From Affinundibacterium amnicola (GTDB lineage Bacteria > Pseudomonadota > Gammaproteobacteria > Burkholderiales > Burkholderiaceae_D), in NCBI RefSeq assembly GCF_014284275.1, contig NZ_JACOFU010000002.1:418623-482622 (forward strand): a stretch of 64,000 nucleotides of DNA. Reading direction: 5' to 3'. Shown piece after piece: positions 1 to 64,000 of this stretch; position 1 is the first letter of the stretch; every line of letters begins with the position of its first letter. The translations under genes were made by a program, and so were the position numbers. A model generated the notes under the pieces. It worked only from the letters and a program-made list of their open reading frames with translations. It ran no database searches and was not told where the DNA came from.

Positions 1-498
1 ACTTTCAGCTGTTCCATAACGTGCTTTAAGAATCAAGAATTCACCATCATCAGCGCGATTATTTTTGTCATCGAGTCTGTCACCATATTTGTCACTATCT
101 CGCTCATGCCGCTGGTCCCAAGCACCACTGTAATCCCCATCGCGCCCCCAATTACCACCACGCCAGCCTCTGAACAAATTGCCATCAACCAAACTACCTT
201 CACGATATTCAAACACACGCGTCTCACCACGTTGACCTTTGGCATAGATGCGTAGAGTTTTCACACGATTTGGATGAGGATCAATACCGAAGCTACGATT
301 ACCCATGCGAAAAGTAACATCACGTCTTGCCAGATCTTTCAGCGTCTGGGTGACATCAACGTTACTTTCAGCTGTACCATACCGCGCCTGCAAAATAAGA
401 TAGTCACCATCGTCACGCTGTGCCAAGACGGGATTTATCACACCGCACAACAAAGCCAGCGTAAGACAAGCTTTGATACATAGTTTGAATAGATTCAT
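1..498 (-). CDS. Secreted protein with DUF3395-like repeats, truncated by the window edge
   Basis: The reading frame is open from an ATG at 498 down to base 1, so the C-terminus lies outside the window (166 codons visible). The N-terminus is a Sec signal peptide with a hydrophobic core and a likely cut after PVLA. A domain at about residues 30-95 contains YLILQARYGTAES, a VDVT segment and a DPHPNRVKTLRI stretch. This resembles the DUF3395-type module (ILxARYG...VDVT...DPxPxxxKxL) known from bacterial secreted proteins and the C-terminus of DnaJC11. A low-complexity, charged Gly/Arg/Asp linker follows. A second copy of the module starts at about residue 151 (FLILKARYGTAES), so the protein has at least two repeats. 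Function is not known. Confidence is high that it is a gene and moderate on the family. Confidence 0.75.
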   Translation of the reverse strand, partial: MNLFKLCIKACLTLALLCGVINPVLAQRDDGDYLILQARYGTAESNVDVTQTLKDLARRDVTFRMGNRSFGIDPHPNRVKTLRIYAKGQRGETRVFEYREGSLVDGNLFRGWRGGNWGRDGDYSGAWDQRHERDSDKYGDRLDDKNNRADDGEFLILKARYGTAES

Positions 499-576
499 TG
501 TTAGCTCGTAAAAGGATTTGAACAATTCGATAACGAGTCAGAACGGCAATCGGTGCACCATGGACGAAAAAGAAAC

Positions 577-1038
577 TTAGTAATAGAAGCGATCAAATAA
601 AATCACGGACCAGGTCGCCACAGCAAGCAGAAAAGTTAACAGCACAGCAGCACTTCCAAAGTCTTTCGCATTTTTAGAAAGCGCATGCCGCTCCAAAGAG
701 ACACGATCCACTACCGCTTCAATCGCCGAGTTTAGTAATTCCACAATTAACATCAACACCAAAACCGCAATCATCATCAATTTTTCAAAAGCCGATACGG
801 GCAATATTAAAGCGATAGCAGAACCAATGATGACCAAAACCAACTCTTGGCGAAATGCATGCTCTTGCCGCCAAGCAGCTTGTAAGCCATCCAGTGAATA
901 AAAGAATGCAGAGAAAATTCGCTTCATACCACTTTTACTTTTAAATGCACTGATTTCCTGATGCACTGGCGCATCCTTTAGTTTTTCTGATTGTTTATTT
1001 GCATCCAAGTGCTCAGGTTGCTGCTGCGATGTGCTCAT
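577..1038 (-). CDS. dgkA: Diacylglycerol kinase (DgkA type)
   Basis: Small inner-membrane enzyme that phosphorylates diacylglycerol to phosphatidate, recycling diacylglycerol released by periplasmic glycan synthesis. The 153-residue protein has the family's three membrane helices (about 66-84, 87-105, 130-150). The signature VELLNSAIEAVVDR covers residues 99-112, with Glu100 and Glu107 matching the E. coli active-site and metal-binding glutamates; SKNAKDFGSAAV follows. It is about 30 residues longer than E. coli DgkA because of a polar, charged N-terminal extension. A start at the internal Met38 (GMKRIF) would give a standard length and cannot be excluded. It is transcribed away from the histidine kinase gene. 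Confidence 0.93.
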   Translation of the reverse strand: MSTSQQQPEHLDANKQSEKLKDAPVHQEISAFKSKSGMKRIFSAFFYSLDGLQAAWRQEHAFRQELVLVIIGSAIALILPVSAFEKLMMIAVLVLMLIVELLNSAIEAVVDRVSLERHALSKNAKDFGSAAVLLTFLLAVATWSVILFDRFYY

Positions 1039-1242
1039 GCGAAATCCTTAATGCGGTGAAAATAATAGCCTCGCCAGATTCTAACAGCTACGTATGACAT
1101 TATGAATAATTGATCTAAGAACAAAGCATCAAATCAAGGACAGCAACTTATCCCAAAACCCACAGAATAATTTCATTTCAAACCAATTTCGTCTAAGCTT
1201 ATTTCACCTAAAAAAATTGCCACATCAAATAAGGACAATTGG

Positions 1243-3180
1243 ATGAAAAGCCGCCTGCAACGACTTGAAGCTGTACAAGCGATGGTATTGGAAATCGGGA
1301 AAATTTCAGCCGATACCAATGAGCTGCGCGAGTTCTTACACGCGATTCATCTTGCATTAAGCAAAATCATGTATGCAAAGAATTTCTACATCGCACTTTA
1401 TAATCCCGATGACGAATCCATTCAATTTGCCTATTTTTTGGATGAGGTAGATCCTCCGCCAGATCCAGGTAAACGCTTCAAATTAGAAGCACCGGGCTCT
1501 GCGTTAACAAAATGGGTGATCGTCAATCAAAAGCCGCTGACGGCTGGCAGTGCAGAAATGACGCGAATTACGGCAGAAGAAGCAAACACCATCACAGGTG
1601 CACCATCAGAGCATTGGATGGGTTATCCACTGATCGATCATCAAAGGCGCACACTAGGTGCAATGGTGGTACAAAGTTATGATAAAAACGTACTTTACTC
1701 AGATGAAGACCAAGCACTCTTTGAGTTAATCGCGCGCCACATTTCGAATGCATTAGAAGCCTTTCAAAGCGTCGACAAACTCGAACGTGCGGTACAAGAG
1801 AGAACAGCATTGCTCGCACATGAAATTACCGAACGACGTCGTTCAGAAAAAATTCAAAGTGCCTTGTATGCGATTGCAGAATTATCCTTTTCCACAGAAG
1901 ACGCCAGCTATCTTTATCGCAAACTACATCACATCGTAGAAAACCTGATCGTGGCAAAAAATTTTGCAGTTGCACTTTATCATGCAGACACTGAAGAGAT
2001 TAGTATTCAGTACTTTGTGGATGAAAAGGACCCCGTTCCCAGTCATTGCAGATTTCCACTTGGCATGGGCATGACATCATTTGTTGTCCATACCGGGAAA
2101 GCGCAATTGATAGACCGCGAACGTTTGCAAAAGCTCATTCAAGATCAAGAAATCAAACAAGTATTGGGCGGACAGGATATTGAAAGTTGGATTGGCGTTC
2201 CTATCTTAATTAAAGAAAAAATTTATGGCGTGATCATCGTACAAAGTTACGACTTACACGTTGTCTATGGACTTCATGATTTAGAGTTACTCGCCTTCGT
2301 TGCCAACCATATCGCAGTAGCAATTGCGCGTATGAATGCAGACCGTGACTTACGTCAAGCCAAGGTCAATCTTGAACAACAAAACATCGCTTTAAACGAT
2401 GCTTTGCTAGCGCTGAAAGACGCGCAAACAGAATTAGTAAGACAAGAAAAACTGGCCTCTCTTGGGAGCCTAGTTGCAGGTGTCGCACATGAGATCAACA
2501 CGCCTTTAGGAATTTGCGTGACTGCGACTAGCCACCTGATCGAAGAGGTGCGACTAACCAGAAAAGATATTCTCGCAGACCAATTCGATCCAAACCAGCG
2601 CGAACAATTTCTCGACATTCTTGATCAAAGCTTACGCATACTCAATACCAATACAAAACGGGCTGCATCCTTAGTAAGGAGTTTTAAACAAGTGGCGGTC
2701 GATCAAACGTCAAATGACAGACGCAAGTTTCAACTACTGCCCTATTTGAACGAGATTCTCGTCTCACTTCAACCTAAGCTAAAAGGTCGGCAAATCGATA
2801 TCAAGATTACTTGCCCAGAAGGCCTGCTCATCGATAATTATCCAGGAGCGATCTCGCAAATTCTGACAAACTTCGTTATGAATTCACTGCATCACGGTTT
2901 TGAAAATTTAAATCAAGGTGAAATTCAAATCACTGTCGCGATCGACGGCGATTTCCTCAAATTTGATTACAGCGATAATGGAAACGGTATGGATGCAGAA
3001 GCTTTAGGGAAACTATTCGATCCCTTCTACACCACCAAGCGCGGTCAGGGCGGTAGCGGACTGGGAACACATATCGTCTACAACTTGGTAACCGGACTCT
3101 TAGGTGGCACGATCAAGGCATATTCATCCTTGGGGCTCGGACTTCGTTACCATCTTCGTTTCCCTATGCATGTTCGTTAA
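1243..3180 (+). CDS. Soluble sensor histidine kinase with two GAF domains
   Basis: Predicted cytoplasmic histidine kinase of 645 residues with no membrane segment. Two GAF-type sensory domains lie at about residues 15-165 and 200-365. They share the pattern NFYIALYNPD / NFAVALYHAD and a late V(V/I)QSYD strand, so they look like an internal duplication. A helical linker leads to an H-box, GVAHEINTPLG, whose phospho-acceptor should be His416. The ATPase domain has an N-box (NFVMNSLHHG, Asn547), a G1 box (DNGNGMD), an F box (DPFYTTKRG) and a G2 box (GGSGLGTHIV). The gene is convergent with the REC-DUF3369-HD-GYP gene, with 57 bp between the stop codons. That response regulator is its natural candidate partner, but the pairing is inferred. 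The ligand of the GAF domains is unknown. Confidence 0.9.
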   Translation: MKSRLQRLEAVQAMVLEIGKISADTNELREFLHAIHLALSKIMYAKNFYIALYNPDDESIQFAYFLDEVDPPPDPGKRFKLEAPGSALTKWVIVNQKPLTAGSAEMTRITAEEANTITGAPSEHWMGYPLIDHQRRTLGAMVVQSYDKNVLYSDEDQALFELIARHISNALEAFQSVDKLERAVQERTALLAHEITERRRSEKIQSALYAIAELSFSTEDASYLYRKLHHIVENLIVAKNFAVALYHADTEEISIQYFVDEKDPVPSHCRFPLGMGMTSFVVHTGKAQLIDRERLQKLIQDQEIKQVLGGQDIESWIGVPILIKEKIYGVIIVQSYDLHVVYGLHDLELLAFVANHIAVAIARMNADRDLRQAKVNLEQQNIALNDALLALKDAQTELVRQEKLASLGSLVAGVAHEINTPLGICVTATSHLIEEVRLTRKDILADQFDPNQREQFLDILDQSLRILNTNTKRAASLVRSFKQVAVDQTSNDRRKFQLLPYLNEILVSLQPKLKGRQIDIKITCPEGLLIDNYPGAISQILTNFVMNSLHHGFENLNQGEIQITVAIDGDFLKFDYSDNGNGMDAEALGKLFDPFYTTKRGQGGSGLGTHIVYNLVTGLLGGTIKAYSSLGLGLRYHLRFPMHVR

Positions 3181-3211
3181 GCTAGCCATGAACTAGGCAT
3201 AAGCTAGGCAT
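3181..3211. repeat. Short direct repeat between convergent genes
   Basis: Directly after the kinase stop codon, three imperfect units of 10-11 bp follow one another (gctagccatga, actaggcata, agctaggcatt). No hairpin with a T-run, and so no clear terminator, is visible between these convergent genes. Confidence 0.4.
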
Positions 3212-3237
3212 TATAAGGAATTGAAATACACTCTTTT

Positions 3238-4749
3238 CTAATCAGGATAACGACAGTTAATCTCCACCGCTCTATCGACATTTTGAACTAGCAAATCAAC
3301 AAATTGCGGATCAAGATGGGAGCCGCTAACACTTTTTAAATGCGCAATCACCTGCTCAACTGGCCAAGCTGATTTATAAACGCGCGCATGCATCAGTGCA
3401 TCGAAAACATCGGCAACCGCAACGATACGTGCGTATGGATGAATTTGCTCGGCAACCAATCCTTGCGGGTATCCGGTGCCGTCATATTTTTCATGATGTT
3501 GGTGCGCGATAATTGAAGCGGCACGCAAGATTGGTCTATGAGAACCATCAAGAATAGACATGCCAACTTCGGGATGCTGTTTCATAATATCCCACTCGAG
3601 TTGATCTAACTTACCGGGTTTAAGCAAGACAGAATCAGGAGTCGCGATTTTACCGATATCATGCATCGGCGCTGCCCGTTTCAAAATCGCCGCCTCATCT
3701 GGATCCATACCCGATGCAATCGCGATTAAATAGCAAACCTCAGACATGCGACGCACATGGTTCCCTGCCTCTGATGAGCGCGACTCCACGACATCTCCCA
3801 AACGCATAATCAATTCGCCTTGCGTATCGCTAATTTCCTGATTCAATAAAATATTATCAAAGGCAATCGCAACGCCCGAGGAAAAGACCTCCAATAATTT
3901 GGCGTCAATTTCACTAACGCTCTCAACACCTTGCAGAACCAGCAAAGAGGCTTTGCCACTTTCATTGGGAAAGTAGCCGACATAAGTATCACCAAATAAA
4001 TGTGAAATACGATTCACCGTCACTTGCTGCAAATGATCAAGTAATTCTTGATTGAATAATTGATGATCATCGTCAAAATTGCCAATTTTAGCCAAAACTT
4101 CATAAGAATTTTCGCCAGAAACACCGCTGGCACCGCGTAAGCGCAGCAGCATACTTTTTTCCAAGCGCAATAACGCGACGACTTGTTGCAGTAAGCCATT
4201 AGCAAAATCATGCATGTTGCGTTGCTGATAAATATGCGCTGAGGCCTCAATCACACGTTCTAAACCTTCACGATAGGTCACTTGAAAGCGACGTGCTTCT
4301 TCTACAGTGTAAATATCACGGTAAGCCCTTAGTGCAGCGAATGTAGTGGTAAATAATTTGGTACGATCAAGCTCAGTTTTTTCTTTGTAGTCGTTAATAT
4401 CGTAATCAACAATCACGCTTTCTTCTGGCGCTTGACCGGGTTGACCAGTCCTCAGAATAATCCGCGTGAACTGATTTTTGAGATCTTGACGCATCCATCG
4501 TGCAACCTCTAAACCGCTATTCTCAGACTCCATCACCACATCCAAAAACACCAAGGCGATATCTGGTTCGCGACTCAAAATTTCTTTAGCTTCAGGGCCA
4601 CTATAGGCATCTAAAAATTGCAAGCGCCGACCATCTAACTCAAACCGATGCAAAGTCAACTTGGTAACATCATGAATATCAGGCTCGTCATCGACCAGGA
4701 GAATTTTCCAGGGAGCAGACTTTGCGGAACTTAGTGAAGTACTCGACAT
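3238..4749 (-). CDS. Response regulator REC-DUF3369-HD-GYP, predicted c-di-GMP phosphodiesterase
   Basis: Predicted 503-residue response regulator. Its output domain belongs to the HD-GYP family, which hydrolyses cyclic di-GMP. The receiver domain spans about residues 14-140, with acidic residues DDE at 20-22, phospho-acceptor Asp70 in VFLDVVME and conserved Lys122. A central GAF-like DUF3369 domain covers about 150-310. The HD-GYP domain (about 320-495) has the metal-binding HDIGK motif, a later HQHHEKYDGTGYP motif containing the GYP signature, and ADVFDAL. All key residues appear intact, so it should be catalytically competent. The REC-DUF3369-HD-GYP order is a known architecture. It is convergent with the GAF histidine kinase and shares its receiver type with the orphan receiver protein at 39632-40267. 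Confidence 0.92.
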   Translation of the reverse strand: MSSTSLSSAKSAPWKILLVDDEPDIHDVTKLTLHRFELDGRRLQFLDAYSGPEAKEILSREPDIALVFLDVVMESENSGLEVARWMRQDLKNQFTRIILRTGQPGQAPEESVIVDYDINDYKEKTELDRTKLFTTTFAALRAYRDIYTVEEARRFQVTYREGLERVIEASAHIYQQRNMHDFANGLLQQVVALLRLEKSMLLRLRGASGVSGENSYEVLAKIGNFDDDHQLFNQELLDHLQQVTVNRISHLFGDTYVGYFPNESGKASLLVLQGVESVSEIDAKLLEVFSSGVAIAFDNILLNQEISDTQGELIMRLGDVVESRSSEAGNHVRRMSEVCYLIAIASGMDPDEAAILKRAAPMHDIGKIATPDSVLLKPGKLDQLEWDIMKQHPEVGMSILDGSHRPILRAASIIAHQHHEKYDGTGYPQGLVAEQIHPYARIVAVADVFDALMHARVYKSAWPVEQVIAHLKSVSGSHLDPQFVDLLVQNVDRAVEINCRYPD

Positions 4750-5108
4750 AAACCACGTTTCCTTAAAAAACTCAGGCAGTTAATATGATGCGAATAATAG
4801 AGTTAGAAACCAGAATCAAGATAAAAATGCTCAGAAAAGCAACTTAAAATATATTAATTCGGATGTTTGATCTTACACCGAAGCAACAGGCATGCGGGAG
4901 AAAATTTGGCGGCTTCACCACGCTTTATCGGAGTAATTTTTTCTGCTTTAAAGCTTCTTGCAGAATTGGTAATTCACATTCGCACTTTAAGCATTGAACG
5001 GATTGAAAACGTAAAGAATGCCAACGAAAATAACATGCGTACAACAATCAAGAAAATAGAGACTTTAGTTCAACACAGTCATTTCACATCGTGGTATAAA
5101 GAGATTTA
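4750..5108. other. Intergenic region, no supported gene
   Basis: AT-rich spacer between the divergent HD-GYP and IclR genes. A reading frame at 4867-5133 overlaps the IclR start, shows no family features and no convincing ribosome site, and is not accepted. The spacer probably carries the promoters of both flanking genes, but no clear operator palindrome was seen. Confidence 0.5.
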
Positions 5109-5918
5109 TTGCAATGCACCATCCACATTATGAAAAACGACGCTCCCATCTCAGCTGAAAAAACTTCGATACAAGTGATCGAGCGCATGGTCTCATTATT
5201 AGATGCGCTGTCTCGCTATCATGATCCTGTTAGTCTAAAAGAACTCGCCAGTGTGACTGGTTTGCATCCTTCTACCGCACATCGCATTTTGAATGATTTG
5301 TGCATTACTCGCTTCGTCGATCGCGCCGATACCGGCACATATCGACTTGGCATGCGTTTGCTAGAGCTCGGCAATATCGTGAAGAGTCGCCTCGATGTAC
5401 GTGAAGCGGCATTAGAATTTATGCGCAACTTGCATCGCATTACCAATCAAACGATTAATTTATCCGTACGTCAAGGAGACGAAATTGTCTACATTGATCG
5501 CGCCTTTTCAGAACGCTCGGGGATGCAGGTTGTCCGCGCGATTGGTGGACGAGCACCATTGCATTTAACATCTACCGGCAAATTATTTCTATCGATTGAT
5601 GAACCAAAAGCCCTGCGTGCTTATATCACCCGCACGGGTCTAGCGGGACACAACAAAAACTCGATTACGGATGTCGCCAAGTTAGAACGCGAATTAGCAT
5701 CTGTACGCAGCAATGGCTATGCACGTGATAATGAAGAATTAGAATTAGGTGTGCGCTGCATGGCAGCAGGCATTCATGATGATAGCGGAAAGATGATTGC
5801 CGGTTTATCGATTTCGGCACCTGCAGATCGCTTGCAAGAAGCTTGGTTGGGAGATTTGATCAGCACCGCTGAACAGATTTCAGCGGCACTCGGTTATGTG
5901 CCGAAATTAGCTAAATAA
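5109..5918 (+). CDS. IclR-family transcriptional regulator
   Basis: DNA-binding regulator with the standard IclR layout. A winged helix at about residues 20-85 contains VSLKELASVTGLHPSTAHRI, and the C-terminal ligand-binding domain at about 90-262 includes GRAPLHLTSTGKLFLS and AGLSISAPADRL. The usual length is 245-270 residues. The TTG start at 5109 is chosen because AAAGAG lies 5 bases upstream. An ATG at 5130, seven codons in, is the alternative but has no visible ribosome site. IclR proteins usually control catabolic genes for aromatic or sugar acids, yet no catabolic operon lies next to it. The effector and targets cannot be read from the sequence. It is convergent with lepB. Confidence 0.88.
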   Translation: MQCTIHIMKNDAPISAEKTSIQVIERMVSLLDALSRYHDPVSLKELASVTGLHPSTAHRILNDLCITRFVDRADTGTYRLGMRLLELGNIVKSRLDVREAALEFMRNLHRITNQTINLSVRQGDEIVYIDRAFSERSGMQVVRAIGGRAPLHLTSTGKLFLSIDEPKALRAYITRTGLAGHNKNSITDVAKLERELASVRSNGYARDNEELELGVRCMAAGIHDDSGKMIAGLSISAPADRLQEAWLGDLISTAEQISAALGYVPKLAK

Positions 5919-5969
5919 ATTGACGACCGCTTTTAAGTCACAAAGCAATCTACGCTTTTATTATGATTC

Positions 5970-6662
5970 TTATTGATCGAGCTTGGCACCAATACGTTCT
6001 ATACGCGGCAAATAGTAATTATCGTAATCTAGCGAAAACATCAAACGCTTCACTCTTCCCGTGATTAATTCGCGTTTAACGAAACCATAAAAACGCGAGT
6101 CATTACTGTTATCGCGATTGTCACCCAACATCATGTAATGTCCGGCTGGCACGGTGACCGCATCAAATGATCGCAAGGCTGAACGCTCTGGCATCACGAT
6201 AATATTATGGTGCAAACTACCTAGTGATTCTGTGTACATCAATTGCTGATTTGGATATTCACGCTTTGGTGTCAGAAAACTAGGATCAGGTTCGTCGATC
6301 TGTGCATAATCTGCCGCTTGCCCGTTGATAATCAATTTTTGATCACGCATTTCCACAACATCGCCCGGCAAACCGATCACCCGTTTGATTAAACGCAAAC
6401 CATCAGCAGGCGAACTAAAAGTGACGATGTCGCCACGTTGTGGCTCACCAACTTGCTTCAAAATCACATCAGTAAATGGCACTCTAATATCGTAAGCAAT
6501 ACGATTCGCAATCACTCTGTCACCCTCCAACAGATGTGGATACATGGAACTAGAAGGCACGACATACCAATCCGCAAACGCGCTACGCATCAAAATCATG
6601 CCAGCGACAAAAAATAAAAATGCCTTATTGTCGGCGACCAATTTGCGTACATTAATATTCAT
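5970..6662 (-). CDS. lepB: Signal peptidase I
   Basis: Inner-membrane serine protease that removes signal peptides from exported proteins. The 230-residue protein has a membrane segment at about 13-30, the catalytic Ser39 in PSSSMYPHLLEGD, the general-base Lys93 in LRLIKRVIGLPGD, and the box GDNRDNSNDSRFYGFV. The ATG at 6662 is chosen because GGAG lies 7 bases upstream. A longer frame starting at 6704 would run through the terminator of the next gene. It has one N-terminal membrane segment, whereas E. coli LepB has two. Burkholderiales usually carry lepB beside lepA and rnc, so this copy beside gap may be a paralogue; that is inference, since only this window is visible. Confidence 0.93.
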   Translation of the reverse strand: MNINVRKLVADNKAFLFFVAGMILMRSAFADWYVVPSSSMYPHLLEGDRVIANRIAYDIRVPFTDVILKQVGEPQRGDIVTFSSPADGLRLIKRVIGLPGDVVEMRDQKLIINGQAADYAQIDEPDPSFLTPKREYPNQQLMYTESLGSLHHNIIVMPERSALRSFDAVTVPAGHYMMLGDNRDNSNDSRFYGFVKRELITGRVKRLMFSLDYDNYYLPRIERIGAKLDQ

Positions 6663-6700
6663 GACACAGCTCCAAGATAAACAACACCTAACTTCGACAA

Positions 6701-6730
6701 ACAAAAGCCCCGAAAGTTCGAGGCTCTTGT
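6701..6730 (-). terminator. Rho-independent terminator after gap
   Basis: On the minus strand an imperfect hairpin with arms ACAAGAGCC and GGCTTTTGT is followed by a short T-rich tract. It lies just downstream of gap and upstream of lepB. Confidence 0.6.
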
Positions 6731-6765
6731 CACTACTTTATGCGGCAATATTGACGATATTCAAA

Positions 6766-7779
6766 TTACTTCGCACTCATCAATGCAACAGTCGTATCCA
6801 ACATACGGTTGGAGAATCCCCACTCGTTGTCATACCAGCTGGATACTTTCACCAGACGACCATTTACTTTCGTCAATGTTTCGTCGTATGTAGAAGACGC
6901 TGGGTTGTGGTTGAAGTCAACTGAGACCAATGGTGCTGTGTTGTAATCCAAAATACCTTTCAAAGCACCTTCAGATGCTTCTTTCAATACTTTATTAATT
7001 TCTTCCACTGTCGTGTCGCGTTTAGCGATGAAAGTCAGATCAACTACAGAAACGTTGATGGTCGGTACGCGCATTGCGTAGCCGTCCAATTTACCGTTCA
7101 ACTCTGGCAAGACCAAACCAACCGCGGCAGCTGCGCCAGTTTTGGTTGGGATCATGCTCATCGTTGCAGAACGTGCGCGACGCAAGTCTTCATGCATCAC
7201 GTCTGTCAATACTTGATCATTGGTGTAAGCGTGAATCGTTGTCATCAAACCACTTTCGATACCGATGGCATCGTTCAATGGTTTTGCCAATGGTGCTAAG
7301 CAGTTCGTTGTGCAAGAAGCGTTAGAGATGACGGTGTCAGTTGCTTTCAACACGCCGTGATTCACGCCGTAAACAATCGTTGCATCCACGTCTTTACCGC
7401 CTGGTGCAGAGATAATGACTTTCTTTGCGCCGCCAGCCAAATGGGCAGACGCTTTTTCTTTTGTCGTAAAGAAGCCTGTGCATTCCAACACGACGTCCAC
7501 ATTCAATTCACCCCATGGAATATTCGCTGGATTACGTTCAGCAAATACTTTGATCTTGTCGCCGTTGACGATCATAGTGTCGCCTTCGACTGTTACCGTA
7601 CCAGGAAACTTACCGTGGGCTGTATCGTAACGTGTCAAGTGCGCGTTAGATTCTGCGTTACCCAAATCGTTAATCGCAACAATTTGAATTTCATTTTTAA
7701 ACTTACCACCTTCGTAATGTGCACGAAGGATGTTACGACCGATACGGCCATAGCCGTTAATTGCGACGCGAATCGTCAT
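6766..7779 (-). CDS. gap: Type I glyceraldehyde-3-phosphate dehydrogenase
   Basis: Converts glyceraldehyde 3-phosphate, NAD and phosphate to 1,3-bisphosphoglycerate in the cytoplasm. The 337-residue protein has the N-terminal NAD-binding motif [10 protein letters not shown] and the active-site [12 protein letters not shown] with catalytic Cys156. It also has the conserved HAYTNDQ segment and the C-terminal [13 protein letters not shown]. The start at 7779 has GGAG 8 bases upstream. With tkt on the same strand, and pgi, edd, eda and zwf elsewhere in the window, it is part of the central carbon gene set. A long palindrome (7844-7908) lies just upstream. Confidence 0.97.
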
Positions 7780-7843
7780 GGTTCAATCTCCAAAAAGACA
7801 AACAGCAACAAAAAATAAAACACAAAAAAATCTTAACATCTCG

Positions 7844-7908
7844 CCGCAGAGGCGCAGAGTACGCCGAGCATTAGGTAAAAGAACTCAGCGTACTCCGCGC
7901 CTCTACGG
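7844..7908. repeat. GCAGAG-type intergenic palindrome, copy 1
   Basis: The 25-base left arm at 7844-7868 (core GCAGAGGCGCAGAGTACGC) pairs with a right arm at 7884-7908 (core GCGTACTCCGCGCCTCT). There are three differences, all compatible with G-U pairing in one transcript orientation. The core motif recurs at 60606-60685 and 62746-62864, and more weakly around 59637-59895. It lies in the spacer between gap and the acetyltransferase gene. Confidence 0.75.
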
Positions 7909-7937
7909 TTAAAAGCTTTTCCAACTTGACCGAAAAT

Positions 7938-8522
7938 TTACTGAAGCGCTTTCGGAAATGGCATTGCATCCGCCGATGCCATCATCACATTCAAATCACT
8001 CCAACCGTAACCCACTTCGGTCAGGTCCAATCCATCCCAGCTAAAATCTTGCTCGATGAGGATCTCTCCACCGAGCTCTTCGTAAAAATTACGTGCTTGG
8101 GAATTGCCATCAATGACCCAAATCACGCAACTGGTGCAGCCCATCGCTTGTAAGGAACGAGCTGCTTTGTGCAACATGCGTTTGCCTATGCCGCAACGCT
8201 GCCATTGTGGACGTATATAAATGGCATTGATTTCGCCATCTTTATCCAACTTCGCTTCTGGCAATTTCATTGCGGAGACAAAGCCAACAATTTCGTCTTC
8301 ACTCACTGCGACATAGACGCACAAACTGTCTTCTTTGACCGGCAATGCCTGCAAAATCGTACGCCAGTGCAAGACGTTTTCGTTCATGTCCATTTCATTG
8401 AGATAGCTATCAGGAATCATGCCACGATAAGTCGTACGCCAGCCTTCGATGCGTATTGCTGCGATCGCTTCCGCATCGGCGACTGTGGCACGACGTAATT
8501 GGATTTCCTTGATTTTATTCAT
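7938..8522 (-). CDS. GNAT-family N-acetyltransferase
   Basis: Predicted acetyl-CoA-dependent acetyltransferase of 194 residues. The N-terminus (LRRATVADAEAIAAIRIEGW) is the usual GNAT beta1-alpha1. The acetyl-CoA-binding motif A appears as IYIRPQWQRCGIGKRML, followed by VIDGNSQARNFYEELGGE. The substrate cannot be predicted; many relatives act on amino groups of small molecules or ribosomal proteins. It starts 41 bp after the transketolase stop codon on the same strand and may be co-transcribed with it. No strong ribosome site is visible. Confidence 0.85.
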   Translation of the reverse strand: MNKIKEIQLRRATVADAEAIAAIRIEGWRTTYRGMIPDSYLNEMDMNENVLHWRTILQALPVKEDSLCVYVAVSEDEIVGFVSAMKLPEAKLDKDGEINAIYIRPQWQRCGIGKRMLHKAARSLQAMGCTSCVIWVIDGNSQARNFYEELGGEILIEQDFSWDGLDLTEVGYGWSDLNVMMASADAMPFPKALQ

Positions 8523-8563
8523 ATTGAGTATGGATCACTTGCGCGTGGTCAAAATAAACTGAC

Positions 8564-10567
8564 TTAAGCCAAAACAGATTTCACTTTTGCCACCACGTTC
8601 TCAACCGTGAAGCCAAAGTATTTAAACAAAACACCTGCGGGTGCAGATTCACCGAAAGTATCGATACCAACCACCGCACCTTCTAAGCCTACATATTTAT
8701 GCCAGAACGCTGTCACGCCAGCTTCAATCGCCACGCGTGGCAAACCTTTGCCTAACACACTCATTTGGTATGCTTTATCTTGACGATCAAATACGTCAGT
8801 TGAAGGCATAGACACCACACGCGCTGCAATCCCTTGCGTAGCTAATTCTGCGGCAGATTTCACCGCCAATTCAATTTCAGAACCAGTAGCAATCAATACG
8901 ACTTTCGCATCAGGTGCGTCTTGCAAAATATAACCGCCACGTGCGATATCCGCGATTTGCTGTGCGCTGCGTTCTTGGAACGGCAAATTTTGACGGGAGA
9001 AAATCAAAGTCGATGGACCATCAGCTCGCTTGATAGATTCTGCCCAAGCCACTGTCGATTCTGTCGTATCACATGGACGCCAGTTATCCAGATTGGGAAT
9101 CAAACGCATGCTGGAGATATGCTCAACAGATTGATGCGTAGGGCCATCTTCACCCAGACCGATAGAGTCATGTGTGAACACGAACAGCGTACGGATTTTC
9201 ATCAACGCTGCCATACGAATCGCATTACGGCTGTAATCAGAGAAGGTCAGGAAAGTTGCGCCGAATGGCAAGTAACCACCATGCAAAGCAATACCATTCA
9301 TGATCGCGCTCATACCGAATTCACGTACACCGTAGTTGATATGGTTACCCGCTTGGTTGGCGCGAACGGCAACACACTCTTTCCAATTAGTCAGATTCGA
9401 ACCCGTTAAATCTGCAGAACCGCCGAGGAATTCTGGCAAGCTTGGCGCAAAAGCTTGAATCGCATTTTGACTGGCTTTACGTGTCGCAATCGTTTCTTTT
9501 TTCTCGACTGTATTAGCAATCGCTGCTTTCACGACTTCATCAAAATTCGCTGGCAAAACATTGTTCATACGACGTGTCAGGTCTGCGGCCTTCGCTGGGT
9601 GTGCAGCGCTGTACGCGGCAAATGCTGCATTCCATTCGGCTTCATCTTTTGCGCCATCGGCTTTTGCATCCCATGCGCTATACACATCGGCCGGCACTTC
9701 AAACGGTGGATAGTTCCAATCAATATTCGCACGTACTGCCGCAACTTCCTTATCACCCAAGGCCGCGCCGTGCACATTGTGCGTACCTTGCATATTCGGT
9801 GAGCCTTTACCGATGATCGTGCGACAGCAAATCAGCGTCGGCTTATCCGAGGCTTTGGCCGCGATGATCGCTTGATTCACGGCATCGACATTATGACCAT
9901 CCACCGCACGAATCACATTCCAACCGTAAGACTCAAAACGTGCTGGCGTGTCGTCAGTGAACCAACCTTCTACGTGGCCATCAATCGAAATGCCGTTGTC
10001 ATCCCAGAATGCCGTCAATTTATTCAACTTCAATGTACCCGCCAAAGAACAAGCTTCGTGCGAAATACCTTCCATCAAGCAGCCATCGCCCATGAAGACA
10101 TAAGTGCGGTGATCAACGATATTCGCGCCATCGACATTGAATTCTGCAGCTAACAATTTTTCTGCCAAAGCCATACCGACAGCATTCGTGATGCCTTGAC
10201 CGAGTGGACCTGTGGTCGTTTCCACGCCCGGTGTGATGTGGACTTCTGGATGACCTGCCGTTTTAGAATGCAATTGGCGGAAATTACTGATCTCAGACAT
10301 AGGCAAATCGTAGCCTGTCAGATGTAACAAGGAATAATGCAACATCGAGCCATGACCATTCGACAAAACGAAACGATCACGATTGACCCACTTTGGGTTC
10401 GTCGGGTTATGGCGATAGTGACCCGCCCACAATGCCACTGCGATTTCTGCCATCCCCATTGGTGCACCTGGATGACCAGAGTTGGCTTTTTGAACAGCGT
10501 CCATAGACAATGCGCGAATTGCATTGGCCATCTTAGAACTAATTGCAGGCTGGAAAGTGGATGTCAT
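8564..10567 (-). CDS. tkt: Transketolase
   Basis: Thiamine-diphosphate enzyme that moves two-carbon ketol units in the pentose phosphate pathway. The 667-residue length is standard. Visible features are the N-terminal [20 protein letters not shown], the thiamine-diphosphate motif region [13 protein letters not shown] leading to [10 protein letters not shown], and the pyrimidine-domain segment [21 protein letters not shown]-terminal residues include [15 protein letters not shown]. No strong Shine-Dalgarno precedes the ATG at 10567; an internal ATG 12 codons in is a possible alternative. It is divergent from the polyamine cluster. Confidence 0.96.
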
Positions 10568-10745
10568 AGCGGCAGAGGAGATAAGTTTATAAAATCGAGC
10601 AGGAGAACAAAATGGGGTTTATCCCAAGTGTCAGTCAAATATATTGCACTAACACTATCGTTTCATTCTATAAAGTCCGTTATTTTACCAGAGCAGCGCG
10701 TCACAGAATACAATTGCGACTTTCACATCATTTTTAGACGGATTT

Positions 10746-11981
10746 ATGGAAGGTTTGCACCTCACCGCGGATTGCTTTGATTGTCAATGCGATCCCACGC
10801 TATTATTCGGAGAAAAACGCTTAAGCGAATTAGTTCGTCAACTCACGATGCAAGCAGGTTTAACCATCGTCGGCGAGAAATTTCATGCATTTACATATGC
10901 CGATGGCAGTGCTGCAGGGGTGACTGGCACCCTGCTTTTGGCCGAATCGCATGTCGCCATTCATACCTGGCCTGAGCGACAAGCAGTGACGCTGGATGTG
11001 TATGTCTGCAATTTTGAAAACGACAATAGCGCAAAAGCACGTGACATCGTCGATCAATTAATCACGGTTTTTCAGCCACAACAGGTTTCACGTCAAGCAT
11101 TGCAACGTGGTTTGCCAGCAGTAAATAAACCAATTCAAGCAATAGAATACTTAAGTCCATACACAACGATGCAAACGCAAATTGATTGCGTGTTGGCAGA
11201 AGTCCAAAGCCCTTATCAACTGATACAAATTGCGGACACACCGGAGTTCGGCAAAATCATGCGCATCGACGGCGCCATGATGACTTCAGAAAAAGATGAA
11301 TTCTACTATCACGAATGCCTAGTACACCCAGCCGCCATTACGCATGGCAATCCACGAACGGCATTGATCATCGGTGGCGGCGACGGTGGCTCGACCGAAG
11401 AATTATTAAAATATGCCAGCATACAAAACATCACGCTATGTGAAATTGATGAACAAGTCATTGCGCTCTCGCGACAGCATTTAACGGCAATTCATAAGAA
11501 TGCGTTTGACTCACCCAAGCTCAACATCATTCATACCGATGGCTTTGCTTTCATCCAAAACCGTCAAGAACAATACGATTTAATTTTATTAGATCTGACC
11601 GATCCGATTGCGCCAAATGGCAGCAATTTAGCAGAGTCGTGCATGAGCGAAGCATTCTTCCGCACTTGTTTTGCACGACTAAATTACGGCGGTTTGATTG
11701 TATTGCATTTGGGTAGTGAGTTTTACCATCAAGCGCGCTATCAAACTACGCTTACACGTCTTCAAAATGTGTTTGATACAGTCAGCCCCTACTCCGTTTT
11801 TATTCCACTGTATGGCGCGATGTGGGGAATGGCGATTGCGGGTAAATCACAGACGACATCAACGACATCGCTCCCCAAAAATCTTGATCAAGCGACGATT
11901 CAAGATAGATTAGATGCACAAGGCATTTCTCAATTGCAGTTCTACGGTGCGGCGCGACACGTCAGCTTATTTGCTAGCTGA
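10746..11981 (+). CDS. Fused S-adenosylmethionine decarboxylase / spermidine synthase
   Basis: Bifunctional 411-residue protein predicted to make spermidine. Residues about 1-120 are a bacterial SpeD domain. Its pyruvoyl-forming serine should be Ser68 in AESHVAIHTWPE, with His73 and Cys88 (TLDVYVCN) matching the processing and catalytic residues of the family. Residues about 130-405 are a SpeE-like aminopropyltransferase. It has FGKIMRIDGAMMTSEKDEF, the SAM-site glycine motif IIGGGDGGSTEELL, the acidic CEIDEQV and the catalytic-loop LLDLTDP. Decarboxylated SAM made by the first domain could serve the second directly. Fusions of this kind are known but uncommon; most Burkholderiales have separate genes. 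It heads a co-directional cluster with a YgiB-like lipoprotein, a glutathionylspermidine-synthetase-like ligase and a DUF350 protein, which fits spermidine supply to the ligase. The pairing is inferred from gene order. Confidence 0.93.
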   Translation: MEGLHLTADCFDCQCDPTLLFGEKRLSELVRQLTMQAGLTIVGEKFHAFTYADGSAAGVTGTLLLAESHVAIHTWPERQAVTLDVYVCNFENDNSAKARDIVDQLITVFQPQQVSRQALQRGLPAVNKPIQAIEYLSPYTTMQTQIDCVLAEVQSPYQLIQIADTPEFGKIMRIDGAMMTSEKDEFYYHECLVHPAAITHGNPRTALIIGGGDGGSTEELLKYASIQNITLCEIDEQVIALSRQHLTAIHKNAFDSPKLNIIHTDGFAFIQNRQEQYDLILLDLTDPIAPNGSNLAESCMSEAFFRTCFARLNYGGLIVLHLGSEFYHQARYQTTLTRLQNVFDTVSPYSVFIPLYGAMWGMAIAGKSQTTSTTSLPKNLDQATIQDRLDAQGISQLQFYGAARHVSLFAS

Positions 11982-12133
11982 TTTGCAGCAGAAAAAGCTA
12001 ACACAAACCAAGAAACAACAGGCAGCCAACAACGGTAAAACAAAATAAGGAACACCATCACAAGCCAAGATCGGCACATTACAATAACGAGTCAACTCAA
12101 ATCTAATTTCCTCGAAGAGAAAAAGGAGTGCTC

Positions 12134-12577
12134 ATGAGCACAATCCAAAAACATAAACGCCGCAGTTCGCAAACACTGCCACTGGTTCTCGCAACCTCTG
12201 CAGCAGTGGTTAGCCTAACTGGCTGCGGTGGTGAAACAAACAATCTCGCCAGTGTGCGCGATGAATATAAAAATCTGGAAGATTGCAAAGAAGATTGGGG
12301 AAGCACAGATCCTTGCCAACCACAACCAGCACCACCGAATAGTAATGCGATAGCAAATACAGGCAACACCTCTGGTGGCTACATTTACAGCGGACGCTAT
12401 TGGGGACCTAGTTATTACGAAGGGCAACGTGATGTCGCCCAACGCAATATTCTTGGTAGTCGCTTTACGGGTAGCGGTTCGCAATTGAGTGATCGTGCGG
12501 TCAGCCGCAGCATCACGCGCAGCGTCAGTCGCGGCGGATTTGGATCAAGCTCACGTGGCTTTTCTGGCGGAGGCTAA
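12134..12577 (+). CDS. YgiB-like lipoprotein ending in Gly-Gly-Gly
   Basis: The protein is 147 residues. The ATG at 12134 is chosen because AGGAG lies 5 bases upstream; a GTG two codons earlier overlaps that site. A lipoprotein signal ends in LTGC (Cys31). The mature part has a Cys-containing segment (LEDCKEDWG then DPCQPQP), a Tyr/Gly-rich middle, and a Ser/Arg/Gly tail with SRGGFG near the end and Gly-Gly-Gly at the very C-terminus. The EDC segment, the RGGFG motif and the small-residue tail match E. coli YgiB (DUF1190) as I recall it. YgiB is encoded beside ygiC, and here too the YgiC-like gene follows, 5 bp after this stop codon. Biochemical function is unknown. It could be a substrate or anchor for the ligase; this is hypothesis. 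Confidence 0.8.
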   Translation: MSTIQKHKRRSSQTLPLVLATSAAVVSLTGCGGETNNLASVRDEYKNLEDCKEDWGSTDPCQPQPAPPNSNAIANTGNTSGGYIYSGRYWGPSYYEGQRDVAQRNILGSRFTGSGSQLSDRAVSRSITRSVSRGGFGSSSRGFSGGG

Positions 12578-12582
12578 AGCAC

Positions 12583-13713
12583 ATGATTCGTGAATCATTA
12601 ACGCCACGTTCGAACTGGCAACGACAATTCGAAGATCTGGGGTTTAGCTATCACTCAATTGATGGCTTGTACTGGGACGAACGCTACGCTTATCGCTTCA
12701 GCGCAGCACAAATTGACGTCTTAGAACAAGCAACCATAGACCTGCACCAAATGAGCCTGCAAGCTGTTGATCATGTCATTCGTCAAGGACAGATCGAACG
12801 CTTTGCGATCCCAGAAGCTTTCTGGTCACAAGTCGAAGAAAGCTGGCGCGACAAAGAATTTTCGCTATTCGGCCGTTTTGATTTAAGCTGGAACGGCACT
12901 GGTGCACCTAAAATGTTGGAGTACAACGCCGACACGCCAACTGGCTTGGTCGAGTCCTCAGTTGCGCAATGGTATTGGTTGCAAGATGTCCATCCCAACG
13001 CCGATCAATTTAATTCATTACACGAAAAGCTAATCGATCAATGGAAGAAGTTTGATGGCAAAGGTGTGTTGCATTTTGTCTGCGCAGATAGCGAAGAGGA
13101 TATCGGCAATCTATCTTATTTGCGTGATACGGCAATTCAAGCTGGATTTGCGACCAAACAAAATAGCATTAGCGATCTGGGTTGGGACGAAGCAAATGCA
13201 GAATTAGTCGATGACAATGATGTAAAAATAGAGAACTTATTCAAGCTCTATCCTTGGGAATGGTTATGTCGAGAACAATTCGCCACCCATTTACTAAGCC
13301 GCCCTGCCCGCATCATAGAACCTGCATGGAAAATGCTTTTATCTAACAAAGCCATTTTGCCAGTGCTTTGGGAATTATTTCCCGATCACCCCAATCTATT
13401 GCCAGCCTACGCAGAAGCATGGCGCATTAGCGGCAATTTTGTGAAGAAACCTTTGCTATCACGCGAAGGAGAAAACATTTCCATCTATGCTGATGGCAAT
13501 GTCATGCATACTGAAGGCGAATACGGACAAGAAGGATTTATCTATCAAGCCTATGCACCACAACCCAAATTTGATGATGGCATTACGCCTGCATATACCT
13601 CGATTGGTTCTTGGGTGGTTGGCGATGAGGCTGCAGGCATAGGCATACGAGAAGACGAAACTTTGATTACAAAAAATACCAGCCGCTTTGTCCCACATTA
13701 TTTTATCGACTAA
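12583..13713 (+). CDS. Glutathionylspermidine-synthetase-like ATP-grasp ligase (YgiC/YjfC type)
   Basis: The 376-residue protein matches the ATP-grasp half of glutathionylspermidine synthetase. In that family the ligase activates the glycine carboxylate of glutathione and joins it to a spermidine amine. Recognisable segments are GRFDLSWNGTGAPKMLEYNA, DTPTGLVESS, the acidic FVCADSEEDIGN, and the late ATP-grasp strand KKPLLSREGENI. The N-terminal CHAP-type amidase domain of the bifunctional E. coli Gss is absent, as in YgiC and YjfC. SD GGAGG overlaps the end of the ygiB-like gene, implying coupled translation. The spermidine-making fusion gene upstream supports a polyamine substrate. The acceptor carboxylate is not known. 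Confidence 0.9.
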   Translation: MIRESLTPRSNWQRQFEDLGFSYHSIDGLYWDERYAYRFSAAQIDVLEQATIDLHQMSLQAVDHVIRQGQIERFAIPEAFWSQVEESWRDKEFSLFGRFDLSWNGTGAPKMLEYNADTPTGLVESSVAQWYWLQDVHPNADQFNSLHEKLIDQWKKFDGKGVLHFVCADSEEDIGNLSYLRDTAIQAGFATKQNSISDLGWDEANAELVDDNDVKIENLFKLYPWEWLCREQFATHLLSRPARIIEPAWKMLLSNKAILPVLWELFPDHPNLLPAYAEAWRISGNFVKKPLLSREGENISIYADGNVMHTEGEYGQEGFIYQAYAPQPKFDDGITPAYTSIGSWVVGDEAAGIGIREDETLITKNTSRFVPHYFID

Positions 13714-13770
13714 TTTTTCGACTGAATTACACCATCAAACAAACATCTACTACGGATTAGAAAGTACATC

Positions 13771-14178
13771 ATGAGCGCACAATTTTTAGCCTATGGCTTC
13801 CCTGCTTTTATAAGCCACTTTGGTTCGGCACTGGCATTTTTATTTGTCTTTATCGCGATTTATATTCGCATCACTCCCTACAAGGAAATTGCCTTAATCC
13901 GCGAAGGCAATACCGCCGCCTCGGCCAGCTTATCAGGCGCGGTTTTAGGTTATTGCATTGCCTTAGCATCCTCAGTTGCACATAGCGTCGATTTGCCTGA
14001 TATGCTGATTTGGAGTGCGATTGCTTTGGTCATACAATTACTGGCCTTTGTCATTGCCCGGATTTTATTACCCGACCTCGTCAAGGATGTACCAAACAAT
14101 AAGCTAGCATCTGGTATTTTCTTAGGCGCTTTGAGTTTAGGAATGGGCATACTGAACGCGGCCTGCCAATCTTATTGA
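13771..14178 (+). CDS. DUF350 membrane protein (YjfL type)
   Basis: Small hydrophobic protein of 135 residues with four predicted membrane helices (about 10-30, 45-68, 76-96, 112-132). The helix-1 boundary YIRITPYKEIALIREGNTAA is typical of DUF350, with a conserved charged stretch between helices 1 and 2. DUF350 genes often sit beside glutathionylspermidine-synthetase-like ligases; the E. coli yjf cluster carries yjfL and yjfC. Here it follows the ligase by 57 bp. Its role in the membrane is unknown. It ends the polyamine cluster; rsmE begins 36 bp later on the same strand and may be transcribed from the same message. Confidence 0.88.
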   Translation: MSAQFLAYGFPAFISHFGSALAFLFVFIAIYIRITPYKEIALIREGNTAASASLSGAVLGYCIALASSVAHSVDLPDMLIWSAIALVIQLLAFVIARILLPDLVKDVPNNKLASGIFLGALSLGMGILNAACQSY

Positions 14179-14214
14179 TTTAATCCTTTAAGCTAACCTA
14201 TTCAAAAACATCTC

Positions 14215-14940
14215 ATGTCTCGTTTTTTCTGCCCTCTTCCACTGACTATCGGCGCGCAAATTGATCTGCCTGCTGATACTGCTCATCATATTTTTGTATT
14301 ACGTTTAAACATCGGTGAGCATGTCGAACTTTTTAATGGTGAGGGTGGTAGCTACCTAGCAACGCTCACATCGATCAACAAAAAACAGGTCAGTGCCGAA
14401 GTCAAAGTTTTTTTGCCAGAGGAAGTCGAATTAGCTTTCAATTTAAGCCTCGCGCAAGCATTACCAGAAGCGTCAAAAATGGATTGGATCATCGAAAAAG
14501 CCATCGAACTTGGCGTCAACCATATTCAACCGTTGGCGGCACAACGCAGCGTGGTTAAATTGAATCCAGAACGTGCGGAGAAGAAAAAACAGCACTGGCA
14601 AGGCATCATACAAAGCGCCACAGAACAATGCGGCCGTAAGCGCGTAGCCCATCTGGCTGAGCTGGTCGATGTGCAAAAATGGTTGATGCAACAGGATATG
14701 CACAAACGAATTCTGCTATCTCCACGTGCCGATCAGTCTTTGTTTGATTGGACCAGACATCATCCGGCGCAAGCATTGACCATCATGGTTGGACCTGAAG
14801 GCGGGTTCTCCGATAGTGAAGAGCAACTCGCGATCAAACAAGGCGCAATCATGTTGAGCATGGGACCACGCGTACTCAGAACAGAAACCGCCGGGCTCGC
14901 TGCAATTAGCGTCATCAGTGCTGCATGGGGCTGCATGTAA
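14215..14940 (+). CDS. rsmE: 16S rRNA m3U1498 methyltransferase
   Basis: SPOUT-class RNA methyltransferase that methylates N3 of U1498 in 16S rRNA. The 241-residue length is standard. The N-terminal PUA-like part starts MSRFFCPLPL. The C-terminal SPOUT knot has MVGPEGGFSDSEE and the closing segment LSMGPRVLRTETAGLAAI, both diagnostic for RsmE. QALPEASKMDWIIEKAIELG is the usual central motif. It follows the DUF350 gene closely, but its housekeeping role is unrelated to polyamine ligation. Confidence 0.95.
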   Translation: MSRFFCPLPLTIGAQIDLPADTAHHIFVLRLNIGEHVELFNGEGGSYLATLTSINKKQVSAEVKVFLPEEVELAFNLSLAQALPEASKMDWIIEKAIELGVNHIQPLAAQRSVVKLNPERAEKKKQHWQGIIQSATEQCGRKRVAHLAELVDVQKWLMQQDMHKRILLSPRADQSLFDWTRHHPAQALTIMVGPEGGFSDSEEQLAIKQGAIMLSMGPRVLRTETAGLAAISVISAAWGCM

Positions 14941-14979
14941 ATACTCGATCAACATCAAATTATGCTATTAAATAAAAAT

Positions 14980-15582
14980 ATGAAAAACTACTTCTTACCT
15001 GCGCTACTTACTTTCTTCGTCGGACAAGCTAGCTTAGTGCAAGCGCAAGTCAAACAAGAAGCACCACTGGTCTCCATCTCTACACATGATGCGTTCTTCG
15101 ATCAACTGCGCCAACTATGTGGCAAAGCTTTTGAAGGAAAAGTCGCTGTTGACAATCCAAAATCTGAAGGCTTCGAAGGAAGACTTGTGATGCACGTACG
15201 CAAATGTACCGATACGCAATTGCAGATTCCATTTCATGTAGGCGACAATCATTCGCGCACGTGGATCATTACAAAAACTGGCTCCGGCCTCTCACTCAAG
15301 CACGACCACCGCCACGCCGACGGTAGTCATGATGCACAAACTATGTATGGCGGACATACGCTGGATGCAGGCTGGAATAACGTACAATCCTTCCCTGCGG
15401 ATCAGTATTCGAAAGAATTATTTGCTCGCTTAGGCGGTGCTCAGTCAATCACCAATGTTTGGCAAATATTTATTTATCCAACTAGTTTTAGTTATCGTTT
15501 AACACGGGAAGGACGTGAATTCCGAGTAAATTTCGATCTCACAAAGCCAGTTGGAATCCCTCAAACACCTTGGGGATATTGA
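14980..15582 (+). CDS. Secreted protein of unknown function
   Basis: About 200 residues. The ATG at 14980 puts a clean Sec signal peptide first (KNYFLPALLTFFVGQASLVQ, then AQ). An in-frame ATG six codons upstream (14962) is possible. Neither has a clear ribosome site. The mature part has LRQLCGKAFEGKV, RLVMHVRKCTDTQLQIPFHV, RTWIITKTGSGLSLKHDHRH and the C-terminal FRVNFDLTKPVG. I recall a conserved family of uncharacterised secreted proteins with the LCGKAF...MHVR.C...IPFHVG pattern, but cannot name a domain. The two cysteines could form a disulfide. The HDHRHADGSHD cluster could bind metal; this is speculation. Confidence 0.75.
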   Translation: MKNYFLPALLTFFVGQASLVQAQVKQEAPLVSISTHDAFFDQLRQLCGKAFEGKVAVDNPKSEGFEGRLVMHVRKCTDTQLQIPFHVGDNHSRTWIITKTGSGLSLKHDHRHADGSHDAQTMYGGHTLDAGWNNVQSFPADQYSKELFARLGGAQSITNVWQIFIYPTSFSYRLTREGREFRVNFDLTKPVGIPQTPWGY

Positions 15583-15848
15583 GTCATCATGCCAACAAAA
15601 AGATATGGCTAACGACTAATTAATTATTTGCATATTTAGCCGTAGAAAAATTCCTTTACCCGTCACTTATACAGAAGCCATAAACGCGGAAACATTTCTT
15701 AATTAGCTTAACTTGGCACTTTGTTTCTTAAATAACAAAAGAAGTCACTTCAAGACAATACTGAAGGTTCAAATTCATTTCTTGAGAAGTCACCTAATTT
15801 CATCGCTATAATGCCTGTTTTAAGTCAATTTAATACGGACTAACTGCG

Positions 15849-17219
15849 ATGAAATTCATAAAAAAAGATGCGTTATTGGCGAGTATAGTTTTAGGGCTTG
15901 CTCTCACACTCAGCGGCTGTAGTGGTGGTAATAATGAAGTCGAATCAAACTCTATTGCCTTAAGCAGTCCACCAAGTGCGGCGCCTGCCGATACAACCAC
16001 TGTTGATGCATCTCGAAATGTGTATGCAATTAAGCGCAGTAGCTTAGGATTTTCGCTGGTAAACAAGGGTATCGCTGGTGGCGTAACGAATTTATCCTCA
16101 AGCCAAACCGTCATCAAATTCAATGACTTTACCGTCAATCTTTTAGCCGGGGATAAATCTAAAACGATTGCACGGCATGATTTAAATATGCTCATTGAGC
16201 TTTACATTGCCTTCTTTAATCGAGTACCAGATGCAGAAGGAATGATTTATTGGATAGAAACAATTAAGGCTGGTCGGACGATAGAGCAACTGGCTGACAA
16301 TTTCTATACCGCTGCAATTGAAGCACCGGCAGACACGGGGTATTCGGCGAATATGAATACCGAAGAGTTTATACGGAAAATTTATAAAAACGTCTTGGGG
16401 CGCGATGAAGTCGATCAAGGTGGTCTTGAATACTGGTCCTCTGAAATCAATAGCGGTGGCAAATCTCGCGGAAATCTGATTCGTGACATTATCAATGCGG
16501 CTCATAGTTTTAAAAATGATACTGAGTACGGCTGGGTCGCGGATCTGCTAGATAACAAAGTGATCGTCGGCACTTACTTTTCTATCCAACAAGGTCTAAA
16601 TTACAATACGCGAAGTGAGTCAATCACAAGGGGAATGAAAATCGCAGGCATGGTAAAACCGAACGATATCTCCGCTGCGATAAATGAAATCGGTATCACG
16701 GACAGCGCACTGGATTTAAGAAATCCACAGCCGATACCGCAAGTAACAATCAGTACTTCGATGGGAGATATTTTAGTTGAGCTTAATCCTGAGAAAGCGC
16801 CAATCACCGTCACTAATTTTTTACGTTATACCGATGTCGGATTTTATAGTAATAAAATTTTTCATCGTGTCATCAGTAACTTTATGATCCAAGGTGGTGG
16901 CTTTACCACAAGCCTTGTTCAATCTTCCACTTATGCACCAATACAGCTAGAGGTAAATAAGGGCCTGAGCAATGTGCGCGGTTCCATTGCAATGGCACGT
17001 ACCAATGTATTTGATTCTGCAACGGCACAATTTTTCATCAATGTTGAGGACAATATTCTATTAGATACCAACGGTGGTGGTTATGCCGTCTTTGGACGTG
17101 TCATCGCTGGCATGGATATCGTCGACAAGATCAAAGTCGTACCAACCACCACATATGGGGGGCTAGAAAATCTGCCAACAACACCTGTGTTGATTGTATC
17201 TGTGACACGCGCCAACTAA
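15849..17219 (+). CDS. Lipoprotein fusing a DUF4214 domain to a cyclophilin-type peptidyl-prolyl isomerase
   Basis: The 456-residue protein starts with a lipoprotein signal ending LSGC (Cys24), then a low-complexity Ser/Ala linker. Residues about 110-235 hold a DUF4214-like repeat region (LYIAFFNRVPDAEGMIYWIE, later IYKNVLGRDEVDQGGLEYW), a module found in S-layer-like and RTX-type surface proteins. Residues about 298-456 are a cyclophilin domain: TSMGDILVELNPEKAPITV, FLRYTDVGFYSNKIFHRV, FMIQGGGF, ATAQFFINVEDN and YAVFGRVIAGMDIVDKIK. The catalytic core Arg (FHRV) and the QFF segment are intact, so isomerase activity is plausible. It is probably anchored in the envelope. I do not know this fusion as an established architecture. 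A terminator follows. Confidence 0.9.
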   Translation: MKFIKKDALLASIVLGLALTLSGCSGGNNEVESNSIALSSPPSAAPADTTTVDASRNVYAIKRSSLGFSLVNKGIAGGVTNLSSSQTVIKFNDFTVNLLAGDKSKTIARHDLNMLIELYIAFFNRVPDAEGMIYWIETIKAGRTIEQLADNFYTAAIEAPADTGYSANMNTEEFIRKIYKNVLGRDEVDQGGLEYWSSEINSGGKSRGNLIRDIINAAHSFKNDTEYGWVADLLDNKVIVGTYFSIQQGLNYNTRSESITRGMKIAGMVKPNDISAAINEIGITDSALDLRNPQPIPQVTISTSMGDILVELNPEKAPITVTNFLRYTDVGFYSNKIFHRVISNFMIQGGGFTTSLVQSSTYAPIQLEVNKGLSNVRGSIAMARTNVFDSATAQFFINVEDNILLDTNGGGYAVFGRVIAGMDIVDKIKVVPTTTYGGLENLPTTPVLIVSVTRAN

Positions 17220-17261
17220 GTACACGTTCATAGGAACACGGTGAATGAAAATCACTATAAG

Positions 17262-17292
17262 GGTACAGTGCACTCACGCTGTACCTTTTTTT
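17262..17292 (+). terminator. Rho-independent terminator after the DUF4214-cyclophilin gene
   Basis: Stem GGTACAG (17262-17268) pairs with CTGTACC (17279-17285) and is followed by seven T residues. Confidence 0.85.
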
Positions 17293-17786
17293 CCAATAAA
17301 CTGTAATTTACATGTGCACATATTGTTCGCATTTATTTAAAACGCTTATTTAAAAACGTTTTTATTTACATTAAGCGCAAGTGTCACATGAAACATCATG
17401 GGCTTAATCTATGTTGCATTTGATTCGCAGGGGATATAGGACAAGCATCAGATGGATTCTCAAAGTCAATTGACCTCAGCGGTTTTAGTCCAAGTTAATC
17501 GACCACAAATTAATGGTGTACTTTAAAACGCTAATACCACTTCTCGAAATGTGAATTTGTTTGAAGTTATCGAGAAATCAGAAAAATTTCAGAAGTTACT
17601 TCCCCCTCTGTTAAAACTGCCTCAGCCAAGTCAAACTTTCAAAATTTCGATGCAACTCGGGGACATCAGTTTTTTTCTATTCCTCCGCTTGATTTGTTAC
17701 ACTGCCGACTAATCAATCACCATCACAGCAGTACATGTGCAAACTTCCTCACAAAATTTGCACTATTCATCGAACAGGTATTTCAC
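17293..17786. other. Intergenic region, no supported gene
   Basis: AT-rich spacer before the methyltransferase gene. It contains only short reading frames without family features, plus repeats of the word AAAACG around 17338-17363. No RNA gene or mobile element was recognised. Confidence 0.5.
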
Positions 17787-18929
17787 ATGAATTCCCCATC
17801 GCCAGTAATCAACTGGATAGAAAATCAAGAAACACATAGCTTAATCTGGCATTCTGAAAACGGTAGCCCAGCACCCAAGCGAGTACAGATCGCAGACGAC
17901 ACCATGAACGCAGAAAGCGCCTATCGTTTGGCGTGTGAGGGAACCGCTTTGCTCTGGCGTGGTGATTTTCAGAATGCGAAAAACCTATTGCAAGCAATTG
18001 CGAGAAGAATCGATAAAAAACCTACAAAAGCAAAAAAGATTTCGGCACCGGCAACAATTGGCGCACAAATATTTCACTTACATCGACAGGCACAAGCACA
18101 ACGAGCACGTGTATTAGCAATGCTCATTATCCCTGTTAACGCTGATTTCTCTATTCCTTTACGACGAGCACCTGATATCAAGCAAGCTTGTGACGAGGCT
18201 TATGGCAAAGTAGAACAAGCTTTTGCAGTTTCTTTACGCGAATTATTGGGCATCATTGGTGCCCATGAGTGGCGTAAGAATGGCGTGGAAATTCCTGCAT
18301 TGAATGCAAAAATTCATCCTTATTACGGCGTATTTTCCCCAGTACGCGGTGAATACTTAGAATTATTAGCGAAAGCCCCACTACCTTCGACCACATTAGC
18401 CTTCGATATTGGTACTGGCACTGGCGTAATTGCAGCAGTATTGGCTAAGCGTGGCATCCAAAAAATCATCGCCACCGATCAAGATCCGCGCGCTTTAAGC
18501 TGCGCGGCTGACAATCTTCAAAGATTAGCGCTATCGGCACAGGTAGACTTAATCAGGGCGGACTTATTTCCTGAAGGACGTGCGCCGTTAATTGTGTGCA
18601 ATCCCCCTTGGATTCCAGCCCGACCCAATGCGGCAATTGAACATGCAATTTATGACCCAGAGAGTCGTATGCTACGCAGTTTCCTGGCTGGAGTAGCAAA
18701 TCATTTGGAGCCAACAGGAGAAGCATGGTTGATTATGTCTGATCTTGCCGAACACTTAGGCTTACGCAGTACACAAGATTTCTGGACATGGATAGACACC
18801 GGTGGTCTTAGTGTTATCGCTAAAATGGACATTCGTCCACAACATGCAAAAAGTCGCGATACAGACGACCCTTTACATCAAGCACGCAAGGCTGAGGTGA
18901 CGTCACTATGGCGCTTAGGTTTAAAATGA
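17787..18929 (+). CDS. Class I SAM-dependent methyltransferase (HemK/PrmC-like fold)
   Basis: The protein is 380 residues from the ATG at 17787; an in-frame extension from 17694 has no homology-like content and is rejected. The N-terminal half is helical and basic (KKPTKAKKI). The C-terminal half is a Rossmann methyltransferase: motif I AFDIGTGTGVIAAVLAKRG, acidic loop IATDQDPRAL, and the catalytic VCNPPWIPARP. NPPW resembles the NPPY/NPPF motif of enzymes that methylate glutamine amides or exocyclic base amines. HemK-like neighbours PYYGVFSPVRGEY and YDPESRMLRSFL fit a protein or rRNA methyltransferase. The exact substrate is not certain. Confidence 0.88.
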   Translation: MNSPSPVINWIENQETHSLIWHSENGSPAPKRVQIADDTMNAESAYRLACEGTALLWRGDFQNAKNLLQAIARRIDKKPTKAKKISAPATIGAQIFHLHRQAQAQRARVLAMLIIPVNADFSIPLRRAPDIKQACDEAYGKVEQAFAVSLRELLGIIGAHEWRKNGVEIPALNAKIHPYYGVFSPVRGEYLELLAKAPLPSTTLAFDIGTGTGVIAAVLAKRGIQKIIATDQDPRALSCAADNLQRLALSAQVDLIRADLFPEGRAPLIVCNPPWIPARPNAAIEHAIYDPESRMLRSFLAGVANHLEPTGEAWLIMSDLAEHLGLRSTQDFWTWIDTGGLSVIAKMDIRPQHAKSRDTDDPLHQARKAEVTSLWRLGLK

Positions 18930-19062
18930 AAAGCTACATTATCAAAATCATTTAACACCAGCTTGTAATCACTTTGACTCCTGAATTAGTTTGATTTCAT
19001 TGATACCTCTTCCGATCACGAAGAAAGCTATCAATCTATTGCAGGACGGGTCGCAAACAACG

Positions 19063-19094
19063 AAAAAGCCGTCGATTTTGTCGACGGCTTTTTT
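19063..19094. terminator. Bidirectional terminator
   Basis: Stem GCCGTCGA (19068-19075) pairs with TCGACGGC (19081-19088), with A-runs on the left and T-runs on the right. It serves the convergent methyltransferase and M4 protease genes. Confidence 0.88.
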
Positions 19095-19197
19095 GATCTA
19101 AACAATCTGATCCAAAGTCACAGGAGTAAATTGTCGCTATTAGACAGATACAAAATCACATCTGTCTAATTATTACTCGCTATAGACCGTCCACAGA

Positions 19198-22150
<2,953 letters not shown>

Positions 22151-22188
22151 AAAGAAAAACGACCCAATCGAAAATTCGACCGGGTCGT
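22151..22188 (-). terminator. Probable terminator after maeB
   Basis: On the minus strand a hairpin with outer arms ACGACCC and GGGTCGT and an inner TCGAA-type stem is followed by a T-rich tract. It lies about 100 bp after the maeB stop codon. Confidence 0.65.
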
Positions 22189-22289
22189 CAAGATAAAACT
22201 AAATGGATATGCAACTTTTAAATTGGAAAACTTTCTTAACTAAACTACATCAGCCCATCCAGTGTCAATTTCCTGCATGTTAAAACTTT

Positions 22290-24599
22290 TTAGCGCTGCG
22301 CTACCGCATCAACGACACATAAAGCAGTCATATTAACAATACGACGAACTGTTGCTGATGATGTCAAAATATGTACAGGCTTTGCACAACCTAACAAAAT
22401 TGGTCCGATGGCGATGTTATTACCAGCGGCGGTTTTCAATAAGTTATACGCGATGTTTGCCGCGTCAATATTTGGCATCACTAACAGATTTGCATCGCCT
22501 TTCAAGGTCGACCCTGGCATCATTTTTTGGCGATACTCAGAATCTAGCGCGGTGTCGCCATGCATTTCGCCATCGATTTCTAGATCTGGCGCATCGCGTT
22601 GAACGATCGCTAAGGCCGAACGCATTTTCTTGGCTGATTCGCTATTACTAGAACCAAAATTAGAATGCGACAGCAAAGCGGCTTTGGGCTGTATCCCGAA
22701 ACGACGCATTTCTTCTGCCGCCAAAATTGTAATTTCTGCGATTTGCTCTGCCGTTGGATTCTCATTGATATGCGTATCCACCAACACCAGTTGACGATCA
22801 GGTAAAACCAGACCATTCATCGCTGCATACACGTTAACACCAGCGCGCTTGCCCAACACTTGATTAATGTAGAACAGGTGTAAGCTGCCAATCCCAAAGG
22901 TGCCACAAATCATGCCATCGGCATCGCCTTTATGCACCATCATGGAACCAATTAAAGTGTGACGACGGCGCATTTCTAATTTGGCGTATTGCTCAGTGAT
23001 CCCTTGACGGCAAGTCATCTGATGATAGGTCTGCCAGTAATCACGATAGCGCGCATCCATCTCCGGATTAATCGCCTCAAAATCGATGCCCGCGCGCAAA
23101 CGCAAACCAAATTTTTCTATACGTTTTTCAAGAATATGTGGACGTCCCACCAAAATCGGTTTCGCCAATTTTTCATCGACGACCACTTGCACCGCACGCA
23201 AGACACGTTCTTCTTCCCCTTCCGCGAACACGATGCGTTTGCGAGAATCTGGTGCTTTTTTCGCGATTTGGAATAATGGCTTCATGAAGGTACCGCTGTG
23301 GTACACAAATTGTTGCAATTTATCGCTGTAGGCTTGCATGTCTTGAATTGGACGGGCTGCGACACCGCATTCCTCCGCCGCTTTGGCAACCGCAGGCGCA
23401 ATTTTAATCATCAAGCGTGGATCAAACGGCTTAGGAATTAAATACTCTGGGCCGAAAGATAAGTTAGAAATACCATATGCCGAAGCGACGACATCAGATT
23501 GTTCCGCTTGCGCCAAATCAGCAATCGCATGGACGACTGCAATTTCCATCTCACGCGTAATCGTAGTCGCACCGCAATCGAGAGCGCCACGGAAAATGTA
23601 GGGGAAACACAGGACATTATTTACTTGATTGGGAAAGTCAGAGCGACCCGTTGCCATCACAGCATCATCACGCACTGCTTTCACTTCTTCTGGCAAAATT
23701 TCTGGGGTTGGATTCGCGAGTGCAAGAATCAATGGACGTGCCGCCATTACTTTCACCATGTCTTGCTTCAATACGCCACCAGCAGACAAACCTAGGAAAA
23801 TATCCGCATCGGCGATCACTTCTTTCAAACTACGAGCGGATGTTTCTTGCGCGAAGCGTTCTTTGTCAGGATCCATCAACTCGGCGCGTCCTTTATAGAC
23901 GACACCGGCTAAATCGGTGACAAAAATGTTTTCAATCGGGAAACCAAGATCCACGATCAAATCTAAACATGCCAAGGCCGCAGCACCAGCACCAGAGACG
24001 ACTAACTTACATTTTTTCAGATCTTTATTAACGACTTTCAGACCATTTAAGATCGCAGCACCTACAATGATTGCTGTTCCATGTTGATCATCGTGAAACA
24101 CAGGAATTTTCATCTTGTCGCGTAATTTGCGTTCGATATAGAAGCATTCAGGTGCTTTAATATCTTCCAGATTAATGCCGCCAAAAGTTGGCTCTAGCGA
24201 AGCAATGATATCGACCAGTTTGTCTGGATCAGATTCATTGATCTCAATATCAAAGACATCAATCCCAGCAAACTTCTTAAATAGAACGCCCTTACCTTCC
24301 ATCACTGGTTTGGATGCCAATGGACCGATATTCCCAAGTCCCAACACCGCGGTGCCATTAGTAATGACACCCACCAAATTTCCACGCGCTGTGTACTTAA
24401 AAGCCGCAGCTGGATCAGCCACAATTTCTTCGCAGGGAGACGCCACACCAGGTGAATAAGCAAGCGCCAGATCACGTTGATTCGTTAATTGTTTGGTGGG
24501 AGTGACACTGATTTTGCCCGGAGTCGGAAATTCGTGATACTCCAAAGCAGCTTGACGTAATTGTTGACGAAGTAATTCTTTTTGTTCTGGCGAATCCAT
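22290..24599 (-). CDS. maeB: NADP-dependent malic enzyme with C-terminal phosphotransacetylase-like domain
   Basis: Converts malate to pyruvate and CO2 with NADP reduction. The protein is about 769 residues from the ATG at 24599, which has AAGGA 10 bases upstream; a longer in-frame extension to 24716 looks non-coding. The N-terminal malic domain has [16 protein letters not shown] and [18 protein letters not shown]. The nucleotide-binding part has [17 protein letters not shown] and [20 protein letters not shown]. From about residue 430 on lies the PTA_PTB domain ([20 protein letters not shown], later [12 protein letters not shown]), which in MaeB is regulatory rather than catalytic. It sits next to thiL-pgpA-pncC as in related Burkholderiales. 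Confidence 0.96.
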
Positions 24600-24989
24600 G
24601 CGAGTCAATTCCTTCTTTATGCAAACTGATACAAACAAATAGGGGGTTAATGATTCTAGCAGACAGGCAACATTTGCTTCATACGTATTTATACGAGTTC
24701 TATGACTTTTTTGCATAAGTGATCTGAAAAACAGATGAATAGCCCATCATTCAATAGCTAAACACTATCATTCATCACAAATTCATTTGTTTGGTGCAAT
24801 AAAATTAATTTAAAAACAAATGTATTCACCAACATGACGCATCGCGCATCAATAGAAATATGAAAAATAGCCAACAAATTTGCTTAATGATGTGAATTAC
24901 AGTATTTTTTTGAAACTTAAATAAATTGCCTGAGTAAATATCAGCATTCCCAATGAATGCGATTTAGTATTCAATTTAGGCATCACAAC
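24600..24989. other. Intergenic region between maeB and a small gene
   Basis: Very AT-rich divergent spacer, likely holding the promoters of maeB and of the small gene at 24990. No clear operator, RNA gene or repeat was seen. Confidence 0.5.
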
Positions 24990-25199
24990 ATGTCAAAGCG
25001 AATTCATATGCAAGCTGCGCAGGCAATCAAAAAAGCAAGAAGAAAAACAAGCCAAACAATCAGCCTCAAGTTTGATGAATACGATATGCGACATTCTTCT
25101 GGACACGATACGATCAGTGCACAAGATAGACAAAGAGCTGTCACTCACTACGCCGATACGAGCGGCTTCTCATCAACGCGTTTAAAGTCAGTAAACTAA
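24990..25199 (+). CDS. Small basic hypothetical protein
   Basis: A 69-residue frame from the ATG at 24990; a start at 24957 is also possible. The N-terminal half is basic (AIKKARRKTSQT), the C-terminal half polar. It ends one base before the ATG of the DUF6882-like gene, so the two could be translationally coupled. No family is recognised and the ribosome site is weak. It may be a real small gene or only leader sequence. Confidence 0.4.
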   Translation: MSKRIHMQAAQAIKKARRKTSQTISLKFDEYDMRHSSGHDTISAQDRQRAVTHYADTSGFSSTRLKSVN

Positions 25200-25200
25200 T

Positions 25201-25695
25201 ATGGCCAAACTACATAATCGGGAAGCTAGTCTTGATGCCTTGATTGCCGCCAGTGCAGATGAAGCTCAAATCGCAAATATGCTACACAATTCAACTTGGC
25301 GATTAGGTGAAGAAAAATCTTGGCATTTGGATCAAAATAGCGGACAGCTTTTACTGACTTTTGATGATGGAACTTTTGCTTTAGCGCCAGCGCAAGTGAT
25401 TGGCACTTTTCACCACAAAGACAGCACATTTATGTGGGGCTGGGATCATCCATCCGTATTGCCTGCGTTGAAGCGCAATGCCATCACGGTGAGAGAATTC
25501 GGCAAAAAACAAAAAACCAAAGAACTCACCAAAGGCAATGTTCAATGTAGTGAACATCGAGCCTGGGAACTCACTGCCTTGGCGATGCGTTTGAATCAAG
25601 CCAAAGGTGCTTACAGAATAGAAGTTAAACCAGGCGTCAGCATGTTTTTAAACTTTGGTGAAGTTCAAATCGCCCAAGAAGCCGGATCTCTGTGA
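25201..25695 (+). CDS. DUF6882-like hypothetical protein
   Basis: Cytoplasmic protein of 164 residues with no signal or membrane segment. The centre contains QVIGTFHHKDSTFMWGWDHP followed by a Leu and an NAITVREFGKK stretch. This matches the pattern of the uncharacterised DUF6882-type family (lGS.s...tWlWaW.Np...) as I recall it. Function is unknown. It lies between a small basic gene and thiL, all in the same direction. Confidence 0.65.
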   Translation: MAKLHNREASLDALIAASADEAQIANMLHNSTWRLGEEKSWHLDQNSGQLLLTFDDGTFALAPAQVIGTFHHKDSTFMWGWDHPSVLPALKRNAITVREFGKKQKTKELTKGNVQCSEHRAWELTALAMRLNQAKGAYRIEVKPGVSMFLNFGEVQIAQEAGSL

Positions 25696-25736
25696 CATTT
25701 TCAACCTGATTCGAAAAGCATTCGCTACAATGCGAC

Positions 25737-26705
25737 ATGCTCTCAGAATTTGATCTCATCAAACAATATTTCGTACAAAATTACGCTGCCGATTCTCGTA
25801 TCGCATTGGGAATCGGTGACGACTGTGCGTTAATCAATCCCAGCCCCGGCATGCAGCTCGCGATCTCAAGCGACATGCTGGTATCTGGTCGTCACTTTTT
25901 CCCCGATGCAGATCCATACCATCTTGGTCACAAATGCCTCGCGGTGAATTTGTCTGATCTTGCAGCGATGGGAGCGAAGCCGCTGGCATTCACCTTAGCA
26001 CTGTCACTGCCAGAAGCGAACCCAAATTGGCTTTTACCATTTTCCAAAGGCTTACTCGATCTCGCACAAACGCACCACTGCCGTTTGATAGGTGGAGATA
26101 CCACGAAAGGACCGCTAAATATCTGCATTACCATCTTTGGCGAACTCCCTCCAGGTACTGCATTACGACGTGATGCAGCTCAAGTAGATGACGACATTTG
26201 GGTGTCAGGAACCTTAGGTGATGCACGGCTAGCGCTCGCCGCTTACTGGAAAGAGTTACCACTCTCCCCAGAGGATCATCGCCAAGCCGCAACCCGTATG
26301 CATACACCAACGCCACGCATCGAACTTGGGATTGCCTTGCGAGGAATCGCGCACGCAGCGCTCGACATATCAGATGGTTTAATCGGTGATCTCGGCCATA
26401 TTCTAGAAAGCTCGAAACTAGGCGCCAGTTTATTTATCGATCGTTTGCCTGCCGGACCAGTACTTCGTCAACAATCACTTGAACAGCGCCGTACATTCAC
26501 CTTGGCTGGTGGGGACGATTACGAACTCTGTTTTACCGCGCCAGTACATCAGCGTGAAGCCGTGATTGCAGCAGGCATAGCCAGCAACACAAATGTCACC
26601 CGGATTGGGAAAATTGAAGCCAATCAAGGTCTTCGTCTACTTGACGACAATCATCAAACGATAAAACTCTCGCTCCAAGCTTTTGATCACTTCACTTCAG
26701 CATAG
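25737..26705 (+). CDS. thiL: Thiamine-monophosphate kinase
   Basis: Phosphorylates thiamine monophosphate to thiamine diphosphate, the cofactor of transketolase among others. The 322-residue length is standard. The N-terminal metal and nucleotide site is RIALGIGDDCALI. Further motifs are LAVNLSDLAAMGAKPLAFTL, LIGGDTTKGPLNI, the second half's LDISDGLIGDLGHI and the C-terminal LAGGDDYELCFT. The protein begins LSEFDLIKQYF, as is typical of ThiL. It is followed by pgpA, an order common in proteobacteria. Confidence 0.96.
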   Translation: MLSEFDLIKQYFVQNYAADSRIALGIGDDCALINPSPGMQLAISSDMLVSGRHFFPDADPYHLGHKCLAVNLSDLAAMGAKPLAFTLALSLPEANPNWLLPFSKGLLDLAQTHHCRLIGGDTTKGPLNICITIFGELPPGTALRRDAAQVDDDIWVSGTLGDARLALAAYWKELPLSPEDHRQAATRMHTPTPRIELGIALRGIAHAALDISDGLIGDLGHILESSKLGASLFIDRLPAGPVLRQQSLEQRRTFTLAGGDDYELCFTAPVHQREAVIAAGIASNTNVTRIGKIEANQGLRLLDDNHQTIKLSLQAFDHFTSA

Positions 26706-26757
26706 ACGACTACATTAACTGCCGCATTAACTGCCACTTCAGCCACGACATAAAACT

Positions 26758-27267
26758 ATGGAAAGCAATCCACATCCCATTTTGAAACCAAGTGCTGCAT
26801 TTATGTTGGCACATCCCGCACACTTTTTGTCACAAGGATTTGGCAGTGGCTTGTCGCCCATCATGCCAGGTACCGCAGGAACACTATTCGCTTGGCTGAG
26901 TTTTGCGGTATTGAGTGTACGTTGGCCGCATATTTTCACGCCGATGAACTGGGGAATTATTATTGTCCTAGGCTATTTTCTAGGTGTCTGGGCATGTGAG
27001 GTTACTGGAAAAAATCTTGGTGTCGCTGATCACGGCAGTATGGTGTGGGATGAGATTATCGCCTTCTGGTTAGTTTTGCTTTTTATCACGCCAGCACCTT
27101 TCATCACGCAATTGTGGGCCTTCATTGCATTTCGTTTTTTTGACATGGTCAAGCCACCTCCAATAGGCTATTTTGATCGTCAATTTAAAGGCGGATTTGG
27201 CGTCATGTTTGACGATATCGTTGCGGCTTTTTTTGCGCTGTTGGTATTTGCGCTATGGCGCGCATAA
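26758..27267 (+). CDS. pgpA: Phosphatidylglycerophosphatase A
   Basis: Inner-membrane enzyme that dephosphorylates phosphatidylglycerophosphate to phosphatidylglycerol. The 169-residue protein has HFLSQGFGSGLSPIMPGTAG near residues 21-40, the active-site segment HGSMVWDEIIAFWLVLL, and FIAFRFFDMVKPPPI followed by GGFGVMFDDIVAA. The conserved acidic residues Glu and Asp are present. Three to four membrane helices are visible. It follows thiL by 52 bp. Confidence 0.95.
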   Translation: MESNPHPILKPSAAFMLAHPAHFLSQGFGSGLSPIMPGTAGTLFAWLSFAVLSVRWPHIFTPMNWGIIIVLGYFLGVWACEVTGKNLGVADHGSMVWDEIIAFWLVLLFITPAPFITQLWAFIAFRFFDMVKPPPIGYFDRQFKGGFGVMFDDIVAAFFALLVFALWRA

Positions 27268-27445
27268 GCTATACAGAATATTCGATAAACATCAGGAACA
27301 TGGTGAGCAAACAACATGTTTGCGTCTACGACAAAATCCCACCTTAAATTCCTACACAAAAATCACCGCAACAAAGTATCGAAGTGCTACAGTGTTTCTA
27401 TGAACAACAGATCAAATTTATTGATCGACTCAACAGGAGACCATC

Positions 27446-27931
27446 ATGAATGACATGCTAGACCTCGCAGAAAAAGTTGGCGAAGCACTCAAAGCAAAAA
27501 AACTTCTACTCTCCGTTGCAGAATCGTGCACAGGCGGTGGCGTCAGTTGTGCTTTGACTGAAATCGCTGGTTCCTCGGAATGGTTCGATTGTGGCTTTGT
27601 GCCCTATTCTAATTCTGCAAAATCCGAAATGCTCAACATCCCTGCTTCACTGATCGCCCAACACGGCGCTGTCAGTGAAGAGATCGCGGCGGCAATGGCA
27701 GAAGGTGCATTAGCCAATTCCGAAGCGCATGTTTCCTTATCCACGACAGGCATCGCAGGGCCAGGAGGGGCGGTTCCCGGTAAACCAGTTGGTACAGTAT
27801 GTTTTGGTTGGCGTGTTGGCGGCGTCACCCATACTGAACGAAAAGTATTTAGTGGAGATCGTCATGCCGTACGCGAGCAAACTGTGGCGCATGCACTGAC
27901 TAAGTTGTTACGTTATGTGGATGAAATTTAA
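27446..27931 (+). CDS. pncC: Nicotinamide-nucleotide amidase (CinA C-terminal family)
   Basis: Stand-alone CinA C-terminal domain protein of 161 residues, predicted to deamidate nicotinamide mononucleotide to nicotinate mononucleotide in the pyridine-nucleotide cycle. The catalytic serine lies in SVAESCTGGGVSCALTEIAG. GFVPYSNSAKSEML, STTGIAGPGGAVPGKPVGTV and REQTVAHALTKLL are further family motifs. SD AGGAGA lies upstream of the ATG. A bidirectional terminator separates it from the convergent pyrF. Confidence 0.93.
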   Translation: MNDMLDLAEKVGEALKAKKLLLSVAESCTGGGVSCALTEIAGSSEWFDCGFVPYSNSAKSEMLNIPASLIAQHGAVSEEIAAAMAEGALANSEAHVSLSTTGIAGPGGAVPGKPVGTVCFGWRVGGVTHTERKVFSGDRHAVREQTVAHALTKLLRYVDEI

Positions 27932-27967
27932 TTCTTAAAACACCCTTTGCCATTCCAGTACAGCAAA

Positions 27968-28004
27968 AAAAGGCGCGAAGAATTCTATCTACGCGCCTTT
28001 TGTT
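27968..28004. terminator. Bidirectional terminator between pncC and pyrF
   Basis: Arms AAAAGGCGCG (27968-27977) and CGCGCCTTTT (27992-28001) flank a 14-base loop. Confidence 0.85.
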
Positions 28005-28021
28005 TTTTCTCCGAATGTCAA

Positions 28022-28840
28022 TTAACGAAATTGGTTAATCGCATCCCGCGTTTCCAATGCAACCCGGCGTGCAGCCTGTGCATAGGTTTCATCAACCACA
28101 GGCTTGGCATACAAAATCGCCCTTGACGAATTAATCATCATGCCTGTGCCATTAGCGGTACGGCCAGCACGTACCGTTGACTCTACGTCTCCACCCTGCG
28201 CGCCAACGCCTGGGATCAACAAAGGCATATCACCAATCAAGGCACGCACTTGCGCGATTTCATTCGGAAATGTCGCCCCAACAACCAGCGAACATTGACC
28301 ATTCGTATTCCATTTATCGGCGACCAATTGCGCTACGTGCTGGTACAAGGGCTTACCACCAACATCTAAAAATTGCAGATCAGAGCCGCCTGCATTCGAA
28401 GTACGACACAACACAATCGCACCACGATCTTTCCACTCTAAATACGGCGCAACCGAATCAAAACCCATGTAAGGATTCACCGTCACCGCATCGGCGTCAT
28501 AGCGCTCAAAAGCTTCGCGCGCATACTGCTCAGCAGTAGTGCCAATATCACCGCGCTTGGCGTCCAAGATGATAGGAATATTTGGATAAGTCGTTTTGAT
28601 ATAACGGCAAATTGCTTCCAACTGATCCTCCGCGCGTAAAGCTGCGAAGTAGGCAATCTGCGGTTTGTAGCTACACGCCAAATCTGCAGTGGCATCAACA
28701 ATCGCCTTGCAAAAGGCATAAATCGCATCAGGCTGACCTGTTAACTCAGCCGGAAATTTGTTCACATCAGGGTCTAAACCTACACATAACAAGGAGTTAT
28801 TAGTGGTCCAAGAGTTGGAAAGTTTTTGCAAAAAAGTCAC
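28022..28840 (-). CDS. pyrF: Orotidine 5'-phosphate decarboxylase
   Basis: Last step of UMP synthesis. At 272 residues this is the longer subfamily-2 type common in Burkholderiales and actinobacteria. The active site [18 protein letters not shown] carries Asp93, Lys95 and Asp98. [12 protein letters not shown] near the start and [12 protein letters not shown] near the C-terminus bind the substrate phosphate and orotate. It is convergent with pncC and follows gcdH on the minus strand with a terminator between them. Confidence 0.95.
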
Positions 28841-28886
28841 GTGAGTTCTCTTTGATTAGAAATGAGTTCGCGAACACGAGCTCAAT

Positions 28887-28928
28887 AAAAAAGGGATAAA
28901 ACCCGTAATCTCAACAGGTTTTTATCCC
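28887..28928 (-). terminator. Terminator after gcdH
   Basis: Arms GGGATAAAACC (28893-28903) and GGTTTTTATCCC (28917-28928) form a hairpin that on the minus strand is followed by a run of six T residues. Confidence 0.8.
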
Positions 28929-28983
28929 TCCATTATAAACCATGGCTTTTTCGTCCTAGGCAAGTTACAAAATCAGCATTGAT

Positions 28984-30159
28984 TTAGAAAGCTGCAATCC
29001 CAGTTTGCGCACGTCCCAAAATCAAAGCATGAATATCGTGCGTACCTTCATAAGTATTCACCACTTCCAAATTCACCAAGTGACGTGCAATACCAAATTC
29101 GTCCGAAATCCCATTGCCGCCCAACATATCACGTGCAGTACGTGCAATATCCAGAGACTTGCCGCAAGAATTACGCTTCATGATCGAAGTGATTTCAACC
29201 GCGGCCGTGCCTTCATCTTTCATACGACCGAGACGCAAGCAGCCTTGCAGCGCTAGCGTAATTTCAGTCTGCATATCCGCAAGCTTTTTCTGCACTAACT
29301 GATTCGCCGCCAAAGGTCGTCCAAACTGAATCCTATCCATCGTGTATTGACGCGCGGTATGCCAGCAAAATTCAGCAGCGCCCAAAGCGCCCCAAGCAAT
29401 ACCGAAACGTGCAGAATTCAAGCAAGTAAATGGCCCTTTCAAACCTTCCACATGCGGCATCAGATTTTCTTCTGGCACGAACACTTCATCCATCACAATT
29501 TCACCAGTCACTGAAGCGCGCAACCCAACCTTGCCATGAATCGCTGGCGCAGACAAACCTTCCCAGCCTTTTTCTAGAATAAAACCACGAATACGACCAT
29601 CATCGGTTTTTGCCCAAACGACAAACACGTCAGCGATCGGACTATTGGTAATCCACATTTTGGCACCGGTCAGCAAATAACCACCATCGACCGTCTTAGC
29701 ACGCGTCACCATGCTACCGGGATCAGAGCCGTGATCTGGCTCAGTCAAACCAAAACAACCGATCCACTCGCCTGTCGCCAACTTAGGTAAATACTTACGC
29801 TTTTGCGCTTCGCTACCAAACTCATTAATCGGCACCATCACCAAGGAAGATTGCACACTCATCATAGAACGATAGCCAGAATCGATACGCTCTACTTCAC
29901 GCGCGACCAAACCATAACAAACATAATTCAAACCTGCACCGCCATATTCAGCGGGAATCATCGAACCAAGTAAACCGAGCTCACCCATTTCACGGAAAAT
30001 CGCAGGATCAGTCCGCTCATTGCGAAAGGCATCCAAAATCCGCGGTGCCAACTTTTCTTCGCAATACACACGCGCAGCCTCTTGTACCATACGCTCGTCG
30101 TCGCTCAATTGGGAACTCAGTAACAGTGGGTCTTCCCATTGAAATGATGCTTTTGCCAT
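28984..30159 (-). CDS. gcdH: Glutaryl-CoA dehydrogenase
   Basis: FAD enzyme of the acyl-CoA dehydrogenase family that oxidises and decarboxylates glutaryl-CoA to crotonyl-CoA in lysine and tryptophan breakdown. The 391-residue length is typical. The catalytic base should be Glu371 in [17 protein letters not shown]. Other features are [36 protein letters not shown], and the glutaryl-specific region [19 protein letters not shown] with [13 protein letters not shown]. No other lysine-degradation gene lies nearby. Confidence 0.95.
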
Positions 30160-30324
30160 ATTAGTCTCTCAAATTCTTGTGGTTTATCGTAACGTGATTG
30201 CGATCGGAATATTCCAAGGCAACGTCAACTCGTTATTAGAGCAACATGCTAACCTATTTAGCGCAAAGTGGAAATTTTAACTGTATCAATTTATTAACTG
30301 AAATTGACATAAATATGGGAAATT

Positions 30325-30399
30325 TGGTCCCTCCGACAAGAATCGAACTTGTATCCCACGCTTAGGAGGCATGTGCACTATCCATTGTGCTACGGAGAG
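30325..30399 (-). tRNA. tRNA-Arg (anticodon CCT)
   Basis: The minus strand folds into a full cloverleaf: acceptor CTCTCCG with CGGAGGG, D-stem GCAC/GTGC, and anticodon stem CATGC/GCGTG around the loop CTCCTAA (anticodon CCT, reads AGG). The T-arm is ACAAG-TTCGATT-CTTGT, with discriminator A and an encoded CCA. Some stem pairs are G-U. Confidence 0.95.
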
Positions 30400-30719
30400 A
30401 CTTTCGGGCGGCTCGCAAAACCCTTGACTTTACTTATTGGGGCGCAATTCAGCGTTGGTTGTCCTCGCAATACTTGTGTATTGCTGCGGGAACCGCCTCG
30501 CCTTGCGTCCCGATGAAGAACTTTTCAAGCCGTCCTCGTTTCGTTAACGTCAATGTCAAACGAAGCCCACCATCTTACCTGACAGACCAACAACAATCAA
30601 ATGCAATCCAAGCCAAACGATGAAACCAATTACAACTAGCGTACAATAGCGCCTTTCCTCGTTTTAAACGATCCTTAATTACCCGCATCGGCTCTCTTTA
30701 GCTCGGCAGAAGTTTTTTT
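30400..30719. other. Intergenic region between tRNA-Arg and uup
   Basis: Divergent spacer holding the promoters of tRNA-Arg and uup. A possible -10 box TACAAT lies at 30642-30647, but no good -35 box is paired with it. A reading frame at 30387-30623 overlaps the tRNA and is not accepted. Confidence 0.45.
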
Positions 30720-32636
30720 ATGGCAGTCATCTCTCTTAGTAACGCGCAACTGGCTTTTGGTCACGTTGCCCTCCTCGATCATGCAGAATTTTCCATTGAA
30801 ACCTCAGAACGCGTGGGTTTAATTGGTCGTAATGGCACGGGCAAATCGTCTTTGCTTAAAATCATTGCAGGTAAATTTAAACTCGACGACGGCCTCTTGG
30901 TGATGCAACAAAACATCAAGATTGCTTATGTTGAGCAAGAACCGCAATTTGATCCGGATCAGTCGGTGTTTGACGCAGTCGCTTCTGGCTTAGGTGACTT
31001 ACCAAAACTTTTGCAAGAGTATGAAGCGATCACTGGCCAATTTGGCGGTGATAACGACGACGCATTGATGGAGCGCATGCATGATATTCAAGTACAGCTC
31101 GATGCGGCCGACGCTTGGAGTTTAGGTAATACCGTTGAGACGACTTTAGAGAAGTTAAATTTATCCAAAGACGCGATCATGAGTACGCTGTCTGGCGGTA
31201 TGAAAAAACGCGTGGCATTGGCTTGTGCTTTGGTCAGTGCGCCTGATGTTTTATTGCTCGATGAGCCGACCAATCATCTGGATTTTTCTTCGATTAAATG
31301 GTTAGAAGGCTTGTTGAAAGATTTCAAAGGCAGCGTCCTGTTCATTACCCATGATCGTAGCTTCCTCGACAATGTGACGACCCGTATTATCGAATTGGAT
31401 CGCGGCAAGATCACTTCTTTCCCGGGCAACTTCACTACTTACCAAGTACGCAAAGAAGAACAATTAGAAATCGAAGAAGTCGAAGCAGCGAAGTTTGATA
31501 AGTTCTTGGCGCAAGAAGAGATCTGGATACGCAAAGGTGTGAAAGCCCGTCGCGTGCGTGATGAAGGCCGTGTTAAACGCCTAGAACAATTGCGTCTGCA
31601 ACGTGCAGCGCGTCGTGATCAACAAGGTCAGGTTCGCCTTGATGTGACGACTGGTGAGCGCTCCGGCAAGATCGTGGCGGAACTCGAAAACGTCTGTAAG
31701 AGCTTTGGGCCTAAAAATATCGTCGATAATTTCTCCAGCATTATTATGCGTGGCGATAAGATCGGTTTGATCGGTCAAAATGGTGCAGGTAAAACGACTT
31801 TACTGAAAATGATTTTAGGTGAAGATCAACCTGACAGCGGCACAGTAAAGCAAGGTAGTAAATTGCAGATCGCTTACTTCGATCAGATGCGCACGCAACT
31901 GAATGAAGAAGTCAGCTTGGCAGAAACGATTTCACCAGGTAGCGATTTTGTCGAAATCAATGGTCAGCGTAAGCACGTCATGTCTTATCTCGGCGATTTC
32001 TTGTTCGCACCAGAACGTGCGCGTTCACCAGTTAAAACTTTGTCTGGTGGAGAGCGTAATCGCCTCTTATTAGCACGTTTGTTTGCCAAGCCAGCCAACG
32101 TCTTGGTGCTCGATGAGCCGACCAATGATCTCGATATCGATACCTTAGAATTATTAGAAGAACTGCTGGAGGATTACGATGGCACGGTGTTCTTGGTCAG
32201 CCATGACAGAACCTTCCTCGACAATGTGGTCACGCAGGTGATTGCGTCCGAAGGTGATGGCCTCTGGAAAGAATACATCGGCGGCTATACCGATTGGGAA
32301 ACTTACAAAAACTCTCCAGCAGGCAAAGCAGTAGCAGCGCCAAGCAAACCGAAAAGTGATAACAAATCACCAGTCAGCAGCATGACTGCACCTGCGGTTA
32401 AAGCAGAAGCCAAGCCGAAAAAGCTCAGCTACAAAGAGCAAAAAGAATTGGATGAATTGCCGACTTTAATCAGCAATCTAGAAGCCGAACAAAAGACCAT
32501 TTCTGAAAAACTCGCCGACGGTGATTTCTATAAAGACGCCACGCCGGACGCCATCAAAAAACTCAATGAACGCTTTGCCGAGATTGATGAGTTGCTGATG
32601 GCAGCATTAGAAAAGTGGGAAGCCATCGGCGGTTAA
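30720..32636 (+). CDS. uup: ABC-F family ATPase, Uup type
   Basis: Soluble ABC-F ATPase of 638 residues with two ABC domains and no membrane part; Uup-type members act on ribosomes or branched DNA intermediates. Domain 1 has Walker A LIGRNGTGKSS, signature LSGGMKKRVALA and Walker B LLLDEPTNHLD. Domain 2 has LIGQNGAGKTT, LSGGERNRLLLA and LVLDEPTNDLD. The linker between them is charged and helical. The C-terminal 100 residues form an Ala/Lys-rich spacer and a coiled coil (KKLSYKEQKELDELPTLISN), as in Uup. A bidirectional terminator follows. Confidence 0.93.
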   Translation: MAVISLSNAQLAFGHVALLDHAEFSIETSERVGLIGRNGTGKSSLLKIIAGKFKLDDGLLVMQQNIKIAYVEQEPQFDPDQSVFDAVASGLGDLPKLLQEYEAITGQFGGDNDDALMERMHDIQVQLDAADAWSLGNTVETTLEKLNLSKDAIMSTLSGGMKKRVALACALVSAPDVLLLDEPTNHLDFSSIKWLEGLLKDFKGSVLFITHDRSFLDNVTTRIIELDRGKITSFPGNFTTYQVRKEEQLEIEEVEAAKFDKFLAQEEIWIRKGVKARRVRDEGRVKRLEQLRLQRAARRDQQGQVRLDVTTGERSGKIVAELENVCKSFGPKNIVDNFSSIIMRGDKIGLIGQNGAGKTTLLKMILGEDQPDSGTVKQGSKLQIAYFDQMRTQLNEEVSLAETISPGSDFVEINGQRKHVMSYLGDFLFAPERARSPVKTLSGGERNRLLLARLFAKPANVLVLDEPTNDLDIDTLELLEELLEDYDGTVFLVSHDRTFLDNVVTQVIASEGDGLWKEYIGGYTDWETYKNSPAGKAVAAPSKPKSDNKSPVSSMTAPAVKAEAKPKKLSYKEQKELDELPTLISNLEAEQKTISEKLADGDFYKDATPDAIKKLNERFAEIDELLMAALEKWEAIGG

Positions 32637-32654
32637 GACCATGCGATGTTAAAC

Positions 32655-32696
32655 ACCATAAAAAAGAGAAGCTCAATGGCTTCTCTTTTTTATGGT
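32655..32696. terminator. Bidirectional terminator between uup and murJ
   Basis: Arms ACCATAAAAAAGAGAAGC (32655-32672) and GCTTCTCTTTTTTATGGT (32679-32696) pair perfectly around a six-base loop. Confidence 0.9.
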
Positions 32697-32723
32697 GGCA
32701 ACGCTTAAATGTGCAAACAAATA

Positions 32724-34277
32724 CTAACGCGAGACTTTTCTAAAATCGCGTAATCGAAATCCCATCACGAACAATGCGCTGAAATACACCAGCATACAAG
32801 CCACAATCAAACCTCCCATCAAGGCCGCTCGTATCCAACGATTACTTTGCATCGCCAACCAATCGACTTGCATGGATAATCCATAGCCGACCAAGCCCAT
32901 TAGCAACAATGCCGCACCTAGCTTCATAAAAAACTTCAACCATCCTGCCGAAGGAATATACAACTCGCGCTTTCGCAAGCCCCGATAAAGCATTGCCGCA
33001 TTGACGCATGCGCCCAAGCCTACCGATAAAGCCAAACCTGCCTGCTGGATGAAAGGCACAAACAACACGTTCATCAACTGCGTGATCAGCAAAACGATCA
33101 TCGCGATCTTCACTGGCGTACGAATATCTTGTTGCGCATAAAAACCAGGTGCCAAAATTTTGACCAAAATTAAACCGGTTAGCCCCACGCCATAAGCGGC
33201 GACGGCTTTGGCCGTTTCATTCACCGCATGCGCATCAAATTTACCGTTGTGGAACAAGGTCGCGGTTAACGCATCTGACAAAGTGAGCAAACCAATCGCT
33301 GCTGGCAATGCCAACAAACAAGTTAAACGCAAACCCCAATCCAGCAAAGAAGAATATTCCGTCTTATCCGCATTCGCTTTGGCAGCAGACAAACTAGGCA
33401 GCAAAACCGTACCGAGCGCAACACCCAACATCGCAGAAGGAAATTCCATCAAGCGATCTGCAAAATTCAATTGAGAAGCGCTACCGTCAGGCATAAATGA
33501 AGCCCAGGTGGAATTGATCATGATACTAATTTGAGTGGCTGACACTGCCAACACCGCTGGCCCCATTTGTTTTAAAACCCGACGTACTTTAGGATCACGC
33601 AAGGCAAAAGCCGGATTCCAAGAAATTCGTGGCAACATGCCGATTTGTATCAAGGATGGAATTTGAATGGCTAACTGCAAAAGTCCGCCAACAAAGACAG
33701 CACATGCCAGCGCATAAATTTGTTTTTCTTTTCCAAACCAGGTTAAAGAAAAATACGCCGCGACGATGAAACAAAGATTGAGTAAAACGGGCGTGAAGGC
33801 CGGAATCTTAAAACGCCGCCAGGTATTCAAGATACCGCTAGACAACGCAACTAAAGACATGAAACCAATGTACGGAAACATGATGCGTGTGAGATTGACA
33901 GTCAAATCAAATTTTGGCGTTCCCAAAAAGCCCGAGGAGAACATCAATACCAAGACAGGGGCGCCAACCACGCCGATCACACAGGTCACTAACAAAGCCC
34001 AGACCAAGACGGTGGCGACATGATCGACCAACTCTTTTACTTCTGCATCCGAACTATTATTCCGATATTCAGCAAGAATCGGCACAAAGGCTTGCGAAAA
34101 TGCCCCTTCTGCAAACAGTCGTCGAAAGAAATTAGGAATTTTAAATGCCTGCACATAAGCATCCATCATCGCGGTCGCGCCAAAATAAGCGCCAAACAAA
34201 ACATCACGGATCAAGCCCGTGATACGCGACAACATAGTCATACTGCTAATTGCAGCCAGTGTTTTTAATAAGTTCAT
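32724..34277 (-). CDS. murJ: Lipid II flippase MurJ
   Basis: Polytopic inner-membrane protein of 517 residues that moves lipid-linked peptidoglycan precursor to the periplasmic side. About 14 hydrophobic helices are visible. Family motifs are SRITGLIRDVLFGAYFGATA near the N-terminus, AFKIPNFFRRLFAEGAFSQA, and FAPGFYAQQDIRTPVKIA-like (here LAPGFYAQQDIRTPVKIA). The basic residues of the central cavity (Arg in SRITGLIRD) are present. It is convergent with uup. Confidence 0.96.
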   Translation of the reverse strand: MNLLKTLAAISSMTMLSRITGLIRDVLFGAYFGATAMMDAYVQAFKIPNFFRRLFAEGAFSQAFVPILAEYRNNSSDAEVKELVDHVATVLVWALLVTCVIGVVGAPVLVLMFSSGFLGTPKFDLTVNLTRIMFPYIGFMSLVALSSGILNTWRRFKIPAFTPVLLNLCFIVAAYFSLTWFGKEKQIYALACAVFVGGLLQLAIQIPSLIQIGMLPRISWNPAFALRDPKVRRVLKQMGPAVLAVSATQISIMINSTWASFMPDGSASQLNFADRLMEFPSAMLGVALGTVLLPSLSAAKANADKTEYSSLLDWGLRLTCLLALPAAIGLLTLSDALTATLFHNGKFDAHAVNETAKAVAAYGVGLTGLILVKILAPGFYAQQDIRTPVKIAMIVLLITQLMNVLFVPFIQQAGLALSVGLGACVNAAMLYRGLRKRELYIPSAGWLKFFMKLGAALLLMGLVGYGLSMQVDWLAMQSNRWIRAALMGGLIVACMLVYFSALFVMGFRLRDFRKVSR

Positions 34278-34444
34278 GGGGCGAGATTATAGCCTTTGCC
34301 CATGACAAAATTGAGTACTCAATACAAGAAACGCCAGCAATTCACGAGAAACTCGACATTTTTGCATTTACCGTCAAAACAATCTCTGCTATACTTTCGA
34401 GCTTCCCAAATGGCTTTAAGCAATTAAAGGCGTTTGACGAATTC

Positions 34445-34535
34445 GGAGAGATGGATGAGTGGTTTAAGTCACACGCCTGGAAAGCGTGCGTAGGTTCATA
34501 GCCTACCGGGGGTTCGAATCCCCCTTTCTCCGCCA
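34445..34535 (+). tRNA. tRNA-Ser (anticodon GGA)
   Basis: A 91-base class II tRNA. Acceptor GGAGAGA pairs with TTTCTCC. The anticodon stem CACGC/GCGTG encloses CTGGAAA (anticodon GGA, reads UCC/UCU). It has a long variable arm (TAGGTTCATAGCCTA), the T-arm GGGGG-TTCGAAT-CCCCC and an encoded CCA. A terminator follows directly. Its 3' third is duplicated at 35339-35371. Confidence 0.97.
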
Positions 34536-34541
34536 GAATTT

Positions 34542-34576
34542 AAAAAGCCGCACAATTTCGATTGTGCGGCTTTTTT
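34542..34576 (+). terminator. Terminator after tRNA-Ser
   Basis: Arms AAAAAGCCGCACAAT and ATTGTGCGGCTTTTTT form a strong hairpin ending in a T-run. Confidence 0.9.
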
Positions 34577-34596
34577 ATTTTACACTTGCAGCTCAA

Positions 34597-34878
34597 TTAC
34601 CGCTTAGCCGCGACTTGGTATACCGCGTTTCGTTCACGTTTACCGACCGCCACAACGATCACAATTAGTTCATTGTCACGTACTTCGTACACTAATCGGT
34701 AACCAATGCTACGCAATTTAATCTTATAGCGATCTTTATGACCAGTTAGCTTTGAAGACGGTACGCGAGGATTTGTGAGGCGCTCAGTAAGCTTTGCTTT
34801 GAATTGCTCTCACGTGCTGCTATCAAGCTTACGCCATTCTTTCAATGCTTCGTCTAAAAAACCAAGCTCAAAGCTCAT
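34597..34878 (-). pseudogene. RelE-type toxin gene interrupted by an in-frame TGA
   Basis: On the minus strand an ATG at 34878, overlapping the antitoxin gene by 11 bases, opens a 93-codon frame that ends in TAA at 34597. Codon 23 is TGA (34810-34812). Read through this stop, the product is a full RelE/ParE-family toxin: FLDEALKEWRKLDSST, then EQFKAKLTERLTNP, YKIKLRSIGYRLVYEV and VVAVGKRERNAVY. Homologues normally have Arg at the stop position (STREQF), so a single CGA-to-TGA change explains it. Everything after the stop is still in frame and undecayed, so the mutation is recent or the base is miscalled. Readthrough, or re-initiation downstream, cannot be ruled out. Confidence 0.85.
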
Positions 34879-35116
34879 CAAGCTTCACCTTCACAATTGG
34901 CTGACCTTTGCGTGCTTCAGCAATCGCGTTGAGTTCTAGATCTTCCAAACGATCCATCAAAGCTTCATAGGCTTTTGCTGGAACACAGTAAAAAGCTGGC
35001 TCATTACGATTAAGGATTGCGACAGGCATGCCCTCGCCAGCAGCAACTGTCCCCATAGGATTCTTCTTAAGTTCTGAGACGCTTGCTGATGTTTCAGCTA
35101 GTATGAGATGGGGCAT
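34868..35116 (-). CDS. Phd/YefM-family antitoxin
   Basis: Antitoxin of 82 residues. The N-terminal DNA-binding part (ETSASVSELKKNPMGTVAAG) is typical of Phd/YefM, followed by MPVAILNRNEPAFYCVPAKA. An acidic helix (LMDRLEDLELNAIAEARKG) should wrap the toxin. Its last 11 bases overlap the start of the RelE-like toxin frame, the usual coupling in these modules. The antitoxin is intact although the toxin carries a stop codon. Such proteins repress their own promoter; no clear operator was identified. Confidence 0.9.
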   Translation of the reverse strand: MPHLILAETSASVSELKKNPMGTVAAGEGMPVAILNRNEPAFYCVPAKAYEALMDRLEDLELNAIAEARKGQPIVKVKLDEL

Positions 35117-35730
35117 ATAACACCTATAGGACTGTTTAGAGCACCAATATTAGCACCATTAACAGGTCTTAACAAGAATAACAAATGTGACTTCATTACC
35201 GTAAAAATCGCGCTAATAAGCAATGATGAACCCAATAAAATCAAACGCTTAGACAAATTCACGCACCACTGAAATGGTTCTCGAAATTAGACTAAGGCCA
35301 TTTATTGCTGGCTCGCTTCATAACATAGCCACCCAAGCTCATAGCCTACCGGGGGTTCGAATCCCCCTTTCGAATTTGGAAAGCCGCACAATTCGTGCAA
35401 ATCAACACTTGCATCACTCCCTTCAAAAGAATGAAAAAATATTTTCACTAACAAGAACCGATCCACATAATCTTGGTCTATGCACCGCGACAATGCCATA
35501 AATTTCAAACACACATTTACTGGCATAAATCCATGTTGAAATCAGAATAAATCGATTGAAAGACTTAAAAATATGCTTTATTTCAAATCATACAGAAAAT
35601 AAAGGCAGTTCAATCCGTAGAAATAATTTTTCAAATCGCATCTTCGTTGACAAGCCATAATTTTGCATTCATGCTTGCCGCGCACTGCTTTTTTCTTAAA
35701 ATCGCTTGATCAAACATAACATCTTAGACA
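35117..35730. other. Intergenic region upstream of the M61 peptidase gene
   Basis: AT-rich spacer with no supported gene. It contains the partial tRNA-Ser copy listed separately. A reading frame at 35274-35501 runs across that copy and is rejected. The M61 promoter should lie in the last 100 bases, but no clear boxes were found. Confidence 0.5.
35339..35394 (+). repeat. Partial copy of the tRNA-Ser 3' end and its terminator arm
   Basis: Bases 35339-35371 are identical over 33 bp to tRNA-Ser 34496-34528 (variable arm, T-arm and part of the acceptor). The copy then lacks TCCGCCA and resumes with GAATTT, two changed bases and AAAGCCGCACAAT, matching the left arm of the tRNA terminator. It has no 5' half and cannot be a functional tRNA. 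Together with the intact tRNA it brackets about 800 bp holding the toxin-antitoxin pair. Confidence 0.9.
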
Positions 35731-37575
35731 ATGAAAAAGACTCTCTTACGATCATTAGCGCTTGTTTGCGCGATGGCTTCTCCATTCGCTTTTGCGGATG
35801 TCAGTTATCAAATCAAAATCACCAATCCAGCGCAACATTTAGCAGAAGTGAAGATTGACTTCCCTGCTGTGTCTGGGAAAAGCTTGGATGTACAAATGCC
35901 GATTTGGCGTACAGGCCGCTACGAAATTCTGAACTTAGGCAAAAATGTACGTCAATTTGCGGCGACCAATGGCAAGGGTAAAGCGCTGGCATTTACCAAA
36001 ACCGACAAAGGCACCTGGCAAGTAAAAACTCAACTAGGTGATACGGTGAAGATTTCTTATGAGATTTTTGCGAATGCATTGGGCGAGCGCACGCAGCACA
36101 TTGATGACACGCACGCCTACCTTGATGCCAGCGGTGTCTTGATGTATGCGGCACCATTTCGTAGCCAACCTGTCAAAGTTAGTTTAGACACGCCCAAAAA
36201 TTGGATCTCGCGTTCTGGCATGGATAAGGGCAATTGCGACAATTGTTTCGTCGCCAAAAACTACGATGTCTTAATTGATTCACCGATAGAAACTGGCGAA
36301 CATGAATTTCACAGTTTTGATGTCGATGGCCACACGATTGAATTAGCGATCTGGGGTCGTGGCAATTATGATGGTAAAAAAATGGCTGGCGATTTAAAGA
36401 AGATCGTTGAAGGCGGCCGCAAATTATTTGGTCCGTATCCATTTAAGCGTTACTTATTTATCGTGCATGCGACTGATGGCGTTGGTGGTGCGACCGAGCA
36501 TTTGAACTCCACCGTGATTCAAAAAAATCGTTGGGGTTTCTCACCTCGTAAAGAATATCTGGGTTTCTTGCGCACTGCTGCACATGAGTTCGTACACACG
36601 TGGAATGTCAAAGCCTATCGTCCAAAAGAGATGGTGCCTTACGAATATCAAAAAGAAAATTACACACGTTTACTGTGGATGGCAGAAGGCAATACCTCCT
36701 ATTTTGAAGAGCTACTGACTTTACGCGCAGGCATACAAACGCGTGATGAATTTATGGAAGAATTATCGAAAGCGATGTTTGCTTACGAACACCAACCAGG
36801 TCGCTTCCAACAAAGCGCAGCTGAATCTAGCTTTGATGCATGGATAGACGCAGGTGGTGAACGCGCACGCAATGCCTCGGTCAACATCTACAGCAAAGGT
36901 ATGTTGTTAGCCCATGCAATTGATATTGAAATCCGTCGTCAAACCAAAGGTGCGAAAGGTTTCGAGCATGTTCATCAATATTTATACCAACACCATACAG
37001 TTGATAAAGGTGGTTACACAGAAGCGGATGTGCGTACTGCACTCAAGACTGTCACAGGCAATGATTGGTCGGCTTGGTGGTCTAAGTACGTTGACAGCAC
37101 AGGCGAGATTCCATTCACTGAACTACTGAATCACGTTGGTATGCGCTACGTCATCGAAGGCGGTAAAGACGATGAACAGAAAGAAGAATGGTTCACAGGC
37201 TGGCGCACTCGCGACACCAGCGATCATCCTGTGGTGATTGAAGTGGAACGTGATAGTCCAGCATGGAAGGCTGGCGTGGTGGCTGGTGATGTTTTGGTTG
37301 CGGCAAATGGTTTGCGTTTAACACCAAAAGATATCAACGACAAACTGTGGTTGATGCAACAGACTCCAATCAAACTGTCTGTTTTCCGTCGCGACGAATT
37401 GCGTGAAATCGCATTCACACCTAGCCGTCAAGTGAAAGGCAAAGCGAAAGTGAAAGCAGTTGATGCGGCCAACGATGAACAAAAAGCGCTCAATGCCGCT
37501 TGGTTGGGCGTCGCCTGGCCAGTCGCAAAACCAGCAGCTGCTGCTGCGGCAGGATCTGACAAAGCAAAAGAGTAA
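35731..37575 (+). CDS. M61-family metallopeptidase with PDZ domain
   Basis: Exported peptidase of 614 residues related to glycyl aminopeptidase. A signal peptide (about 1-22, cut after AFA) is followed by a beta-rich N-terminal domain. The zinc site is His285-Glu286-His289 in HEFVHTWNVKAYRPKEM, with the third-ligand region MAEGNTSYFEELLTLRAG. EHLNSTVIQ and the C-terminal WWSKYVDSTGEIPF are also typical. A PDZ domain lies at about 490-565 (DSPAWKAGVVAGDVLVAANG). The protein ends in an Ala-rich tail. It is convergent with an M1 peptidase gene. Confidence 0.92.
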   Translation: MKKTLLRSLALVCAMASPFAFADVSYQIKITNPAQHLAEVKIDFPAVSGKSLDVQMPIWRTGRYEILNLGKNVRQFAATNGKGKALAFTKTDKGTWQVKTQLGDTVKISYEIFANALGERTQHIDDTHAYLDASGVLMYAAPFRSQPVKVSLDTPKNWISRSGMDKGNCDNCFVAKNYDVLIDSPIETGEHEFHSFDVDGHTIELAIWGRGNYDGKKMAGDLKKIVEGGRKLFGPYPFKRYLFIVHATDGVGGATEHLNSTVIQKNRWGFSPRKEYLGFLRTAAHEFVHTWNVKAYRPKEMVPYEYQKENYTRLLWMAEGNTSYFEELLTLRAGIQTRDEFMEELSKAMFAYEHQPGRFQQSAAESSFDAWIDAGGERARNASVNIYSKGMLLAHAIDIEIRRQTKGAKGFEHVHQYLYQHHTVDKGGYTEADVRTALKTVTGNDWSAWWSKYVDSTGEIPFTELLNHVGMRYVIEGGKDDEQKEEWFTGWRTRDTSDHPVVIEVERDSPAWKAGVVAGDVLVAANGLRLTPKDINDKLWLMQQTPIKLSVFRRDELREIAFTPSRQVKGKAKVKAVDAANDEQKALNAAWLGVAWPVAKPAAAAAAGSDKAKE

Positions 37576-37610
37576 TCTTTGAAATTGTGACCGCAATAAA
37601 TTCGATCAAC

Positions 37611-37639
37611 AAAAACGCCAGCAAATCGCTGGCGTTTTT
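37611..37639. terminator. Bidirectional terminator between M61 and M1 peptidase genes
   Basis: Arms AAAAACGCCAGC (37611-37622) and GCTGGCGTTTTT (37628-37639) pair perfectly. Confidence 0.9.
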
Positions 37640-37694
37640 GTTTGCTATGGCAGAACTTGCTGTCGCAAGAGAGTCGTATCAATGTCAACAGCAA

Positions 37695-39305
37695 TTATTT
37701 TTGCTCAATCTTTGCTTCGAACAAAAGCTTGACCATCGGATCAAGACTGAGGGACTTGGGCGCTGACTGCATAGGGAATTTAAATTCGTTTATCTTGTTT
37801 TGGATACGCACAGTATGTAATTGAAATTGCGCAGCGCTGCCTTGCGTTGCAAATTCAAGCGGGAAATCAAATTGTGCTTGCGGTTGCAACTGCTCAATTT
37901 TTAACTGAAGCTCTTTCTTCAAACCATCGTACTTCCATTGCACAGCCAATTTAGGATACCCAGCCTGATACAGCCATTGTTGAAAGAATTTCGATAAATC
38001 CTTGCCTGACACCTGCTCCATCGAGGCCTGAAAATCTGCACTCATGGCATTCTTTCCTGCAAATTTTGCATAGTAATGGCGAATACCTTGCCAAAACAAT
38101 TCATCACCCAATTCTTGTCGCAGCATATGCAAAACCCACCCCGCCTGCTCATAAGTATTCGGGCTCAAAACGTTTTTCGGATCTTCAATACTGACATCGA
38201 CAATCGGTCGAACAACTTTTTGATGATAACGAATCACCTTGTCTCGATTTGCCAGTTGTTGCTTGACGAACCGTTCACGGCCATAAGTATGTTCAAGATA
38301 CAGATTGGTGAAATATGTCGCGAATCCTTCGCTCAACCATACATGATGCCAATCATTTTCCGTCGCCGAGTTACCAAACCATTGATGCGCAATTTCGTGT
38401 GCGATTAACGCTTCTTGTTCGCCTTTGCCAGTGACAGAATTTTCGAAATAGAAAATGGTATTCGCGTTTTCTAAACCACCAAAACGCGTCTTTGATTGTA
38501 CATTGGCGAGCTTTTTATAAGGATAGGGACCTATGTTTTTCTGAAAGTAATCCAAGGCTCGAACCGCCACGCTATAGTCATAAAATCCCTCAGATCTATT
38601 TTGTGGAAATACCCAACTGGTAATCGACACATCATTTAGCTTTGCACTTTCTTGCATTGCAAATCGGGCGACGCCAATGACCATTACTTTGACCGGAATT
38701 GCCACGTCTTCTCGCCAGTGGGTTAACTTACGCCCATCTGCTAGGCTACTCTCCTCGATCTTCAAGCCGTTGGCGACGACCGCATAATGATCGGGCGCAG
38801 AAACGATGAACTCAACCGCTGCTTTATCGCTTGGATGATCAACACTCGCCAGCCATTGCCGCCCTTGATCTGGCCAATTATCCGCAAAGAATACTCTGTC
38901 TCCATATTTATTTTTACTGATATGCAAACCTGAACGCGGCTCACCTTCATATTGAATCGCTAATTCCAATTCGCCTTTTGCAGTTGTCGTCTCAGGCAAT
39001 TGAATTTTTAACTTATCCCCAAGCTGCTGATTGATCAGTTCTCTATTCGCTAAAGTAACGGCAGTAACGCGCATTCCTTTGCCGCTTGCATCAACGCCTC
39101 CCAAATCCAACACAATTTCGTTTACGCTCTGTAAACTGCGGATATTTACTAAGGCCTTCACTTTAATTTGCATATTTTGATCGTTTAAATCAATAAAGTA
39201 CCGATACCGCTCAACATCGATCGCTGGATTTCGTACATAAAAGTCACGAGCAAAAGCTGAAGTGATTGCGCTCAGCAAAAATAGGAGGCTTACAATTTTT
39301 TTCAT
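37695..39305 (-). CDS. M1-family metallopeptidase
   Basis: Exported zinc aminopeptidase-like protein of 536 residues with a short signal peptide (cut after SAFA). The substrate-binding GAMEN-type motif appears as FGGLENANTIFY. The zinc site is His303-Glu304-His307 in HEIAHQWFGNSATEN with Glu326 in WLSEGFATYF. It lacks the long C-terminal helical domain of PepN and so belongs to the short periplasmic M1 type. SGKDLSKFFQQWLYQAGYP and a C-terminal beta domain follow. It is convergent with the M61 gene; both probably degrade peptides outside the cytoplasm. Confidence 0.93.
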   Translation of the reverse strand: MKKIVSLLFLLSAITSAFARDFYVRNPAIDVERYRYFIDLNDQNMQIKVKALVNIRSLQSVNEIVLDLGGVDASGKGMRVTAVTLANRELINQQLGDKLKIQLPETTTAKGELELAIQYEGEPRSGLHISKNKYGDRVFFADNWPDQGRQWLASVDHPSDKAAVEFIVSAPDHYAVVANGLKIEESSLADGRKLTHWREDVAIPVKVMVIGVARFAMQESAKLNDVSITSWVFPQNRSEGFYDYSVAVRALDYFQKNIGPYPYKKLANVQSKTRFGGLENANTIFYFENSVTGKGEQEALIAHEIAHQWFGNSATENDWHHVWLSEGFATYFTNLYLEHTYGRERFVKQQLANRDKVIRYHQKVVRPIVDVSIEDPKNVLSPNTYEQAGWVLHMLRQELGDELFWQGIRHYYAKFAGKNAMSADFQASMEQVSGKDLSKFFQQWLYQAGYPKLAVQWKYDGLKKELQLKIEQLQPQAQFDFPLEFATQGSAAQFQLHTVRIQNKINEFKFPMQSAPKSLSLDPMVKLLFEAKIEQK

Positions 39306-39631
39306 ATCGAAATATCACCATTTAACAGAATTGCGAAAGCGCAATTCCTAAGGATTACAACAAAATTACTTGATTCAATCAGATTATACGAAACGAACTA
39401 AGGCAACATAGACAATACAACACAATAAAAAGTCCACAAAAGCTGAACTTTTTATATTCAGCCAAGCTCCAAGCATAGTAAAAAGACCTTTAAACAAATT
39501 CATACGCTGAGCATAAAGTAGAATCTGTTCAAATTTCACCTTTTTTCACAAGGTAGGACTTGTTTCCGCACCGCGTATCACATATTATTAATTTGAAGTT
39601 TGTAAAAACATCCACGTTCAGGGAGCTACTG
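39306..39631. other. Divergent intergenic region
   Basis: AT-rich spacer between the M1 peptidase gene and the orphan receiver gene. It should hold both promoters; no RNA gene, repeat or clear regulatory palindrome was seen. Confidence 0.45.
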
Positions 39632-40267
39632 ATGGAAACTCGCCATAGCAGTAAACAGCCCGACTGGAATTCGCACAAATTGCGCGCTCTTTCGAATCGG
39701 CATGGTGCGATACAAGGTGGCAGAGCTAGTATCACTTTCTTTTCAGATACTGTCGGTGAAAACATCTTCTTATCAGATGATGATAATGACGACAATATTG
39801 TTTTCCTTACCGAGGGTGACGAAAACAGTTCAGATAAAGCAAGCATATCTCCCTGGAAAATTCTCATTGCGGACGATGACAACAATGTGCACGACACTAC
39901 GGTGTTAGCGCTCAGCGGAGTTGAAATCCACGGAAAACCACTCGAATTTCTGCATGCTTTTTCAGCGAAAGAAGCACAAGAAGTCGCAGAAAATCATCCT
40001 GATACGTCTCTGATTCTTCTCGATGTGGTGATGGAAACCGTCGATGCAGGCTTAAAACTGGTCAATATCTTACGTGACGATTTATCACGAAAAAATTTGC
40101 GTATCGTATTAAGAACGGGGCAACCTGGGTATGCAAAAGAAAACATCATGGGAAACTATGCGATTGATGGCTATGCGACCAAATCTAAATTAACACGTTC
40201 CATTTTGATCAGCATGTTAAATGAAGTTTTGGATTCAGATACAGACAAAGATTCCTTGCCAAACTAA
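39632..40267 (+). CDS. Orphan receiver-domain protein with an acidic N-terminal extension
   Basis: The protein is 211 residues from the ATG at 39632, chosen because AGGGAG lies 6 bases upstream; a longer frame from 39560 is not supported. Residues 1-75 are polar with an acidic run (LSDDDNDDNIVFLTEGDE). Residues about 75-205 form a receiver domain: ADDDNNVHD, phospho-acceptor Asp131 in LILLDVVMETVDAG, and RIVLRTGQPG. The receiver is clearly the same subtype as in the REC-DUF3369-HD-GYP protein at 3238-4749 (shared PWKIL, LDVVME, LRTGQPG). It stops where the DUF3369 domain would begin. No output domain remains, so it may be a phosphate sink or a competitor for the same kinase. Confidence 0.85.
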   Translation: METRHSSKQPDWNSHKLRALSNRHGAIQGGRASITFFSDTVGENIFLSDDDNDDNIVFLTEGDENSSDKASISPWKILIADDDNNVHDTTVLALSGVEIHGKPLEFLHAFSAKEAQEVAENHPDTSLILLDVVMETVDAGLKLVNILRDDLSRKNLRIVLRTGQPGYAKENIMGNYAIDGYATKSKLTRSILISMLNEVLDSDTDKDSLPN

Positions 40268-40325
40268 ATCCAAAGCGACTATTGGCTTCTTCATGATGGC
40301 AAATTATCGATAGTAGAAAAATTAA

Positions 40326-40350
40326 AAAAGCCAGGAATTTCCTGGCTTTT
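40326..40350. terminator. Bidirectional terminator
   Basis: Arms AAAAGCCAGG and CCTGGCTTTT surround a five-base loop between the convergent receiver gene and maiA. Confidence 0.85.
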
Positions 40351-40352
40351 CT

Positions 40353-41009
40353 TTACTCTGCATCAGGCTGATTAGCAGGTGCTGCTTGCTGAAACGCCGG
40401 TAACGCAAGACAGCGCTGATTTATTTCCAAAATGATTGGCATAGCACTCAAATCACATTGAAATCTCTGTGCATTATAAATCTGCGGTATCAGGAAGCAT
40501 TCTGCTAACCCTGGCTGATCGCCAAAACAAAAATTGCCTCGTCGCGAATCGCTCTTCAATCGATCTTCGATCACCTGCAAACCAAGCTCGCACCAATGTC
40601 GATACCATGCATTTTTTTGTTCATCACTCGCGCCAAAGTTTGCGCTCAAATACTTCAAGATACGCAAATTATTGACGGGATGTATGTCGCAAGCAATCGA
40701 CAAACACAAAGCACGGACATAAGCACGATCAGCGATATTTGTCGGCAACAAGGTCGGTGAAGAATACTTTTCTTCCAAATATTCAATGATGGCGAGTGAT
40801 TGGCTCAATGCGATTTGATCACCCTCATGTTCATCAATCAATGCTGGCACAAGTCCTTCCGGATTAATCGATCGAAAAGACTCAGAAAACTGTTCACCGC
40901 CATTTTTGACTAAATGCACAGCCACTTGCTCGTAACTTAAACCTTTCAAGTTCAGCGCGATCCTCACTCGATAAGAGGCTGAGCTTCGAAAATAACCATA
41001 TAACTGCAT
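40353..41009 (-). CDS. maiA: Maleylacetoacetate isomerase (zeta-class glutathione transferase)
   Basis: Isomerises maleylacetoacetate to fumarylacetoacetate in tyrosine and homogentisate breakdown, using glutathione. The protein is 218 residues from the ATG at 41009, which has AGGA 5 bases upstream. The zeta-class active-site motif is YFRSSASYRVRIALNLKG near the N-terminus, and INPEGLVPALID and LSQSLAIIEYLEE form the rest of the glutathione site. No hmgA or fahA gene is nearby. Some relatives act on other maleyl compounds, so substrate certainty is moderate. Confidence 0.88.
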   Translation of the reverse strand: MQLYGYFRSSASYRVRIALNLKGLSYEQVAVHLVKNGGEQFSESFRSINPEGLVPALIDEHEGDQIALSQSLAIIEYLEEKYSSPTLLPTNIADRAYVRALCLSIACDIHPVNNLRILKYLSANFGASDEQKNAWYRHWCELGLQVIEDRLKSDSRRGNFCFGDQPGLAECFLIPQIYNAQRFQCDLSAMPIILEINQRCLALPAFQQAAPANQPDAE

Positions 41010-41042
41010 ACTTATCCTTTTCAATACGTCTCAAATGATTGC

Positions 41043-43559
41043 TTACGCAAAATAGCTCGCATCAATTTTGCCCAACAATGCCTGCAATCGTGCGTTGCGC
41101 AAAGCACTTTGATGTACAGGCAAATCCAGCATTGTCATTAACAAGCTCTGTATCTGCTGCTGATCACCGCCGCTCTTGAGCGCTTGTTGTAAGACCTCCA
41201 CTTGTTTCTTCAAACGCTCTCTCGCTAATTCGGCTGGGCTATCAATGCCCAGCAAAATTTCTAGATGCAAGCATAGCTCATCCCAACGAGACGCATTGTC
41301 ACCCGTTTCCTGCGCAAACTGCGGCCATGCTTCTACCGCTAGATTCGTAGCACGTGCAAATCGTGATTGAATCACCTTACCCAACTTCGTTCCACGCAGT
41401 TGAATGGCTTCCCATTCTTGCTTCACTTGATCAATTTGTGACAAGTCGCCGCCTTGCATCAAGGTGAATTCTAACTTTTGACAAAGCGCCACTGCTTGTA
41501 TGAATTGTTGGGATTTTTGCTGAAGTTCCTGCGTTTGCAGCGAATGCATTAGATCTTTCAAACGCGATAATTGGCTCTGAAATTCCTGTTCAATTTTCTG
41601 TTCATTCGCACGTGGCACATAACCTATCGATTTCCAATTGGTATTTGCCTTGTCGATCACGTTACGCAGTAGTGCGCGGTCGCTTGTATTCACATTTGCT
41701 AGTTCGTCACAAATAACTTGTTTTGCTTCAAGATTACTGAGTCGCTGCAAATCGGCAGATTCAGCAAACGCACGTTTTTTCTCAAACACACCATCACATG
41801 CAGCGCGAAAGCGCTCCCACAGCATCTGTTCATCTTTACGTGGCAATGGAACCGACGCTGCTTGCATTTGCCAGCGCTGCTGTATGCTACGCAACTGATC
41901 AATTGAAGACTTTTGCGCGCTATCCAAAGCAAGTACTTCCGCAATCATTTTCTCGCGAGACTGCACTTCTTCTGACTGTCTTTGCGCCAGTGGTGCTTTT
42001 AAAGAATTGAGGAGCTGATCAAAGTCTCGATCTAAACGCGCTTTTTCCTTACGATCTAACTGCCCTATCTTTTTCCAGCCTTGTTGCATCTCAAAGATCT
42101 TGGCATGCAAGGATTTCCAATCGTTCAGATTATTTAACGCTTGCTGAACATCGTTCGCGCATTTTGCCAGCAACGCTTCTGCCTGAGCCAAATTGCCTTT
42201 ACGTAGCTCAGCTTGTGCTTGAAAGTGCTGCGCCGCTGGCGCATACACCACACTACAAGCAGCATCAAAGCGCAACCATAATTCTTTCGGCGCACCGCCA
42301 CTACTATCCATTTGCCGCCATTGATCTCGCAGAGCCGAAACAGTTTCAACAATTTCCTGTGGGGTCAAACTTAAAGACGTCAACTGCTCAGCGGTCTTGA
42401 TCAATTCGTCACGAGAAACATCGCCACTCCACTTTGCCAAAGACATCCAATGCGTCAGTTGATTTCGTGCCGCGATTAAACGCTCTTTCAAATCGGCACT
42501 TAACGAAGATCGCTGGTCAAATTGCTTAACATCGACATGCCGCAAATCGCGTTCAATCTGACGCGCCACATGCAATTTCCCCTCACCCAATGCATTTTCG
42601 AGCTGCGTGATGAATTGTTCAATTTGTGTCAAATCCATTTGCACAAACGGTGCGGCTTGCTTGCTTGATTTTGACTTAGTGACAGAATGCGCCTTCGTAG
42701 TCGAACGATCGGCATCAGAGGTATTCGTATGCTCGGTCGTCACGCCTTGCACCGTGTCGATTGCTACATTTTCTTGTTGCGGAGACGAATCAGGATCACT
42801 AAAAGCCGCCACTTGTTGCGACGCTTTGTACGTCGCTTCGAAATGATTTAATTTCTTTTGCGCATCAAGCAATAAATGCTTAGGCAGTCCACCTGCCAAT
42901 GGATGATCGTGCGAGGTTTGCAGTAGGTTTTTCCATCGTTGCATCGCTGCTTCGTAGTCAAAAGATGCTTGTGATGCTTGTTGATCAATTTCTTGCATCA
43001 ACTGTAAAAGCTCTCTTTGCAATGCGAGCTGTGCATTCATGCGTTGCTGCAATGCATTGCGCTTCGATTCAAAATCACGCGACATTTCTGCAGAAACGGC
43101 CTTTAGCTGAGCAAATTGCTTATCTAAATCAATCAACTGATTTGCCAAAACCAGCTCTTGAGACAACAAAGAATCAGCTTGCTGCAAAAGGCTCAAGGCC
43201 GCTTGTTGCGTTTGTTCCTGTGCTTGAATGTCATCAAGACGCGCCTGCATTAATTTGGCTGCGCGCTTATCAATATTGCGTACAAGCTGCAAAGCGCGTT
43301 CTAGATAAGCTGGTGTCACAATGGACTGCGCTGCAAGATAACGGCCATCTGCAAAATCACAGTCTGCTAGTAAGCTGAGCAATGCCTCTTCGTTGTTTAA
43401 GTTTGCATTAATTCTCTGAAGGTAAACTTGGCGTTCTTGCTCTTTAGTTTTTTGTTTATCCTCCACAAGTTGGTTTTTTTGCAGTATTTGTGCCGCAACT
43501 TGTTCTGTTGATGGGTTAACAGACTTTCGTGAAACTAATTTAGATAAAAATTCAAACAT
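41043..43559 (-). CDS. DUF349-repeat helical protein
   Basis: Large cytoplasmic protein of 838 residues, Gln/Leu/Ala-rich and almost entirely helical. It contains several DUF349-type units, each with a Trp-centred pattern such as LRDQWRQMDSSGGAPKELWL, WKKIGQLDRKEKARLD, RWQMQAASVPLPRKDEQMLW, NWKSIGYVPRANEQKIEQEF and EWEAIQLRGTKLGKVI. DUF349 proteins are widespread and poorly characterised. No enzyme motif is visible. It precedes maiA on the same strand with only 33 bp between them, so the two may be co-transcribed. Confidence 0.88.
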   Translation of the reverse strand: MFEFLSKLVSRKSVNPSTEQVAAQILQKNQLVEDKQKTKEQERQVYLQRINANLNNEEALLSLLADCDFADGRYLAAQSIVTPAYLERALQLVRNIDKRAAKLMQARLDDIQAQEQTQQAALSLLQQADSLLSQELVLANQLIDLDKQFAQLKAVSAEMSRDFESKRNALQQRMNAQLALQRELLQLMQEIDQQASQASFDYEAAMQRWKNLLQTSHDHPLAGGLPKHLLLDAQKKLNHFEATYKASQQVAAFSDPDSSPQQENVAIDTVQGVTTEHTNTSDADRSTTKAHSVTKSKSSKQAAPFVQMDLTQIEQFITQLENALGEGKLHVARQIERDLRHVDVKQFDQRSSLSADLKERLIAARNQLTHWMSLAKWSGDVSRDELIKTAEQLTSLSLTPQEIVETVSALRDQWRQMDSSGGAPKELWLRFDAACSVVYAPAAQHFQAQAELRKGNLAQAEALLAKCANDVQQALNNLNDWKSLHAKIFEMQQGWKKIGQLDRKEKARLDRDFDQLLNSLKAPLAQRQSEEVQSREKMIAEVLALDSAQKSSIDQLRSIQQRWQMQAASVPLPRKDEQMLWERFRAACDGVFEKKRAFAESADLQRLSNLEAKQVICDELANVNTSDRALLRNVIDKANTNWKSIGYVPRANEQKIEQEFQSQLSRLKDLMHSLQTQELQQKSQQFIQAVALCQKLEFTLMQGGDLSQIDQVKQEWEAIQLRGTKLGKVIQSRFARATNLAVEAWPQFAQETGDNASRWDELCLHLEILLGIDSPAELARERLKKQVEVLQQALKSGGDQQQIQSLLMTMLDLPVHQSALRNARLQALLGKIDASYFA

Positions 43560-43958
43560 AACGATAATTTAGGATGTCTGCAAAGGGAGAAAACGATCAT
43601 GATAACAAGACTTAGGATCATTCCGCAAAATTTGATCATGCAAACAAAGCAAGAAGATTTCAATTTAAGCCACGTAAACCCAGATTTTCCATTAGACACA
43701 TCTACGGGGCGATTTGTGTGCTGACGGCGCATTTTTGACCACTCTTGCTGCTGTTCGTTGTCAATACCTAACTATTGACGCTTCATTCGCAACAAAACTG
43801 CCTCAAAAAGTGCATCCGCCATCATCACAAATCCGAATGGAAAATCTGGGTTAAACACTTCCAACTGAAACATCTTGTTGCAATTTCATCTTATGCCTGT
43901 GTCCTCCAGACGCACACGATTTCGTTATTGACCTACTTACTACGTAAAGGAGTCAATC
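43560..43958. other. Intergenic region, no supported gene
   Basis: Divergent spacer between the DUF349 gene and the His-rich secreted protein. A frame at 43775-43978 overlaps the start of the latter and has no ribosome site or recognisable content. No repeat or RNA gene was seen. Confidence 0.45.
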
Positions 43959-44384
43959 ATGACAATCACCCGCTTTAAGAATGTGCTGTTCAGTATGATC
44001 TGCATCTGCAGCGCGACGTTCAGTATCGCCGCGCAGGCAAGTGACCGTCACCATCATCGCTATGATCAACGTGAAGTAAGGCACCGAGGTCATCAGTCGA
44101 CATATCAGCATATTTACTACCCGCACCACCGCGCGTATTTTTCACCGCACTCAAGAACCTGGTTCTGGCTTGAAGGTTCACGTTGGCACTCTGGCATTCG
44201 CTTGCCGATTGCGATCAATACCCATATCGGTGGAATTCCCATTCAACTAAGTACCGCAACACCCTATTACGAACACCGTTATATTGAACGTCGCTATCCT
44301 CGTCCTCACTATAGAATCAACGAGCGACCACATCGGCACGATTATCATCCTCGACACCACAATGGCAACCCAAGAAATTGGTAA
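43959..44384 (+). CDS. His-rich secreted hypothetical protein
   Basis: The protein is 141 residues; AAAGGAG sits upstream of the ATG. A signal peptide ends at about SIAAQA. The mature part is very rich in His (about 18 residues), Arg and Tyr, starting DRHHHRYDQ and ending with a HRHDYHPRHH-type tail. A central folded segment, IYYPHHRAYFSPHSRTWFWL then GIRLPIAINTHIGG, resembles small exported proteins with a YYP..xxYF.p..xxWfW..G.W pattern. Function is unknown. Metal binding is a reasonable guess from composition only. Confidence 0.75.
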   Translation: MTITRFKNVLFSMICICSATFSIAAQASDRHHHRYDQREVRHRGHQSTYQHIYYPHHRAYFSPHSRTWFWLEGSRWHSGIRLPIAINTHIGGIPIQLSTATPYYEHRYIERRYPRPHYRINERPHRHDYHPRHHNGNPRNW

Positions 44385-44400
44385 ATCTGCCGTCTGCAAA

Positions 44401-44441
44401 ATCTGCCACCTTGAAAAATCCCCCCAATCAAAGTGGCAGAT
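44401..44441. repeat. Inverted repeat after the His-rich gene
   Basis: ATCTGCCACCTTGA (44401-44414) pairs with TCAAAGTGGCAGAT (44428-44441) with one mismatch. There is no T-run on the plus strand, so it may be a weak or factor-dependent terminator. Confidence 0.5.
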
Positions 44442-44616
44442 CAAATTCCAATGAAAGCCGCCTAGCAATGCTAGAATTCATCAGAATCTGCCGGTCTTTG
44501 TAAAGTGATCTGATGATAGGAATTCACTAGATTCTTGACTATCTCGCTTAATTACAACAATGTTTCATTTTCCAACGTAAAAATCATTACACTATTTACT
44601 TAGGAGATTTTTCATC

Positions 44617-44964
44617 ATGAATAAGAAACATCGCTATGTTGAATTAAGCAAAATCAGTGTCGGCGCCATCTTGGCTGAAGACCTACTAGATAAACAAGGT
44701 CACGTCTTATTACCTGCTGGAACCGCATTAAGCGCAGCAATGCTCAAGGCAATGGCACATCATGAAATTCATCACCTGCCCTTATTGAACACAGATGAGG
44801 AAGAAACGCAGACAACAGAAAATCCTGTAGATAGCGCTGCGCAGGAGCAGCGATTGGATAGACTGCATCACATATTCCGACATATCACGAATGAAACCGC
44901 GCCAGAAAGTGCGACAGCAATCTTAAAAAATTATCTCGAATCTTATCGACGAGGAGACGCATAA
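44617..44964 (+). CDS. Small protein coupled to an HDOD signalling gene
   Basis: The protein is 115 residues with AGGAG upstream. The N-terminal third (ISVGAILAEDLLDKQGHVLL followed by PAGTALS) resembles the short beta segment often found ahead of HD-type signalling domains. The rest is helical and acidic, ending in ESYRRGDA. Its TAA overlaps the next ATG (TAATG), so it is translated together with the HDOD protein and is probably its partner. No catalytic motif is seen. Confidence 0.75.
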   Translation: MNKKHRYVELSKISVGAILAEDLLDKQGHVLLPAGTALSAAMLKAMAHHEIHHLPLLNTDEEETQTTENPVDSAAQEQRLDRLHHIFRHITNETAPESATAILKNYLESYRRGDA

Positions 44965-45830
44965 TGACGCCCTTGATTAACGATCCGAACGACGATCAAA
45001 TTTCGATTGAAGAAGTCATCAATAAAATCAATGAGCTGCCTAGCATGCCAGAGATTGCGCGAGAAATGCTGAATGACTTGAATAACGAAGACATCAGCAT
45101 GGAAAGTATCGTTGAGAAAGTCGCGTTGGACCAATCGCTCGCGGCAAAAGTCATTCAATTAGCGAATACATCGTATTACGGAAGTAATTCCAAAGTTGTG
45201 ACGATTCAACAAGCGGTATCGATGCTGGGTACAAAAAATCTCAAGGATATGATTCGCGCCAGCATCTTCAATAAGCATCTACCAGTTCCACGTTGTCGAG
45301 GCTTTGATAACAAAGCGTTTTGGCGACACAATATGGCAACCGCAATCTGTGCTGAAGTGATTTCCCGAACCCTTCACCTCAAACATGATTTTGCCTTTAC
45401 GGCAGGTCTGCTCCATGACATTGGACGCTTAGTGCTGGTGTCAAAATTTCCCAAACATTATGAGCAAGTGATTGACTGCGCCAAAGAAAATGACTGCGGC
45501 TTAATCGAGGCTGAACGCGCGGTTCTTGGCGTTGATCACGTCGGTGTTGGGCTCATTCTGGCTTTGCAATGGAATTTCTCAGATGTTATCCAAGATGCGA
45601 TCCGTGGCCATCATGCTCCCGACGACCAGGAGCTTCATCCAATTGCTTCGATTATTCATGTCGCCAATGCCATCGTGCATGGCTTAGATCTGAGTGAAAC
45701 CGAAGATGAGTTGGCACCACAAGTCTCGCAGTTTGCCTGGGATAATCTGGGTTTAGATGAAACCGCATATCATGCAATTTTTCACGAAACAGAACTTCGT
45801 TTCGAAGCGATGAATCAAATTCTTCAATAA
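44964..45830 (+). CDS. HDOD-domain protein
   Basis: The protein is 288 residues. The HDOD domain covers about 20-220: INELPSMPEIAREMLNDLNN, VALDQSLAAKVIQLANTSYY, and the degenerate HD segment TAGLLHDIGRLVLVSKFP followed by VLGVDHVGVG and IRGHHAP. HDOD proteins are regulatory and usually lack phosphohydrolase activity, although here the HDIGR motif keeps the His-Asp pair. It overlaps the upstream small gene and precedes a GGDEF gene, so it likely works in second-messenger or stress signalling. Confidence 0.9.
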   Translation: MTPLINDPNDDQISIEEVINKINELPSMPEIAREMLNDLNNEDISMESIVEKVALDQSLAAKVIQLANTSYYGSNSKVVTIQQAVSMLGTKNLKDMIRASIFNKHLPVPRCRGFDNKAFWRHNMATAICAEVISRTLHLKHDFAFTAGLLHDIGRLVLVSKFPKHYEQVIDCAKENDCGLIEAERAVLGVDHVGVGLILALQWNFSDVIQDAIRGHHAPDDQELHPIASIIHVANAIVHGLDLSETEDELAPQVSQFAWDNLGLDETAYHAIFHETELRFEAMNQILQ

Positions 45831-45940
45831 ACAAGGAATATTTAAAATCTGTGACAATATATTTGTCACTCATTCTTCCATTTACGCATAAAATAATGGA
45901 TAACTATTGAACAACCCACCGCGTTACACTTGAGGCTACT

Positions 45941-46921
45941 TTGGAACATTTAAAGGATTTCAGACATACCCAATTCAAAGTAGGCGATATTCAACTTTTC
46001 AAAAACATTAACAAAGAAGAGCTCGCGAACATTAAACAGCAACTTGATGCTTGCTCAGTAGTCCGTGTCAAATCAGGAGAAATTGTCCTCGATAGTCAAA
46101 GCTCTGGTGCATGTTTATACATTGTCCTTTCTGGCACGCTCGCTCTCACATCCAATACCGCAAAACGACAACTTGAAAACTCTAGTATTCAATACTTTGC
46201 GGGGGAATGTGTAGGCGAGATTTCTGTTTTAGACGAAGAGGCAAGCACCGCGACGATCGCTGCTGTCACCGATGCCGAGCTGCTGTTAATTGATTCTGTC
46301 ATCATGTGGCGCTTAATCGATGAATCAAATGGTGTCGCGCGCAATCTACTCCAACTACTGTCATTTCGCATCAGAACGACCAATGCGCAATTACGCAATC
46401 GACAAAAAGTCGGTGAATTTTATCGCCAGCTTTCCATGGTGGATGGTTTAACTGGATTACATAATCGTTCCTGGCTCAATACCCAACTTCCCGGGCTGAT
46501 CGAGAACGCCCATGCAACTGAAACTGATCTCAGCATTATCATGGTTGATCTTGATCATTTTAAAAAATTCAACGACCAATTTGGTCATGTGATGGGAGAT
46601 GAAGCTTTACAAGTCGCCGCCAAAGTTGTCAGCGCAGGCTTACGCCCCAGCGATTTTGCCGCGCGATATGGTGGCGAAGAGATGATTATCATTTTACCCA
46701 ATACCAGCAAGGAATCTGCTCTGATCGTCGCAGAACGTCTGTGTGACAGAATTCGCCATGCACAAGTTTTCAAAGACAATGACCGAGCCTTACCGCACAT
46801 CACAGCCTCACTTGGTCTGGCAACACTTGCTGAAGGTCAGGATGGTCTAGCGGTCATTTCCACTGCTGATGCAGCTTTATACCGAGCAAAAGAACGCGGC
46901 CGCAATCAAGTAGCGCTATAA
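45941..46921 (+). CDS. Diguanylate cyclase with N-terminal cyclic-nucleotide-binding-type domain
   Basis: The protein is 326 residues. The TTG at 45941 is chosen because GAGG lies 5 bases upstream and no nearer ATG fits. Residues about 15-145 form a cNMP-binding beta roll (CLYIVLSGTLALTSN, FAGECVGEISVLDEEASTAT). After a helix, residues about 165-325 form a GGDEF domain: DGLTGLHNRSWLN, VDLDHFKKFNDQFGHVMGDE and the active loop YGGEEMI. An RPSD sequence five residues before the loop matches the RxxD inhibitory site, so product inhibition is expected. It makes cyclic di-GMP, opposing the HD-GYP protein near the left end. Confidence 0.92.
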   Translation: MEHLKDFRHTQFKVGDIQLFKNINKEELANIKQQLDACSVVRVKSGEIVLDSQSSGACLYIVLSGTLALTSNTAKRQLENSSIQYFAGECVGEISVLDEEASTATIAAVTDAELLLIDSVIMWRLIDESNGVARNLLQLLSFRIRTTNAQLRNRQKVGEFYRQLSMVDGLTGLHNRSWLNTQLPGLIENAHATETDLSIIMVDLDHFKKFNDQFGHVMGDEALQVAAKVVSAGLRPSDFAARYGGEEMIIILPNTSKESALIVAERLCDRIRHAQVFKDNDRALPHITASLGLATLAEGQDGLAVISTADAALYRAKERGRNQVAL

Positions 46922-46923
46922 AA

Positions 46924-46952
46924 AAAAGCGCATTTTTTAAAAATGCGCTTTT
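46924..46952. terminator. Bidirectional terminator
   Basis: Arms AAAAGCGCATTTTT and AAAAATGCGCTTTT lie between the convergent GGDEF and porin genes. Confidence 0.85.
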
Positions 46953-47009
46953 CACTTTCATACGCGATAGTATTAATTACTATCGCGCTTCATTCAAGCT
47001 TCTAAAAAA

Positions 47010-48356
47010 TTAGAAGCGATGACGGATACCAAATTGGAAAACTTGGCCTGATTCACCTGGAAACTCGGTGAAACCACCTGATGCACTTGCGGCGCCTGGT
47101 GCGTATTGGCCATCATTTTGATTCTTGGTATAACCAACTACGGCATAAACATCCGTACGCTTAGACATATTGTAGTTATAACCTAAACCGTATTGTGTTA
47201 CATCGCTGTTAGACAATGTTCGGTCATCTTGGAAGCTATATGAAGCCATGATACGACCATTACCCAACTTGTAATGCATACCTAAGCTGTAGCTATTAGC
47301 GTCGAGTTTAAAGTTCTTTGTAATATTCGTTCTGAAAATTGTCGTCCATGCCGCAATCACTGGAGCAGGTACACCACCAGCGCGCAAGCCTGGTGTGATT
47401 TCCAAATCCCAAGCATCGAAAAATACTGGCAACAAAATCGAATTTTCGTTGCGCATTGTTTGATAACCAGCAAATAATTTGAAGTCATCAAATGCATAAG
47501 AGCCGCCGACTGTGGTGGTTACCAAGCCAGTAGATCCATCCGTATTTGTGCCGCGATTATAGCCGACACCAACATCGAATCCGTTTGCTTTATAGCGTAC
47601 ATTACCCGCCATAAAATCTTTATCCAGTCCGATATAGCCGGAATTTTTAAAACCGTACATCAAAGAACCGCCAAAACCATTTGGCAATTCAATACGATAT
47701 TGAACAGACTTATTGGAACGAATTGCCATACCAGCAGTTAACAAACCACCAGTACCACCGGTAATACCACCCCAACTACCCGCCATACCGCTTTCAAATG
47801 CATCAGCGGAATTAAACACCTCATATGCTGGGGTGTACATACGTCCAGCCAATACCGCACCAACAGGCGTAATCAAACCAACCATTGCCATACGATCAAA
47901 CAAACCACCATCTGGACCACCGCCGCGCGACAAGATTAATGGGGAAGTTGCATTGACATTATATTTAGGCTGCAATGCAGAACGTACGCCAGCCAAAGTT
48001 TGAGCTGCTGCCCCCTTCAAAGCCGCGCTACCGAAATCAGGAAAATTCATCCCTTTCGTTAAAGCGTAGCCCTGATAATCACTCAAGTTACCTGTTTTGT
48101 TACTACCGGTGTCGACTTCAACACGCGCTTCCAAATTGAAGATCGCCTTGTATCCGCCACCCATGTCTTCAGTACCTTTGAAGCCGATACGAGAACCATC
48201 TGCAATACCACTGACCATCTTAGTCTGCGTATCTTTACCTAACTTACTTACCTGAATACCTGCATCCAAAATGCCGTACAAGGTTACATTGGTCTGGGCC
48301 AAAGCTGGCATCGCAAAGCATGCGCCCAATGCCATTGTCAAAAATTTCATTTTCAT
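47010..48356 (-). CDS. General Gram-negative porin
   Basis: Outer-membrane porin precursor of 448 residues. The signal peptide is cut after PALA, and the mature N-terminus QTNVTLYGILDAGIQ is the hallmark of Burkholderiales porins. Strand motifs include SRIGFKGTEDMGGGYKAIFN and many alternating beta stretches, and the last residue is Phe (FQFGIRHRF), as required for outer-membrane insertion. It is longer than the usual 350-390 residues because of long loops, for example around residues 85-140. GGAG lies 9 bases before the ATG. Confidence 0.95.
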   Translation of the reverse strand: MKMKFLTMALGACFAMPALAQTNVTLYGILDAGIQVSKLGKDTQTKMVSGIADGSRIGFKGTEDMGGGYKAIFNLEARVEVDTGSNKTGNLSDYQGYALTKGMNFPDFGSAALKGAAAQTLAGVRSALQPKYNVNATSPLILSRGGGPDGGLFDRMAMVGLITPVGAVLAGRMYTPAYEVFNSADAFESGMAGSWGGITGGTGGLLTAGMAIRSNKSVQYRIELPNGFGGSLMYGFKNSGYIGLDKDFMAGNVRYKANGFDVGVGYNRGTNTDGSTGLVTTTVGGSYAFDDFKLFAGYQTMRNENSILLPVFFDAWDLEITPGLRAGGVPAPVIAAWTTIFRTNITKNFKLDANSYSLGMHYKLGNGRIMASYSFQDDRTLSNSDVTQYGLGYNYNMSKRTDVYAVVGYTKNQNDGQYAPGAASASGGFTEFPGESGQVFQFGIRHRF

Positions 48357-48766
48357 TTTTTTGTCTCCATATAGGTGCTTAAATCAATCCAAAACGAACG
48401 TACGTACTAATTTCATTTGTTAAAATATGACATTGATCTCAGCCCTTGTATAGGATCGAAGTTAAATTTGTAAAGCTTGTCGCAAATTTTACATACATAA
48501 ATACCTAGCCTTATATTTCACAATACTCACCATAAAAATACTTGATTTTATCTATGAGAATTTGATAAAAACAGGCACCAATTTAAGGAATTCAAAACCT
48601 CAACATCGGGCGATTTTGGTTCTATTTTTTCGAGTACATATTCTAATTTTCAGTGTCGTTTAATTGCACCTTGCCTACCCCATTTTGAATTCAATGGCAT
48701 ATAGTGAAGCTCTCAAAAAGCACAAGCGTTCGTTTAGCAATAACTCATAATTAGTCAGGAGACAAA
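48357..48766. other. Divergent intergenic region between porin and GDSL genes
   Basis: AT-rich spacer of about 410 bp with the promoters of both genes. No RNA gene, repeat or clear operator palindrome was seen; a TATAGT at 48700-48705 could be a -10 box for the GDSL gene but lacks a good -35. Confidence 0.45.
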
Positions 48767-50005
48767 ATGCGTCATTTAAAATATTCACTCACTCTTATAG
48801 CTGCTGCGGTTCTTGCCGGATGTGGTGGCAGCGGCGGCGGCAGCGCAACCGATCCTGCACCGAAAATTAAATTTACTTCACAAGTTGCTTTTGGCGATAG
48901 TCTGAGTGATGTGGGTACTTACAAAGTTGGCACAGTTGCTGCACTCGGCGGTGGTAAATACACCATCAACAGCGCGACTGCAAAAAATTGGACTGAAATC
49001 GTCGCTGCCGATTTGGGCTTGCCTGCACCATGCGCAGCGCAAACAGGTCTCGAAGGTTTGGCTTCTCAAGGTTTTAATGTCCCAGTAAAAAATAACTCTG
49101 GCTGCACAGGCTACGCACAAGGCGGCGCACGAGTAACCAACCCAGTTGGACCTGGCAATAAATTATTAGGTGGAAATAACGCAATTTTGGGACAAATGAC
49201 AGTTCCTGTTGTTAAACAAATTCAAAATCATTTGGATGCGAATGGTGGTAAATTTTCAGGCACTGAAGTTGTATTTGTCAGCGGCGGCCCAAATGATGGC
49301 TTCATTCAAGCGAGCACTTTATCGGCAGCAGCAACAGCCGCTGCAACTGCCGCTGTGACAGCAGCAGTACCTGGTCAAATCCAAAAAGATATCGCAAGTG
49401 GCGTATGTAAGCCAACCGATGCTCAAGCAAGTAATTGTATTGCCGCAGCTGTTGCGACCTTAACACCAACAGTTGGTGCTCCGGCTGGTGCTGCTTATGC
49501 GAAAGCAAATGCGCAAACTTATGTTGATGCGATGGGTACAGCCGGTACAGAATTGGCTGGCTATGTCAACAACATGATTTTAGCGAAAGGGGCGAAATAC
49601 GTTGTGGTCGTCAACATGCCGGATTTGAGCAAAACGCCAGACGCCTTGAAACAATCTGCTGATACACAAACTCTGTTAAACGGCATGACAGTCACGTTCA
49701 ATGCGCGTTTATTAGCGGGCTTAGCGGGTAACGACAATGTCTTGTTTGTTGATCTGTTCACTCGCTTCCGCGATCACGCGGCTAATCCAAGTGCGTACGG
49801 TATTAGCAATGTCACGACACCAGCGTGTGACTTAACACCGGCAAAAAATCCTTTGGGATCTTCGTTGGTTTGTAGCGCGAACAACTTAATCGCTGGCGAC
49901 ACAAGCAAATACTATTTTGCCGACAACGTACATCCAACGCCACTTGGACAAGCTTTATTCGCTAGCTACATTTCAGACGAATTAGCCAAGCGTAAGTGGA
50001 AGTAA
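48767..50005 (+). CDS. SGNH/GDSL-family esterase lipoprotein
   Basis: Predicted secreted or outer-membrane lipase/esterase of 412 residues with a lipoprotein signal (LAGC, Cys19) and a Gly/Ser linker. Block I is AFGDSLSDVGTY with nucleophile Ser45. The oxyanion Asn lies in VSGGPNDGFIQ. Block V is DNVHPTPLGQALF with Asp386 and His389. An Ala-rich helical insertion (about 185-215) follows block III. It has no autotransporter domain. AGGAGA precedes the ATG and a terminator follows. Confidence 0.92.
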   Translation: MRHLKYSLTLIAAAVLAGCGGSGGGSATDPAPKIKFTSQVAFGDSLSDVGTYKVGTVAALGGGKYTINSATAKNWTEIVAADLGLPAPCAAQTGLEGLASQGFNVPVKNNSGCTGYAQGGARVTNPVGPGNKLLGGNNAILGQMTVPVVKQIQNHLDANGGKFSGTEVVFVSGGPNDGFIQASTLSAAATAAATAAVTAAVPGQIQKDIASGVCKPTDAQASNCIAAAVATLTPTVGAPAGAAYAKANAQTYVDAMGTAGTELAGYVNNMILAKGAKYVVVVNMPDLSKTPDALKQSADTQTLLNGMTVTFNARLLAGLAGNDNVLFVDLFTRFRDHAANPSAYGISNVTTPACDLTPAKNPLGSSLVCSANNLIAGDTSKYYFADNVHPTPLGQALFASYISDELAKRKWK

Positions 50006-50035
50006 TTTGAAGCGAAAATTACACTGACTTGATAC

Positions 50036-50066
50036 AAAAAAACGGGAAGTTCACTTCCCGTTTTTT
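50036..50066. terminator. Bidirectional terminator after the GDSL gene
   Basis: Arms AAAACGGGAAGT and ACTTCCCGTTTT with a two-base loop, flanked by A and T runs. Confidence 0.88.
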
Positions 50067-50110
50067 ATGCCTATTTAAACAAACTTAGCATCAACTAATA
50101 TCTGGTGCAC

Positions 50111-50575
50111 TCACTTTTGGTATGTTCGGACTAACAAGTGATCGACACTCAACTTACCTGCACCAAATATCATCAAAGCTAACAACAACATACCCCAATA
50201 AAAATGGTCATTCAAAGCTGCAGGACATTCCAAGTTCCATAAAATAGGGTACGACGCTACCGCCATTACATTCACCAACAATAAACCAAATGCAGATAAG
50301 CGAGAGAGTAAACCCAGCAACAATAAGCTCGCAAATACCAACTCAGCACCAGTTCCTGCATAGGCAGCTAATTCAGGCGACAATAAGGGCACCTGATACT
50401 CTTCTTGAAAAAGTGAGATTGTCGATGACCAATCATCTAGCTTACTCAGGGCAGACTTAAGAAACTGCCAGGCAACAAACCCACGCAATCCCAAACTAAA
50501 AATATCGCTGCAGTACTTGTGCAACAAGGTATCCAACTGCATAGCCAGTTGATGCGCTTTTAAAAATTGCTTCAT
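50111..50575 (-). CDS. DoxX-family membrane protein of the bufferin-like operon
   Basis: The protein is 154 residues with four membrane helices. DoxX features are LGLRGFVAWQFLKSALSKL, AGTGAELVFASLLLLGLLSR and the conserved NDHFYWGMLLLALMIFGAGK. It is the last gene of the operon, 55 bp after the DUF2063 gene. DoxX proteins often accompany DUF692/DUF2063/DUF2282 genes; their role there is not established, with membrane redox chemistry suggested. Confidence 0.9.
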   Translation of the reverse strand: MKQFLKAHQLAMQLDTLLHKYCSDIFSLGLRGFVAWQFLKSALSKLDDWSSTISLFQEEYQVPLLSPELAAYAGTGAELVFASLLLLGLLSRLSAFGLLLVNVMAVASYPILWNLECPAALNDHFYWGMLLLALMIFGAGKLSVDHLLVRTYQK

Positions 50576-50630
50576 AGATGTCCAAAACGATCAAAGTAGA
50601 GTTGTTTAGTCGAACATCAATCGACAATCC

Positions 50631-51422
50631 TTACATATCTGCCTTATAAAAATCACTAAAAGCACCCGCTGCGAAACACTTTGTCAGAGTTGCAGCAACA
50701 TCAAAATTTTTATCTAAGTCTAAGCCTGCATCTAAAGCTGCGGCCAAGGTTTGGCCTTGCTGCAATAGGGAAAGCACAACAAATTCCACCTGAGTAATCG
50801 CAGTGAGCTTAACGATCCAGTCGGGTCGGGTCACGAGTGCAAAACTAGCTGTCTCCAATACAAATTCAATTGACGATTCTTCTGCATCTAAGACCTGATC
50901 AAGGTGAGCTGCATAAACCTGAACTGCAGCACAATCAGACTGAAACAAGGATGCAGCTGGGTGCAATCGCAACGCGAATTCGGTTGCAGCAGGCCCGCAC
51001 GTACTCAAAAAATGTTGCATGTCCAAATTTTCGGCATCCGCACTGTAGTAAGCACGATGTACTTGCCATTCTAATTGGGCAACAGCACTGAAATAAGGAT
51101 AGGCTTTTACACTGCTTTCTTTGTGTAGAAAATCAGAGAAATATTGGCCGAATAGATTTAAGTCGCCAGACGAAGAGGGAAATTCTTGACCGTAAAGAAT
51201 CGCGAGCTGGTCAAAGAATTCACTTCCAACTAACTGCTCAATGACTGGGAACGCATTGCGCAAAGAATTACTCCAAATCGCATGCAAATTGCCTCGATAA
51301 ATTCCAGCACGTTCTGCCAAGAGTTCTGCGTCACCAACAAACAAGGGATCTGGTACTGAAATCTCCTCGGCCAACAACATGGCCGCGAAACGATGCTGGG
51401 TCAGTTCGAGTTCGTCATCCAT
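50631..51422 (-). CDS. DUF2063 partner protein (BufC/HvfC type)
   Basis: The protein is 263 residues from the ATG at 51422, which overlaps the end of the DUF692 gene by 8 bases; an upstream in-frame extension to 51512 runs inside that gene and is rejected. The N-terminal DUF2063 domain has QHRFAAMLLAEE, RAGIYRGNLHAIWSNSLRNA, FPVIEQLVG and FFDQLAILYGQEFPSSSGDL. The C-terminal part has LEWQVHRAYYSADA and FVVLSLLQQGQTL. In characterised systems this protein helps the DUF692 enzyme recognise or modify the precursor peptide. The overlap implies coupled translation and complex formation. Confidence 0.92.
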   Translation of the reverse strand: MDDELELTQHRFAAMLLAEEISVPDPLFVGDAELLAERAGIYRGNLHAIWSNSLRNAFPVIEQLVGSEFFDQLAILYGQEFPSSSGDLNLFGQYFSDFLHKESSVKAYPYFSAVAQLEWQVHRAYYSADAENLDMQHFLSTCGPAATEFALRLHPAASLFQSDCAAVQVYAAHLDQVLDAEESSIEFVLETASFALVTRPDWIVKLTAITQVEFVVLSLLQQGQTLAAALDAGLDLDKNFDVAATLTKCFAAGAFSDFYKADM

Positions 51423-52254
51423 ACTTAGCACCATCAAGCTGTCGACAAGCGTTAATCTTTTTGGCTTCATTGAGTAATACTGACAACGCAGGTATCTGCG
51501 TATCCCACTCAATCAAAGTTGGAATAGAAGCACTCACGGTGCGACAAAGTTCTTGATATAAATCCCAGACAGCTGGGTCAACACAGCTTCCATGATCATC
51601 GATAACACTATGTGCTAATTTCGTATGCCCGGCTAAATGGACTTCACCGATAATATTGTGAGGTAATTGCGCAAAAGCAGTAATCGCCTGACGCGCATCT
51701 TCTTGATGATTACATTGATTAACGTAGAGATTATTCACATCCAATAAAATCCCGCACCCTGTACGCTGACTCAGCGCGATCAGAAACTCGGATTCAGACA
51801 TGACGTCATCTGCAAAACGTAGGTACGTGGACACATTTTCGACCAGAATCTGACGCTGCAAAAAGCTCTGCATAAAATCAACACGCTCAGTGACTAATTT
51901 CAATGCTTGGTCTGAAAGCGTCAGTGGTAACAGATCATTCAAATGCCGGCCTGAAATACTACCCCAACATAAATGCTCTGAAACCAATGCGGGCTGCACT
52001 CTATCAATTAAACGCTTTAACTTGCGCAGATGTATTTCTTGTGCCGAATGAACCGAACCTAAACCTAGGCCGACACCATGTAAACTAATTGGATAGCGTT
52101 GTGCTAATTGATCCAAGACAAAAAGGTCGAAGCCGCCATCACCAAAATAGTTTTCGGAATGGACTTCGAGCCAGTCTATCTCTACCGGTTCATGAAGAAA
52201 ATCACGATAGTGAGGGGTGCGCAAGCCTATGCCGTTACCGAAAAGTCGTTTCAT
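51415..52254 (-). CDS. DUF692 MNIO enzyme (BufB/HvfB type)
   Basis: The 279-residue protein belongs to the multinuclear non-heme iron-dependent oxidative enzyme family (DUF692), related to MbnB of methanobactin synthesis. Visible features are GIGLRTPHYRDFL, WLEVHSENYFGDGG, ISLHGVGLGLGSV, LVSEHLCWGSISGRHLNDLL, ILVENVSTYLRF, GCGILLDVNNLYVNQCNH, GEVHLAGHT and VIDDHGSCVD. They supply the His, Asp and Glu residues that bind the iron cluster. Members convert cysteines of a partner peptide to sulfur-containing heterocycles. The likely substrate is the four-Cys peptide encoded 29 bp upstream. The ribosome site is weak. Confidence 0.94.
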   Translation of the reverse strand: MKRLFGNGIGLRTPHYRDFLHEPVEIDWLEVHSENYFGDGGFDLFVLDQLAQRYPISLHGVGLGLGSVHSAQEIHLRKLKRLIDRVQPALVSEHLCWGSISGRHLNDLLPLTLSDQALKLVTERVDFMQSFLQRQILVENVSTYLRFADDVMSESEFLIALSQRTGCGILLDVNNLYVNQCNHQEDARQAITAFAQLPHNIIGEVHLAGHTKLAHSVIDDHGSCVDPAVWDLYQELCRTVSASIPTLIEWDTQIPALSVLLNEAKKINACRQLDGAKYG

Positions 52255-52283
52255 AGGCTTGCAATAAAAATAGTCGGTGTAAG

Positions 52284-52556
52284 TTAAGCTTTGGGAGCTG
52301 CTAATTTACCACCCATTTTTTCACAAGTACCTGCAGGTACTTTCTTCCATTCATTTGGATCCATATCTTTTTTTGCCTGACCAGCACATGAATGACTGCC
52401 GCTCTTTGTTGCACAATCATTTTGACCTGCCTTCGCAATGCCATAGCATTTCTCAGTTTTTGCTGGTGCATCCATTTTTTTTGCGTCTTGTGCCATAACA
52501 GTTGCAGAACCCATCAAGCCAGCTAAAGCCACTGCGATCATCGCTTTATTACTCAT
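52284..52556 (-). CDS. DUF2282 secreted Cys peptide, predicted bufferin-like RiPP precursor
   Basis: The protein is 90 residues from the ATG at 52556 (GGAGA 6 bases upstream). A Sec signal peptide (about 1-22) is followed by a Lys-rich linker and the DUF2282 core with four Cys: Cys37 in [13 protein letters not shown], Cys48, Cys57 in SHSC and Cys78 in [11 protein letters not shown]. This matches the bufferin BufA1/HvfA type, whose cysteines are modified by the DUF692 enzyme and which bind copper outside the cytoplasm. Exported RiPPs with a Sec signal in place of a leader peptide are a hallmark of this group. It is first in the operon. Copper binding here is inferred from family. Confidence 0.92.
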
Positions 52557-52783
52557 TATCTTCTCCAAACAGTAAAATTAAATTTGTCTCAATAGATTTT
52601 ATTGAGACACTAAACTAGACTACAAGCAGTAGTCGGCCAAACCACAAAATCCTTACAAACACTTTTTAAAAATGGATTATTTTTTGATTCTGCCTCGTTT
52701 TACACAACGAGTAAAGAATAAAAAACGGATCAAGAAATAGTGTATCCTGCCGATTTTATTGGCCGAATTCTGATTGGATAATT

Positions 52784-53002
52784 ATGCAAGAAATCTCTTT
52801 CGCCGTAAGGGGTGAATACGTCGAGTTAAATCAACTGTTAAAGTTAGTTGGATTATGCGATAGCGGTGGCGCGGGCAAAGTCATTGTTGCCAGTGGTGAC
52901 GTGATAGTCGATGGAAAGCAGGAGCTACGAAAAACCGCAAAAATTCGCCCAGGACAGCAAGTTAGTCTGGGCGATATCACGATTCGTGTTACGACTGAAT
53001 AA
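52784..53002 (+). CDS. S4-domain RNA-binding protein (YbcJ type)
   Basis: The protein is 72 residues and consists almost only of an S4 domain: FAVRGEYVELNQLLKLVGLC, DSGGAGKVIVASGDVIVDGK and RKTAKIRPGQQVSLGD. This is the pattern of the small YbcJ-like family, which binds RNA; the target is unknown. It is divergent from the bufferin-like operon. Confidence 0.9.
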   Translation: MQEISFAVRGEYVELNQLLKLVGLCDSGGAGKVIVASGDVIVDGKQELRKTAKIRPGQQVSLGDITIRVTTE

Positions 53003-53033
53003 ATCTGTTTTTAGAAGCAACCGTGTATTAAAC

Positions 53034-53471
53034 TTAGGCAGGCAGTGCGCTTGCCTTTTCTTTATCTCTGACCGCGATTTGATTAGTGATCATGAATTGC
53101 GCGAGCATATTATCCATCGTGTCTACATGATGTTCAAACCAGAGAGGCAACTCTTCTGCCAAGCTTTGTCCCAAATCATGTTCACCAGAAGCATATCGAC
53201 GCCGCACTTCCTGCATAACCTGCAACACCGCATCATGCTCACCCTGATGACAACCAGCTGGTGGAAACGCAAAATCACGCATCCAATTATTTTCTTGTTC
53301 AAAGTGCTCAATAGAATGTGCAATCAAGGCATCTAAACGCTCTAAAAATGGAGTATCAGTCTCACTTAAAGATAATGCAGCGCAGAGCGTGACAAATTCT
53401 TGGTGCGTTTCATCCATTACTTCATGTTTTAAACTTAAGCGATCAGACCAAGCCCAATTTTGTGTCGACAT
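53034..53471 (-). CDS. Bacteriohemerythrin
   Basis: Single-domain hemerythrin of 145 residues that should bind O2 at a di-iron site. Expected ligands are His23 (DETHQEF), His56 and Glu60 (HSIEHFEQEN), His75 and His79 (HQGEHD), His115 and Asp120 (WFEHHVDTMD), all present. WSDRLSLKHEVMDETHQ at the N-terminus is typical. It could act in oxygen or iron sensing or storage. A poly-T-rich AT stretch precedes the start. Confidence 0.93.
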   Translation of the reverse strand: MSTQNWAWSDRLSLKHEVMDETHQEFVTLCAALSLSETDTPFLERLDALIAHSIEHFEQENNWMRDFAFPPAGCHQGEHDAVLQVMQEVRRRYASGEHDLGQSLAEELPLWFEHHVDTMDNMLAQFMITNQIAVRDKEKASALPA

Positions 53472-53620
53472 ATTTTTTCCTTTTTTTACGGCTTAGTTAA
53501 ATCGTATTAATTTAATCAAGTTCGATAGTGAATTCATAGTGGACGCAATTATTACGCAACTCAAAAAAATTTGCTTGAACTAAGTCAAGATGGATGTTTT
53601 CGAAACCAAAATACAAATAA

Positions 53621-53644
53621 AAACAGCGCTAAAGAGCGCTGTTT
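53621..53644 (-). terminator. Probable terminator after the YjfB-like gene
   Basis: Perfect stem AAACAGCGCT / AGCGCTGTTT with loop AAAG; on the minus strand it is followed by a T-rich tract. Confidence 0.7.
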
Positions 53645-53723
53645 AAATGATACTACTGAAGCTATTGAATCGAATTTACTACCCAGTTTTAATTGCAATT
53701 ATTTTTGCAATATAAATGATAAG

Positions 53724-53927
53724 CTATGCAGTTGTATTAATATTACGACCCAAATTTGGCGGTAAATTAGGTACATTTGCACTCGAATTCGGGATAGCTT
53801 CAATCAATGCAGTTGCACTTTCCTCACTGACTTCAAGTGCTTTTTTCAACACGGCAATACTGACTTCTTGTCTTACACCGACATCAGCAATTGTGGTTGC
53901 AGATCTTGCAATTCCAGATACGTCCAT
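53724..53927 (-). CDS. YjfB-family small protein (putative motility protein)
   Basis: The protein is 67 residues; AGGAG lies 7-8 bases before the ATG. The pattern MDVSGIARSATTIADVGVRQ, then VSIAVLKKALEVSEESATAL and LIEAIPN, matches the small YjfB family (MDxSgIAs.At...q....v.vLKKAldxq...A..Ll.alP). The family is annotated as putative motility proteins, with weak experimental support. No flagellar gene is nearby. Confidence 0.82.
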   Translation of the reverse strand: MDVSGIARSATTIADVGVRQEVSIAVLKKALEVSEESATALIEAIPNSSANVPNLPPNLGRNINTTA

Positions 53928-54081
53928 GACAATTCTCCTTATCTACAACTTTGTTATCGGCTGAGATTAAGAGTTTCTTTAGGCCTTCCGAAAAAAAATT
54001 CAAAATAAAGTGCTCACATAAAAAAATCGATAGACCCTGAGTAATTTGAATTCGCTTTGCGTCGCACTTAGTTTGCACTTA

Positions 54082-54618
54082 TTACACTGAAATAGCGCTG
54101 AAATAACGCTGCGATGCTAGTCCTTGTTGAATCCAACTGAGAATTGCTTGTTGATCGTTCAAGTTCAACCAACTAATTTCCTGATCGCAATCAACTGGCC
54201 TGTCCACATCAGAAGCAACCGCAATGATATTCGGGTCGTCCAGATAAATGGCTGGCTTTCCTAAGCTAGGCCGATAAATTTCCAACTTGCAGATGTTTGC
54301 CCACTTGTAGCCTTCAACCAAAACCAAATCAACTGGATCTAACTTAGACAACAATTCAGCTAGTTCGGGTTCTGACTTCGCCCTCAACTCATTCACGATC
54401 GCATAACGAAAAGGAGATGCCAACAATACTTGTGAGGCTCCTGCGTGACGCAGCTTGGCACTGTCTTTATGCGCGGGCTCCAGCGTAACGTCATGATGAC
54501 TATGCTTCACGACGTTCACGGTTGTACCCAACTTCACTAACTCTGCGATTAGGTACTCAAGCAAAGTTGTCTTACCACTACCGGACCAGCCGACCACTCC
54601 TAAAATCGCTGCATACAT
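54082..54618 (-). CDS. mobB: Molybdopterin-guanine dinucleotide biosynthesis adaptor MobB
   Basis: GTP-binding protein that assists MobA in attaching GMP to molybdopterin. The protein is 178 residues from the ATG at 54618; an upstream ATG at 54636 lies at the edge of a terminator stem and is less likely. Walker A is GVVGWSGSGKTTLLEYLI. VVKHSHHDVTLEPAHKDSAK and DLVLVEGYKWANICKLEIYR are the usual MobB motifs. No other molybdenum-cofactor gene is in the window. Confidence 0.93.
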   Translation of the reverse strand: MYAAILGVVGWSGSGKTTLLEYLIAELVKLGTTVNVVKHSHHDVTLEPAHKDSAKLRHAGASQVLLASPFRYAIVNELRAKSEPELAELLSKLDPVDLVLVEGYKWANICKLEIYRPSLGKPAIYLDDPNIIAVASDVDRPVDCDQEISWLNLNDQQAILSWIQQGLASQRYFSAISV

Positions 54619-54636
54619 AATGAAGCCCTTAAACAT

Positions 54637-54670
54637 AAAAGGGAAAGTATACCGAAATACTTTCCCTTTT
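54637..54670 (-). terminator. Terminator after ppc
   Basis: Arms AAAAGGGAAAGTAT (54637-54650) and ATACTTTCCCTTTT (54657-54670) form a perfect hairpin between ppc and mobB. Confidence 0.85.
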
Positions 54671-54746
54671 TTTACGCTCTTACTTGCTATTACTTACTCT
54701 TGCTGCGGCATACTTACTTCAAATCAAGAATGCATCCCAAAGAAAC

Positions 54747-57503
54747 TTATCCACTATTTCTCAGCCCAGCCGCAATACCATTGATTGACAAGTGAATTCC
54801 GCGGCGTACACGTTCATCTTCGTCCCCCTGACGATAACGTTTCAATAACTCCACTTGTACGTGATTCAAAGGCGACAGATAAGGGAAACGATTGACGATA
54901 GAACGTTTGAGCAAGGGATTATCAGACAATAGATCATCGCGACCAGAAATCTGTTTCAGAACGGCGATAGTCAAAGCATGCTCCGCTTCTAGACGCGGGA
55001 AAATACGATTGCGCAATTCCTCGTCTTTGACCAATTGCGCATAACGACTCGCAATGCCTATGTCGCTCTTCGCCAAGACCATTTCCATATTCGACAACAC
55101 CGTGGAGAAGAACGACCAGTCTTTAAACATCGCTTGTAAAGTCGGCAAACCATGTTGAGGATTCGCATCCAAATACTGCTTTACTGCACTACCGAAACCA
55201 AACCAGCCCGGCAACATTAAACGACATTGTGACCAACTAAATACCCAAGGAATCGCGCGCAAATCTTCAATAGCTGTCGACTTCTTACGCGATGCTGGAC
55301 GGCTACCAATATTCAAACCAGCGATTTCAGAAATGACTGTCGATTCCCAGAAATACTGTTCAAAGCCATCCGTCTCATACACCATATTGCGATAGGCTTT
55401 GAAAGCGTTTTCGGACAAAGCTTCCATGGTTTTGAGGAACTCTGGACGTGGTGCCAATTCGGTATGCGCGAGCAAACTTGCTTCCATCGTTGCGGCTGCT
55501 AAGACTTCCAAATTACGACGCCCTACTTCGGGATTTGCATATTTTGCGGTGATAACTTCGCCTTGTTCTGTCAAACGAATCTGGCCTTGTACTGCACCTG
55601 CAGGTTGCGCCAAAATCGCTTGATAACTAGGACCGCCGCCGCGACCAACTGAACCGCCACGGCCATGGAACAAACGCAAACGCACTTGATGCTTAGCGAA
55701 TATTTCGACCAGGTCAATTTCAGCTTTATACAATTCCCAGCCTGAAGTTAAGAAGCCGCCATCTTTATTACTATCGGAATAACCGAGCATGACTTCTTGG
55801 GCATTATTGCGACTCGCTAGCAAACGTGCATAAGCCGGAATGCCGAACAATCTATCCATCGCAGGTGCACTGTTTTGCAAATCGCCTATCGTTTCAAATA
55901 ACGGAATGATATTCACATCGAGACGAGCTTCAGCCGGATGTAATAGACCAGATTCCTTCAACAACAAAGCGAGTTCCAACATATCGGAAACGCCATCCGT
56001 TTTCGAGATAATACAATTCGGCACCGCGCCTTTGCCGTAACGCTGTTGCGCAGTGCACGCGGCGCGATAAATAGCGAGCTCAGATTGTGTTTCATCTGAA
56101 TACGTCAAGTACGGTGATGCTAATGGACGCGAAGAACTGATTTCGGCAATCAATACTTCTATACGCTGATCTTCATTGAGATCGAGATATTTCAATGACG
56201 GGTTCGCCGCTTGCAACAATTCGGCAACCACACGCTCATGTACGTCAGAGTTTTGACGCAAGTCGATAGGTGCAAGGTAGAAGCCAAACACGCGAACCGC
56301 ACGACGCAAATGACGCAAACGCCCACGTGTAATACCTATCGAACCATTATCCGATAAAGATTGATGAATGATGTCGAGATCCGCGACTAATTCTTCAGCA
56401 TTGGCATACGCATCGGCAATCCCGCATGGCGCGATCACGGGATCTAATCCTAGCAAGTTCTTAAACGTACTCGCCAAGCGCGCATACACGCCACTCACAG
56501 CCAAACGATATGGCTCATCTGCACGATGTGGTGAATGATCTGGCGAACGCTCAGAAAGTGCTACCAATTCAGGCGACACTTTCACCAGCAAAGTTGCCAT
56601 CGACAATTGAGAACCTAGCGTATGTAATTCTTCCAAATAGAATTTGAATGCACGCGTGGATTGCATCGTTAGAGTTTTTTCTAAAACGCTGGCTGTGACA
56701 AAGGGATTACCATCACGATCACCACCTATCCAACTGCCTAAACGCATGAAGCTCGGCAACTCCGTCTTTTCAAAACGTTGATCTTTACTTGCTAGTAGAT
56801 CTTCTAATCCTGCATACAAATGCGGCAACTCACGCAAGAATGTGTAATCGTAAAAACTCAAACCATTTTCGACTTCATCGAGCACCGACAATTTCGACAT
56901 ACGCAGCATACGGGTCTGCCACAAAGTTAACACCGCACGTTGCAATGCATCTTCGTTCGCACGTGATTCTTCAGGTGTCAATTGCATACGGTCACGTTCA
57001 TCGAGCAAGCGCGTGATTACCATCTGGCAATTCAAAATACTCTTACGCTGCACTTCGGTTGGATGCGCAGTCAATACAGGACTAACCTCGGCGGTTTGAA
57101 AGAAAGTATTCAAATTCTCCGCACCATTCTCACTGGCAAAAAGTGTTTCGATCGTGTGCGCCAAGCTACCGCGACGTGGGGCAGAGCCAGCGATCAAGTG
57201 AGCGCGAGTACGGCGGATATGATGTTGATCTTCAGCCAGATTCACCAAATGCGAGAAATAACTAAAAGCGCGAATCAGGTGTGTGGTTTGATCGTTAGTT
57301 AAAGTATCGAGCGTATTTTCCAGCTCAGCACGAGCCGCGACATCTGCGTCGCGACGAAAACGAATCGAATTTTGACGTACGGTTTCAATCAGAGAAAATA
57401 CTTCTTCACCATGTTGGTGTCTAACCGTGTCACCCAAAATGCGGCCAAGGCGGCGGATGTCTTCACGGAGGCTCTGGTCTTTATCGTCAGCGATATCGTT
57501 CAT
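54747..57503 (-). CDS. ppc: Phosphoenolpyruvate carboxylase
   Basis: Replenishes oxaloacetate from phosphoenolpyruvate and bicarbonate. The 918-residue length is standard. Active-site motifs are [15 protein letters not shown] (catalytic His), [35 protein letters not shown] and [17 protein letters not shown]. The C-terminal allosteric and substrate end is [11 protein letters not shown], matching the conserved C-terminal NTG-type end. It is downstream of pgi on the same strand, separated by a long palindrome. Confidence 0.97.
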
Positions 57504-57804
57504 GATCGTGTTTTTCAGTAAATTCTAAAATGAAGGTAAAACGAGGGTAAATAAGGAAAACCGCAAGTGTAGGGGAAACCCGTGCACAAAAAAGTCAAAA
57601 CATCTTAACAAAGCTCATAGCACTACGGCAGGTATATCAGCTTCGTTCAATATAAATCAAATACATATAGCTAAGTTCAAGGGTCATGACTGCTTAACGA
57701 ATCTGCATCAACTCCATGACTTCTAAAGTTATCGTTCGCTGAATCATCTATCCCTAACTCGCTTACGAACATAGGTATATGCACAAGTTGAGACACGATG
57801 AATA
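57504..57804. other. Intergenic region upstream of ppc
   Basis: Spacer holding the ppc promoter region. No gene or RNA was recognised. The long palindrome at 57805-57914 is listed separately. Confidence 0.45.
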
Positions 57805-57914
57805 CTCCTTCCCCTTCAAGGGGAAGGCTGGGATGGGGATGGGTTTCGATCAAAAGTACAGCTTTACCAACGAAAACCCATCCCCTCCCTAACCCTCCCC
57901 TTGAAAGGGAGGGA
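57805..57914. repeat. Long intergenic palindrome (about 110 bp)
   Basis: The left arm carries CTTCCCCTTCAAGGGGAAGG then GGGATGGGGATGGGTTTCG. The right arm carries CGAAAACCCATCCCCTCCC then CCCTCCCCTTGAAAGGGAGG. The arms are largely complementary, and each end carries its own small palindrome (CCCTTCAAGGG; CCCCTTGAAAGGG). This type of G/C-skewed palindrome is a dispersed intergenic repeat in many bacterial genomes. It lies between pgi and ppc. Confidence 0.8.
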
Positions 57915-57975
57915 ACTTATAGCGTCGCTCAAGCTTGTATAGATACACCGTGGTTTGTTGGAGCGGGAACGTCAT

Positions 57976-59595
57976 TCAACGATGCCGTTTGGTCAAAGCC
58001 TTTAACAAACCTTTGGTCGAACTATCGTATTCTTCTTTCACCGCTGTTGGATCTAGACTAATCAATTGCTGCGCGAGCGACTTACCTAATTCCACGCCCC
58101 ATTGATCGAAAGCGTTGATATCCCAGATGACTGATTGCACAAACACTTTATGTTCGTACAAGGCAATCAAGGCGCCGAGTGAGCGTGGCGTTAATGAATC
58201 AAGCAACAAAGTTGAAGTTGGGCGATTGCCTTCGAAGACGCGCGGCGCTAACATTTTTTCTGGCAGATCACCGAGTTCAGCGCGCACTTCATCAATATTT
58301 TTTCCCCAAGCCATGGCTTTGGACTGTGCAAAACAGTTCGCCAACAGCGCTTGATTATGACCCGGCAAACCCGCGTCATCATCGGCGACTACGATAAAGT
58401 CGGTAGGAATAATCGTCGCGCCTTGATGTAGTAATTGGAAGTAAGCATGTTGACCGTTCGTACCCGCTTCACCAAACAGGATCGGTGAAGTCGTGTAGTC
58501 CACTCGCTGACCTTCGCGCGTCACCGACTTGCCGTTGCTTTCCATTTCTAGCTGCTGTAAGTAGGCTGGCAAGCGCGTCATCCGTTGGTGATACGGTGCG
58601 ATCGACAAAGCCTGCAAGCCGAGGAAATTGATATTCCAAACACCGATCAAGGCCATCAAGACCGGCAAATTTTGTTCCAACGGTGCTTGCGCAAAGTGCA
58701 AATCCATCTCGTGCGCACCCGCCAACATTTCCTCAAAACGATCAGCGCCAACGTATAAAGCAATCGACAAACCAATCGCACTCCACATGGAGTAACGACC
58801 ACCTGCCCAGTTCCAAAATGGGAATACGTTTTCTTCTGCGATACCAAAGGCTTTCGCCGCTTTGACATTCGTACTCAATGCGACGAAATGTTGGCGGATT
58901 TGATCTTCAGGGCATCCATGATTCAACATCCACTCACGTGCAGTGCGGGCATTGGTCAAGGTTTCCATCGTGGTGAAAGTCTTGGATGCGACCACGATCA
59001 AGGTTGTTTCTGGATCAGCGTTTTCCAAAGAATCGGCGACGTGACGACCATCGACATTCGAGACAAAATGCAGCGACAGATTTTTTTGTGACCACGGTGC
59101 TAATGCGATACAGGCCATTTGCGGTCCGAGATCCGAACCACCGATGCCGATATTGATAATCGTACGAATTGGTTTTCCGGTATAACCCAACCAACGACCT
59201 TCACGCACTGCATCGCTGAAGCTACGCATTTGTGCCAACACACTATGCACATCCGCCGCGATATTTTCACCGTTGAGCATGAATTTCTCGCCCTTAGGCA
59301 AACGCAATACCGTATGTAAGACAGCACGATTTTCGGTGTTATTAATCGCTTCGCCGCGCAACATCGCATCACGGCGAGACTCCACTTCTTGCTGACGCGC
59401 CAGTGCTAACAAATTGAGTTTCGCCGTGGTGTCCATGCGTTGCTTGGAATAGTCCAACAACATGCCACAAGCGGAAGCAGAAAAGTGTGTAAAGCGCTGC
59501 GGATCGGCGCGAAACAACTCTTTTAAGCTCGGCATATTATTCGCGCGTTGCTGTAACAAACACCACAATGGGGTACGAGAAACTGAGATAGCCAT
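57976..59595 (-). CDS. pgi: Glucose-6-phosphate isomerase
   Basis: Interconverts glucose 6-phosphate and fructose 6-phosphate. The 539-residue protein has the signatures INIGIGGSDLGPQMA, VASKTFTTMETLTNA, FWNWAGGRYSMWSAIGL and GEAGTNGQHAYFQLLHQG. The C-terminal VFVQSVIWDINAFDQWGVEL and active-site Lys region (STKGLLKALTKRH) are also present. It is downstream of edd and eda on the same strand, but the eda-pgi spacer contains a mobile-type element. Confidence 0.97.
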   Translation of the reverse strand: MAISVSRTPLWCLLQQRANNMPSLKELFRADPQRFTHFSASACGMLLDYSKQRMDTTAKLNLLALARQQEVESRRDAMLRGEAINNTENRAVLHTVLRLPKGEKFMLNGENIAADVHSVLAQMRSFSDAVREGRWLGYTGKPIRTIINIGIGGSDLGPQMACIALAPWSQKNLSLHFVSNVDGRHVADSLENADPETTLIVVASKTFTTMETLTNARTAREWMLNHGCPEDQIRQHFVALSTNVKAAKAFGIAEENVFPFWNWAGGRYSMWSAIGLSIALYVGADRFEEMLAGAHEMDLHFAQAPLEQNLPVLMALIGVWNINFLGLQALSIAPYHQRMTRLPAYLQQLEMESNGKSVTREGQRVDYTTSPILFGEAGTNGQHAYFQLLHQGATIIPTDFIVVADDDAGLPGHNQALLANCFAQSKAMAWGKNIDEVRAELGDLPEKMLAPRVFEGNRPTSTLLLDSLTPRSLGALIALYEHKVFVQSVIWDINAFDQWGVELGKSLAQQLISLDPTAVKEEYDSSTKGLLKALTKRHR

Positions 59596-59636
59596 GATCT
59601 AGAAAAAACCTGTAAAAAAGTGATTTAAAATCCAAA

Positions 59637-59895
59637 CCTCTCAACACAAAGACATAGAGATAGGAAGAAAAGTCGAAGAAAAAACGCACCAAATTTGTAA
59701 TGCCGTTCAGTTAAGTTCAAAAAATCGAGGTGTCATCCCTGCGTAGGCAGGGATCCAGTGTCTTTGTGCTTTTACGACACTAGATTCCCGCCTTCGCGGG
59801 AATGACAGTTCGTAGGACAGGGCTTAACTAAACGGCATTACACTAAACTGTGATTTTCTCTTGCTTCTTCTCCTTTATCTCTGTGCCTCTGTGCC
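59637..59895. repeat. GCAGAG-type palindrome, copy 2, apparently interrupted
   Basis: The left arm at about 59637-59670 (CTCAACACAAAGACATAGAG then ATAGGAAGAAAAG) and the right arm at about 59860-59895 (CTTCTTCTCCTTTATCTCTG then TGCCTCTGTG) are imperfect complements. They are of the same kind as the arms at 62746-62864. Between them sits the 147-bp MITE-like element, which suggests that the element inserted into an older palindrome. Confidence 0.6.
59696..59842. mobile_element. MITE-like element with 20-bp terminal inverted repeats
   Basis: The terminal inverted repeats are TGTAATGCCGTTCAGTTAAG at 59696-59715 and its complement at 59823-59842, with one mismatch (C/T at position 12). No coding capacity. 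Inside lies a second palindrome: TGTCATCCCTGCGTAGGCAG (from 59731) against CGCCTTCGCGGGAATGACAG (to 59808), a sequence of the TGTCATTCCCGCGAAGGCGGG type that is dispersed in many proteobacteria. No clear target-site duplication was found. A transposase acting in trans is presumed, but its family is not identified. Confidence 0.75.
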
Positions 59896-59911
59896 AAATG
59901 GTTTTAATTGA

Positions 59912-60553
59912 TTATTTACCTGCCGCCGCAGCCTGCGCAGCCAATTGTCCAATTGCTGCCCAATCATTACTACCAATCAAATTCGCCGGACACATCCACG
60001 AGCCACCGACACACAAAACATTCGATTGCTGTAGCAAAGTCGGCGTAGCTTCCACCGTCACGCCGCCCGTCAAACAAAATTTCACATCCGGAAATGGACC
60101 GCCAAGTGCTTTTGCCATTTTGACGCTACCAACGATATCAGATGGGAACAGCTTCACCACGTTAAAACCATGTTCCAGTGCCAGCATCAAATCGCTCGCA
60201 CCACCTACACCAGGGAAATACGGCAGACCAGATTCTGCAGCCGCTTTTGCCAACACGGGCGTGATGCCGGGGCTGATACCAAACGCCGCGCCAGTATTAC
60301 GCACGGCATCCAGTTGCGCTGGCGTCAAAATCGTCCCGGCACCGACCGTCACTGTTGGGCAAGCCTTCACGACTTCGCGTAAAACCGCCATCGCATTCGG
60401 CGTGCGCAAAGTGATTTCGACGGCTGGCAAACCATTTTCAGCCAAGGTCGTCACGCAACGAATCGCTTGATCAACGTCATCTGTAACCAAAATAGGCAGC
60501 ACACGTACTTGTGCCAGTTGAGAAATAATCGCGGCTGTCGTCATAGTCATCAT
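59912..60553 (-). CDS. eda: KDPG aldolase (2-keto-3-deoxy-6-phosphogluconate aldolase)
   Basis: Last enzyme of the Entner-Doudoroff pathway; splits KDPG to pyruvate and glyceraldehyde 3-phosphate. The 213-residue protein has the catalytic Glu in LPAVEITLRTPNA and the Schiff-base Lys in FNVVKLFPSDIVG. VGAGTILTPAQLDA, ISPGITPVL and FCLTGGVTVE are further family motifs. It follows edd by about 150 bp, with a palindromic repeat in the gap. Confidence 0.96.
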   Translation of the reverse strand: MMTMTTAAIISQLAQVRVLPILVTDDVDQAIRCVTTLAENGLPAVEITLRTPNAMAVLREVVKACPTVTVGAGTILTPAQLDAVRNTGAAFGISPGITPVLAKAAAESGLPYFPGVGGASDLMLALEHGFNVVKLFPSDIVGSVKMAKALGGPFPDVKFCLTGGVTVEATPTLLQQSNVLCVGGSWMCPANLIGSNDWAAIGQLAAQAAAAGK

Positions 60554-60605
60554 GGTCTCACTTCAAAACGGTAAATTATTAAACTTCAAAATTATTAAAA
60601 TCAAA

Positions 60606-60685
60606 AGCTTTGGCGCAGAGGTCGCAGAGAATAAATGCAATTTTGATCCAAATCTCCGCGCTCTCTGCGCCTCTGCGTCTAAAGT
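60606..60685. repeat. GCAGAG-type intergenic palindrome, copy 3
   Basis: Left arm with GGCGCAGAGGTCGCAGAGA (60612-60630) and right arm with TCTCCGCGCTCTCTGCGCC then TCTGCGTC (60653-60679) lie between edd and eda. The core matches the palindromes at 7844-7908 and 62746-62864. Confidence 0.75.
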
Positions 60686-60702
60686 TTTTCTGCTCTAGTT
60701 AT

Positions 60703-62550
60703 TCAAATAAACAAAGTCGAAGCACCATGCTCTGGCGATGTCACGACGCGGCGTTGCGCGACGAATAAATCTCTTCCATAGCCATAACTGCTGTCGATAC
60801 TCACTGTCGGATTAGTGCGCGCCGCCCAAGTTGCTTCATCAACTAAAGCACGCAATTCACCGGTATGCACATTTAACTCGATCATGTCGCCATCTCGCAC
60901 TTTGCCAAGTGGACCGCCTTGTGCAACTTCTGGACTCACATGCAAAGCCGCGGGAACTTTGCCGGATGCGCCTGACATACGGCCATCTGTTACCAAGGCG
61001 ACTTTATAGCCAGCCGACATTAAGCTACCTAGCACTGGTGTGAAATGATGTAACTCCGGCATACCGTTCGCCTGTGGTCCTTGGAAGATCACGACCGCGA
61101 CGAAATCTTGGTTGAGTTGCCCTGCTTTGTAGGCACCTACTAAGGCGTCTTGCGATTCAAATACTTTGGCTGGCGCACGCACTATCCAGGCCTCTTCTGG
61201 CACGGCAGACGCTTTGACAATCGCACGACCTAAGTTACCTTGCAACAAGCGCAGGCCACCTGTTGCGGCAAATGGTTCGTCGACATTGCGGACAACCGCA
61301 GGATCACTTGATCTTTCAGGATGGGCAATGAACGCCACTTTGCCATCTTGTAATTCTGGACGTGTCGTGTGCGATGCCAAACCTTGATCACCAAATACCG
61401 TCATGACATCCGCATGCATCAAGCCTTGCGATAATAATTCGCGGATCACGAATGTCGGACCGCCCGCATCTTCAAAGGCATTCACGTCTGCAGTACCGTT
61501 GGGATAAACGCGCGTCAATAATGGAATCACCGAGGACAATTCATCAAAATCTTGCCAGTCGATGATGATGCCTGCGGCACGAGCGACGGCGATCCAGTGA
61601 ATCGTATGATTGGTAGAACCGCCAGTCGCCAACAAGGCGATCACCGCGTTCACGATAGTCTTTTCATTCACAACATGACCGATAGGACGATAATCACCAC
61701 CTGCTTCGGTCAACTTCAATACTTGTTCAACCGCCGCATCCGTCAAAACATGACGCAGAGGGTCGGATGGATGCACAAATGCAGAGCCTGGCAGATGTAA
61801 CCCCATCGCCTCTAACAACATTTGATTACTGTTTGCCGTGCCGTAGAACGTGCAGGTACCAGCACTATGATAGGCAGCGCTCTCCGCCGCCAACAATTCT
61901 TCTTTGGTCGCTTTACCTTGCGCATAACGTTCACGCACTGCTGCTTTTTCTTTATTCGACAAACCAGAACCCATAGGGCCTGCTGGAATAAAGACGGTCG
62001 GCAAATGACCGAATGCCAAAGCGCCGATCAATAAACCCGGCACAATTTTGTCGCAAATACCAAGACACAGAGTCGCATCGAATGCATCATGCGACAAAGC
62101 AATCGCCGTTGCTTGCGCAATCACATCACGTGAGAACAAAGATAATTCCATACCTGGACGACCTTGCGTCACGCCATCACACATCGCTGGCACGCCGCCA
62201 GCGACTTGGGCTGTCGCGTTGAATCGTAATGCCGCTTCTTTAATTTGATCAGGGTAAGTTGCGTAAGGCTGATGCGCCGATAACATATCGTTGTAAGCTG
62301 TCACGATACCGATATTCGGTTTCTGCGCCTGATTCAACCAGATTTTAGTCTTACTATCCGCCGCCGCATTCGCATGCGCCTGATTCGCACAAGATAAGCT
62401 GGCGCGACGCGGGCCACGGTTGCGCAGTTGTTCTAAGCGCACCAAGTATTCAGCACGCAAAATCTTGCTGCGTTCAGTAATGCGCTGCGTAACTGCATCA
62501 ACTACTTTGTTGATTGCAACTTGATTTATATTTTGTCCAGAAGTCGTCAT
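60703..62550 (-). CDS. edd: Phosphogluconate dehydratase
   Basis: Iron-sulfur dehydratase that converts 6-phosphogluconate to KDPG in the Entner-Doudoroff pathway. The protein is about 615 residues from the ATG at 62550; an extension to 62595 is not supported. IlvD/Edd motifs are [87 protein letters not shown] and [18 protein letters not shown]. They include the Cys residues expected to bind the 4Fe-4S cluster. It is divergent from zwf, which makes its precursor. Confidence 0.97.
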
Positions 62551-62671
62551 AGTTTTGTGGGTGTATCTAATTCGAATAACTGAAAGATAGCACAAAAACA
62601 GAAAAAAACTGTAACAAACTTTCAGAAAAGCGATATTTTTCCATTTAAAACATAAAAACCATCAAAAATAT

Positions 62672-62686
62672 CGTAATGAAACTACA
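62672..62686. promoter_or_regulatory. Candidate HexR-type operator
   Basis: CGTAATGAAACTACA, read on the minus strand as TGTAGTTTCATTACG, resembles the TGTARTTxxATTACA palindrome reported for HexR, which controls zwf, edd, eda and gap in several proteobacteria. It lies between divergent edd and zwf, where a HexR site would be expected. No hexR gene is visible in the window, and the assignment is by eye. Confidence 0.35.
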
Positions 62687-62745
62687 TTTTTGAAGAAATA
62701 TGGTTTAAGCTATGGCATAATTTATGGCGTTAAAAGTTCAATTCA

Positions 62746-62864
62746 AAACCCCTCAACGCAGAGACACCGAGACACTGAGGAAAAGCAAAACAGAGGAGTT
62801 CGTGGCTCGTTTCGCTTTTCTCCTTTTAAACTCTGCGCCTCTGTGTCTCGGCGTTGAGGGGTTT
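62746..62864. repeat. GCAGAG-type intergenic palindrome, copy 4
   Basis: Left arm AAACCCCTCAACGCAGAGAC continuing to GAGGAAAAG, right arm starting CTTTTCTCC and ending CTCGGCGTTGAGGGGTTT. The outer 13-14 bp pair perfectly. It ends about 60 bp before the zwf start and may shape the zwf leader transcript. Confidence 0.78.
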
Positions 62865-62927
62865 AAAAATGTTCATTAATTTCAACAAACGAAATTATTT
62901 TTCTAATTAGGATTAAACGGAGTCCAC

Positions 62928-64000
62928 ATGACTACTTTTGTATTGTTTGGCGGTACTGGCGATCTGGCAAAACGCAAGATCATTCCTGCACTGTACAGCG
63001 CGTTCGTCAATGGACGTCTTGATCCCGAATTTAGTTTTATCGGTGCTGCGCGTGAAGCACTCAGCGATGATGATTTCCGCACCCGCGTTGCGGCGAGCAT
63101 AGAAACTTATGCGGCAAAAGCGAATGGCACGCCGGAACAATTAGCAGCCTTCTTGGCACTCACGGGTTACTCGAAAATTGATGCAAAAGTACCGGGTGAT
63201 TTTGATGCATTGAAAGCGCGGGTCAATGCAGACACTACAAAAGCAAAATTATTCTATCTGGCGATCGGCCCTGACATTTTCATTCCAGTCGTCGAGCAAT
63301 TATCTAAACATGGTCTGGTTGAAGGCAATGCCCGCGTTGTAGTCGAAAAACCTTTGGGTCGCGATGCAAAATCTGCCAAGGAAATCAATTCAGCTTTGCG
63401 CACTTATTTAAACGAAAATCAAATCTATCGTATCGACCATTACCTCGGTAAAGAAATGGTGCAGAATTTGTTTGCACTACGTTTTGCTAACTCTTTCCTT
63501 GAGCCTTTGTGGAACCGCAAATGGATACAAGACGTACAAATCTCCATCTCTGAACAAGTCGGCGTAGAAACCCGTGGTGATTTCTATGACAAAACAGGCG
63601 CATTGCGTGACATGGTGCAAAACCATTTATTGCAATTAGTTTCTATCGTCGCAATGGAACCGCCAGTCAATGCCAATCCTGATGCCATCCGTGATGAAAA
63701 AGTCAAAGTCTTACGTGCACTACGCAAATTCACTGCGGATGACGTAGCGAAGAAAACGGTACGTGGACAATATCGCGCTGGTGCGGTCGATGGCAAACCT
63801 GTCATTGGCTATCAACATGAACCTGGCGTACCAACTTCCAGCCGTGCCGAAACCTTTGTCGCCATTCGCGCTGAGATTGATAACTGGCGCTGGGCTGGCG
63901 TACCGTTCTACCTGCGTACAGGTAAGCGTATGGCAAGTCGCTGCGCTGAAATTACGATTAATTTCAAACCAATTCCGTATTCCATTTTCGGCAAAGGCCA
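62928..64000 (+). CDS. zwf: Glucose-6-phosphate 1-dehydrogenase, truncated by the window edge
   Basis: First step of the oxidative pentose phosphate and Entner-Doudoroff routes, making 6-phosphogluconolactone and NADPH. About 357 residues are visible; the C-terminus lies outside the window. The nucleotide motif is FVLFGGTGDLAKRKIIPALY. The catalytic segment is YRIDHYLGKEMVQNLFALRF. EKPLGRDAKSA, GVETRGDFYDKTGALRDMVQ and YLRTGKRM are also typical. GGAG lies 5-6 bases upstream of the ATG at 62928. It is divergent from edd. Confidence 0.96.
   Translation, partial: MTTFVLFGGTGDLAKRKIIPALYSAFVNGRLDPEFSFIGAAREALSDDDFRTRVAASIETYAAKANGTPEQLAAFLALTGYSKIDAKVPGDFDALKARVNADTTKAKLFYLAIGPDIFIPVVEQLSKHGLVEGNARVVVEKPLGRDAKSAKEINSALRTYLNENQIYRIDHYLGKEMVQNLFALRFANSFLEPLWNRKWIQDVQISISEQVGVETRGDFYDKTGALRDMVQNHLLQLVSIVAMEPPVNANPDAIRDEKVKVLRALRKFTADDVAKKTVRGQYRAGAVDGKPVIGYQHEPGVPTSSRAETFVAIRAEIDNWRWAGVPFYLRTGKRMASRCAEITINFKPIPYSIFGKG

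What the first reader, a model, noticed from the sequence alone, without database searches (positions are those of the whole stretch)
10746..14178. Polyamine-ligase cluster: could spermidine be joined to the C-terminal glycine of a YgiB-like lipoprotein?
Seen: a fused SpeD-SpeE enzyme, a lipoprotein ending in Gly-Gly-Gly with an RGGFG motif, a glutathionylspermidine-synthetase-like ATP-grasp protein without the amidase domain, and a DUF350 membrane protein, all co-directional, with ribosome-site overlap between lipoprotein and ligase. Known: glutathionylspermidine synthetase activates the C-terminal glycine carboxylate of glutathione and attaches spermidine; E. coli ygiB-ygiC and yjfL-yjfC pairings are recurrent; comparative genomics has proposed that such ligases modify peptides. 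Inference: the lipoprotein's C-terminal glycine may mimic the glutathione glycine, so the ligase would attach spermidine to a protein C-terminus. E. coli YgiB, as I recall, also ends in Gly-Gly, which would fit.
Basis: partly seen in the sequence, partly recalled or inferred. Interest (0 to 1): 0.8.

Follow-up and report, generated by a model that had tools for sequence, protein, structure and literature searches.

The report
Polyamine ligase with tagged lipoprotein partner
Next to a bacterial enzyme of a family that joins spermidine to peptides sits a lipoprotein with a special C-terminal tail, and this pairing recurs in several bacterial phyla and in phages, which suggests the enzyme caps the lipoprotein's tail with a polyamine.

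Summary
In detail: a fused SpeD-SpeE enzyme, a lipoprotein ending RGGFGSSSRGFSGGG, a YgiC/YjfC-type ATP-grasp ligase and DUF350 lie on one strand. The ligase family is known; E. coli YgiC/YjfC have published peptide-spermidine ligase activity (Pederick 2023; title and citations seen only).

A protein with an RGGFG-like C-terminal tail was located in 136 of them. GGFG lies in the last 50 residues of 102 of 137 immediate upstream ORFs, against 15 of 3638 background ORFs. The terminal glycine is not universal: of 136 tails, 78 end in Gly, 43 in Ser, 10 in Glu, 5 otherwise. Terminal and penultimate Gly both exceed tail composition. Of 92 genomes with DUF1190, 87 have a ligase; two genomes rated 100% complete lack it and have lost the tail. 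Nine of 10 fetched phage-collection records hold the pair (one probably chromosomal). A few loci add a polyamine synthase.

Best reading: the ligase attaches a polyamine to the C-terminal carboxylate of this dedicated lipoprotein before export, with RGGFG as recognition tag. Product, amine and bond are inferred. Partly supported; new variant of a known kind.

The parts
10746..11981 (+). Fused S-adenosylmethionine decarboxylase / spermidine synthase (SpeD-SpeE); only AdoMetDC match and only full-length SpeE match found in the genome
   Evidence: Pfam PF02675, PF17284, PF01564; own-genome searches (two further PF01564 matches are partial)
12134..12577 (+). Lipoprotein (147 aa), distant DUF1190/YgiB-like; proposed substrate
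   Evidence: PHROG 3739 E 2.2e-5
12134..12226 (+). Signal peptide with lipobox LTGC (Cys 31)
   Evidence: read from the translation
12530..12574 (+). C-terminal tail RGGFGSSSRGFSGGG; RGGFG motif at 12530-12544, terminal Gly-Gly-Gly
12569..12573 (+). GGAGG, likely Shine-Dalgarno of the ligase gene, inside the last Gly codons
   Evidence: read; control
12583..13713 (+). YgiC/YjfC-type ATP-grasp ligase (376 aa), no amidase domain match
   Evidence: PF03738; 7uk6/7uk8; AlphaFold model pLDDT 91.8
13771..14178 (+). DUF350 membrane protein (YjfL family)
   Evidence: PF03994; also in 48 of 89 loci with 4 kb on both sides

Best explanation
The locus makes a polyamine and uses it on one protein. SpeD-SpeE makes spermidine. 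The YgiC-type ligase phosphorylates the C-terminal carboxylate of the freshly made lipoprotein with ATP and joins it to a primary amine of the polyamine, as glutathionylspermidine synthetase does with the glycine of glutathione. The RGGFG motif near the C-terminus is the recognition tag, and the flexible Gly/Ser end reaches the active site. Modification happens in the cytoplasm before export, helped by translation of the two genes side by side. The product is an envelope lipoprotein (or N-terminally anchored membrane protein) whose free end carries a polycation instead of a carboxylate, probably acting at the membrane surface with DUF350. Shown here: gene content, the tail and its co-conservation with the ligase, catalytic residues. 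Shown by others for E. coli relatives: peptide-spermidine ligase activity (title and citations only seen). Inferred: the lipoprotein as natural substrate, the C-terminal amide, the timing, the role.
For: Tail located in the locus of 136 of 138 YgiC-type ligases, 12 of them by reading the locus. The immediate upstream ORF has GGFG in 102 of 137, against 15 of 3638 background ORFs. The bodies before the motif are largely unalike between phyla: 15 of 3821 between-group pairs are similar at E 1e-3. No ORF with such a tail in any of the 10 bifunctional GspS loci. DUF1190 genomes: 87 of 92 have a PF03738 match. Two genomes rated 100% complete without it (G087, G1025) and 3 unlinked weak matches in G187 have no RGGFG tail. 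Acidic residues after the motif: 21 of 939 in 73 cluster representatives, 60 of 73 have none; last-15 background 6.8%. R98, D100, E113, N115, K289, R294, R356 shared with GspS; S335-A-S337 is T118-P-T120 in all 77 representatives. One AdoMetDC and one full SpeE match in the genome, both this fusion. Pairings with a polyamine synthase: SpeD+SpeE in 3 of 89, homospermidine synthase in 4 of 138, and in phage Motura. RefSeq names YgiC and YjfC peptide--spermidine ligase. A protein C-terminal Gly-Gly-spermidine amide exists on SUMO (PMC12270671, abstract and passages).
Against: No product has been seen. The terminal residue varies (Gly, Ser, Glu), so the acceptor is not a strict glycine mimic; E. 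coli YgiB itself has a Glu just after RGGFG, a second carboxylate. The tail should end up outside the cytoplasm while the ligase and ATP are inside. L106 has a ligase and no tail found within 6 kb; L053 has none nearby (its genome has one on another contig); the second ligase copies L218 and L220 have none; G702 (L210) has a linked DUF1190 with a deviant tail, and L219 only a partial motif. Three ligase-negative genomes keep the tail, though their contigs end where the ligase would be expected. The G1025 and G187 DUF1190 matches are partial. Polyamine synthase linkage is rare.
Confidence: 0.62

Rival explanations
1. Same tail, same enzyme, other amine: the ligase joins the tail to a different amine (homospermidine, putrescine, or a membrane or wall amine) and spermidine is only one in vitro substrate.
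For: Homospermidine synthase instead of SpeD/SpeE in 4 of 138 loci and in phage Motura; SpeD and SpeE found in only 3 of 89 well-covered loci.
Against: SpeD-SpeE in the window operon; published activity is with spermidine.
Confidence: 0.2
2. The tail is cut off and the ligase makes a small peptide-polyamine conjugate; the lipoprotein is a precursor.
For: The tail is short, variable in spacing and attached to bodies that differ between phyla.
Against: Many bodies carry export signals or anchors (77 lipobox and 31 anchor-only of 124 by a rough rule). No protease gene was noticed, but none was searched for.
Confidence: 0.08
3. The ligase makes a small metabolite (glutathionyl-spermidine or -homospermidine) and the lipoprotein is linked only by function.
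For: Family name; a 2023 paper proposed glutathionylhomospermidine for hss-gss clusters, one of them in phage Motura (PMC9992855, passages).
Against: YgiC is reported not to make glutathionylspermidine (Sui 2012, as quoted in PMC12506659); the SAS motif at the GspS glutathione site is changed in all 77 representatives; Motura also has the RGGFG lipoprotein between hss and the ligase.
Confidence: 0.06
4. The tail works only outside the cell membrane (metal, lipid or peptidoglycan binding) and travels with the ligase because both serve the same envelope stress system.
For: The loci also hold PspA, DUF2170 and DUF2491 in 10 of 89; a 2024 paper calls DUF1190 a metal-chelating lipoprotein (PMC11237479, passages).
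Against: The tail is lost where the ligase is absent while a DUF1190 body stays; DUF350 and PspA were not found in 41 and 79 of 89 loci, nearly all of which keep tail and ligase.
Confidence: 0.1
5. Terminal glycines are only a by-product of the ligase's ribosome-binding site (GGAGG) at the gene end.
For: Position overlap in the window and an SD-like 4-mer over the last codons in 9 of 69 Gly-ending upstream tails.
Against: 60 of 69 have no such overlap. Of 12 tails that are downstream, divergent or well apart from the ligase, 10 end in Gly (L021, L035, L043, L071, L072, L073, L123, L128, L188, L212) and 2 do not (L038 Thr, L070 Ser). Phage tails 0.4-0.55 kb upstream of the ligase end in Gly in 5 of 5 (L228, L232, L234, L235, L236).
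Confidence: 0.02

Closest known systems
Escherichia coli YgiB-YgiC and YjfM-YjfC (with YjfL DUF350)
   Same: Same ligase family (46% identity to YgiC, 40% to the part of YjfC in the fetched locus), lipoprotein with RGG[FY]G tail ending Gly-Gly just upstream, DUF350 in the yjf cluster
   Different: Window lipoprotein is short and below the DUF1190 cut-off; window adds fused SpeD-SpeE, and PspA, DUF2170 and DUF2491 are not among the genes next to it
Glutathionylspermidine synthetase/amidase (GspS) and trypanothione synthetase
   Same: ATP-grasp fold (TM-score 0.89 to GspS), residues aligned with R316, D318, E330, N332 kept
   Different: No amidase domain match, SAS motif at the glutathione site replaced by TPT, partner lipoprotein present
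SUMO/ubiquitin C-terminal spermidine conjugates (PMC12270671)
   Same: A protein's Gly-Gly carboxylate joined to spermidine with ATP
   Different: Made by E1/E2 enzymes, not an ATP-grasp ligase; eukaryotic
PspA-CesT/Tir polyamine operons (PMC11237479, 2024)
   Same: ATP-grasp ligase + DUF350 + DUF1190 in one operon
   Different: In the passages seen, the tail motif and the lipoprotein as substrate are not mentioned
hss-gss clusters (PMC9992855)
   Same: Polyamine synthase beside the ligase
   Different: Read there as potential glutathionylhomospermidine formation; the lipoprotein gene between them is not discussed in the passages seen

Membership tests
YgiC/YjfC peptide-spermidine ligases (PF03738, amidase-free) | Full-length GSP_synth domain without amidase domain, closest to YgiC/YjfC | tested here: met
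YgiC/YjfC peptide-spermidine ligases (PF03738, amidase-free) | ATP-grasp catalytic residues | tested here: met
   R98, D100, E113, N115, K289, R294, R356 (roles recalled)
YgiC/YjfC peptide-spermidine ligases (PF03738, amidase-free) | Joins spermidine to a peptide | not testable with these tools
   published for E. coli relatives; title and citations seen only
Glutathionylspermidine synthetase | Glutathione-site Ser335/Ser337 (role recalled) | tested here: not met
   Thr118/Thr120 with Pro119
Glutathionylspermidine synthetase | N-terminal amidase domain | tested here: not met
   376 aa, only PF03738 found
DUF1190 (PF06693) | Score over the Pfam cut-off of 22 bits | tested here: not met
   15.1 bits, E 0.03
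RGGFG-tail partner proteins of YgiC ligases (named here) | N-terminal signal or anchor, C-terminal RGGFG-like motif, Gly/Ser end, linked ligase | tested here: met
RGGFG-tail partner proteins of YgiC ligases (named here) | Terminal residue is glycine | tested here: inconclusive
   met in the window; 78 of 136 in the family

The most novel reading that the evidence does not exclude
Bacteria and their phages have a widespread system that caps the C-terminus of one dedicated envelope protein with a polyamine. RGGFG is a portable C-terminal tag that a YgiC-type ligase reads, in the way sortases read LPXTG, and the polyamine can be spermidine or homospermidine, in some cases made in the same operon. 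The pair was seen here in records titled as Pseudomonadota, Bacteroidota, Acidobacteriota, Actinomycetota, Planctomycetota and Verrucomicrobiota members and in jumbo and T4-like phages.
Probability: 0.5. Interest if true: 0.85.

Novelty: new variant of a known kind. Interest (0 to 1): 0.72.

Why it matters
I did not find the natural substrate of YgiC/YjfC in the papers I could search. The tail gives a concrete answer that one mass-spectrometry experiment in E. coli K-12 can test: look for +127.147 Da on the last peptide of YgiB and YjfM. If true, it adds a bacterial protein modification (C-terminal polyamination), gives DUF1190 and many unannotated lipoproteins a role, re-reads phage genes annotated as glutathionylspermidine synthase, and would explain why some Betaproteobacteria carry a polyamine synthase in this operon.

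Tried and rejected
Strict terminal-glycine rule: rejected, 58 of 136 tails end otherwise. Ribosome-site by-product: mostly rejected. Several substrates per genome, as with sortases: the own-genome DNA pattern for RGGFG gave 8 matches. Three fall in frame in an ORF: the window lipoprotein, a 257-aa ORF ending SGSGGFGLGNKPVAK and a 43-aa ORF with the motif 26 residues from its end; I judged the last two not tail-like. Motif variants such as RSGFG or RGGLG were not covered by that pattern. The repeat scan gave only short two-copy families; promoter and terminator matches were no more than in shuffles. Lipobox count by a rough rule: 77 of 124 lipobox, 31 anchor without lipobox, 16 none by that rule; not relied on. 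First automatic picks for L043 (up) and L072 (down) were spurious and were dropped; their true tails were found. Docking of tail and ligase was not tried: the structure tool takes single chains.
Full report
What is there. The window lies in a 4.58 Mb genome. On the + strand, 10746-14178 holds a fused SpeD-SpeE enzyme, a short lipoprotein, a YgiC/YjfC-type ATP-grasp ligase and a DUF350 membrane protein; rsmE follows at 14215. The lipoprotein ends RGGFGSSSRGFSGGG, and GGAGG at 12569-12573 lies inside its last codons, 9 nt before the ligase ATG.

What is known. The best solved relatives of the ligase are E. coli YgiC and YjfC. RefSeq now names both peptide--spermidine ligase. The source is probably Pederick and colleagues 2023, Biochemistry 62:899, of which I saw only title and citations, so I cannot say whether they tested YgiB or YjfM. 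YgiC is reported not to have glutathionylspermidine synthetase activity (Sui 2012, as quoted in PMC12506659). Operons with this ligase, DUF350 and DUF1190 are described in PMC11237479 (passages), which cites a 2019 study of AdoMet decarboxylase linkages by Li and colleagues (not held). My searches for YgiB, YjfM, DUF1190, YgiC, YjfC, RGGFG, peptide-spermidine ligase, DUF350 with spermidine, and glutathionylspermidine synthetase with ATP-grasp and lipoprotein returned no paper on this tail, as far as the listings and the passages read show; that library lacks most subscription journals.

Testing the tail. PF03738 occurs in 61 of 299 sampled Pseudomonadota genomes. I took those loci, all but two fragmentary matches, and 80 named loci, the best 80 of 578 confirmed, so biased towards the window's ligase. 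With the window and two E. coli loci, and 13 short duplicates dropped, 149 loci remained. They are 138 YgiC-type (window, 2 E. coli, 55 unnamed, 80 named; 77 clusters at 70% identity), 10 bifunctional GspS and one degenerate homologue, L059. Without looking for the motif, I took the longest same-strand ORF ending within -45 to +130 nt of the ligase: 102 of 137 have GGFG in the last 50 residues (56 clusters); a looser G[FLY][GTKM] is in 125 of 137. Controls: GGFG in 0 of 78 downstream ORFs (looser 11 of 78) and in 15 of 3638 other ORFs (looser 345), which include many that are not genes. In the 10 GspS loci no ORF of 60 aa or more has such a tail; L059 has one beside it. With a five-residue motif and by reading the remaining loci, a tail protein was located in 136 of 138; the exceptions are L106 and L053. 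Twelve of the 136 were placed by hand, and two of those have off-pattern motifs (L124, L144). The parts before the motif are similar at E 1e-3 in only 15 of 3821 pairs from different phylum groups, though in 121 of 150 pairs within the five smaller groups. So the tail is what the partners share across phyla.

The last residue. Of 136 tails, 78 end in Gly, 43 in Ser, 10 in Glu, 2 in Thr, 2 in Ala, 1 in Met. By group, which I assigned from record titles: Actinomycetota 8 of 9 Gly; Delta-type 3 of 4 Gly; Bacteroidota 12 of 14 Ser; Planctomycetota 4 of 4 Ser; Verrucomicrobiota 5 of 6 Ser; Acidobacteriota 6 of 7 Glu; three others Ala, Met, Ser; the rest, Pseudomonadota, 67 of 89 Gly. Shuffling residues after the motif in 73 cluster representatives gives 21.2 (sd 3.6) expected terminal Gly against 35 observed (2 of 5000 shuffles reach it), and 21.2 (sd 3.7) penultimate Gly against 56 (0 of 5000). 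So the end is under selection, but for a small residue after Gly rather than strictly for Gly. Acidic residues after the motif are rare (21 of 939, 2.2%, against 6.8% in the last 15 residues of other ORFs); 60 of 73 representatives have none. In most tails, then, the only carboxylate from the motif on is the C-terminus. This is my main sequence argument that the C-terminus is the acceptor. Against it, enterobacterial YgiB has a Glu or Asp right after the motif, and the Glu-ending tails have two carboxylates at the end.

Does the tail follow the ligase? DUF1190 (PF06693) was found in 92 genomes over; 87 of them have a PF03738 match, against 61 of 299 overall. Of the five without, G087 (3 contigs) and G1025 (about 110 contigs) are rated 100% complete and their DUF1190 proteins have no RGGFG tail; the G1025 match covers only part of the profile, and about 3 kb of contig lie beyond it while the genome search found no ligase. 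G957, G1064 and G1071 keep the tail, but their contigs end 0.2 to 1.5 kb from the gene on the side where the ligase would be expected (for G1064 and G1071 that side is inferred from G806, where tail and ligase genes are divergent). In G187 the ligase-linked protein has the tail, and three unlinked, weak and partial DUF1190 matches have none. Counter-cases: G702 has a linked DUF1190 with a deviant tail, L219 a partial motif; second ligase copies L218 and L220 have no tail partner.

Phages. The phage collection holds 139 records with a relative of the ligase. I fetched 10, all at 36% identity or more, not the distant ones. Nine have a lipoprotein with an RGGFG-like tail just upstream or up to 0.55 kb away; 7 of the 9 end Gly-Gly. 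One of the nine (L230) looks like host chromosome; DSS3_VP1 (L231) has no tail within the stretch. Achromobacter phage Motura has homospermidine synthase, tail lipoprotein and ligase in a row, the same logic as SpeD-SpeE, lipoprotein and ligase here. PMC9992855 read the hss-gss pairing as potential for glutathionylhomospermidine (passages); the lipoprotein makes a protein conjugate more likely in my view.

The polyamine. In this genome the fusion is the only AdoMetDC match and the only full-length spermidine synthase match; two other PF01564 matches are partial. SpeD and SpeE occur in 3 of 89 loci with 4 kb on both sides (window, L082, L084), and homospermidine synthase in 4 of 138, some of which have short flanks (L094, L096, L123, L128). 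From memory, Betaproteobacteria often lack spermidine, which would explain why the operon brings its own synthase; I did not test that.

The enzyme. The AlphaFold model (pLDDT 91.8) matches YjfC (TM 0.95) and GspS (TM 0.89). Residues shared with the 10 GspS include R98, D100, E113, N115, K289, R294 and R356. The glutathione-site Ser-Ala-Ser (role recalled) is Thr-Pro-Thr in all 77 representatives, and E295, E357 and H372 are specific to the family. The chemistry is therefore probably kept and the acid substrate changed.

Mechanism and limits. The most likely working is ATP-dependent amidation of the lipoprotein's C-terminus by a polyamine in the cytoplasm, before export. Side-by-side translation fits: of 122 upstream tails, 103 stop within 10 nt of, or overlap, the ligase start as I placed it. 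A precedent for the bond is SUMO Gly-Gly-spermidine in eukaryotes (PMC12270671, abstract and passages). No product was seen, the amine is uncertain, and the function of the capped protein is open; a cationic tip acting at the membrane or wall is my guess.

Noticed in passing
L059 2687-3853 (-): A YgiC-like homologue at 31% identity has lost E113, N115 and the KP motif of the active site yet sits beside a DUF1190 lipoprotein ending RGGFGARAASVGTGGG; the genome's other ligase (L053) is elsewhere.
   Followed up: partly
L227, L228, L229, L232-L236: Jumbo and T4-like phages carry the RGGFG-tail lipoprotein with the ligase; in Aeromonas phages 44RR2.8t.2 and phiAS4 the pair lies near an annotated lysis-inhibition gene.
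   Followed up: partly
L230: A record labelled Acinetobacter phage MD-2021a has housekeeping genes (mpl, alx, hpt) around the ligase and looks like host chromosome.
   Followed up: no
L204 and L174: Genomes G1025 and G087 keep a DUF1190 protein without ligase and without the tail, possible natural loss experiments; G816 and G413 are same-genus relatives with both.
   Followed up: partly
window 15849-17219 (+): A predicted lipoprotein that appears to fuse a DUF4214-like region to a cyclophilin-type isomerase (read by eye from the translation; families recalled).
   Followed up: no
window 14962-15582 (+): A 206-aa secreted-looking protein with no Pfam or NCBIfam match at E 0.1, downstream of rsmE.
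   Followed up: no
plasmids collection: 167 plasmid records hold a relative of the ligase, 54 of them Rhizobium.
   Followed up: no
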